Positions 1-29,082 of a stretch of 29,082 nucleotides of DNA are shown here, in pieces; position 1 is the stretch's first letter, and the number at the start of each line of letters is the position of its first letter. A program made the position numbers and the translations under genes. Origin of the DNA: a virus; the IMG/VR virus record IMGVR_UViG_3300046747_000312, positions 1 through 29,082 of that record, one strand, 5' to 3'. The notes beneath the pieces were generated by a model. The model was not told the origin of the DNA. It did no database searches and saw only the letters and a program-made list of their open reading frames with translations.

Positions 1-1
1 C

Positions 2-241
2 AATCCGACTGGAGCGCTCGTGACGGTCGCCCAACACTACTTCGCATCGATGGTCGACGACGTACCGAACTACAACGCGAATCTTTTGCGCCGGTTCATG
101 TCGTCGCTGCAGCGACTCATCAAAACGCCCGCGCCGCAGGCTGCCGCGCCCGCCGCCGCACCCGGAGCCGCAGCCGTACCCGGCGCGCCCGGCATCGTTC
201 CGCCAGTCGGGGCCCCGGTGGGCCTCGGGATGGCCGCTTGA
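2..241 (+). CDS. C-terminal end of a structural protein, probably the portal (5' truncated)
   Basis: The reading frame is open from the first bases of the window, so this is the tail of a longer gene. The GTG at 20 is internal rather than a real start. The visible 79 residues begin with a helical stretch (TVAQHYFASMVDDVPNYNAN) and end in a low-complexity Ala/Pro tail (about residues 44-75). No catalytic motif is visible. The portal assignment rests only on position: it lies directly before a small acidic ORF, a scaffold-like gene and the major capsid gene, the usual order in podoviruses and siphoviruses. The Ala/Pro-rich end is typical of flexible virion-protein tails. It could be another head protein. 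Confidence 0.4.
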   Translation, partial: NPTGALVTVAQHYFASMVDDVPNYNANLLRRFMSSLQRLIKTPAPQAAAPAAAPGAAAVPGAPGIVPPVGAPVGLGMAA

Positions 242-257
242 GGAAAGAGGAAAATCA

Positions 258-536
258 ATGGACCAGAACGAAACCCAGGAACTAGACGCGCGGCTTGCGA
301 AATCGATGGCGGAGGCGAAGGCCTTCGAGGACGCGCCGGACCCGCTCGCATTCGATGACGAGACGGAGGAGCCGGTAGCGGCGCCCGTCGACCATCGGCC
401 GGCGCTGCTCGACCTCTGCGAGCTCGTGGCGGAGCTCGTGAGCCAGGGCAACGTGCCACATTCTCAGTTGCTCGACCTCGAGCGGCGCGGTGCTGCGCTC
501 CTGGAGCGCCTCAAGGAATTCCGAGGGGTCATCTGA
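258..536 (+). CDS. Small acidic hypothetical protein of the head module
   Basis: A 92-residue protein preceded by a purine-rich ribosome binding site (gaggaaagagg) about 7 bases before the ATG. The N-terminal half is strongly acidic. The C-terminal half (about residues 48-88) is predicted helical and amphipathic (LLDLCELVAELVSQG, then LLDLERRGAALLERLKEF), compatible with a short coiled coil. Its TGA overlaps the next ATG by one base (TGATG), so it is probably co-translated with the scaffold-like gene. No family is recognised. A small protein between portal and scaffold may be an assembly chaperone, but that is inference from position. Confidence 0.7.
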   Translation: MDQNETQELDARLAKSMAEAKAFEDAPDPLAFDDETEEPVAAPVDHRPALLDLCELVAELVSQGNVPHSQLLDLERRGAALLERLKEFRGVI

Positions 537-1528
537 TGGCGGGCGAAGCGGACGCGACCGTCGATCCGCTGGCGGTCGGCAACAGCATCATGGCGGACTT
601 TATGGCCGCACAAGAGGAGCTTGGTGGCCCGCTCACTCCCGAGGAGCAGGCCGCAGACCTCGCGACGCCGGTGGTTGCGCCGACGAAGGCGAAGCCCGCG
701 GCAGCACCCGCGGCACCCAGCAAGACCGTGGCGGAGCGCGTGGCGGAGCGCGAGGAGAAGCGCCAGGCGTCGCGCCGCATCGCCGAGAAGGAAGCCGCGG
801 CCGACCGCAAGCTTGCGGAGGCGAACGCGCGCGCGCTCGCCGTGGAGTCCACGAGCCCGGAGAAGATCCGCGCCCTCATCGACCAGGGCGACTATGACGG
901 CGCCGCGAAAGCGTGGGGCTTCAAGTCGTGGAACGATATGAACGACCAGGCGGCGCGGTCGTTCGCTTCGCCCGAATTCAAGCGCGTCCGCGCGCTCGAG
1001 GCGAAGGTCGCGGAGTCGAACGCGCGCGAGGAACGGGAGCGAGGAGAGCGCGCCCAGCAAGCCGCCGCGGCGCGGGAGGAAGGCATCCTCCGCAACTTCC
1101 ACGCGAACCTCGCCGAGTCGCTCCCGAAGAGCGAAAACGAGACCGTGGCGGCGCTTGCGCAGGAAGACCCACGTTTCGTGCAAGCCGTGTTTCAGCGCGT
1201 CGTAGCCGCCGCTCGGCAAGGTGAGGACCTTGACCCTGGCGAAGTGGCCGAGGAGCTGATAGAAGATGTCAAGGCTCACTTCGCGAGCCTTAGCAAGGTG
1301 TTCCGGCCCTCCTCAAAGGCCGAGGCCGCGCAAGCGGCTCCTCCGGTCCGGGCAGGAAGTAAAGAGCAGCCCGTGAAACCGCAAACGCATGTTTCACGAT
1401 CGGCCGGGACTGAGGCATCGCCTCCCAAGCTCTACGGACTGAATCAGGGCTCCGAGTGGCTCAGCGACACCGTTGCAGCGATGAAGAAAGCCCAAGAAGA
1501 AGACCGGAAGGCCCTCAAGGCGGGCTGA
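536..1528 (+). CDS. Putative capsid scaffolding protein
   Basis: A 330-residue charged, Ala/Glu/Arg-rich protein that would be largely helical. Residues about 60-105 and 145-185 are long charged heptad-like stretches that look like coiled coil. The C-terminal region is more basic and Pro/Ser-rich, with alternating Lys and Ala before the stop (MKKAQEEDRKALKAG). Basic C-terminal helix-turn segments are how P22-type scaffolds touch the coat protein. It lies immediately upstream of the major capsid gene, where such phages encode the scaffold. No enzymatic motif or protease signature is seen. Function is inferred from composition and position rather than from a recognised sequence family. Confidence 0.55.
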   Translation: MAGEADATVDPLAVGNSIMADFMAAQEELGGPLTPEEQAADLATPVVAPTKAKPAAAPAAPSKTVAERVAEREEKRQASRRIAEKEAAADRKLAEANARALAVESTSPEKIRALIDQGDYDGAAKAWGFKSWNDMNDQAARSFASPEFKRVRALEAKVAESNAREERERGERAQQAAAAREEGILRNFHANLAESLPKSENETVAALAQEDPRFVQAVFQRVVAAARQGEDLDPGEVAEELIEDVKAHFASLSKVFRPSSKAEAAQAAPPVRAGSKEQPVKPQTHVSRSAGTEASPPKLYGLNQGSEWLSDTVAAMKKAQEEDRKALKAG

Positions 1529-1555
1529 GTACCCCGGCGGTCATCGGAGAATCCG

Positions 1556-2797
1556 ATGGGCGCTTCAACACTCACCACATACGATTTCGCAATCAAGCGG
1601 CGATATACGCCGCAAATGATCGAGAAGCTCATGTTCTCGGACCGGCCATGGCTCGCCAAGGTCGGGAAAAATACCAGCTTCGGGGGTGACACTCTCACCG
1701 TCCCGATCATCCACGTCGCGCCGCAGGGCGTCGCATCGCAGTCGCTTGCGATTGCGCAGTCGAACGCGACGAACCTCGTCGGTAAGAAGTTCCTCGTTTC
1801 GATCGCGGACTACTTCGGGTCCGTGTCGATCGGGAGCAAGGTCATGCTCGCGTCGCGCGACAACCTGGGGGCGTTCCTCACGAACAAGACCCAGGAGACG
1901 GACGCGCTGTTCGAGCAGGTCTCCGACCAGATCGACACCCATTGCTGGGGTGCGGGCGGAGGCGCCATCGGTCAGATCGCGGCCGGCGGCATCACGGGCA
2001 ACGTCGTCACGCTGGCGATTCCTTCTCAGATTTTCGCGTACGAAGAGGGCATGACGCTCGCCTTCTCCACCGGTGACGGCACCGGCGGCGCGGACGCTCA
2101 GAAGGTAGGCCAGTGCGTCGTGCTGTCGGTGCAGCGCGAGGCCGGGACCTTCACGGTGGTCAACATCGCATCGTGTCCAACGGTTGCCGCGGCGGATTTC
2201 ATCTTCCGTTACGGCGACTTCGTGGGCAACACCACGACGAACCAGATCAAGGGTATTCAGGCGTACATCCCGGCTTCCGGTGTGGCCGTCCCGAACCTCT
2301 TCGGCATGGTGCGCACGTCGGACCCGACGCGCCTCGCGGGTTGCCGTGTCGCTGCGGCGGACCTCATCGGCCGCAACAAGGAGGAGAAAATCAAGCTCCT
2401 TGGTGCGTACATGACGGGCCGCTACAAGATGAAGGCGCCCACGGACGGGTGGATGCATCCCGAGGACTGGCAGGACCTCGAAATCCTGCTCCAGTCTCGA
2501 GGCATTCGCGCGCTCGAGGACAAGAGCACCACGTTCGGGTTCCGCACTCTCGAGGTCACCATGGGTGGCGCGAACGTGCAGATCTACCCGAACCGCTCCA
2601 CGCCGAAGGGTTCCGCGTTCTTCACTCGAACGCAGAACTGGACGCTCTGGAGCATGACGGAGCTCATCCACACGCTGAACGGAGACGGTTTGCAGATGCT
2701 CCGTTACGCGACGACGAACGACTATGAGCTCCGGCTCGAATCGTTCCCGCAGCTCGTCACCAACGCACCCGGCTACAACGGCCGAGTGCCGGTCTGA
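1556..2797 (+). CDS. Major capsid protein (HK97-fold type)
   Basis: A 413-residue protein preceded by a GGAGA site six bases before the ATG. The N-terminal region has the pattern of a common family of podophage coat proteins: a short N-arm, then a segment about a hard-to-move capsid surface (SDRPWLAKVGKNTSFGGDTL) followed by VPI, a Gln/Ser/Ala-rich loop and a K-F-x-V-x-I-A-D-Y-F-x-S-V-S-I stretch. It ends with a beta-rich domain (about residues 330-413). Length and position between scaffold and decoration genes agree. It forms the icosahedral shell around the genome. The antisense strand also carries a 423-codon open frame here, which I read as a shadow of GC-rich codon bias. Confidence 0.85.
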   Translation: MGASTLTTYDFAIKRRYTPQMIEKLMFSDRPWLAKVGKNTSFGGDTLTVPIIHVAPQGVASQSLAIAQSNATNLVGKKFLVSIADYFGSVSIGSKVMLASRDNLGAFLTNKTQETDALFEQVSDQIDTHCWGAGGGAIGQIAAGGITGNVVTLAIPSQIFAYEEGMTLAFSTGDGTGGADAQKVGQCVVLSVQREAGTFTVVNIASCPTVAAADFIFRYGDFVGNTTTNQIKGIQAYIPASGVAVPNLFGMVRTSDPTRLAGCRVAAADLIGRNKEEKIKLLGAYMTGRYKMKAPTDGWMHPEDWQDLEILLQSRGIRALEDKSTTFGFRTLEVTMGGANVQIYPNRSTPKGSAFFTRTQNWTLWSMTELIHTLNGDGLQMLRYATTNDYELRLESFPQLVTNAPGYNGRVPV

Positions 2798-2806
2798 GGC
2801 GCAGCC

Positions 2807-3196
2807 ATGGCGATCAACATCGGAGACCTGGGCCAATATCCGCTTCGCGCTCGTCGCGATTCAGTGCTGGCTCGTGCACTCATCGACATTGGCGCGACGG
2901 GTGCGCCCACGGTCAGCGGTGACCAGGGAATCACCATCACGCGTACCGGCGTCGGAACGTACACGGGTACTTTTCCGCCTTGCCCAACGGACACGGTCGC
3001 GCTTCCGACCCTGGATATCCGTGTCCAGAAGTCGGCGGCGGCGACCGTGGCTCAGTGTCTCATCACGGCTCTCTCCATGACGGCCGGAACGTGCTCGTTC
3101 CAGGTCTACCTCAATACCGCCGGTACCCCAGTGGAAGCGGCAAACGGCGACCGTCTCGTGTTCGAGCTCATCTCGGGCGTGACGTCCGCGTTCTGA
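2807..3196 (+). CDS. Capsid-associated or decoration-like protein, paralogue A
   Basis: A 129-residue, beta-rich, Thr/Gly/Ala-rich protein with no charged helices, typical of a virion surface protein. It is clearly paralogous to the next gene: both contain IGATGAPTVS, then ITxTRTGVGTYTGTFPP, then SAAATVAQCLITA and finally VEAANGD near the C-terminus, in the same order and spacing. A 27-base stretch is identical in the two genes (2891-2917 and 3315-3341). Position just after the major capsid gene suggests a decoration, cement or head-fibre protein. The family itself is not recognised, so that role is inference. Confidence 0.7.
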   Translation: MAINIGDLGQYPLRARRDSVLARALIDIGATGAPTVSGDQGITITRTGVGTYTGTFPPCPTDTVALPTLDIRVQKSAAATVAQCLITALSMTAGTCSFQVYLNTAGTPVEAANGDRLVFELISGVTSAF

Positions 3197-3209
3197 AAGG
3201 TCCAAGAAA

Positions 3210-3638
3210 ATGTCAACTCCTGCAGTAGCAAGCGGTCCGATGTCGGACGCGGTCGGAGGGCTCCTCCGGGTGAACAACCCGCAGACGCTCCTCTTCCTCG
3301 CATACGTCGCGATCGGCGCGACGGGTGCGCCCACGGTCAGCCAGAACGGCTCGACCGCGGCCGGGCCCATCACGCTCACCCGTACGGGCGTCGGTACGTA
3401 TACCGGCACCTTCCCGCCGATGGCCGCATCGGCAACGAGCCTGGCGCACATGGAGGCCCGCGTTGCGCTCAGCGCGGCGGCCACCGTGGCTCAGTGCCTC
3501 ATCACGGCGTTCAACCCGGTGGCGGGCACCTTCGGCTTCACGGTGGCGCTCAACGCCGCAGGGACAGCCGTGGAGGCCGCGAACGGAGACGCCCTGGTGC
3601 TCAAGGTCTACGGCGGCGGCCTGACGGGCATCTTCTGA
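3210..3638 (+). CDS. Capsid-associated or decoration-like protein, paralogue B
   Basis: A 142-residue tandem duplicate of the preceding gene. It has a longer N-terminal arm and a small insertion (NGSTAAG) between the IGATGAPTVS and ITLTRTGVGTYTG blocks, and it ends in a Gly-rich segment. An AAAGG site precedes the ATG. The last bases overlap the next start (TGATG). Two adjacent divergent copies suggest either two symmetry environments on the capsid or subfunctionalised surface proteins. The beta-rich, Cys-poor composition fits an extracellular virion component. It could alternatively be part of a tail appendage, but the location directly behind the coat gene favours the head. Confidence 0.7.
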   Translation: MSTPAVASGPMSDAVGGLLRVNNPQTLLFLAYVAIGATGAPTVSQNGSTAAGPITLTRTGVGTYTGTFPPMAASATSLAHMEARVALSAAATVAQCLITAFNPVAGTFGFTVALNAAGTAVEAANGDALVLKVYGGGLTGIF

Positions 3639-3829
3639 TGGCGAAGGGTCAAGGCTTGGCTCTACTCCTTGCGGATTCGCCGAAGGGCAAGGACGACGAG
3701 GACGAGAGCGACGATTCCGGCGAGGACTATTCGGACCTCGCCAAGGAAGCGTTCCCTGACGAGGACTGGACGCCGGACCGCTTGGCGGCGTTCAAGGAAT
3801 TCGTCATGAGCTGCATGGGAAAGGACTGA
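3638..3829 (+). CDS. Small highly acidic hypothetical protein
   Basis: A 63-residue protein starting at an ATG that overlaps the previous stop (TGATG). A longer frame extends upstream, but it would run inside the decoration gene, so the coupled ATG is chosen. After a short hydrophobic start it has a run dominated by Asp, Glu and Ser (KDDEDESDDSGEDY, about residues 18-31), then a mixed helical end. Such acidic patches occur in small capsid chaperones and DNA mimics, but no family is recognised. The neighbours are all structural, so a head-assembly role is the simplest guess. Confidence 0.65.
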   Translation: MAKGQGLALLLADSPKGKDDEDESDDSGEDYSDLAKEAFPDEDWTPDRLAAFKEFVMSCMGKD

Positions 3830-3836
3830 GAAACCG

Positions 3837-4601
3837 ATGGCACGCATCCGCACGTTGCTCGACCTTCGTGCGGATGTGTGCAATCGAGCGGACATCGTCG
3901 ACGGCGGGACCGACGTCACTCAGCGTCACCCGTCGTCGGAGATCAACCGCTACATCAACCAGGCGATTCAGGCCTACGTGCGCCTGGTGAGCGATTGCGG
4001 GTGCATGCTATACATCCGGCAGAAGACGGCGGCCACATCGACCAGCGCCACGGTGGACTCGGAGAACTGGGCGCCGCGCGACTACCTCGCGATGCCGGAC
4101 GACATGTTCCACCTGAAGGGCATCGACATCTCGAGCGGTGGCGCAACCGTCGCGATGCAACCGTTCGAGCTTGCGGACCGCAACGACTTCCGCGCGCAAT
4201 TCATCTTCGCGAACGGCGGCATCGGAATGCCCGTCTACTACCAGCTCGGCGGAGGCAACAACGCGGGCTCTAGGGTGGCCAAAATCATCCCGAGTGCGGA
4301 CGCGGTCTACCAATGCGTGATTTGGTACATCCCGATCCTCGCTGACCTGGCGGACGACACGGACACGTTCGACGGCATCGCTGGCTACGAGGAATGGGTA
4401 GTCAATCGCGCCGCACTCGACTGCCTTGCGCGTGACGTCGCGCTTCCGATCTACAGCGTCATCAAGAACGATAACGCGGAGATTGAGGCGCGCATGCGGT
4501 TCGACTTCGCTTGCACTGGCGGCCCACAGTTCCGTTCGGACACTCGCGGTCGACGGCGGATGCTTTCGCGCTACCCGCGCGGGTTCTGGCGGGGCCCGTG
4601 A
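3837..4601 (+). CDS. Head-tail adaptor protein (tail-tube-A or gp4 type)
   Basis: A 254-residue protein. Its N-terminus is a helix followed by a Pro-Ser-S-E-I-N-R-Y-I-N-Q-A-I-Q-A-Y motif (about residues 33-47). This pattern of a conserved Asn-rich helix after an 'R.D..D' stretch is typical of podovirus adaptor proteins that sit under the portal. The middle is beta-rich (LAMPDDMFHLKGIDI, then MPVYYQLGGG) and the C-terminal third is helical (YEEWVVNRAALDCLARDVALP), which also matches that architecture. It precedes the tail-nozzle gene by one small gene. The stop is overlapped four bases by the next GTG. The assignment combines pattern resemblance and order. Confidence 0.6.
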   Translation: MARIRTLLDLRADVCNRADIVDGGTDVTQRHPSSEINRYINQAIQAYVRLVSDCGCMLYIRQKTAATSTSATVDSENWAPRDYLAMPDDMFHLKGIDISSGGATVAMQPFELADRNDFRAQFIFANGGIGMPVYYQLGGGNNAGSRVAKIIPSADAVYQCVIWYIPILADLADDTDTFDGIAGYEEWVVNRAALDCLARDVALPIYSVIKNDNAEIEARMRFDFACTGGPQFRSDTRGRRRMLSRYPRGFWRGP

Positions 4602-4999
4602 TTCAGGCGTTCCGGCGCGTCGGTACCTTCGGGGATCGTGCGCTCGACTCGTTCGAGCAGAACGTCGGCACGTTTGCGCGCGGGCTCACCGCGGCCGTAG
4701 CGCAGCGCCTCACGCCGTCCGATTCGCGCGTGAAGGTCAGCTCGACCGCGCAGCACTGGAGCATCCTGCGGTACGACCCTAGCCCTGGCGCCATCGTGCT
4801 CTACCTGCCGCCCCCGGATGACCCTGACTCGGGGGCCATCGCGCTCAAGAACGAGACCACGAGCGCCACGGCGGTGACGGTGCGCTGTCTGCGAGCCGAT
4901 TGCACCATCGATGGCAGCGCAACGCTTTCCGTGTCTGGCTCGAAGGTGTCCGCGGTGTTCCACCCGGATGGCGCGCGGAAGAACTGGATCAAGCTGTGA
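4598..4999 (+). CDS. Small beta-structured virion protein, possible fibre or appendage
   Basis: The GTG at 4598 overlaps the stop of the adaptor gene (GTGA) and is preferred to upstream in-frame starts that lie inside that gene. The product has 133 residues. The first 45 are helical. The rest reads like a fibre-type beta domain: GAIVLYLPPP, then ALKNETTSATAVTVRC, then TIDGSATLSVSGSKVSAVFHPDG and a terminal NWIKL. The sequence 'TIDG-x-ATL ... DG ... W' is a recurrent motif in phage head and tail fibre beta domains. It may decorate the neck or capsid. No specific family can be named. Confidence 0.6.
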   Translation: MIQAFRRVGTFGDRALDSFEQNVGTFARGLTAAVAQRLTPSDSRVKVSSTAQHWSILRYDPSPGAIVLYLPPPDDPDSGAIALKNETTSATAVTVRCLRADCTIDGSATLSVSGSKVSAVFHPDGARKNWIKL

Positions 5000-7900
5000 G
5001 CCAGCCACGCGCATCGACACTCGAGGTGCAGTTCAATCGCGGTCTGCGACAGGACCTAGAAGAGAACCTCATGCCGCCTGGGGCTCTGTCCAAGGCGGAC
5101 GACGTGGAGCTAGACAAGCTCGGGCGTCTGCAGAAGCGCGATTGCTTCGCTGCGCTCGGGACGACGAGTCTTGCGACGGCGGCGGCTGCATTCGTAGGGC
5201 CTGCGAAGCGCTTCGCGGAGGGTCCGAACGGGGAACAGATCGTCTTCACTGACGAGAACGCTCACCTGTACTTTCCAGGCGCCGACAAGATGCGCGAGGC
5301 AGGGCAATGGCACGTGGAATCGCCGATGCGGGCGAACCTCGAAGAGAAGTTCACGATCGGAGCGGACCAGGCCGGGCAGTACGTTGCGGCAGACGCTTGC
5401 GCGCTCGGGAACTGGCTCGTGATTGGCTACGTGCAGCTCGTCGCCACGAACACCTACGAGGTACGTGTAGACGTCATCGACAAGGACACGAAGGCGAAGG
5501 CCATCAGTGGAACCATCAGCGGGATTTTCGTTGGCTCCGCGCCCAACAAGTTCGCTGGAATCCGGGTACTCGCAACGGACGCAGTGACCGCGGCAATCAT
5601 TTGGGCCAACGGGGTCAATATCAGCGCTACGTTCATCACGGCTACCGCCACTTCGGTCTCAACTATTCCGGCCCCGTCCGTGCTCGCGGGAGATTCTGAC
5701 AACGTTCAACCTATCTTTGACGCCGCGGTGACGTCGGTGGGTTTCGTTGTCACCTACCGTAAGCTCGTCGCTGGCAACCATACGGTGATGACCAAGACGT
5801 TTCAGTTCAACGGAGGAGCGCCGTTGGCTACGTTCGACATGCAGCACCTCGGGGCCGCATTCACTGCCACGGCGGTGGCGGTGCTCGGGGCGCGCAATGC
5901 CGGAGAGAAGATTTTCATTCTCGCGGCGAACACGACGAACGGCGCCATCGAGGAGACGTGCACCGCGTTCGACCTCAGCGCCCCGGACCAGGTTGCGGGC
6001 GGCCGAGCCTACGCCACGTGGAGCGGCTATACTGCCGGAGACGTTTGGCAGATGGTGCTTGGGCGTATGGACGCGACGCATGCGGCGTTTCTCTTTTCCA
6101 CGGTGCAGACGTATCTTACCCAAACATGGCCCCCGGCCGGAGCTCTTCCGGAGGGCCCGCGCGGTCCCATCTTCATCTCGAAGCTCAGCGACACGCCGAA
6201 CGTGGGCGGAGCGCTCGCGCAAATCACGAGCCCGTTCGCGAACTACTTCCTGGCCTCGAAGTTCTACACGGACGCGCGTGGTAACATGTACGCATGGGCG
6301 CGCTTCAACGTTCACGACCAGGCGCAATCCCACTATCTACTCCTCGACTTCGAGGGCAACGCGGACCAGGCGTTCTGTCGGCCTACACCGGTCATGCATG
6401 TGGCGAACGGTCTCGTCCAGACCGTCGCGGTGGCGGTGAACGCGCCAGTCCCGCTGTTCGGGTTCGCTGACATTGGCGGCGGCGAATTCCTTTTCGTGGC
6501 CCCGGTGAATCTCGGAGCATCGATCCTCACCGGGCAGCAGATCGGATGCTGGCACGGGCAGACGCTCGGCCCGAAGCGGTTTCTGAGCACGAACGCGCAT
6601 GGGAACCTCTTCGTCGGAGGCGGCACGCCGCTCGCGTACGACGGGCAGCGGTTCGCGGAAATGTCGTTCTACTCGTACCCCGAGGCAAGCACTCCGACGA
6701 TTGCGGGCGTCGGCGCGTTGTCGGCGGGTACGTATCAGTATCGGTTCGTCTATGAGTGGACCGATGCGACCGGCAACAGGCATCAGAGCCCGGCATCTCC
6801 GGCCGTGTCCGTGGTGAACGCCGGTGTGCAGAGTGTCGCTCTGCAGGCAAGCACGATTCACGCGACACGGAAGCAGGTCGAGCCAAACAACACGCTGGGC
6901 GTCGTCCGCGACGACTTCGCGCCGATTCGAGTCGTGGCCTATCGCACGGCGGCGAACGGAACGACGTTCAACCGTCTTAGTTTCGAGATGAAGAATCAGC
7001 TGGGGGATTCCGCAGCGGCGTATCTGTCGCACGTCTCGATCGTGACGATGACGGATATCGAGTCAGACGCGGCAATCGCCGTGAATGAAACGCTCTACGT
7101 GTCCGGCGGAGGTCGCGGCGAGCTGTCGGCGAACTGCCCGCCCCCGTGTCTATTCATGGCGGTTCATGCGGGACGCCTCTGGGGGCTCGACTCGGAAGAC
7201 CCGGAACGCATCTGGTGTACGAAGACCTTCGAGCCAGGGGAGGCCGCGAGCTACAACCCGGGGCTCGAGGTATTCGTCTCCGGATGCGGCCAGGTGAATG
7301 GGCTCGGAGGACAGGATGACAAGCTCTATGGGCTCTGCAGCGGCGGCACCTACGTCGCCAGCTTTGGCCCGGGACCCGACAACACCGGACAGGGATCGTT
7401 TCCCGATCCGGTGCTCATCACGACGGCCGCAGGGTGTGACGATCCGCGCAGCGTTCTGACGTCAACAAACGGGATTTACTTCTCCGGAGCTGGCAGATGG
7501 GGAACGGACATTTTTCTGCTTCGCCGCGGCGATGGCAACCCGGATAGCATCGGTATTCGCTGCCGCGATGAGCTGAGCGTGACGCCGCAGGTACGCGGCG
7601 TTTCGGAGCGCATCGACAAAGGGCGCATCGAGTTCCTGTTTGCAGCCTCGGACGACGGCTCCGGCGCGTCGGCGCTGCTCTACTACCACTACGACCTGGT
7701 AGACGAGCAGAACATCGGGCAATGGACGAAGGCCATTTTTAGCGCGGGGACGGTGCCGATCGAATGCCTCGGTATTTGGGACGGGCTCACGGTGCTCGGC
7801 GTGTCGAGCCTGGTCCCGCAGTTTCCGGTTGTTCGACAGACGGGTCTCGCGATCGTGTCCGGGCATTCGCTTCCGGGTACTGACATCGGGAACCCGATTC

Positions 7901-8559
7901 AGTTTCACGTGATCACCGGGGACATCCGCCCATTTGGAATCGCGGGGTACGGCGATGTTCATTCGCTCACGCTGGTGGGCACGGGCCGCACGCGCGCTGG
8001 CTTCGTCGAAATTTCCGCTTCCTACGATTCGCGTATTAGTTTCCTCGAGTCGATGGGAACGAATACGCCGGAGCTGAACGGGCTCCCCATCATGCGGAAG
8101 TGGGAGACGGCCACGAAGAAGCTGCCGCTCAGTTCCGTGGCCTATAGTTTTCGCGAGAACCTCACCACGGAGGGCGGACAGATCTACACGGACGGCCCCA
8201 TCCTGCACGGATTCTCGCTTGAGACGATGCCGATCGAAGGACCGGCGCGACTTGGCGCCGGGCAACGGGGAAACCAAGCGCCGCTCGTGGTACCGATTGC
8301 AGTGGTCGCCGGGGCACATACGGGAACAGGAGCGACGTTCACCGCGAGTGGCGTGCCAACGGCGTTCGGATCCGGCTCGGCAACCGTGACCGTTGCGGGC
8401 CCACCTGGAACCGGCAAATTCTCCTGGTCGTACCTGGGGCAAACCGGAACTAACCAGGTCCGAGTGGCAGGAGACAACATCATCGGCACCACGGGCGTCT
8501 CCCTTCAGTTCGCCGGGCTATTTGTGCTCGCCGATACCTACGCTTGGAGCGGAGTCTGA
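4996..8559 (+). CDS. Tail nozzle or tail stabilisation protein (P22 gp10-like)
   Basis: The GTG at 4996 overlaps the previous TGA (GTGA) and gives 1187 residues. An upstream ATG in the same frame would lie inside the previous gene. The N-terminus (residues 9-51) has the signature of podovirus tail nozzle proteins: V-Q-F-N-R-G-L, then N-L-M-P-P-G-A-L-x-K-A-D-x-V-E-L-D and G-R-L-Q-K-R. That is the 'GL ... lPPGAL.rA.Nv..d..G.l.rR' pattern seen in P22 gp10 and T7 gp12 relatives. The remainder is beta-rich with many Gly, Thr and aromatic residues, as expected for the beta-propeller and oligomerisation regions. At 1187 residues it is longer than P22 gp10 (roughly 470) and T7 gp12 (roughly 800), so extra host-contact domains are possible. 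Confidence 0.7.
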   Translation: MSQPRASTLEVQFNRGLRQDLEENLMPPGALSKADDVELDKLGRLQKRDCFAALGTTSLATAAAAFVGPAKRFAEGPNGEQIVFTDENAHLYFPGADKMREAGQWHVESPMRANLEEKFTIGADQAGQYVAADACALGNWLVIGYVQLVATNTYEVRVDVIDKDTKAKAISGTISGIFVGSAPNKFAGIRVLATDAVTAAIIWANGVNISATFITATATSVSTIPAPSVLAGDSDNVQPIFDAAVTSVGFVVTYRKLVAGNHTVMTKTFQFNGGAPLATFDMQHLGAAFTATAVAVLGARNAGEKIFILAANTTNGAIEETCTAFDLSAPDQVAGGRAYATWSGYTAGDVWQMVLGRMDATHAAFLFSTVQTYLTQTWPPAGALPEGPRGPIFISKLSDTPNVGGALAQITSPFANYFLASKFYTDARGNMYAWARFNVHDQAQSHYLLLDFEGNADQAFCRPTPVMHVANGLVQTVAVAVNAPVPLFGFADIGGGEFLFVAPVNLGASILTGQQIGCWHGQTLGPKRFLSTNAHGNLFVGGGTPLAYDGQRFAEMSFYSYPEASTPTIAGVGALSAGTYQYRFVYEWTDATGNRHQSPASPAVSVVNAGVQSVALQASTIHATRKQVEPNNTLGVVRDDFAPIRVVAYRTAANGTTFNRLSFEMKNQLGDSAAAYLSHVSIVTMTDIESDAAIAVNETLYVSGGGRGELSANCPPPCLFMAVHAGRLWGLDSEDPERIWCTKTFEPGEAASYNPGLEVFVSGCGQVNGLGGQDDKLYGLCSGGTYVASFGPGPDNTGQGSFPDPVLITTAAGCDDPRSVLTSTNGIYFSGAGRWGTDIFLLRRGDGNPDSIGIRCRDELSVTPQVRGVSERIDKGRIEFLFAASDDGSGASALLYYHYDLVDEQNIGQWTKAIFSAGTVPIECLGIWDGLTVLGVSSLVPQFPVVRQTGLAIVSGHSLPGTDIGNPIQFHVITGDIRPFGIAGYGDVHSLTLVGTGRTRAGFVEISASYDSRISFLESMGTNTPELNGLPIMRKWETATKKLPLSSVAYSFRENLTTEGGQIYTDGPILHGFSLETMPIEGPARLGAGQRGNQAPLVVPIAVVAGAHTGTGATFTASGVPTAFGSGSATVTVAGPPGTGKFSWSYLGQTGTNQVRVAGDNIIGTTGVSLQFAGLFVLADTYAWSGV

Positions 8560-8580
8560 TATAGTCAGGAGAGAATCCCG

Positions 8581-10461
8581 ATGGCCTACAATCCATATCC
8601 AGAGCCCGGCCAGGGGGTCTTCGACCCGGGCGTCGCTCCTACGACGCATGACCTCACGTCTCTGGCGGGACAGGGTCCCGGCGTCCTGGCTCAGATGAAC
8701 CCAGAGGAGCGCGATGCCTACCTCAGGGCACAACAGCAGAACCCAGCGAACGCCGGCGAGGCGTGGTCGGGCAGTGGTGCATATGACGCCTACGCGACGC
8801 CCCTAAAGGCGCAGTTCGCTGGCGATCCGTATTTCACTCAGCGCGTGACCGGCGGCATTCAAGGCGCGCAGCAGGTCGCCACGAACGGCTGGAACGGCGC
8901 GGCGGACATCAACGCCTACCAGCTCGGTGGCGACCCGGCCTACGCCGCGAACGAAGCGGCGCGGCTGCGCGGCACCGGCGCTGCGATGGCGGGTCGTACT
9001 GGTCCGACCATCGATACGGCCAGCGTGTCGCCGTGGCAGGGAGCGCAAACCAGTGCAGGCAATGGGCAGATGCAGGCCGGCGCGGCGCTCGCCGGGCTAG
9101 CGCAGAACGGCGGCGCCGGAACCGGGCTCACGGGACAGGCTGGTGCGGGGCTCATGGGGCTCGCTCGCGCTCCGGCGGGTCCGAGCGCGGCCGAACTCGC
9201 GATGAAAGCGACGGCCGAGCAGGGCCAGCGCAATCAGGCGTCGATGGCCGCGGGCGTGCGTGGCGGGAACTCGGCGCTGGCGCTGCAGAACGCGGCGGCC
9301 AATTCCGCGCAGATGGGCGGCACGCTCAGTCAGCAAATCGGCGTGCAGCGCGCGGCCGAGGACGTTACGAACCGAACTCTTCAGGCGAATGCATTCCAGG
9401 CCGCGGGCAGCATCTACGGATCGCAGGAGCAGCAACGACTTGCGGCGGCAGAGGCGGCCGGAGGGGCATACGGCGGGGCCGGGCAGACGTTCGGGCAGGG
9501 AGCGAGTCTCAATGCCGGTGTCGCTACGAACAACGCGGCGCTCGAGGGGCAGCAGCGCGGACGCAACGATCAGGCGGGACAGTTCTATGAAAGCGCTCAG
9601 CGTCAGGTCACCGCGGATCAGTCGAATCTGAATACAGCATACGACAAACAGCGCACGGCGGATTACATCGCTGCCCGCAACGGATATAGCAATCCAGACA
9701 ACACCGGACGCGGCACCATCACGGGCAGCGCGGGCGGTGACAAGGTTTTGGGGGCAGGCATCGCCGCGGCTGGGGCCATCGCTGCACCGTTTACAGGGGG
9801 CGCATCCTTGGCCGCCGTTCCCGCCGGCGCCGGCATTGCGCAGTCCGATATTCGCGCCAAGACAGACATCGCTCCCGCCGGCCACGCCATCGACCAGACG
9901 TTCCGTGGCCTCGGAGATTATGGGTATGAATACAAGGACCCGCGTGCAGCTGGCGCGGCGCCTGGCCAGCATTTCGGCCCGATGGCGCAAGAGCTGGAGC
10001 AGACGCCGGCAGGCGCGAGCACAGTAACGCGCACGCCGGGCGGCATGAAGGGGATCGATACGGGGCGCCTTGCGCTGGTGAACGCCTCCGAAACGGCGCG
10101 GCTGCGCAAGGAGCTCGACGCGCTCAAGGTGAGCTATGGCGTGGCTCCCGCGATGTACGATCCGGAGAGCGGCATCGAGCAGGCGAACAAGGACGCCTAT
10201 GACATCAAGGACACGCAGACCGTCTATCCGGATACGGGGTACAAGGATCCGCGGTTCGCTGCCATCGACCGCCAGGCGGAGCTCAAGCGGCGCGCGCGCA
10301 TCGAGACGCCGCTCGAGTTCGATCCCGCGGGAGGCGGCACGTTCCGGAGCCCGCTAGAACAGGCGCGTTTCTCCGCGATGGCGCGGCACCCGGGCGGCTA
10401 TGGCTCGCCCGCGGGCCCCGACATGGTCCGGGACTACGCCTATGCATCGAGGGGTCCCTGA
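8581..10461 (+). CDS. Ejection-type virion protein carrying an S74 intramolecular chaperone/autoprotease domain
   Basis: 626 residues, with AGGAGA seven bases before the ATG. Residues 1-420 are Ala/Gly/Gln/Asn-rich and mainly helical (LAMKATAEQGQRNQASMAAG), ending in a Gly/Ala hydrophobic stretch at about 385-420. At residue 422 an S74 domain begins: S422-D423-I-R-A-K427. The Ser followed by Asp, with Lys five positions on, matches the catalytic dyad and cleavage site of endosialidase-type intramolecular chaperones. Further S74 landmarks follow: YGYEYKDPRA, then GPMAQELEQTP and KGIDTGRLALVNA. About 110 residues follow the domain. Autocleavage would release the 204-residue C-terminal part. S74 domains are usual in tail fibres and also occur in podovirus internal proteins; here the neighbours favour the second. 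Confidence 0.7.
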   Translation: MAYNPYPEPGQGVFDPGVAPTTHDLTSLAGQGPGVLAQMNPEERDAYLRAQQQNPANAGEAWSGSGAYDAYATPLKAQFAGDPYFTQRVTGGIQGAQQVATNGWNGAADINAYQLGGDPAYAANEAARLRGTGAAMAGRTGPTIDTASVSPWQGAQTSAGNGQMQAGAALAGLAQNGGAGTGLTGQAGAGLMGLARAPAGPSAAELAMKATAEQGQRNQASMAAGVRGGNSALALQNAAANSAQMGGTLSQQIGVQRAAEDVTNRTLQANAFQAAGSIYGSQEQQRLAAAEAAGGAYGGAGQTFGQGASLNAGVATNNAALEGQQRGRNDQAGQFYESAQRQVTADQSNLNTAYDKQRTADYIAARNGYSNPDNTGRGTITGSAGGDKVLGAGIAAAGAIAAPFTGGASLAAVPAGAGIAQSDIRAKTDIAPAGHAIDQTFRGLGDYGYEYKDPRAAGAAPGQHFGPMAQELEQTPAGASTVTRTPGGMKGIDTGRLALVNASETARLRKELDALKVSYGVAPAMYDPESGIEQANKDAYDIKDTQTVYPDTGYKDPRFAAIDRQAELKRRARIETPLEFDPAGGGTFRSPLEQARFSAMARHPGGYGSPAGPDMVRDYAYASRGP

Positions 10462-12224
10462 TGGCGCTAGTCGGCTACGAGCCGGCGCCGAACGGTGGGT
10501 ACCTTTTCCACCGTGACAACGGGCCGTCGATGATGTTCGCCGGACCCGAGGCGGAGGCGATGCGGCAGCATATCGACCTCACTCGGCCGCCGGACGCGCG
10601 GACGGCGAGCGTCGACCCGTCCAGCATCATGGCGGGCAGCGGCGACCCCGGTCTATCGCCAATGGGCCCGCTGGCTCCCCCGGTTAGCGTGCCGGATGCG
10701 TCCGGAGGCATGAGCCTCCCATCGGGCGGGGCGATGAGCGCGGCGCCCCCTGCCGAACCGAGGCCGCAGGCTCTCAGTCAGTCCCTGCCGCCGCAAGCGC
10801 CTCGCTCCCCTCCCAAGCCGACTGAGCCGCCCCCCATGAAGATGGGCCCGGCCGAACCCGGCACCGAGCCGGGGGGCAAAGAAGAGACCCGCGGCGCCGC
10901 GGCTGAGCTGGCCTATGCGCTTGCTTCGCAGGCTCCGCGCGGCGGCGGTGGCAAGGCGGCGAAGATGGGCCTGTCTGAGCGCACCGTGGAGGGCGCAGCG
11001 AGCCCGGAGGACCAGGCGGCGAATCGCGAGCTGGTGCAGGAGACGCGCGCGGCGGGGGAAGCGACGCTCACGCGGCTCGCGTCGATCGAGGAGCAGAAAA
11101 AGGCGTACTACGAGGACGCGCAGGCGAATGCGGCCGACGCGGCGCTCGAGGCGCACGCGCGCCAGCTCCGCGCGCAAGACCAGGCGGCCACGGTCCAGGC
11201 GGCATGGGACAAGACGCACGCATCGCTACAGCGCGAACAGGACGCGGTGGCGAATCAAAAGGTGGACCCGAATCGGCTTTTCAGCGGAAGGGCCGGCACC
11301 GGGGCGGCAATCGCCTCGACCATCAGTGTAGCGCTCGGGGCGTTCGGGGCGTCACTGACCGGAGGCCCGAATTATGCATTGCAGATCGTGAACTCAGCGA
11401 TTCAGCGCGACGTGGACGCGCAAATGGATTCGCTGCAGCGCCGCGGGGCGAACGCGGACAACGCCATGTCCAACTTCATGCGCGCGCACGGACTCGAGCC
11501 GCAAGAGGCGAAGCTTGCGGTAACCGCCTACGGGCAGCAGTACGCGGCGAAGCTCGCGGAGACGCAAGCGACACAGATCAAGAGCCTGGAATCTCAGCAA
11601 GCGGCGGAGCAGTTCGCCGCGGAGATGCGCGCCAAGGCCGCGGCGAATCTCGCGGATCTGCAGTCCAAGGTGATGGCGAAGGCGACCGAGAAATACAAGC
11701 TACAGGGCGGCGGGGGCGGCCCGGCGGCAGCGAAGCAGCAGCTCGAAAACCTGAAGCTCGCGGCGGAGGTTGACGCGCTCGAGACCAAGACGTCGGGCTC
11801 GAAGAAGAGCAGCCCGGAAGGCGAAGTCACACCGCGACTGGCGACGAGCGAGGCCGCAACGACAGCAGCGGGCCCCGGGCTCGCGCATCTCAAGCGCCTC
11901 TCGGACAACGCCAGTAGCATCGGTCAGGTGCTCGACTATTTCGGCATCGGTGGCAAATCCGCGCTCACGTCCGCCGCGGAGAATCAGGCCTATCTTGACG
12001 CTCGCGCCGAGACGGGCGGGAACGTTCCGCCGGAGCATCGAGTCGAGCAGATCCGGAAGAACCTTTCTTCCCCGGTCAAGGCCACGCGCGACGCTCAGAT
12101 CGAGGAACTCTATGCGGCCAAGGCCGCGCTCCACAACTCGAACGTGGACGTATCGAAACGGACCGCGAAGGTCGGCGCAATCGGCGGCAGCGAAGGCCCC
12201 GTTGACTCCTCGGGGGCCTACTAA
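10461..12224 (+). CDS. Putative internal virion (DNA ejection) protein
   Basis: The ATG overlaps the previous TGA by one base (TGATG). 587 residues. Residues 1-45 are beta-like, 50-145 are Pro/Gly-rich and disordered, and 150-270 are Ala/Glu/Arg/Gln-rich with strong coiled-coil character. A single uncharged stretch at 277-308 (GTGAAIASTISVALGAFGAS) could cross a membrane, and another long helical region follows to about 420. One hydrophobic helix within a very helical Ala/Gln-rich protein is how podovirus ejection proteins look (P22 gp7/gp20/gp16, T7 gp14-16). There is no enzymatic motif. It should leave the virion at infection and help build the trans-envelope channel. Confidence 0.6.
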   Translation: MALVGYEPAPNGGYLFHRDNGPSMMFAGPEAEAMRQHIDLTRPPDARTASVDPSSIMAGSGDPGLSPMGPLAPPVSVPDASGGMSLPSGGAMSAAPPAEPRPQALSQSLPPQAPRSPPKPTEPPPMKMGPAEPGTEPGGKEETRGAAAELAYALASQAPRGGGGKAAKMGLSERTVEGAASPEDQAANRELVQETRAAGEATLTRLASIEEQKKAYYEDAQANAADAALEAHARQLRAQDQAATVQAAWDKTHASLQREQDAVANQKVDPNRLFSGRAGTGAAIASTISVALGAFGASLTGGPNYALQIVNSAIQRDVDAQMDSLQRRGANADNAMSNFMRAHGLEPQEAKLAVTAYGQQYAAKLAETQATQIKSLESQQAAEQFAAEMRAKAAANLADLQSKVMAKATEKYKLQGGGGGPAAAKQQLENLKLAAEVDALETKTSGSKKSSPEGEVTPRLATSEAATTAAGPGLAHLKRLSDNASSIGQVLDYFGIGGKSALTSAAENQAYLDARAETGGNVPPEHRVEQIRKNLSSPVKATRDAQIEELYAAKAALHNSNVDVSKRTAKVGAIGGSEGPVDSSGAY

Positions 12225-14824
12225 TGGCCGGCATGGTCAAGGCCCCGAATGGCGCCGTCGTCTTCCAGGACGACGCGGGCCAGGTGCACCTCAAGAACGC
12301 CAGCGGGGAAATCCAGCCGGTCAAGCCCGCGGACGTCGCGCATCTGCTCGGTGACCCGCTCTCCGGCTACTCCCCCGCCTCTGCGGTGGACATCTCCAAC
12401 GCCGCGGCCGAAGCGAAGGCCGCCGCGGACGCAGAGAAAACCTCCGTGCTCGGCGCTGGCGCTCGCGGATTCGCCACGGGCGCCGTCAACGCCGCGCTTG
12501 CTGCGCCGAAGCTCGTCACCGGCCTGGGTGCCGCGGCGCTCGGCGTCAAGGACCCCCTGGCCGACTATTCCGGCTCCGGCTTCGTCCAGGACGTCGGCAC
12601 GGCGGCGCGGCACGTCGCGGGCGAAGGAATCGGCGCGGCCGAGGACGCGTCCCACGAACAGATGCTCGCGGACCGCGAGCTACACCCCTACGCGCGCGGC
12701 GCCGGGGAGCTCGCCGGGACCGTGGCCGGAGCGCTCCCGCTCGGTGGCGTCGCGGCCGGCGCGGGACGGGCCGGCGCTGCCGCCCTCGGGCTCGCTGGGC
12801 GCGCCGCAACCGTGGGCGCGGGCCTGGGCGCCTCGGTGCTCGAAGGCGCCTCCCTGGGGTCCACGCAGGCCGCAGAGGCCGCCTGGCTCAAGGGGGACCA
12901 TGACGTGACGGCCGAGCAGACGCTTGCCGGTATCGGGCTCGGCGGGCTGTTCGGGCTCGGCGCGGGGACCGTGGTAGCCGGCGGCGCGGCGGGGCTGTCC
13001 AAGCTCCTCGGGCGACGGGCGGCCACGGAGGGCGCTGCCAGCCTGGAGAGCGCGGCGGCGCGGGCCGAGGCGGGCGATGCGGCGGCAGCGTCCGAGGGCT
13101 CGGTGCTGAGCGATGCGGAGCCGGCGCGGACGGCGCCCCTCGATGCCGTCTCCGGGGGACAGCAGTCCCGAGCGCGGCAGTGGTTCTCGGGCGTTTCGGA
13201 CGAAGCGGCCGTGAAGCAGATATTTCACGATCAAAAACCCGCGTTACGATCGCTCGGCGGAGGGAAGGCGCCGTCGCCGGAGCTTCTCTCGGATTTCGGG
13301 AAATTCGCCAACGAGTCAGGTATTGCCGGATTCAAGTCGGATTCTGCGGCCCTGGGGCGCGCTACCGAGGTATCGGAGGGCGCCGGCCAGCGGATCGGCG
13401 CCATCATGGAGAAGCTCGACGCCACGGCGCCCTACGTCGAGGCGCGCCCCCTCGTGGCCAAGCTGCAGGACTTCGCGGGCAACCTCCGGCGCGAATCCTG
13501 GACGCCGGAGCAAGATGCGATTGCGAAGAAGATCGCGGAGCGGACCGTGAAGATTCAGGAGCTTGCGGACGCCGGAATCGTTACGCATTCCGACCTGTGG
13601 AACTACCGCCGCGGGCTCGATACGCTGTCCGGCTGGGGCAAGACCGCACCGAATGCCACCAAAGAAGCGATGCGCGAGCTCCGCGGCATGGTCGAGACGC
13701 AACTCGAGCAATCCGTGGCGCAGGGAGGAGGAGCCGACCTCGGCACCGAGTACCTGCAGGCCAAGCGCGCCTACCGCTTCGGGACGGCGGCGAAAGAGGC
13801 GCTCGAGGAACGCGTGGGCGTCCGCGACATTTCCAACAACCTCTTCGGCCTGAAGGATTCCGCCGTAGGCCTCGCGACGCTCCTCGGCACCGGTGGCCAT
13901 GCGTTCCCGGCACTCGCCGCCGCGGGCGGAGCGAAGTTCGTCCGCGAACGCGGCTGGGGTGCGCTTGCGTCGATCGCTCGCAAGGCCGCAGGCGATGCGG
14001 TGGACCTATCCGCCGCGCCCGCCGCGGCGCTCGGCACGGCGCGGAACGTCCAGACGATGGTGGCTCACTCCGAGTCCCGACTCCAGTCCTCGCTTGGGCG
14101 CTTCCTGGGCGTCGGGGACGACGGCGGCGGCCTCGCGCGGCGCGGCGCGGTCTCGTGGGCTGCGCGGCTCCGCTCCGACGATGCGGACTCGGCGCGCTCG
14201 GCCTACAAGGAGCAGGCGACCGAGGTACAATCGCTCGCGGGGAACCCGATGCTCGCGTCGCAGCGGTTGAACGGCATCACGGGCGATGGGCTCATCGCGG
14301 TCGCTCCGGGACTCCAGACGGCCATGGCGAGAGTCGCGGGCCGCGCGTCGCAATACCTCGCGGCGAATCTGCCGTGTCCGCCGTCTGACCCGAACAGTAT
14401 CACGCCGCAGCTCGACTCGCCGCCGCCGGCCAGCATGTCGGACCTTGCGACCTACGCGGACCGCGTGGAGGGCGTGGAGGATCCGCTCTCCCTCGTAGAC
14501 GACCTCCACACGGGAATCGTCTCGCCCGAGAAGGTCGATGCGGTGAAGCACGTTTGGCCGCAGATTTTCGCGCGGATTCAGCAATCGACGATGCTCGCGC
14601 TCTCGCAAGCCACGGAGCCGGTGCCTTACGAAAAGCGAAAGCTGCTCGATATCGCGCTCGATGCGCACGGCACGATTGAGCCGTCGATGCGGCCCGAGAA
14701 CATCGACGTCATGCGGCAGGCGCTCAAATCGGTTCAGGTGGCCCAGAAGCCGCAGAACGGACGCGCTCCGCAAGCGGCATCGATGCTCGCAACCAGGTCA
14801 CAGCAGCTCATGAAAGGGAATTGA
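12224..14824 (+). CDS. Large Ala/Gly-rich ejection-type virion protein
   Basis: 866 residues. The start overlaps the previous stop by one base (TAATG). The N-terminal 40 residues repeat a beta-like pattern similar in style to the start of the preceding protein (APNGAVVFQDDAGQVHLKN). Residues 76-108 and 158-262 are long Gly/Ala-rich hydrophobic segments (GELAGTVAGALPLGGVAAGA; TLAGIGLGGLFGLGAGTVVA) that look like membrane-interacting helices. The C-terminal two thirds are helical and charged. I see no lysozyme or transglycosylase motif. Size, composition and order place it with podovirus DNA-transfer proteins that insert into the host envelope. Confidence 0.6.
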   Translation: MAGMVKAPNGAVVFQDDAGQVHLKNASGEIQPVKPADVAHLLGDPLSGYSPASAVDISNAAAEAKAAADAEKTSVLGAGARGFATGAVNAALAAPKLVTGLGAAALGVKDPLADYSGSGFVQDVGTAARHVAGEGIGAAEDASHEQMLADRELHPYARGAGELAGTVAGALPLGGVAAGAGRAGAAALGLAGRAATVGAGLGASVLEGASLGSTQAAEAAWLKGDHDVTAEQTLAGIGLGGLFGLGAGTVVAGGAAGLSKLLGRRAATEGAASLESAAARAEAGDAAAASEGSVLSDAEPARTAPLDAVSGGQQSRARQWFSGVSDEAAVKQIFHDQKPALRSLGGGKAPSPELLSDFGKFANESGIAGFKSDSAALGRATEVSEGAGQRIGAIMEKLDATAPYVEARPLVAKLQDFAGNLRRESWTPEQDAIAKKIAERTVKIQELADAGIVTHSDLWNYRRGLDTLSGWGKTAPNATKEAMRELRGMVETQLEQSVAQGGGADLGTEYLQAKRAYRFGTAAKEALEERVGVRDISNNLFGLKDSAVGLATLLGTGGHAFPALAAAGGAKFVRERGWGALASIARKAAGDAVDLSAAPAAALGTARNVQTMVAHSESRLQSSLGRFLGVGDDGGGLARRGAVSWAARLRSDDADSARSAYKEQATEVQSLAGNPMLASQRLNGITGDGLIAVAPGLQTAMARVAGRASQYLAANLPCPPSDPNSITPQLDSPPPASMSDLATYADRVEGVEDPLSLVDDLHTGIVSPEKVDAVKHVWPQIFARIQQSTMLALSQATEPVPYEKRKLLDIALDAHGTIEPSMRPENIDVMRQALKSVQVAQKPQNGRAPQAASMLATRSQQLMKGN

Positions 14825-14826
14825 CG

Positions 14827-15234
14827 ATGGCGAAGGAAACTCAGGCGGCGGAACGGTTCGGACCTCACGGCGGGACGCCGGTACTCGGCACGACTCGCGG
14901 CGTCGCGGGACGGCAGATCACGTGTGTGCCGATCACGAACGTTAGCACCGGATTCGACCTTTCGAGCGTGACCTATTTCGGTGGCACTCAGTGGCAGTCG
15001 CGGTTTCTGCGCATCATTTGCGATAGCGCGTTCTATTACTTCTGGAGCGATACCGCGCCGAACACTGACACCGTAGACGAGACCGCGACGGGTGCGACGA
15101 ACCAGGCGCGCCAGGCGGACCGGTGCCCAGCGGACGAGACGCGCGAGGAATGCGCGTCGGGTCTCTATCTCTACGTCAAGTCGACGGTCGCAACGGCTGT
15201 GCTCAGGATTTCGATCGTGGACAAGGTGGACTGA
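14827..15234 (+). CDS. Small virion-associated hypothetical protein
   Basis: The ATG at 14827 is chosen because AAAGGGA lies eight bases before it. A TTG six bases upstream would sit too close to that site. The 135-residue product is beta-rich with a hydrophobic core typical of small structural proteins (FLRIICDSAFYYFWSD, then SGLYLYVKSTVATAVLRISI). It contains Cys at both ends of a variable loop (DRCPADETREEC). Its stop overlaps the next ATG (TGATG). The position between ejection proteins and a LamG-like protein suggests a tail or appendage component. No family is recognised. Confidence 0.6.
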   Translation: MAKETQAAERFGPHGGTPVLGTTRGVAGRQITCVPITNVSTGFDLSSVTYFGGTQWQSRFLRIICDSAFYYFWSDTAPNTDTVDETATGATNQARQADRCPADETREECASGLYLYVKSTVATAVLRISIVDKVD

Positions 15235-15980
15235 TGTTTTCTCGACGGCCGAATATTCGCTTCAACCGGGGGCGCGTTGCTGCTCGCAACGGAGGCCTAC
15301 CGGTCGGGTTTCGGCTCGTCACCTCCGTGCCGTGCCTGCAATGGGTGCAGGCAGATCGCGGTGTAACGGTTGCTGGTGGATTCGCGACGGCATGGGCGGA
15401 CCAGACGGGCAACGGGTGGCATTTCGCCGAGGGAGTGAACCCGCCCGCGTACCTCGCGATGGGACTCAATGGGCGGCCCGTCGTTGACTTCAACGGCACC
15501 AGTCAGCAGCTCAAATCGCTACTCACTCGACCGGCTCCGGGCACGTCGAACACGTTCATTTGGGCTCTAATCAATGTCGTTGCCGCCACGGGAGTGGCGA
15601 ATGGGAAGCCGTACGGAGGCACGGCGAGCATGGTCGTCTTCCTCCCGTCCAGCGTGACGTACACGCCGAGCTACTTCGCGGGTACGATCGCCGCTCCGGC
15701 GATCACAGGCAGTTACAACACATGGTATCGGTGGGAAAACCTCTATGGAAACACCGCGGCCGACTACCTGAAGATCGGAGCGCTCGTCGGTACGGGGCCG
15801 GCCATTGCGGGCAACACCGCGGAGGGAGCCGCATTCTGGCTCGGAGGCAACTCAGGCGCGCAGTTTTGCAGATGTACGATCGGGGCCTACGGGGCATTCG
15901 GTGGCAAGCCGAATGGGACGGAACTCACGGCTTTGGCGGCATGGGCGCAGCTCTATGGCGGTGCTGGGGTGCAGATATGA
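15234..15980 (+). CDS. LamG/concanavalin-like domain protein, possible receptor-binding appendage
   Basis: 248 residues from the ATG that overlaps the previous TGA. After a basic N-terminal 20 residues, the pattern W-A-D-Q-T-G-N-G-W-H-F then L-N-G-R-P-V-V-D-F-N-G-T-S-Q-Q-L (about residues 57-92) is the typical start of a LamG-like jelly-roll: a described object, a 'nGrpvvdFdG' strand, then F-I-W-A-L strands. The C-terminus continues beta-rich with a GNTAEGAAFWLGGNSG segment and ends without charged helix. Such domains bind carbohydrate in many phage appendages, so this is the best receptor-binding candidate in the window. The fold call is by pattern only. Confidence 0.55.
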   Translation: MFSRRPNIRFNRGRVAARNGGLPVGFRLVTSVPCLQWVQADRGVTVAGGFATAWADQTGNGWHFAEGVNPPAYLAMGLNGRPVVDFNGTSQQLKSLLTRPAPGTSNTFIWALINVVAATGVANGKPYGGTASMVVFLPSSVTYTPSYFAGTIAAPAITGSYNTWYRWENLYGNTAADYLKIGALVGTGPAIAGNTAEGAAFWLGGNSGAQFCRCTIGAYGAFGGKPNGTELTALAAWAQLYGGAGVQI

Positions 15981-16309
15981 CCAAGATTCTTCTCTCGCGC
16001 GCAGACTGCGACAAGGTCAACGCTTGCGTCCCTCCGACCGCTGGTGTCCCAGTCGGAGGCGGAATCCACATCGACATTCCAGCCGACTGGCAGGCGCGCA
16101 TCGCCGCAGGCATCCCGGTGCCCGGCTGCACGTACGTTCTGCCGGACGCGGACGGCGCCGTGACGATCGCGCCCGAGCTAACGGCAAAGCTCCAGGCCTC
16201 GCCGGACCCGCGCGCAGCTCAAGTGCTCGCGGTGATTGCAGTTGCGGTGCCGATTCCGGATCCCGTGCTCAATGCGCAGGTCGACGCGCAAGCGGAGATC
16301 AAGCCATGA
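15977..16309 (+). CDS. Hypothetical protein downstream of the appendage gene
   Basis: 110 residues from an ATG overlapping the previous stop by four bases (ATGA). Two Cys residues occur near the start (ADCDKVNACVPP) and one in GCTYVLPDADG. The middle is a short beta segment (GGGIHIDIPADWQARI) and the C-terminal half is Ala/Pro/Val-rich. No family recognised. Upstream in-frame codons would run inside the LamG-like gene and are disregarded. Function is unknown; it is co-translated with the appendage gene and may accompany it in the virion. Confidence 0.6.
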   Translation: MTKILLSRADCDKVNACVPPTAGVPVGGGIHIDIPADWQARIAAGIPVPGCTYVLPDADGAVTIAPELTAKLQASPDPRAAQVLAVIAVAVPIPDPVLNAQVDAQAEIKP

Positions 16310-16383
16310 TCCGCGACGCCATCGCCTGGCTCCTCATGTTCTTTGGCGCCATCGCGTTCGTCGGCGCCGCTCTCGTGATTTAG
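16306..16383 (+). CDS. 25-residue single-pass membrane peptide, lysis-region candidate
   Basis: A tiny ORF whose ATG overlaps the previous stop (ATGA). The product is MIRDAIAWLLMFFGAIAFVG followed by AALVI. It has a charged N-terminus and then one uninterrupted hydrophobic helix to the end. It sits just before another small membrane protein and six genes before the end of the endolysin cluster. It may be a minimal holin, pinholin or accessory membrane peptide. The coding potential is supported by coupling, by the clean hydrophobic segment and by the position. The size makes a chance ORF possible. Confidence 0.5.
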   Translation: MIRDAIAWLLMFFGAIAFVGAALVI

Positions 16384-16392
16384 GAAAACACC

Positions 16393-16605
16393 ATGCAAAT
16401 TGTCACCGTCGTCACGCAATACTGGCCCACGCTCCTAGCGCTCGGGGCCGTCACCACTGCCGTCAACCAGGCCGCCAAGCGGCTTCCGGACGGGCCGCGC
16501 TGGTCGCGCCTGAAGAATATCGTCAATACCGTGGCGGTCGACTATGCCGCGCTCCTGGCCGAGGTCGGCGGCGCGCTCGGCATCGGGCCGCGGAGCAAGC
16601 CATGA
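16393..16605 (+). CDS. Small membrane protein, holin candidate
   Basis: 70 residues, AGGAAAA seven bases before the ATG. Residues about 4-26 (VTVVTQYWPTLLALGAVTTA) are hydrophobic, followed by a basic segment (KRLPDGPRWSRLK) and a second moderately hydrophobic amphipathic stretch (NTVAVDYAALLAEVGGALGI). One certain and one possible membrane helix, together with its place two genes before the endolysin gene, make it a reasonable holin candidate. No named holin family is recognised. Confidence 0.55.
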   Translation: MQIVTVVTQYWPTLLALGAVTTAVNQAAKRLPDGPRWSRLKNIVNTVAVDYAALLAEVGGALGIGPRSKP

Positions 16606-16829
16606 GGGCGCTCCTCCTGGCGCTGCTCGTCGTCGGCTGCGGTACGCCTCCGCCGCGCTTCGGTATCGGTCACTGCACTCCGGCGCAGGTCGAGATCCAG
16701 CGCGCCGAGATGACCGCTCAAGTGGTGCCGGCCGTGCTCGCGTGCGTCCAGGCTGGCAACGCGGAAGACTGCCCCATCGCGGACGCGGCTACCGAACGCT
16801 GGCTTGCGGAACGGGAGGCGTGCCGGTAG
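16602..16829 (+). CDS. Small lipoprotein in the lysis region
   Basis: 75 residues from an ATG overlapping the previous stop (ATGA). The N-terminus is a lipoprotein signal: a basic start, hydrophobic LLLALL and a V10-V11-G12-C13 lipobox, followed by a Pro-rich GTPPP linker. The mature part has three or more Cys (HCTPAQ, ACVQAG, DCPIAD, EACR) and a helical middle. Lipidated outer-membrane subunits of spanins are encoded near endolysins, but a matching inner-membrane spanin with a long coiled coil is not evident. Outer-membrane spanin is therefore a possibility only. The signal implies a Gram-negative host. Confidence 0.6.
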   Translation: MRALLLALLVVGCGTPPPRFGIGHCTPAQVEIQRAEMTAQVVPAVLACVQAGNAEDCPIADAATERWLAEREACR

Positions 16830-17030
16830 ATGCCCGACGCTCGCGCCGTCATCCGCAAAGCGGTGAAGACCATCCTCGACGAGGAGAAGTCTCACCGCGA
16901 AGCGCTCATAGAGTGTGCACGACGCAAGCGCGAGCTGAACGAGTGCCTTGATGAACTCACGCCGGTCATGTCGACCAGCGCAAGCCAGTCGTTTCGCGCT
17001 GCCGCGGCGGCACTGGAACCCAAGCCGTGA
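16830..17030 (+). CDS. Small helical hypothetical protein
   Basis: 66 residues; the ATG follows the preceding stop without a gap (TAGATG). The sequence is charged and helical (VIRKAVKTILDEEKSHREAL, then CARRKRELNECLDEL), with no membrane segment. The helix could be a coiled coil partner of the lipoprotein before it, but it lacks the anchor expected for an inner-membrane spanin. Its stop overlaps the endolysin GTG (GTGA). Function unknown. Confidence 0.6.
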   Translation: MPDARAVIRKAVKTILDEEKSHREALIECARRKRELNECLDELTPVMSTSASQSFRAAAAALEPKP

Positions 17031-17488
17031 CCGTTACCGAGACCCTCATCGCGCAGCTACACCCCGAGGTGCAGGGCAAGTGCCGCGTTCTATTGGAGAC
17101 CGCCAAGGCCGCAGGAATCGATCTTTGCGTGACCCAGGGATACCGCTCGCCGCAGCAGCAGGCGAAGCTCTACGCGCAGGGCCGTACCGCTCCGGGGCCC
17201 ATCGTGACGCGCGCTCCTCCGGGCTACTCGTGGCACGAGTACCATCTGGCGTTTGACGTCGCGGTGCTCCACGAGGGCCATGCGACGTGGCCGAACGATA
17301 TCCGCCTGTGGCGCCGCATCGGTGAGCTAGGCAAGGCCACCGGGCTCGACTGGGGCGGCGACTTCAAGACGATCACGGACCTCCCGCACTTCGAATACCA
17401 CCCCGGCCTCACCCTGGCCGACGCCCGCGCAGGGAAAACGCTCCCCGAGCGCGACACCACGCCCGCGCCCCCACCGGAGACCACATGA
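17027..17488 (+). CDS. M15-family endolysin (L-alanyl-D-glutamate or D,D-carboxypeptidase type)
   Basis: 153 residues from a GTG overlapping the previous stop. It cleaves the peptide stem of peptidoglycan at lysis. Family marks: a G38-Y39-R40-S41-x-x-x-Q motif, the zinc-binding S68-W-H70-x6-D77 block, and a C-terminal D118-x-P-H121-F-E motif. H70, D77 and H121 are the expected zinc ligands and D118 the expected catalytic acid, as in T5 endolysin and CwlK/VanY relatives. The usual Gly in the middle of SxHxxGxAxD is His73 here. There is no signal peptide, so a holin is needed for release. The C-terminal 25 residues are a Pro/Thr-rich tail. Confidence 0.85.
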   Translation: MTVTETLIAQLHPEVQGKCRVLLETAKAAGIDLCVTQGYRSPQQQAKLYAQGRTAPGPIVTRAPPGYSWHEYHLAFDVAVLHEGHATWPNDIRLWRRIGELGKATGLDWGGDFKTITDLPHFEYHPGLTLADARAGKTLPERDTTPAPPPETT

Positions 17489-17694
17489 GCCAGAGAGATC
17501 GCCTCGCGGACGTCCTGGAGCTCATCGCGGACGAGCTCGGGACCATCCGCGCCGCCATCGAGGACCCCCGGAACGGTCTCGCGGCCATCCGTACCAAGGT
17601 CGACATGGTCACGGACGACCATGACGAGGCGCTAGCCCGCGTTGAGAGGCGGCTTCGGCTCCTGGAGGGCCCGCCCAATGGCCACGCGGCCTGA
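17485..17694 (+). CDS. Small coiled-coil hypothetical protein
   Basis: 69 residues, start overlapping the endolysin stop by four bases (ATGA). The sequence is amphipathic and charged with heptad-like hydrophobics (LADVLELIADELGTIRAAIE, then VERRLRLLEG). It has no Cys and no membrane helix. The next gene starts inside its 3' end in another frame. It may pair with the membrane protein that follows to form a two-gene unit, such as a spanin- or antiholin-like set. That is inference from adjacency. Confidence 0.6.
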   Translation: MSQRDRLADVLELIADELGTIRAAIEDPRNGLAAIRTKVDMVTDDHDEALARVERRLRLLEGPPNGHAA

Positions 17695-17935
17695 CGAGCT
17701 CAGGGCGGCGATACGGCGCTTCCGTGAAGGCCCGGAGGAGCTAACGCCAGTGGTGAACGTCTACACGCACGATCGGCAGCCGACGATTCCCGACAGCGAC
17801 CCACCGGACTCAGCGATGAGCCTGGCGGGTCCCGGCGGGTTCAGGCTGCGGCGCGCACCGGCGTGGCTACTGCTCGCGCTCGGCATCGTGGCGATCGTGG
17901 TGGCGGGCGCGGCCTACGTGGCGACGCATCTCTGA
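17678..17935 (+). CDS. C-terminally anchored small membrane protein, last gene of the rightward late block
   Basis: 85 residues from the ATG at 17678, which has GGAGGG eight bases upstream. A longer frame starts at 17642 but has no such site. Residues 1-55 are polar (DELRAAIRRFREGPEELTPV, then Pro/Asp-rich). Residues about 61-83 form a strong hydrophobic helix (WLLLALGIVAIVVAGAAYVA) preceded by Arg residues. Topology would be cytoplasmic N-terminus, short periplasmic end. It overlaps the previous gene by 17 bases. A holin or lysis regulator is possible; nothing in the sequence decides it. Confidence 0.6.
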   Translation: MATRPDELRAAIRRFREGPEELTPVVNVYTHDRQPTIPDSDPPDSAMSLAGPGGFRLRRAPAWLLLALGIVAIVVAGAAYVATHL

Positions 17936-17953
17936 CAGCGAGGCGCTAGGTGG

Positions 17954-17990
17954 TACCCGAGCCGCATCACGTTGCACCTCCCTGCACGCG
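17954..17990 (+). repeat. Left flanking copy of an imperfect direct repeat around the 12-bp array
   Basis: This stretch aligns with 18170-18199 as TACC(C)GAG, CGC, TCACGTT, then CCCTGC and CGCG, with one extra C and a six-base insertion (gcacct) on the left side and three substitutions. It runs into the first array unit at 17985. Intergenic, just after the last late gene. Role unknown. Confidence 0.5.
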
Positions 17991-18170
17991 GCCGTGCACG
18001 CGGACGCTCACGCGGACGTGCATGCGGTCGTGCACGCGGCCGTACACGCGGCCGTCCACGCGGACGCCCACGCGGACGCCCACGCGGCCGTACACGCGGT
18101 CGCCCACGCGGACGTACACGCGGCCGTCCACGCGGCCGTACACGCGGCCGTACACGCGGCCGTACACGCT
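17985..18170 (+). repeat. 12-bp tandem repeat array, 15.5 units
   Basis: Fifteen complete 12-base units and a 6-base remnant follow without spacer. The consensus is CACGCGGNCGYN; the most frequent unit is CACGCGGCCGTA. The CACGCGG core is invariant except for one CATGCGG (18021). Variation falls at positions 8, 11 and 12. Because the unit is a multiple of three, both strands stay open in several frames and give tetrapeptide-repeat ORFs, but the variable positions are not silent in either the HAAV or the YGRV frame, so selection appears to act on DNA rather than protein. It lies between the end of the rightward late block (17935) and the end of the leftward early operon (stop at 18169-18171). 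It may be an origin, a packaging or recombination site, or a transcription buffer. Confidence 0.9.
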
Positions 18171-18711
18171 ACCGAGTCGCGTCACGTTCCCTGCGCGCGA
18201 TTATCCATCGCTCATCCACTTCGCTCGTCACGTTCCAGGCAAATGGGATATCGTCGTCTTCCAGCGGTGGGGTCGGCGCGCTCGGCGCCGCAGTGGGCGC
18301 TCCGCGCAGGTAGGTCTCTGGCTTGTCGCTCGGCGGCTTAGCGGTGACCGCCTCGTGATTCCGTTGACCCACCCACTGCGCCGTGGGGCACGCCTGGCGG
18401 TACGCGATCCAGTAGTCCAGCGCCTTTACCATCTTGGCGTTGCTCTCGGCATACTTCGGATCGCTTGGCGGCTGCGCGCTGCGGTCGCGCCAGAAAATCA
18501 GGCCGCTCAGGTCCGTCTCCGAGGCGTATTGCACCATCCCGCCGGTGCGGAAAATCATCGTGTCGAAACGCGGCGCCCGGCCGTCACCGGCGCCCGTCGC
18601 GACTGGCGCGGGCGGACCGCTGATCGGAATGCTGCCACGCTCCTGGAGCAGTCCCCAAATTGCGGTGAGCTGCTCAGTTGTCGAAAGACGGATGAATTCG
18701 TCGCGCGTCAT
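18169..18711 (-). CDS. Hypothetical early protein with an internal SSB-like DDDIPF motif
   Basis: 180 residues, last gene of the leftward operon; its ATG overlaps the MazG-like stop (ATGA). The core (about 50-125) is a mixed globular domain (FDTMIFRTGGMVQYASETD, then GLIFWRD and YAESNAKMVKALDYWIAYRQ) of no recognised family. A Pro/Ala/Ser-rich linker (about 128-148) leads to L-E-D-D-D-I-P-F (DDDIPF at 152-157) followed by 23 more residues. DDDIPF is the sequence with which bacterial SSB proteins recruit partners, but there it is the extreme C-terminus. A disordered linker before the acidic motif is also SSB-like. Located beside the exonuclease-annealase fusion, it may be a recombination accessory. 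The stop codon touches the 12-bp array. Confidence 0.65.
   Translation of the reverse strand: MTRDEFIRLSTTEQLTAIWGLLQERGSIPISGPPAPVATGAGDGRAPRFDTMIFRTGGMVQYASETDLSGLIFWRDRSAQPPSDPKYAESNAKMVKALDYWIAYRQACPTAQWVGQRNHEAVTAKPPSDKPETYLRGAPTAAPSAPTPPLEDDDIPFAWNVTSEVDERWIIARRERDATR
18170..18199 (+). repeat. Right flanking copy of the imperfect direct repeat
   Basis: Partner of 17954-17990. It covers the stop codon and last codons of the leftward gene that ends at 18169, so it is partly coding on the minus strand. The two copies bracket the 12-bp array. Confidence 0.5.
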
Positions 18712-19061
18712 AGCCGGGCTCTCCCGTGCTTCACCGGTCGCGTCTTGTTGTATTCGTGCTTTTCGGTGACCGCGCGTTCGATATCGATCCCGTAGTACGC
18801 GCAGGCGTCGAGCACGCGGATGATAACGTCCGCAAACTCGCTCGGGATGCCCTCTGGCTTGCCCGCCCCGACGCCTCCGCTGTCACGTGGCGCGCTATAC
18901 CGTTCGTCGCTCGGGGCATGGCCATCTCGGAACTCTTCCACGGCCTCTGATAGCTCCGAATGCATTAGCGCGATCCTGTCCATGAAACTCGGTGGCTCAT
19001 CGTAAAATCCCTTGCTCTTCGCGTTTTCGTGAATGTCCGCAGCCATCTGGTTTAGGTTCAT
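18708..19061 (-). CDS. MazG-like nucleotide pyrophosphohydrolase
   Basis: 117 residues from an ATG preceded by GAGGAG and overlapping the upstream stop (ATGA). Family marks are the all-alpha NTP-PPase metal motifs: E36-x2-E39 (with E42/E43) in LMHSELSEAVEEFRDG, and E75-x2-D78 in EFADVIIRVLDACAYYGIDI, followed by the usual A-x3-K-x-x-Y-N-x-x-R-P end. The enzyme hydrolyses NTPs or dNTPs to monophosphates plus pyrophosphate. Phage MazG proteins are thought to adjust nucleotide pools or alarmone levels. A Gly/Pro-rich loop (about 55-70) separates the two halves, which is normal for this group. Confidence 0.85.
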   Translation of the reverse strand: MNLNQMAADIHENAKSKGFYDEPPSFMDRIALMHSELSEAVEEFRDGHAPSDERYSAPRDSGGVGAGKPEGIPSEFADVIIRVLDACAYYGIDIERAVTEKHEYNKTRPVKHGRARL

Positions 19062-19288
19062 TTGAGCTCCTCGAAAAGTTCGGTCTGATTCTTCGCTTCG
19101 TCCGTGTGCTTCAGCAACTCGATGAGCGATTCCCGGTCCTTCGGGCCGAGCTTCGCCACGCATTGCACGATGCGGCCCCGGTCGCTGGCGCGCAGCTCCG
19201 CCAGCGCTTGCTTTTCCCTCGCGGCCTGAGTCCCGAGGATCGCCCGTACCTTGTCGAGCGCCTGTCCTACGGTCAGAACGCGGCTCAT
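19058..19288 (-). CDS. Small helical hypothetical protein between exonuclease and MazG genes
   Basis: 76 residues; start overlaps the stop of the exonuclease-annealase gene and its stop overlaps the MazG ATG, so it is coupled on both sides. It is helical and charged (ALDKVRAILGTQAAREKQAL, then ESLIELLKHTDEAKNQTELF) with one Cys and no recognisable motif. It may be a structural partner of one of its neighbours. Function unknown. Confidence 0.65.
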   Translation of the reverse strand: MSRVLTVGQALDKVRAILGTQAAREKQALAELRASDRGRIVQCVAKLGPKDRESLIELLKHTDEAKNQTELFEELK

Positions 19289-20730
19289 TCTCCCGCCTCC
19301 GCCCCGAGCTCTTCGAGCGCGTACAACCCGAGCGCGGCACCCGGATACACGATGCGGCCGAGCTGCACCGCGCAGGTCTTCCGCAGCATTTCGTCCGGTC
19401 GTTTGTGCCAGTTTCCGGGCTCCTTCCCCGGCTTCGTCGCCAGCAGCCCGGCGCGCTCCGCCTGCTCGATGGTGTAGCGCAACTTGACCGGAGTCTCGTT
19501 CCCGCGCTGCTTCGTGTGGTACTCGGCAAAGGTGTTATCCCCCGCGATGTAGCGGAACCACTCGCAGTCCGGGTGCCGCGTCACCATCTCCGTGATGAGA
19601 TGCGCATGGAGCGCAGTCTTGCCGTCGAAATAGTGGATCACGTCGAGCGCCTGAATCGCGCCAAGCCCGATCGAGCGACCCCGCACGATGACCACGAGCG
19701 CGGCGTCCGGGTTCGAGATGCGCGGGTATAGCCGCGAATTCGCCACGGCAATCGCGAACGTCTGCGCCGATGCGAGCGTGCGCGGCTCCAGGGCCTGCGC
19801 CCATTCGACCGGCGCAAGCGCGAGCGCCGTGGACTTCGGCGCCTGCATGACGGGAGTCGCGACGGGCGCCTCCGCGCTCGGCTCGCTCTTCGGGGGCGGC
19901 AGAGAAATCGGATCGAATTCGCCGTCTTGAATCGCTGGTGTTGCTTCGCTCACTGGCTTTACCTCTCTCTTTTCGAACAGTTCTTCCCACCGGATCGGGC
20001 AGTCGCGCCGAAGCTCGATCACCTGTTTCGCGAGCCGCGCGGCCGCGGCACCCTGAAACACGTTCTCTTGCATCTTCGGTGTCGGAATCTTGTCGCAGTT
20101 GCCGAGCACTGCGTCCAGCGTGCCGCCGTACTCGGTAAGCAGCTTCGCGGCGTTCTTCTTACCCACTCCCGGGATGCCCGGAACGTTGTCCGAGGTATCA
20201 CCTTGGAGCGCCAGGGCGTCGAGTAGCATCTCGGGCGGCACGCCCCAGGTTTCGATAACGCCCGCACGATCGAAGGTCTTCTGTTTCGACGGCGAGAAAA
20301 CGCGAATGTCGTTCTCATCGTCCACGAGCTGGAGCAAATCCTTGTCCGAGCTCGCGATCGTAACGCTCATCCCGTCGCGCTTGGCGAACTCCACGGCCGT
20401 CGCGATGACGTCGTCGGCCTCCTCACCCGGCACGGACCAGAGGAGGTGTCCATCTGCGACCAGACGCTCCTTGACGCGGCGGAACTGGTCGAGCGCCGCC
20501 GCGGGCGGCGCATCACGCTGCGCCTTGTACGTGGGCAGCAGGGCCTTGCGGCGGGTGTAGGGCGAGGCGTCGCAGCAGATCGCAACGTGGTCGTACTCGT
20601 CGCACCGGAGGGCTCCGGGGGAAGCGACGGCAATCGCATATGCCTCGCCTCCGGTCGGGAGCGCTACGGTGGCGTGCCATGCGGCCCAGAAAATGCCGGA
20701 AATGTCGATTAATAGCAATGATTTTGACAT
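19285..20730 (-). CDS. Fused FEN-type 5'-3' exonuclease and RecT-like annealing protein
   Basis: 481 residues; GAGGAA precedes the ATG. Residues 1-about 240 match the 5' nuclease domain of DNA polymerase I: D9 in LLLIDISGIFWAAWHA, D54, the Arg/Lys/Tyr arch residues (RRKALLPTYKAQR, 60-72), E103/E104/D106/D107 in PGEEADD, D129 and D131 in SSDKDLLQLV, GDTSDN (D178, D181) and the H3TH loop GIPGVGKKNAAKLL (185-198). A Pro/Ala-rich linker (about 255-305) follows. Residues about 310-481 look like a RecT-family annealase: a GLGAIQALDVIHYFDGKTAL strand, then W-F-R-Y, a T-x-E-Q-A-x-R-A-G-L segment, W-H-K-R-P-x-E-M-L-R, and YPGAALGLYALEELG at the end, which is the conserved C-terminal half of phage RecT-like proteins. 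Together it would resect 5' ends and anneal the exposed strand. Confidence 0.8.
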   Translation of the reverse strand: MSKSLLLIDISGIFWAAWHATVALPTGGEAYAIAVASPGALRCDEYDHVAICCDASPYTRRKALLPTYKAQRDAPPAAALDQFRRVKERLVADGHLLWSVPGEEADDVIATAVEFAKRDGMSVTIASSDKDLLQLVDDENDIRVFSPSKQKTFDRAGVIETWGVPPEMLLDALALQGDTSDNVPGIPGVGKKNAAKLLTEYGGTLDAVLGNCDKIPTPKMQENVFQGAAAARLAKQVIELRRDCPIRWEELFEKREVKPVSEATPAIQDGEFDPISLPPPKSEPSAEAPVATPVMQAPKSTALALAPVEWAQALEPRTLASAQTFAIAVANSRLYPRISNPDAALVVIVRGRSIGLGAIQALDVIHYFDGKTALHAHLITEMVTRHPDCEWFRYIAGDNTFAEYHTKQRGNETPVKLRYTIEQAERAGLLATKPGKEPGNWHKRPDEMLRKTCAVQLGRIVYPGAALGLYALEELGAEAGE

Positions 20731-20736
20731 GGTTCC

Positions 20737-20907
20737 TCAGGAGTGGTTGCCAGCGAAACGAGCCCGATCCGCAATCGGAGAACCGAGCGAAATCCAGACA
20801 CGCGAGGTCAATTCAGACGTCACGCGCTGACCGACCCAAAAACCGACCACATTGGCGACGTACAAGGTCGACGCCTGGTATCTGACGGGGTCCCGCAGTC
20901 GTTTCAC
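20737..20907 (-). CDS. Possible 56-residue coupled ORF between repressor and exonuclease
   Basis: A GTG overlaps the repressor stop by four bases (GTGA), the same arrangement as most real junctions here, and the frame ends six bases before the exonuclease ATG. It fills the only sizeable gap in the operon. The product begins MKRLRDPVRYQASTLYVANV and has a hydrophobic middle and a basic/polar end. No family is recognised. The same frame stays open upstream through the repressor gene, which weakens the case a little. Confidence 0.4.
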   Translation of the reverse strand: MKRLRDPVRYQASTLYVANVVGFWVGQRVTSELTSRVWISLGSPIADRARFAGNHS

Positions 20908-21110
20908 GCCGCGCCGCCGATCAGTCCGAGCGCAGTCGGCAACCCGGGGGCGAGCGCCGCCATGGCCACGACCTGCGACGCGCCGGGCTCGCCCTTGCCG
21001 TTCTCCCAGTTCTCCACTGTCTGCCGGCTTACCTTGGCGGCCACGGCCACCTGCTCCGGCTTGAGACCGTGTCGGACTCGCCATTCCCTGAGCGCGGCTC
21101 CCTTTGCCAT
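20904..21110 (-). CDS. XRE (Cro/CI-type) helix-turn-helix repressor
   Basis: 68 residues. Helix-turn-helix at about residues 19-38: P-E-Q-V-A-V-A-A-K-V-S-R-Q-T-V-E-N-W-E-N-G-K, with the recognition helix S28-N37, the usual XRE pattern (Q at the start of helix 2, S/T at the turn, W-E-x-G after the recognition helix). The C-terminus is a short Ala/Gly/Leu stretch with no dimerisation or protease domain, so it is Cro-sized rather than CI-sized. It is the first gene of the leftward operon and its ATG is part of the inverted repeat at 21108-21201, so it most likely regulates its own promoter and the divergent one. Confidence 0.85.
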   Translation of the reverse strand: MAKGAALREWRVRHGLKPEQVAVAAKVSRQTVENWENGKGEPGASQVVAMAALAPGLPTALGLIGGAA

Positions 21111-21116
21111 CCCCAG

Positions 21117-21145
21117 ACGATAGCGGCACCGAAACGGTTTTGCAA
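21117..21145 (-). promoter_or_regulatory. Leftward sigma-70-like promoter for the repressor operon, apparently leaderless
   Basis: On the minus strand TTGCAA (21145-21140) and TATCGT (21122-21117) are separated by exactly 17 bases. Six bases (CTGGGG) then lead to the repressor ATG, so the expected transcription start falls on or next to the A of the start codon. No spaced Shine-Dalgarno is available in such a transcript. Both hexamers are imperfect (4 of 6 each), which fits a regulated promoter. Confidence 0.6.
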
Positions 21146-21165
21146 GATTCTTTGGAAAGATTCTT
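21144..21165. promoter_or_regulatory. Operator-like dyad overlapping both -35 elements
   Basis: Two copies of the 9-base palindrome AAGATTCTT (21144-21152 and 21157-21165), 13 bases centre to centre, together form a 22-base dyad, symmetric apart from the centre base of each half and the central GG. Each half-site runs into one of the two -35 hexamers, so binding would block both promoters. The likely ligand is the XRE protein encoded next to it. Confidence 0.6.
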
Positions 21166-21192
21166 GACTGGCTACGCGATGGCCGCTATCGT
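21164..21192 (+). promoter_or_regulatory. Rightward sigma-70-like promoter for the replication block, apparently leaderless
   Basis: TTGACT (21164-21169), 17-base spacer, TATCGT (21187-21192), then CTGGGG and the ATG at 21199. The predicted start of transcription coincides with the start codon. The -35 matches five of six consensus positions as TTGAC-T, better than the leftward promoter, so the rightward direction may be the stronger one when unrepressed. Confidence 0.65.
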
Positions 21193-21198
21193 CTGGGG

Positions 21199-21360
21199 AT
21201 GAAGCAACGCGCCAAGTTCGAGATTTGGGCCAGCCTGGACCGTTTTGCGAACGGTCTCCGGTGGTTGTCGACGATCCAGACGGGCCGCTCCGATCTTGAC
21301 GTCTCAATCGCGGTTTTCCCGCTCAGCAACGCCGCCAACCAATTTGGTGGCGCAGCGTGA
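21199..21360 (+). CDS. 53-residue early protein, first gene of the rightward operon
   Basis: The ATG is the right end of the inverted repeat and would be the first codon of a leaderless mRNA. The product starts MKQRAKFEIWASLDRFANGL and continues with a mixed hydrophobic segment and an Asn/Gly end; it contains two Trp and is basic at the start. No family recognised. Its stop is overlapped by the next GTG (GTGA). First genes behind early phage promoters are often host-takeover or anti-defence proteins, but nothing in the sequence shows which. Confidence 0.6.
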   Translation: MKQRAKFEIWASLDRFANGLRWLSTIQTGRSDLDVSIAVFPLSNAANQFGGAA

Positions 21361-21536
21361 CCGACCCGGTAACCGTTCTCCTGGCCCAGTTCACCAGTGT
21401 GCTCCAGGCACTCTCCTTGGCCCGCGCGCTGGAAGACAACTACAATGATCGCGCATGTCGCCGTATCGACGTGTCGAACGCGCGACAGCGGCATTATGAG
21501 ATGATGTGGCGGCGACCGACGCGGGTGGCAGCGTGA
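21357..21536 (+). CDS. 59-residue early hypothetical protein
   Basis: Starts at a GTG overlapping the previous stop (GTGA) and ends at a TGA overlapped by the next GTG. The N-terminal half is hydrophobic-helical (VTVLLAQFTSVLQALSLARA) and the C-terminal half basic with aromatic residues (RQRHYEMMWRRPTRVAA). No membrane-type continuous hydrophobic run. Function unknown; position within the early operon and coupling on both sides are the evidence that it is translated. Confidence 0.55.
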   Translation: MTDPVTVLLAQFTSVLQALSLARALEDNYNDRACRRIDVSNARQRHYEMMWRRPTRVAA

Positions 21537-21796
21537 ACCTCCGCGCCCTGGACACCGCGAATCGCCTCCGTCGCGAGGCCATTATCAGCGATGATTGCCC
21601 GATCCTGCACGCCGCTGCGGACTCCGAAGTGCGGCGGCTAGTGAATCGCCACAACGACGCGGCGTTGCTCGCTCGCGCGAAGGCGCGTACGCTTCGCCGG
21701 GCGAATATCGACCAGTCAATCCGCGACACCGCGGACGCGCTACGCTCCGGAGGCTTCGATGATGAGGCCTCCGCTGTTCTCTCTCTCCGTTTCTGA
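21533..21796 (+). CDS. 87-residue early hypothetical protein
   Basis: The GTG at 21533 is chosen because it overlaps the previous stop in the same way as its neighbours; an in-frame GTG at 21506 lies inside the preceding gene. The protein is helical and rich in Ala, Arg and Asp (TANRLRREAIISDDCPILHA, then NDAALLARAKARTLRRANID). No recognised motif. Its end provides the GAAAGGA site for the following gene. Confidence 0.55.
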   Translation: MNLRALDTANRLRREAIISDDCPILHAAADSEVRRLVNRHNDAALLARAKARTLRRANIDQSIRDTADALRSGGFDDEASAVLSLRF

Positions 21797-21806
21797 AAGG
21801 ACCACA

Positions 21807-22103
21807 ATGCAACTCTACGCACGTCAGGGCGATCTCGTTTTCAACAAGCTTTCGGGTCCAGTCCCGGGTGAGCTCAAGCCCGTCACGGGCCTGGTTCTGT
21901 CCGGTCGCGACTCCGGCCCGCACACCGTCGTGGGGCTCGTTGGGCACCGTCGCGATGGGCGCACGCTGTTCCTCTCGGTGGGGGAGCCTACCGAGGTGAC
22001 GCACGCGGGGCGCCACAAGGCCATCACGTTGGAGCCCGGCAGTTACGAGGTGTACCCGCTTCGCGAGCGCGGAGGCGTTGAAGACCGAGCCGTCGAGGAC
22101 TGA
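21807..22103 (+). CDS. Small phage protein of the QGDV type
   Basis: 98 residues; GAAAGGA six bases before the ATG. The order of motifs is that of a common small phage/plasmid protein: R-Q-G-D-L near the start, a central S-G-x-x-S-G-P-H-T-V block in the place of the usual GHxH, then L-F-L-S-V, E-V-T-H-A-G-R-H-K-A-I-T-L, and P-G-S-Y-E-V-Y-P-L-R-E-R, ending V-E-D-R-A-V-E-D. These proteins are all-beta and of unknown function. In my recollection they are often encoded directly before DUF6745 proteins, as here. The His residues in the conserved blocks could bind metal, but that is a guess. Confidence 0.65.
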   Translation: MQLYARQGDLVFNKLSGPVPGELKPVTGLVLSGRDSGPHTVVGLVGHRRDGRTLFLSVGEPTEVTHAGRHKAITLEPGSYEVYPLRERGGVEDRAVED

Positions 22104-22171
22104 CGCTCCGGGTTGCGCTCGCCTACCGAGGCGGTCGCAGCCGGGCGCATCAGCCCGAGGAGAAAAAGCAC

Positions 22172-23056
22172 ATGCTCGAAGCGTTGACCGCGGAACAAGA
22201 AGCTCTCCAGGACGTCGTGGCGGAGGAATATCTCGCGATTCTGGACAACCCCGGCACGTGTACGCGCGAAGGCGTGCGCCCGTGGCTGGAAGCGGTCTAC
22301 AAGATGTACGACAAGCCCTGCCCGGAGCGGATCGAAATCTGCGCTTCGCCGGCTACCGCGTTCGCGCTGGAAGAGCAGCTCACCGGCTCCACTGACCGAT
22401 TGCTCGATTGGCTCGGGCTGTCGGATGCGGGCTGGGTAGCGTTCTACGATTTTTGGCATCGCGCCGGGGTGCTCACGAACGAGGAGGCTGCGGAGGTGCT
22501 ATTGCTCCGCGACTACCTCAAACAGGCGTTTGACTCGGTGCTCCTGGACGAGTGCGCGCTCGTGATTGCGCTGCCTCGAGTGATGGCGCGCGACGATGAC
22601 GGGCAGCTTCATCATTCGACCGGGTTCGCCGTCGAGTGGCACGACGGGACCGGGCTCTGCTACTGGCACGGCACCGCGGTGCCGGATCGGCTGGTGTTCA
22701 ACCCGGAGAGCTACACGGCGGACGAGATCAAGAGCGAGACGAATACGGAGATCCGTCGCGCGCTCGGTGAAAAACTCGGCTGGGGGAAGGTTGCGGATAT
22801 TCTCGGCGCGAAGCCGCTCGACGCTTGGACCGACGACGCTACGGGGCTTCGGTACGAGCTCATGGGGTCCGACCCGGGGAAGTGGCTCAAGAAGCAGAGC
22901 CCGGCACTGCAGAATGGCGCGCAACCCGAATATGTGGAGCCCGTTCACGAAGAGCTGAAAACCGCGGCGGGAGCGCGGAAGTGGCAGGCGGTCCGCGGCG
23001 CGACGCCGAGCGACTGCGACAAGAACCCGACGCTCTCGTATGGGATCGAAACGTGA
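22172..23056 (+). CDS. DUF6745-like protein of unknown function
   Basis: 294 residues, GAGGAG ten bases before the ATG. The first 75 residues are helical (EQEALQDVVAEEYLAILDNP). The rest has features I associate with DUF6745: W-x-A-F-Y-D-F-W, then a D-E-C-A-L-V-I-A-L-P-R block, L-H-x-S-T-G-F-A-V-E-W-x-D-G, Y164-W-H-G-T-A-V-P, a 'P.s.Ta.EI..E.N.E.RR' stretch (N191-T-E-I-R-R), and a C-terminal beta region with repeated V-x-P (YVEPVHEELKTAAGARKWQA). Members occur in actinobacterial and proteobacterial genomes and mobile elements without known biochemical role. The pairing with the preceding QGDV-type protein suggests they act together. Confidence 0.65.
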   Translation: MLEALTAEQEALQDVVAEEYLAILDNPGTCTREGVRPWLEAVYKMYDKPCPERIEICASPATAFALEEQLTGSTDRLLDWLGLSDAGWVAFYDFWHRAGVLTNEEAAEVLLLRDYLKQAFDSVLLDECALVIALPRVMARDDDGQLHHSTGFAVEWHDGTGLCYWHGTAVPDRLVFNPESYTADEIKSETNTEIRRALGEKLGWGKVADILGAKPLDAWTDDATGLRYELMGSDPGKWLKKQSPALQNGAQPEYVEPVHEELKTAAGARKWQAVRGATPSDCDKNPTLSYGIET

Positions 23057-23292
23057 CGCGCGAGGAACGGCGCGCGATTCTAGTTCGCGACTTCGGGGCG
23101 ATGCGCGCCAAGGTCGCACGGCTGGACGCGCGCTTGCTCGCGGAATATCCGACTGCGGACGCCGCGCGAACGAAGGCGCTCAAGGCGGAAGCGGAAAACG
23201 CGCATGGTGAGCTGAAAAAGCTGGAGCGCCGAGTGAACGGGGGGGGGCGAAAAACGCGCCATGAGGCAGCTCAACTGGAGTGGTGCAAATGA
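23053..23292 (+). CDS. Small helical basic protein with an internal G9 tract
   Basis: 79 residues from a GTG overlapping the DUF6745-like stop (GTGA); longer in-frame starts lie inside that gene. It is helical and charged (LVRDFGAMRAKVARLDARLL, then AKALKAEAENAHGELKKLER in style), followed by NGGG encoded by nine consecutive G (23239-23247) and a 14-residue tail (RKTRHEAAQLEWCK). The homopolymer makes the last part of the frame uncertain. The end is overlapped by the next ATG (ATGA), which supports the frame as given. Function unknown. Confidence 0.6.
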   Translation: MTREERRAILVRDFGAMRAKVARLDARLLAEYPTADAARTKALKAEAENAHGELKKLERRVNGGGRKTRHEAAQLEWCK

Positions 23293-23597
23293 CCGTCCGT
23301 CTAGAAATTGAGAGACTGTCCGGGCTCGACGTGCGCCCGGTCGTCGGGCACGGGAAAACCGCTATCGCGGACGGAGCGTGCCCGGGGTGCAAGGCAGAGC
23401 CGTTCGAGATTCGGTGCCATCATCTCGAGGCGGACCCGGACGGGGTGCCGCGCGCTGGCGCTCGATGCGTCGCGTGCAACGACCCCGTAGGTTGGGTCTA
23501 TGCGACGCCGGACACTCTGTTCAGTGCCGAGGAGGACGCGGCGGTGCTCGAACATGGAAGGGCCCGCATATATGGCCGCACGCAACCGCGGGGGTGA
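23289..23597 (+). CDS. Small zinc-ribbon-like protein
   Basis: 102 residues starting at an ATG that overlaps the previous stop. Two CxxC pairs frame a His-containing segment: C-P-G-C (about residue 34), then R-C-H-H, then C-V-A-C (about residue 63). This is a zinc-ribbon layout. The N-terminus is beta-like (TVRLEIERLSGLDVRPVVGH) and the C-terminus helical and acidic (LFSAEEDAAVLEHGRARIY). Such small ribbons may bind nucleic acid or proteins. No specific family recognised. Confidence 0.6.
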   Translation: MTVRLEIERLSGLDVRPVVGHGKTAIADGACPGCKAEPFEIRCHHLEADPDGVPRAGARCVACNDPVGWVYATPDTLFSAEEDAAVLEHGRARIYGRTQPRG

Positions 23598-23604
23598 GCC
23601 GCCC

Positions 23605-23781
23605 ATGGAATCCAACCAGGAGACGGGTGTCTACTTCTGGGCCTCCGGGTCCGGTGAGTCCCTGGTGCAGCTCTCGAACCGTCCGCACCCGCGGCTGCCG
23701 CTCTACTGCGCCCGGCATGACTGGTGGACCGACAAGCCATGCATGGCGTCACACGAGCCGGAGCAGCTCTCCCTCCGATGA
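23605..23781 (+). CDS. Small Cys/His protein of the early region
   Basis: 58 residues from the ATG at 23605. Longer in-frame starts would lie inside the previous gene. The N-terminal part is beta-like (VYFWASGSGESLVQLSNRPH); the C-terminal part has C-A-R-H, eight residues, then C-M-A-S-H, a possible zinc-binding C2H2 arrangement with Trp residues between. A weak GTGAG precedes the start. The stop overlaps the next ATG (ATGA). Function unknown. Confidence 0.5.
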   Translation: MESNQETGVYFWASGSGESLVQLSNRPHPRLPLYCARHDWWTDKPCMASHEPEQLSLR

Positions 23782-23982
23782 GCAGCAGCAACCCGAACCA
23801 TGGCGCGACCGAGCGCTCCCGGTACCACCGGCGGCGCGCCGCGGGGCTCTGCGGCGGATGCGGGAAGCGCCCTCCCCCGGCCGATGCGGGCGAGCTGTGA
23901 CCAATGTGCGGCGCGACAGAAACAGAGCGCCATCGCGCCGCGGCGTCGCAACGGAACGCTCTGGCGCGAGGGCGATAGATAG
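23778..23982 (+). pseudogene. Apparently frameshifted small zinc-ribbon gene
   Basis: The coupled ATG at 23778 (overlapping the previous stop) opens a frame that reads S-R-Y-H-R-R-R-A-A-G-L-C-G-G-C-G-K-R-P and then meets TGA at 23898-23900 after 40 residues. In the next frame the sequence continues directly as C-D-Q-C-A-A-R-Q-K-Q and runs to a stop at 23982. Joined together this is the usual small phage zinc ribbon 'GlCggCGkRPp..gelC..C..r'. At the break the sequence is GAGCTGTGACC; two extra bases (GAGCTGTGTGACC) would restore E-L-C-D-Q-C. So a two-base deletion, a sequencing error in the TG run, or a recoding event are the options. The 40-residue form alone would lack half its metal ligands. 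A GTG at 23897 also opens a third frame to 24004, with nothing recognisable in it. Confidence 0.5.
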
Positions 23983-23997
23983 GATATCCGTAGGACC

Positions 23998-24606
23998 ATG
24001 GTAGCAAAGGCCCAAGCGCGCGCTAAGCGTCCCCCGCTAAAACCGGAGCCCGTCCCGCATATCGTTCCCGATGTGTCAACGGTGCGCCAGGTGATGGGCG
24101 TAACGCTCCTGTCCGAGGGTGCCGTGCGAAACGTACTCAGCGGGGGGCCTTCCCGGCTGCAGTCTCAGCTTGCCGTAGTGCGGGCGCTACTGCAGCTTGG
24201 GCTACCGGTCCCGGTGGCGCTGGAGAGCGTGCCGGCGGGGCCGCGGCCGGTGATGGTCGCGGCGCCCGTGCCGGTAGCGCTCCCTCCCCAGCAACAGGCG
24301 CAGGCGGCGCTCCAAACGTTCGCGGCCGTGGTGCGAGCCGAAGCGACCGAGCAGCCTGCGCCGCCGCCCGTCGTGCCGGCTACGGTGGAGTCGCTGACCG
24401 TCACTGGCATTTTGCGGAAGGTCGAGCTGATGTTCGAACAGCCACCGGCCGTCGTGCTCGCTTGCGCCGAATCGTTCTGCGCGGCCAACCCGGGGCTCGG
24501 GGCGAAAGATTTCCTAGTGTGGTTCAAGGGTGAGCACGATGGCGGGAGACTCACCGGCACGGGGAAATGGTCCGCGTCGGATTCATTTCAGGAGAAAAGC
24601 TCATGA
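23998..24606 (+). CDS. Hypothetical protein with an HTH-like N-terminal segment
   Basis: 202 residues. Basic start (KAQARAKRPPLKP), then residues 28-70 read like a helix-turn-helix: T-V-R-Q-V-M-G-V-T-L-L-S-E-G-A-V-R-N-V-L-S-G-G, followed by a helix (LQSQLAVVRALLQLGLPVPV), comparable to repressors where 'lGvs..tvr.vl.g' is followed by 'v..al..LGl'. Residues about 80-125 are a Pro/Val/Ala-rich linker; 130-202 is a helical, conserved-looking end (GILRKVELMFEQPPAVVLAC, GAKDFLVWFKGEHDGG). A regulator or replication accessory is possible. The stop overlaps the next ATG (ATGA). Confidence 0.55.
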   Translation: MVAKAQARAKRPPLKPEPVPHIVPDVSTVRQVMGVTLLSEGAVRNVLSGGPSRLQSQLAVVRALLQLGLPVPVALESVPAGPRPVMVAAPVPVALPPQQQAQAALQTFAAVVRAEATEQPAPPPVVPATVESLTVTGILRKVELMFEQPPAVVLACAESFCAANPGLGAKDFLVWFKGEHDGGRLTGTGKWSASDSFQEKSS

Positions 24607-24839
24607 TGCTATTCCTTTGCGGGTACGTGGCCGGCAGCGCGTCGTTGCTCGCGGCTCTCTGGGGGAGACAATACGTCCGTGAGCGCCGCACGAAACGGAT
24701 GGTAGAAGCGGCCGTTGTGCGATTCTTCGAGGGCGTGCGGACTCCGTCGGTGAGCGCTCCTCCGTGCAACGATCCGCGCTGCGAAGCGTGCATGGCGCGG
24801 AAGCGCGCGGCGCAGCAAGCCGAATGGAATCGCAATTGA
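24603..24839 (+). CDS. Small membrane-anchored protein with a Cys motif
   Basis: 78 residues from the ATG overlapping the previous stop. An in-frame start at 24567 is internal to that gene. Residues 2-21 form a hydrophobic helix (MLFLCGYVAGSASLLAALWG), followed by a basic stretch (RQYVRERRTKR), so the C-terminus would be cytoplasmic. Near the end C-N-D-P-R-C-E-A-C-M-A-R-K holds three closely spaced Cys, possibly metal-binding. Unknown function; position before the nuclease gene. Confidence 0.6.
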   Translation: MMLFLCGYVAGSASLLAALWGRQYVRERRTKRMVEAAVVRFFEGVRTPSVSAPPCNDPRCEACMARKRAAQQAEWNRN

Positions 24840-24847
24840 AGGGCCCG

Positions 24848-25198
24848 ATGAAGGCAAGCCCGAGGCGCATCGAGGCCGAGCGGCTCGCGGGCATCATGAA
24901 AGAGATCGGGTGCGAGCCAGACTTGCGTATCTTCCGCAACAACGTCGGCGTAGCGGATCATCATGGAGCGATGGTGAAATACGGTCTCATGAACGGCTCA
25001 TCTGACCTCGTGGGCATCCTTGGTCCCCGCGGGCGCTGGTTCTGTCTCGAGGTGAAAAGCGACACGGGCCGCACCACCGAGGAGCAACAGCGCTGGGCCG
25101 CGATGGTGCGAAGCATGGGTGGATTCGCTGCCATCGTGCGGACCCCGGAAGAGGCGCGCGAGGCGCTGGAGCGGGCGAGAGCTGCGGCGTCCGAGTGA
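24848..25198 (+). CDS. VRR-NUC domain nuclease
   Basis: 116 residues from the ATG at 24848, chosen because GAAGGG lies just upstream; the in-frame ATG at 24824 has no site and lies inside the previous gene. PD-(D/E)XK fold marks: F-R-N-N-V-G (29-34), G-S-S-D53-L-V-G, L-E68-V-K70, then E-x-Q80-x-x-W83 and G-G-F-A-A-I-V-R. D53, E68 and K70 are the expected metal and catalytic residues. The length is that of stand-alone phage VRR-NUC proteins, which usually sit beside helicase and replication genes, as here. A role in cutting branched or recombining DNA during replication is likely. Confidence 0.85.
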   Translation: MKASPRRIEAERLAGIMKEIGCEPDLRIFRNNVGVADHHGAMVKYGLMNGSSDLVGILGPRGRWFCLEVKSDTGRTTEEQQRWAAMVRSMGGFAAIVRTPEEAREALERARAAASE

Positions 25199-25380
25199 AA
25201 AAGCAGGCCATCGAGTGGACCGAGTGGCGCGGGCCGGCGCATGGCAAGATCGTTCGTGGTCCCCATCAGATGACGCAAAAGTGCCTGAACTGGCGCTACT
25301 GCGCGCGCTGCGGCCTGATGAATCTCAAGAACGACGCGACACGAAAGGCGCTCCGTCAGGAGTGCGTTACCGAGGAATAA
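25195..25380 (+). CDS. Small zinc-knuckle-like protein
   Basis: 61 residues from a GTG overlapping the nuclease stop (GTGA). W-T-E-W-R-G-P in the N-terminal third, then C-L-N-W-R-Y-C-A-R-C-G (about residues 30-40) and a lone Cys near the end, which could form a one-metal knuckle. The type resembles small zinc-ribbon proteins common in early phage regions. The next ATG follows the TAA directly. Function unknown. Confidence 0.6.
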   Translation: MKKQAIEWTEWRGPAHGKIVRGPHQMTQKCLNWRYCARCGLMNLKNDATRKALRQECVTEE

Positions 25381-25620
25381 ATGCTCACCGTTCGCGCCTC
25401 CATCGTCGACCGTCCTGGCCTGCGCCTGGTGCTGGAGTGGGACACGCTTCCTCTTCCGCCGCTCACGATGGCCTATCTCCGCCGCATCGACGCGATCCGC
25501 GAGGCGCTTGCGGCTGGGTCGCTGTGCCCGGACGATGCTCACGCCGCGCTCCTCGATTGCCGCTGGATCGGCAAGCTCGCAGCCGGAGGCGTCGCTACCG
25601 GCATGCGGGCGCTACGGTGA
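25381..25620 (+). CDS. Hypothetical protein between nuclease and helicase genes
   Basis: 79 residues; ATG immediately after the previous TAA. N-terminal part beta-like (LTVRASIVDRPGLRLVLEWD), then helical (MAYLRRIDAIREALAAGSLC), with Asp-rich turns and a C-terminal Gly/Ala-rich end. Its stop overlaps a GTG of a short coupled ORF. No family recognised. Confidence 0.6.
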   Translation: MLTVRASIVDRPGLRLVLEWDTLPLPPLTMAYLRRIDAIREALAAGSLCPDDAHAALLDCRWIGKLAAGGVATGMRALR

Positions 25621-25742
25621 GGCCGCGCTGGGTCTGGTTGCTCCTCCCGCCACGGAACGCCCCCCCCCGACGCCCCGTGCGACTCTGGACCGGTGAGACC
25701 GGCACCGCGCCGCGATGGCGGCGGATCGTGACGTACCAATGA
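25617..25742 (+). CDS. Possible 41-residue coupled ORF upstream of the helicase
   Basis: A GTG overlapping the previous stop opens a frame whose own TGA is overlapped by the helicase ATG, so both junctions follow the local coupling rule. The product is Trp- and Arg-rich (RPRWVWLLLPPRNAPPRRPV). It contains a nine-C run (25660-25668), so its frame depends on that tract being right. The peptide has no recognisable fold and may serve mainly as a translational link to the helicase. Confidence 0.4.
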   Translation: MRPRWVWLLLPPRNAPPRRPVRLWTGETGTAPRWRRIVTYQ

Positions 25743-27190
25743 GCCAGACCCTCCGCGACTACCAGGCCCGTGGCTGCCGCCAGACGCGCGAGCACTGGGA
25801 CACGGGCCATCGCTCCGTGTGCTTCGTGTCGCCCACCGGTAGCGGCAAGACCACATGCGGCACCGAGTTCGTCGGGGGCTTCCGCCGCTCCGTCTGGGTA
25901 GCGCACCGCAAGGAGCTCATCGCGCAAGCCGTGGAGCGCCTGGAGCTCGCGGGGCACCGCGTTGGGGCCGTCTGCCCCGGGATGCGCGACGACGCCGCAG
26001 CGCCCGTCCAAGTGGGTACGATTCAGTCCTTCCTCGCGCGTGGACTCCGGCCAGACGCGGATCTCATGGTGTTCGACGAAGGGCACCATCACGTCCCCGC
26101 GTCCGAGTACTGGCACACGTTCGCCGGCGCCTACCAGCATGCGAAACAGGTGTTTCTAACCGCTACCCCTGAGCGTCGCGACGGCTCGCCGATGGGTGAC
26201 GTCTGCTCCGAGATGGTCGTTGCCGCGTCGTACTCCGAGCTGCTCGCGGCCGGTCACTTGGCGCCATGCGTCGTCTACGCCCCGCCTCGCGACAAGGCGT
26301 CCTCGGGCTGGGCGTGCGATCCGGTGCAGGCGTACCAGCAGTTCGCCCCCGGCACGATGGCCTTCGCGTTCTTCGATCGCGTCGCTCGTAGCACCGAATG
26401 GGAGCGCGCTTTCTGTCTCGCCGGGGTGAACGCGCGTACCATCGACGGCAAGACCAAGGACAAGGACCGGGACCGCTATCTCGAGGACTTCGCCGCCGGA
26501 CTCGTCCGCGTACTCTGCAACGTCGCGACCATGACCGAGGGCGTGGACATCCCCGCCGCCGCGACGTGTCTCCTCGCCCGATGCCCCGACCACGCGAGCA
26601 CATTCCTGCAGATGGTCGGGCGCGTGCTACGTCCGCATCCTAGCAAGCCGCACGCACTCCTGCTCGATCTGGTCGACGCAACCGCGCGCCACGGCTACCC
26701 CACGGAGGACCGTGAATATTCGCTCACCGGGAAGGCCATCCAGCGCGCGAGTAAGAGCGAGGTACGACGCTGCGCCGAGTGTATGGCAATGTACCCTAAC
26801 GGCCTCGCGGCCTGTCCGCTCTGCGGTTGGGTGCCGCCGAAGCCGCGCCCGGTCGAGGTGCGGATCTACGATGCCGGATTGCAGCGCGTCTACCAGGGCG
26901 CTGATACTGCGGACGAGCACAAACTCTCCGAGTATCGGCGCCTCCGGATGCTCGCGAAGCGCCAGGGATACGGACTGCAATTCGTGGTGAAGGAATACAA
27001 GAAACTTTTCGGAGTCGAGCCATCGCTCCGCGGCGTGCCGGAGCAGGACAAGCGAGCGGAATACGACGCGCTACGCGCCGTCCAGATCGCGAAAGGTCTC
27101 AAGCCGGGATTTGTTGGTGTAAGATACAAGGCCCTCTTCGGTGCGTGGCCCCCGCGAGAGTGGGCCCTCGCTCCGCTCCAACAGCGATGA
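25739..27190 (+). CDS. SF2 helicase with C-terminal zinc ribbon
   Basis: 483 residues from the ATG overlapping the previous stop; an in-frame ATG at 25715 is upstream but lacks coupling. Motifs in order: a Q-like R-D-Y8-Q9, Walker A P-T-G-S-G-K-T (32-38), VAHRKELIAQA (motif Ia), V-G-T-I-Q-S-F, Walker B D113-E-G-H116, T141-A-T-P-E-R, then in the second RecA domain TEGVDIPAA and Q291-M-V-G-R-V-L-R-P (motif VI arginine fingers R295, R298). A CxxC...CxxC ribbon follows (C345, C348, C359, C362). The C-terminal 100 residues contain two similar K-x-G-x-G/F-x-x-x-x-x-K-x-L-F-G segments. It probably unwinds DNA at phage replication forks or recombination intermediates. Confidence 0.85.
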   Translation: MSQTLRDYQARGCRQTREHWDTGHRSVCFVSPTGSGKTTCGTEFVGGFRRSVWVAHRKELIAQAVERLELAGHRVGAVCPGMRDDAAAPVQVGTIQSFLARGLRPDADLMVFDEGHHHVPASEYWHTFAGAYQHAKQVFLTATPERRDGSPMGDVCSEMVVAASYSELLAAGHLAPCVVYAPPRDKASSGWACDPVQAYQQFAPGTMAFAFFDRVARSTEWERAFCLAGVNARTIDGKTKDKDRDRYLEDFAAGLVRVLCNVATMTEGVDIPAAATCLLARCPDHASTFLQMVGRVLRPHPSKPHALLLDLVDATARHGYPTEDREYSLTGKAIQRASKSEVRRCAECMAMYPNGLAACPLCGWVPPKPRPVEVRIYDAGLQRVYQGADTADEHKLSEYRRLRMLAKRQGYGLQFVVKEYKKLFGVEPSLRGVPEQDKRAEYDALRAVQIAKGLKPGFVGVRYKALFGAWPPREWALAPLQQR

Positions 27191-27351
27191 CTCAGCACTG
27201 GCAACCGCAGCTAGCGATCCGCATTCCGCGGAGTCGTTTCGCGTTCAATTGTTATTGGTGCGGCGTACTCTTCCGCGCTGGCGTCCGCGCCTGGTGGTAT
27301 CGACTCGATAAGCTCATGTCCTGCGACGAATGCCACCGGGACACCCGATGA
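27187..27351 (+). CDS. Small two-CxxC zinc-finger protein
   Basis: 54 residues; ATG overlaps the helicase stop and its stop overlaps the ATG of the ATPase gene (ATGA both). C-Y-W-C (about residue 22) and C-D-E-C-H (about residue 46) give a single four-Cys zinc finger separated by a basic aromatic segment (VRAWWYRLDKLM). It lies between helicase and primase-like ATPase and may be a small DNA-binding adaptor. No family recognised. Confidence 0.6.
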   Translation: MTQHWQPQLAIRIPRSRFAFNCYWCGVLFRAGVRAWWYRLDKLMSCDECHRDTR

Positions 27352-28655
27352 GCGCAGCACGCGAGCCCGGGGACGACCGAGAAGAGCCACCGACGAACGT
27401 CGTCGAGCTTGAGCCATGGAAACGCGGCCTCGTCTACGGACGCGATGACAAGAACGGAGAGCCACGGCTCACGGCCTGCGTCGGAAACGTTGCGCTGATT
27501 CTCACGCACGACGTCGCGTTCCGCGGATGCTTCGCCTTCAACGACCTTTCTAGGAAGACGCTCCTCGTCAAGAAGCTCCCGAAGATGGTCGGCTTCGCAT
27601 CACCCAAGCGCGGCCCGGTCGATACCTACATTCGCGACGTCACGATCGCGGCGCTCGCGAGCATGAACAAGCTCACCGCGAGCAAGGATCTGGTATCTGA
27701 CGGCATAGAACTCGCCGCGCGTCAACAGCGTTTCAATCCCATGCGCGACCATCTCGAGGGCCTGAAGTGGGACGGAGTGCGACGTCTGGATCGGTGGCTG
27801 AGCACATATCTGGGTGTCAGCGCAACAGAATATGCTGCCTCCGTGGGCGCGTGGTGGCTCATCTCGATGGTCGCGCGCATCTACGAGCCCGGCTGTCAAG
27901 CGGACCACGTACTCGTGCTCGAGGGGCCGCAGGGCGCCGCGAAGTCGAGCGCGCTCCGGGTACTTGCGGGCGCGGACTATTTCACCGACCAGCTCCCGGA
28001 CCTCGGCTCGAAGGACTGCCAACAGCAACTCCTTGGCATGACGTGCATCGAACTCGGCGAAATGGACGCGCTCTCCCGCCACGAGGTCACGCGGATCAAG
28101 GCGTTCCTCACCGTCCGCTCGGACCGCTACCGGCCGCCATTCGAACGCTACGTCGTCGACATTCCACGAACGTGCGTCTTCGCCGGCAGCACGAACAAGC
28201 CCGGATACCTCCGCGACGACACCGGCAACCGCCGCTTCTGGCCCGTCCGCGTCGGAGCCATCGACCTGGACGCGCTCCGTCGCGACCGAGACCAGCTCCT
28301 AGCCGAGGCCCGGTGCGCCTACGAAAGCGGCGCCCACTGGTGGCCGGACCCGAAGTCCGTGGAGCTGGCGGCGGCCATCGAGGACGAGCAGGACCAGCGC
28401 TACATCGGCGACGAGTGGGAAGCGAAGATCGCCGCGTGGCTCGAGGGCCACGGAACCGGGCTGCCGTGCGACCCTCGCGATGCCGTCACGGTGGGCGATA
28501 TCCTCGCCGGTCTGGGCATCGCTCCCGAGGACTGGAGCCTCCAGGCCCAGCAGCGTATCGGCGCCGTCATGGGGCGCCTAGGGTGGGTCTGCGGGCGGTC
28601 CCGGGAGCACGGGGTCAGAGTTCGACGGTATCGGCGACCGAATTCTGGCCCGTAA
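27348..28655 (+). CDS. VirE/VapE-family P-loop ATPase (replication, primase-helicase type)
   Basis: 435 residues from the ATG overlapping the previous stop. Family marks: F-N-P-M-R-D-H-L-E-G-L-K-W-D-G-V-R-R-L-D (about 126-145), Y-x-x-S-V-G-A-W-W-L-I-S-M-V-A-R-I-Y-E-P-G, D-H-V-L-V-L-E-G-P-Q-G-A-A-K-S-S with Walker A at 193-200, L-G-S-K-D, Walker B-like C-I-E-L-G-E238-M-D, R-I-K-A-F-L-T-V-R-S-D-R-Y-R, C-V-F-A-G-S-T-N, and T-G-N-R-R-F-W-P-V. This is the PF05272-type core. Family members act as phage or satellite replication helicases/primases. The N-terminal 115 residues lack a full archaeo-eukaryotic primase motif, so a separate primase may be needed. The stop codon lies inside the terminator stem. 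Confidence 0.85.
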   Translation: MSAAREPGDDREEPPTNVVELEPWKRGLVYGRDDKNGEPRLTACVGNVALILTHDVAFRGCFAFNDLSRKTLLVKKLPKMVGFASPKRGPVDTYIRDVTIAALASMNKLTASKDLVSDGIELAARQQRFNPMRDHLEGLKWDGVRRLDRWLSTYLGVSATEYAASVGAWWLISMVARIYEPGCQADHVLVLEGPQGAAKSSALRVLAGADYFTDQLPDLGSKDCQQQLLGMTCIELGEMDALSRHEVTRIKAFLTVRSDRYRPPFERYVVDIPRTCVFAGSTNKPGYLRDDTGNRRFWPVRVGAIDLDALRRDRDQLLAEARCAYESGAHWWPDPKSVELAAAIEDEQDQRYIGDEWEAKIAAWLEGHGTGLPCDPRDAVTVGDILAGLGIAPEDWSLQAQQRIGAVMGRLGWVCGRSREHGVRVRRYRRPNSGP

Positions 28656-28688
28656 CAAAAAGCATGCTTTTGTTACGGGCCGTTTTTT
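28647..28688 (+). terminator. Intrinsic terminator closing the rightward replication block
   Basis: A perfect 14-base inverted repeat (GGCCCGTAACAAAA at 28647-28660, complement at 28668-28681) with a 7-base loop (AGCATGC) is followed by G and six T. The left arm contains the stop codon of the ATPase gene. The reverse strand has the same stem but no T run after it, so it acts mainly rightward. Confidence 0.9.
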
Positions 28689-28692
28689 GGGG

Positions 28693-28932
28693 CTACTCCT
28701 CGCCGAGCATCCTCCTGGCGTCCGCCTCTGCTTCGGCCGCGTCCTCCTGAGCGCAGGCATCCTCGTCCTCCGGATCCGAGAGCGCGACCGACATGGTGAG
28801 CCCGCGGACGCTCGCCTCCGACACGACACGCTCGGCGTACTCGCGCCAGTCTCCGAGCGTCGAGCCCTGTCCGGGCGGCGGGCTCGCGTAGCGGAGCGCA
28901 ATCCCGAAGCGATTGGCAGCGTCGCGATTCAC
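28693..28932 (-). CDS. Small acidic hypothetical protein, leftward
   Basis: 79 residues from a GTG overlapping the upstream stop (GTGA). The middle (about 20-45) is helical (GDWREYAERVVSEASVRGLT) and followed by SVALSDPEDEDACAQ; the last 25 residues are very acidic (EDAAEAEADARRMLGEE). It ends four bases beyond the terminator, facing the rightward block. No family recognised. The acidic end resembles small inhibitors and DNA mimics, without any proof. Confidence 0.65.
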   Translation of the reverse strand: MNRDAANRFGIALRYASPPPGQGSTLGDWREYAERVVSEASVRGLTMSVALSDPEDEDACAQEDAAEAEADARRMLGEE

Positions 28933-29082
28933 GAGAGCTCCTCCGCAGGCAGGTCCGCGATAGCTCTGCGTCCCGCGGCTTCCGCGAGGCCCTCGCAGTA
29001 CGCGGCCTCGGAGAGCTCCTCGGCGACCTGGCGGATCGTCTGGACGGTCCGCGCAGCGTCAGCGAGCAGATACCCGGAGCGG
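28929..29082 (-). CDS. C-terminal part of a helical protein, cut by the window edge
   Basis: The minus frame ending with TGA at 28931-28929 is open to the edge (51 residues seen). The visible part is helical and Ala/Glu-rich (ARTVQTIRQVAEELSEAAYC, then EGLAEAAGRRAIADLPAEEL). The downstream gene begins inside its stop (GTGA), so both belong to one leftward operon whose start lies to the right. Function unknown. Confidence 0.5.
   Translation of the reverse strand, partial: RSGYLLADAARTVQTIRQVAEELSEAAYCEGLAEAAGRRAIADLPAEELS

Follow-up and report, generated by a model that had tools for sequence, protein, structure and literature searches.

Gene Content and Organization of the Locus

The window, i.e., the whole 29,082-nt stretch of DNA that was analysed (positions 1 to 29,082 of the virus record IMGVR_UViG_3300046747_000312), contains on its minus strand a gene (19285..20730) encoding a 481-aa protein in which a FEN-type 5' nuclease is fused to a RecT core. 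The open reading frame starts with ATG, has no internal stop codons, and is preceded by a Shine-Dalgarno-like GAGGA (20734..20738, minus strand). Three parts were distinguished on the same strand. Residues 1-250 (19981..20730) correspond to a FEN/Pol I-type 5' nuclease with an H3TH motif according to Pfam, alignment to the Taq and M. smegmatis Pol I enzymes, conservation, and fold. Residues 251-311 (19798..19980) form a Pro/Ala/Glu-rich linker, mostly disordered in the predicted model, and residues 312-481 (19288..19797) form a RecT/Redβ annealase core without a C-terminal tail, as indicated by profiles, the predicted fold, and conservation.

The Pfam models 5_3_exonuc_N (97.2 bits, residues 5-163) and 5_3_exonuc (84.9 bits, residues 164-248) both exceeded their curated cut-offs, and RecT matched residues 409-477 with 26.9 bits against a cut-off of 24. 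The PHROGs search assigned an exonuclease (E 4.1e-32) and a RecT-like annealing protein (E 4.6e-8, residues 318-474) to the same protein. The AlphaFold2 model of the whole fusion had a mean pLDDT of 88.4, with 345 of 481 residues at 90 or above and linker residues 263-288 and 293-304 below 50. A preliminary description had proposed a single polypeptide joining a FEN-type nuclease to a RecT-like annealase through a Pro/Ala linker and had named two RecT sequence marks in its C-terminal part. This observation is confirmed: the coordinates, the open frame, Pfam, and PHROGs agree on one polypeptide, and the identity of both halves was borne out by profiles, by comparison of profiles with solved structures, and by the predicted folds. 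Both marks fall inside the Pfam RecT match. The absence of any RecT match in the C-terminal part would have refuted the proposal; such a match was returned by both Pfam and PHROGs.

Downstream of the fusion gene, a 76-aa ORF without a PHROG match (19058..19288, minus strand) begins with an ATG overlapping the fusion TGA (ATGA), from which it is inferred that the two are likely translationally coupled. It is followed on the same strand by a gene for a MazG-like pyrophosphatase (18708..19058; PHROG 3301, 'pyrophosphatase') and by a 180-aa ORF of unknown function (18169..18711) overlapping the stop codon of the MazG-like gene. The opposite strand encodes a DUF6745 protein (22172-23056), an SF2 helicase (25715-27190), and a VapE-like primase/helicase (27330-28655). 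Ala/His/Asp, Arg/Gly, and Thr/Arg/Pro repeats were noted in three frames of positions 17990-18170; judging from its sequence, this region between the endolysin gene and the fusion operon looks like short units of DNA repeated in tandem. Among the related loci described below, a small protein family (median of about 148 aa by crude gene calling) was located directly after the fusion in 20 of 78 cases, and an SSB family in six; the single scanned member of the small family had no Pfam match.

Distribution of the Fusion Family

Profile HMMs of the two halves identified at least 102 loci with both halves in one open frame. After 24 loci were dropped as repeats of a contig already counted, these represented at least 78 distinct contigs from at least 67 samples or assemblies, forming at least 70 clusters at 95% identity, 52 at 70%, and 25 at 50%. 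The search patterns for members were derived from either the fusion itself or its halves, and the 78 contigs were selected for holding both halves; the single frame in 78 of 78 is thus a statement of architecture, not of frequency. Scans with the single fusion protein detected no relative beyond a near-identical contig. A scan based on an FEN alignment, of which the best 80 of at least 442 relatives were used, revealed, besides this near-twin, loci with 29–55% identity over almost the full length of the fusion. A six-RecT profile was too divergent for scanning and was replaced by a three-sequence RecT profile (best 80 of at least 521 relatives used); two further scans contributed the best 80 of 150 relatives and all 16, respectively.

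The near-twin contig (38.6 kb), which is counted among the 78, differs from the window by one mismatch in 17,443 bp and has an identical junction. Its further part encodes a terminase large subunit (E 6.2e-24) and shows a weak portal match (E 9.7e-05), and therefore the source of the fusion is most likely a tailed phage. A scan of genome contigs yielded at least 68 candidate stretches, among which two were relatives. One of these two is a fusion, also counted among the 78, on a Thermoanaerobaculia MAG contig of 3.8 kb. Because the scan relied on two peptide patterns, both from one subgroup, these numbers are a lower bound. None of 50,697 phage records (three queries) or 72,556 plasmid records (one query) was covered to 80% or more by a fusion. 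Fusion-gene pieces were found at both ends of one 58-kb contig (3300046739_000338; L209 and L232); this record may represent a circular map that was opened within the fusion gene.

Nuclease Half

Nine acidic residues of the FEN half (D9, D54, E104, D106, D107, D129, D131, D178, and D181) align with those of Taq polymerase. In the alignment of 78 fusions, all nine were kept in each of the 76 proteins covering these sites, while R61, K69, and R72 were kept in 77 of 77. The acidic metal-binding residues of FEN enzymes have a catalytic role. Both FEN Pfam models were detected at E 1e-3 in all 30 fusion members scanned. Comparison with solved folds gave Z scores of 29.6 for a plastid exonuclease, 29.0 for E. 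coli ExoIX, 27.1 for the M. smegmatis flap endonuclease, and 26.6 for the T5 5'-exonuclease. That the metal-binding residues and the H3TH are visible in the nuclease, as described previously, agrees with conservation, Pfam, and fold alike. Judged by its residues, the FEN half looks catalytically intact; its activity is inferred.

Annealase Half and the Missing C-Terminal Tail

The RecT domain was folded and searched separately because the PDB list of the whole model was filled by FEN folds. Modelled alone, it reached a mean pLDDT of 91.1 and a pTM of 0.81. The sole Foldseek match in the PDB at E ≤ 0.001 was Redβ (7ujl, E 1.8e-5), which VIA-align superimposed with a Z of 9.6 over 131 residues (rmsd 3.0). 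LiRecT, the RecT of Listeria phage A118, was next with a Z of 6.7, and RAD52, with a Z of 5.3, did not rise above unrelated dsRNA-binding folds at 5.2. A single-sequence search with the C-terminal half alone gave no solved structure. Profiles matched 7ujl with an E of 6.8e-7 when built from 25 fusions and two stand-alone RecTs and 1.3e-5 when built from 30 fusions only. The RecT match of the window protein barely exceeds the Pfam cut-off, and 18 of 30 scanned fusion members matched this family at E 1e-3, the other 12 falling short.

Counted along the profile alignment to 7ujl, W441 and R459 of the fusion correspond to W143 and R161 of Redβ. The former is W in 73 of 76 fusions and Y in three; the latter is R in 76 of 76. 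For Redβ, W143 is described as almost universally conserved, annealing in vivo is reported to drop 1000-fold in connection with mutation of R161, both residues are described as important for annealing and DNA contact, and K148 and K154 are listed among the critical lysines (PMC9512822). The counterpart of K148, residue 446, is not kept (A in 36 of 78 fusions, K in four, D in the window), and at residue 452, the counterpart of K154, 53 of the 78 carry R and 17 carry T; the window has T as well. Residues 450 and 451 are basic in the window; position 450 is V in 41 of 78 and position 451 is A in 42 of 78. The lysine comparison covers K148 and K154, which have not been shown to be family-defining. 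As far as profiles and the predicted model can tell, the annealase half is a Redβ-like core comprising about residues 312-476, for which annealing and oligomer formation are inferred.

Three of the 78 fusions are cut at the 3' end by the contig and two at the 5' end. In all 75 whose stop codon is visible, the chain stops 0-13 aa past the annealase profile match, whereas the same profile gave a median tail of 120 aa for 102 stand-alone RecT ORFs. The shortest stand-alone tail (1 aa, L047) results from a profile match stretched through a Pro-rich tail, and the next shortest are 45 and 49 aa. The initial set of 106 ORFs also included L221, L226, L232, and L233, RecT fragments at contig ends that are fusion parts by their sequence; with these four, which were then left out, the median was 119. 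In Redβ, the C-terminal domain takes part in exonuclease binding and has a second, unexplained role besides it (PMC5052646).

Partner Nucleases and Genome Context

For the Pfam comparison, 25 contigs with a fusion and 25 with a stand-alone RecT were picked by hand, most of them long. YqaJ, PDDEXK_1, and DUF3799 exceeded the cut-off in six, six, and one of the stand-alone RecT contigs, respectively, and in none of the fusion contigs; taken together, the three families were detected in 13 of 25 versus 0 of 25 (Fisher p 3e-5). One fusion contig had a PDDEXK_1 match below the cut-off (15.1 bits). This distribution is as expected if the FEN half replaces these nucleases. However, absence by profile is weak evidence because 12 of the 25 stand-alone RecT contigs lack all three families as well, and the sampled contigs may be fragments. 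The FEN model was found in all 25 fusion contigs, once each, in a frame of 463–670 residues, versus one of the 25 stand-alone RecT contigs. The earlier statement that the nuclease is not of the λ/YqaJ type was correct. A survey of Firmicutes annealases lists YqaJ, DUF3799, and DUF1351 beside recT, and a term search for 'fusion' and 'fused' in its available text returned nothing (PMC8093625).

Family-A polymerase was not found in any of 26 records, and a polA fragment was rejected on this count. SSB genes accompanied fusions (4 of 26 records) no more often than stand-alone RecTs (5 of 24), and the SSB neighbourhood was discarded as a distinguishing mark.

Origin and Selection

The phylogenetic trees were built from rows passing bit-score and length thresholds and thinned at 65% identity for FEN (130 to 82 rows) and 60% for RecT (186 to 55 rows). 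In the RecT tree, all 27 fusion rows lay on one side of a branch with an SH-aLRT of 95. The same was observed for all 45 fusion rows of the FEN tree (SH-aLRT 93) after exclusion of four long branches and of L048, an ORF truncated at the end of its contig. With these rows kept, two label changes were counted, and L048 was the only stand-alone row on the fusion side. A single origin of the fusion is consistent with these trees. Pairwise FEN and RecT distances among 75 proteins were correlated (r 0.73, versus a maximum of 0.25 in 1000 shuffles).

At two loci, L042 and L047, a gene that is RecT-like by profile precedes a FEN gene of its own, which is the reverse of the fusion order. The FENs of both and the RecT of L047 were placed outside the fusion clades; the L042 RecT scored 32 bits, too low for tree placement. 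From this, the association of FEN with RecT seems to have arisen more than once, and the fusion perhaps only once.

In both halves, dN was lower than dS in 26 of 26 close pairs, which share members, and the linker was freer than the halves in most of them. The ratios are rough since many dS values were near or above 1. In the pairs L211/L212 and L199/L200, the FEN halves were much closer than the RecT halves (dS 0.22 vs. 2.2 and 0.19 vs. 0.64, respectively), as if phages swapped halves through the linker.

Proposed Function and Alternative Explanations

The fusion is probably a recombinase of a tailed phage that combines exonuclease and annealase in one chain; its activity is inferred. At DNA ends, nicks, or flaps, the N-terminal FEN half would remove the strand with the 5' end. 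The RecT/Redβ core, tethered by the flexible linker, would bind the 3' strand upon exposure, oligomerise, and anneal it to its complement. That the annealase is loaded while the strand is being exposed, as proposed in the preliminary description, remains an inference; that interpretation as a whole is supported. The large conserved family and the lack of a C-terminal tail on the annealase go beyond that description. The covalent tether may take the place of the exonuclease-docking C-terminal domain of Redβ, which might explain why the tail is missing. Since the Redβ tail both binds the exonuclease and has a second role, replacement of the docking domain by a tether fits the data and is still unproven, and loss of the tail might cost activity because this domain is needed beyond exonuclease binding (PMC5052646). 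We lean only slightly towards the fuller interpretation, namely that the protein is a complete SynExo machine in one chain and a distinct recombinase class, with an FEN in place of a PDDEXK nuclease, a linker in place of a docking domain, and resection and loading coupled 1:1.

The main rival explanation places the protein at the replication fork, where RNA primers or 5' flaps would be removed by the FEN half while the fork strands were held or annealed by the RecT core, end resection not being the main job. The nearest FEN folds include the M. smegmatis flap endonuclease, the T5 FEN, and T4 RNase H, which have flap- or primer-removing roles; the window encodes an SF2 helicase and a VapE-like primase/helicase, and no family-A polymerase that could bring its own 5' nuclease was found in the 26 records. 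However, hosts possess Pol I for primer removal, and the lack of all three PDDEXK families above the cut-off in the 25 fusion contigs is as expected if the FEN half replaces these nucleases, so we regard this role as unlikely, though worth keeping in view. It is still less likely that the RecT core has ceased to anneal and serves merely to direct the nuclease to branched or single-stranded DNA. The unconserved counterparts of K148 and K154 in the window, the variability of residues 446, 450, and 451 in the family, and the absent tail would be consistent with such a loss, but R459 is invariant and W441 nearly so, at positions whose Redβ equivalents are important for annealing and DNA contact (PMC9512822), and dN of the RecT half is well below dS in every close pair.

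The remaining explanations deny that one chain is made. Internal initiation or linker cleavage could yield two proteins of an ordinary two-chain system: in 53 of the 75 genes, an in-frame ATG is present between codons -25 and +8 relative to the start of RecT, and the linker is predicted to be disordered in the window protein. A Shine-Dalgarno-like site, however, precedes such an ATG or GTG in only 11 of 75 genes, compared with 48 of 75 at the chosen FEN start, and the near-twin of the window is not among these 11. Separate genes by internal start were rejected on these counts, and the two-protein reading as a whole is very improbable. An assembly or frame artefact joining two neighbouring genes could be imagined for a virus record of unknown completeness such as the window, but it is practically excluded: the halves share one frame on at least 78 distinct contigs in at least 52 clusters at 70% identity, and both are constrained, which refutes an artefact for the family. 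The concern raised earlier that resequencing might show a stop or frameshift at the junction is answered, without resequencing, by the same open frame in many other contigs. The one-chain recombinase is retained as the preferred explanation.

Significance and Comparison with Known Systems

The best match of the whole fusion model in BFVD was UniProt A0A6J5MUB0, a 462-aa 'PIN_53EXO domain containing protein' from an uncultured Caudovirales phage; the alignment spans 484 columns at 33% identity (E 3.4e-40). On the strength of this model comparison, it is evidently a deposited member of the fusion family. It is named by its nuclease half only, and the annealase is therefore hidden. No natural FEN–RecT fusion was found among the papers listed by full-text literature searches, as judged mainly from titles and abstract openings; most subscription journals and bioRxiv preprints were outside their scope, so the fusion has possibly been described elsewhere. 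SynExo itself is already known, and the fusion is a new variant of it.

T5 exonuclease is used in chew-back assembly reactions; if the proposed function is true, the fusion would be a natural one-protein chew-back-and-anneal enzyme, and it could be tried as a single-gene recombineering tool. It also predicts what the missing Redβ tail does. In λ Red, Exo and Redβ bind 1:1 (PMC9512822), their binding is weak, with a KD of 7.9 µM (PMC5052646), and how a trimer and a dodecamer make a 1:1 complex is unsolved (PMC9512822). The fusion fixes the nuclease-to-annealase ratio at 1:1 by construction, and the hand-over of the strand from exonuclease to annealase, open for λ Red, becomes testable on one natural protein.

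In its fold and acidic residues, the N-terminal half resembles the T5 5'-exonuclease (FEN), ExoIX/Xni, and the 5' nuclease domain of Pol I; unlike in Pol I, no DNA polymerase domain follows the nuclease. We know of none of these nucleases joined to an annealase. A related arrangement is that of L042 and L047, which also combine a RecT-like protein with a nearby FEN gene in one viral contig but keep them as separate genes, with RecT first and carrying a tail. Like the RecE/RecT and YqaJ/RecT modules, the fusion unites a RecT family annealase with a dedicated nuclease; it differs from them in nuclease type and in being covalent, and the stand-alone RecTs measured here carry long C-terminal tails. 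With λ Red (Redα and Redβ), it shares the pairing of a 5'-3' exonuclease with a Redβ-fold annealase, its RecT half matching the N-terminal domain of Redβ by profile and predicted fold, whereas it is one chain, its nuclease is of the FEN type and not a λ exonuclease, and the C-terminal domain is lacking. In contrast to the two-chain SynExo systems (λ Red and RecET), nuclease and annealase share one frame on all 78 contigs, which were selected for both halves, with no PDDEXK-type partner above the cut-off in the 25 fusion contigs sampled and no exonuclease-binding C-terminal domain.

What the first reader, a model, noticed from the sequence alone, without database searches (positions are those of the whole stretch)
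21108..21201. Mirror-image divergent promoters with leaderless start codons and concentric dyads
The whole region is symmetric about 21154/21155. Outer arms are 20-bp perfect inverted repeats that contain the -10 hexamer TATCGT and end in the ATG of each divergent gene. Inside are -35 elements (TTGCAA leftward, TTGACT rightward), each exactly 17 bases from its -10, and an inner 22-base operator-like dyad that touches both. The predicted start sites lie on the start codons, so both mRNAs should be leaderless. A bidirectional switch in which promoter, operator and start codon form one palindrome is unusual.
Basis: partly seen in the sequence, partly recalled or inferred. Interest (0 to 1): 0.75.

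Follow-up and report, generated by a model that had tools for sequence, protein, structure and literature searches.

The report
Mirror-symmetric divergent leaderless phage switch
Between two back-to-back early gene sets, an uncultured phage carries two predicted promoters that fire outward from one central operator-like site and end in identical 20-letter stretches that include each gene's start codon; the layout works like known phage repressor switches, but the identical ends are unusual and unexplained.

Summary
A perfect 20-bp inverted repeat (21108-21127/21182-21201) ends exactly in the ATGs of two divergent genes: a 68-aa XRE protein leftward and a 53-aa orphan ORF rightward. Both sides have a -35/17 bp/-10 TATCGT/6 bp/ATG layout, the only credible leaderless-type promoters in the phage's known 38.6 kb, and the two genes have the weakest Shine-Dalgarno signals of about 40 called. 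The centre holds an imperfect 24-bp dyad, equally readable as two AAGATTCTT sites 13 bp apart, overlapping both -35s. The spacers are unrelated, so this is not one uniformly ageing inverted duplication. Each promoter heads a packed early operon: exonuclease-RecT and MazG leftward, helicase and VapE primase rightward. Best reading: an autoregulatory XRE switch blocking both -35s at once, both first genes translated from leaderless mRNA. Doubly leaderless divergent phage switches are known (PY54, mapped; Cluster O mycobacteriophages, predicted). The perfect arms are the unusual part; PY54 lacks them. The only relative found is near-identical, so conservation could not be tested and the arms' function is unproven.

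The parts
21108..21127 (-). left arm of the 20-bp perfect inverted repeat: -10 region, 6-bp discriminator CTGGGG and ATG of the XRE gene
   Evidence: unique in the phage
21182..21201 (+). right arm of the 20-bp perfect inverted repeat: same elements for the rightward 53-aa ORF
21117..21122 (-). -10 hexamer TATCGT, leftward promoter
21187..21192 (+). -10 hexamer TATCGT, rightward promoter
21140..21145 (-). -35 hexamer TTGCAA (4/6), leftward promoter, 17-bp spacer
21164..21169 (+). -35 hexamer TTGACT (5/6), rightward promoter, 17-bp spacer
21143..21166 (.). central imperfect dyad CAAGATTCTTTGGAAAGATTCTTG; putative XRE operator overlapping both -35s
   Evidence: single occurrence in the phage; binding is inferred
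21144..21152 (.). AAGATTCTT copy 1 (near-palindrome)
21157..21165 (.). AAGATTCTT copy 2, 13 bp from copy 1
20904..21110 (-). 68-aa XRE-family HTH protein, first gene of the leftward operon; no Shine-Dalgarno
   Evidence: HTH_3 6.8e-10, HTH_31 4e-11; PHROG transcriptional repressors; SD energy +0.7
21199..21360 (+). 53-aa orphan ORF, first gene of the rightward operon; no Shine-Dalgarno; GTGA overlap with the next ORF
   Evidence: no family match
20737..20907 (-). 56-aa ORF starting at a GTG that overlaps the XRE stop (GTGA)
19285..20730 (-). 5'-3' exonuclease with a C-terminal RecT-like domain, leftward operon
21357..21536 (+). 59-aa ORF coupled to the 53-aa ORF by a GTGA overlap

Best explanation
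It is the divergent early-promoter region of an uncultured tailed phage, run as a single-operator autoregulatory switch. Two sigma-70-type promoters face outward, with predicted start sites 89 bp apart on the A of each ATG, so both first genes are made from leaderless mRNA. The XRE protein, product of the leftward first gene, binds the central dyad, which touches both -35 hexamers and lies where the two polymerase footprints would meet. It would thus shut off (or at a lower dose bias) both operons together, including its own gene. The identical arms give both promoters the same -10, discriminator and start, so any difference in strength comes only from the -35s and spacers; rightward should be the stronger. 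Shown: the DNA anatomy, its uniqueness, the lack of Shine-Dalgarno signals, the HTH family and the gene layout. Inferred: start sites, XRE binding, repression, and selection as the reason for the identical arms.
For: Exact elements and spacing. These two are the only leaderless-type sites with -10 and -35 both at least 4/6 and an ORF over 35 aa in the phage's 38.6 kb. In about 1.0 Mb of fetched, mostly viral DNA there were 52 such single sites and only this divergent pair plus its identical copy. Weakest SD energies of all called genes: +0.7 and -1.5 kcal/mol against -2.5 to -10.3. Both ATGs are the furthest-upstream starts possible in frame, and the HTH match of XRE begins at residue 4-7, so its start is firm. 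XRE gene adjacent, dyad present once. Experimental precedent for a doubly leaderless divergent phage switch in PY54.
Against: No transcript or binding data. -10 TATCGT is only 4/6 and the left -35 only 4/6. No diverged relative exists to test conservation. The 53-aa ORF has no homologue. The HTH family alone does not say what DNA is bound. Sigma-70 hexamers are assumed for an unknown host.
Confidence: 0.66

Rival explanations
1. The arms are a second, separate regulatory site: a protein (phage or host) binds the 17-bp sequence GCCGCTATCGTCTGGGG over each -10 and start, giving two-layer control (XRE at the centre, another factor at the arms).
For: 20/20 identity extends beyond what a sigma factor or a leaderless start would need, while the adjacent spacers share almost nothing.
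Against: No third copy anywhere in the phage, none in the same arrangement in the viral collection (the two other hits lie inside a virion-protein gene), and no candidate second regulator nearby.
Confidence: 0.15
2. The arms are identical because of a recent local inverted copying event (template switch or conversion between the two promoter ends), not because the sequence is selected as a whole.
For: A short perfect patch beside unrelated spacers is what local copying leaves; the two first genes also share most of their last 15 nt (13/15).
Against: The patch ends exactly at both ATGs; wider gene-to-gene DNA similarity is not above shuffles (local p 0.17).
Confidence: 0.14
3. The inverted repeat is an invertible element or a transposon end pair.
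For: 20-bp perfect arms flanking a short segment.
Against: No Phage_integrase or Resolvase family match in either record; the sister contig has the same orientation; inversion would still leave a promoter facing each way.
Confidence: 0.02
4. The palindrome acts in RNA as a long hairpin (100 nt folds at -55.4 kcal/mol, z -8.5).
For: Strong predicted fold.
Against: The strength follows from the arms by construction; neither operon's sense transcript crosses the region if starts are where predicted; no T-run for termination.
Confidence: 0.03

Closest known systems
PY54 cI/cro immunity region (telomere phage; PMC4488713)
   Same: Divergent phage regulator genes, both with leaderless mRNA starting at AUG (RACE), operator in between
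   Different: Start codons about 105 bp apart; the flanks share only CATA/TATG, no long identical arms; both genes there are regulators and the phage is temperate
Cluster O mycobacteriophage PL1/PR2 (PMC4351075)
   Same: Divergent intergenic promoters, both predicted leaderless with +1 on the first base of the start codon
Lambda OR region (PRM/PR)
   Same: Divergent promoters in a gap of about 100 bp with operators between; cI mRNA is leaderless (cited in PMC4488713)
   Different: Three operators; cro mRNA has a leader and no mirror arms are described (own knowledge); full-length CI repressor
C-protein controlled restriction-modification systems (AhdI, EcoRV; PMC5333194)
   Same: Small autoregulating controller protein acting at an operator beside its own promoter; AhdI C mRNA leaderless; EcoRV promoters divergent and overlapping
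   Different: No restriction or methyltransferase genes here; EcoRV C mRNA is not leaderless
Bidirectional promoters sharing a symmetric -10 (PMC12825309)
   Same: Sequence symmetry giving divergent transcription
   Different: There one shared -10 serves both strands; here two complete back-to-back promoters with predicted starts 89 bp apart

Membership tests
XRE / HTH_3 family regulator | HTH_3 domain above the Pfam cut-off | tested here: met
   39.3 bits against a cut-off of 23; HTH_31 43.5 against 27
Divergent leaderless phage switch (PY54 type) | regulator gene divergent from an early operon with an operator between | tested here: met
   the operator rests on sequence symmetry only
Divergent leaderless phage switch (PY54 type) | transcription starts on both AUGs | not testable with these tools
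   predicted from -10 position and missing SD; needs 5'-end mapping
Divergent leaderless phage switch (PY54 type) | regulator binds between the promoters | not testable with these tools
   needs a footprint or gel shift
CI/Cro lysogeny switch | two opposing repressors | tested here: not met
   only one side encodes an HTH protein; the 53-aa ORF has no family match
CI/Cro lysogeny switch | temperate phage with integration machinery | tested here: inconclusive
   no Phage_integrase or Resolvase match in either record, but both records may be incomplete
C-protein R-M control | linked restriction and methyltransferase genes | tested here: not met
   the neighbours with family matches are exonuclease-RecT, MazG, helicase, VapE
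Invertible promoter | cognate recombinase | tested here: not met

The most novel reading that the evidence does not exclude
The arms are dual-purpose elements: the same 17-20 bp is -10, discriminator, start codon and the binding site of a second factor, so one sequence, held identical on both sides, keeps two early operons in lockstep while the central XRE site switches them.
Probability: 0.13. Interest if true: 0.6.

Novelty: new variant of a known kind. Interest (0 to 1): 0.36.

Why it matters
If the layout works as predicted it is a very compact switch: one small repressor, one operator, two promoters and two leaderless starts within 94 bp. It would be a clean model for asking how two back-to-back polymerases share one operator and how two leaderless starts are balanced. 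As a kind of system it joins known phage switches.

Tried and rejected
Relatives by XRE, exonuclease-RecT, VapE primase and terminase in IMG/VR: only the near-identical contig 3300046780_000604 (and a 7-kb terminase fragment) are close. A terminase alignment reached 46 loci, but the 29 records searched lack the exonuclease and have no close XRE (an empty answer in fragments is weak). Bacterial genome collection: no relative. INPHARED: no DNA match, only generic HTH, exonuclease or VapE matches, no terminase or capsid match. Pattern TATCGTCTGGGGATG: most other hits lie inside one conserved coding sequence (photosystem-like, from memory) and none has a partner arm. The two further hits of the core-arm pattern lie within a virion-type gene: chance. 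A third AAGATTCTT at 15983 lies in coding sequence just after a start codon: probably chance. XRE and the 53-aa ORF as inverted gene duplicates: not supported. L040's XRE relative sits in an ordinary SD-led repressor locus without mirror arms. Corndog record not held.

Full report
Observation. The two arms are a perfect 20-bp inverted repeat separated by 54 nt. Aligning the 94 bp with its own reverse complement gives 62 matches: 20 in each arm and 20 in the central 24 bp, with one match in each 15-bp spacer. It is the longest perfect inverted repeat with arms less than 300 nt apart in the window. Markov simulations gave at most one perfect pair of 14 bp, so 20 bp ending on two start codons is far beyond chance.

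Promoters. Both sides carry -35, 17 bp, TATCGT, 6 bp, ATG. A scan for a -10 of at least 4/6 placed 5-8 bp from a start, with a -35 of at least 4/6, found three sites in the window plus the further 9.5 kb of the sister contig: these two, and one that leads into a 14-codon frame. A stricter scan of about 1.0 Mb of fetched loci found 52 single sites and no other divergent pair apart from the identical copy. That set overlaps in part and is not random, so the figure is only a guide; PY54's own doubly leaderless pair was not picked up by these strict rules.

Leaderless starts. I called genes by codon usage and scored pairing to the 16S tail. The XRE gene (+0.7 kcal/mol) and the 53-aa ORF (-1.5) are the weakest of about 40; the rest lie between -2.5 and -10.3. 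Starts of the other genes were chosen partly by this score, which favours them somewhat. The GGGG directly before ATG is too close to serve as a Shine-Dalgarno (established knowledge). Neither frame has an earlier possible start. With the usual -10 to start distance both transcripts begin on the A of ATG. This is prediction, not proof.

The regulator and its site. The leftward first gene encodes a 68-aa HTH_3 protein, related by profile to phage repressors and more weakly to DicA, RstR and HipB-like proteins. The centre, CAAGATTCTTTGGAAAGATTCTTG, can be read as one 24-bp dyad or as two direct AAGATTCTT copies 13 bp apart. It occurs once in the phage and overlaps both -35s by 3 bp. With polymerase footprints reaching to about -55, two polymerases would meet over this same stretch (inference). 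A protein bound there should block both promoters.

Operons. Leftward: XRE, then a 56-aa ORF beginning at a GTG overlapping the XRE stop, then a 5'-3' exonuclease with a C-terminal RecT-like domain, a 76-aa ORF and a MazG-type pyrophosphatase. Rightward: the 53-aa ORF, a 59-aa ORF also starting at a GTGA overlap, further small ORFs, a DUF6745 protein, a helicase and a VapE-type primase-helicase. So the switch heads two replication and recombination gene sets, not an obvious CI/Cro pair. No integrase or resolvase was found in either record, though both may be incomplete.

Relatives. The only close relative is IMGVR_UViG_3300046780_000604 (38,572 bp), with one difference in over 11 kb compared and none in the 5.3 kb around the switch. 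It speaks against an assembly accident but says nothing about conservation. Distant terminase relatives do not visibly share this module.

What it is. The best-supported reading is a single-operator, autoregulatory divergent switch with two leaderless first genes. The unrelated spacers argue against one inverted duplication ageing uniformly. They leave two ideas for the identical arms: selection for the whole 17-20 bp, or recent local copying. I cannot separate these without a diverged relative.

Known systems. PY54 cI and cro are divergent and both leaderless, shown by RACE (PMC4488713); its intergenic region has no long mirror arms. Cluster O mycobacteriophages have divergent promoters both predicted leaderless (PMC4351075). 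AhdI C protein is made from a leaderless mRNA and EcoRV has divergent overlapping promoters (PMC5333194). Symmetric bidirectional promoters share one -10 (PMC12825309) and are a different arrangement. So the working principle is known; the mirror arms are a variant.

Limits. No host is known, sigma-70 rules are assumed, and every functional step (start sites, binding, repression) is inferred.

Noticed in passing
19285-20730 (-): One 481-aa protein carries an N-terminal 5'-3' exonuclease (PF02739/PF01367) and a C-terminal RecT-like annealing domain (PF03837, 26.9 bits over a cut-off of 24): an apparent exonuclease-annealase fusion.
   Followed up: partly
20904-20918 and 21346-21360: The two divergent first genes end alike (GGCGGCGCGGCGTGA / GGTGGCGCAGCGTGA, 13/15), each with a GTGA overlap to the next ORF; wider DNA similarity of the genes is not significant.
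   Followed up: yes
28647-28681: 14-bp perfect stem with A and T tracts (GGCCCGTAACAAAA/TTTTGTTACGGGCC) at the end of the VapE gene, between it and a possible convergent leftward ORF: likely bidirectional terminator.
   Followed up: no
17983-18169: Tandem repeats with 12-bp register, seen as many off-diagonal self matches.
   Followed up: no
L046 1-780 and L047 6900-7573 (ends of the sister contig): Both ends of the 38.6-kb sister contig consist of long GC-rich short-period repeats, which may mark the genome ends or an assembly limit.
   Followed up: no
4900-14824: The four large ORFs here (1219, 626, 587 and 866 aa) have no PHROG match; with a terminase unmatched in INPHARED this points to a deeply divergent phage lineage.
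   Followed up: partly
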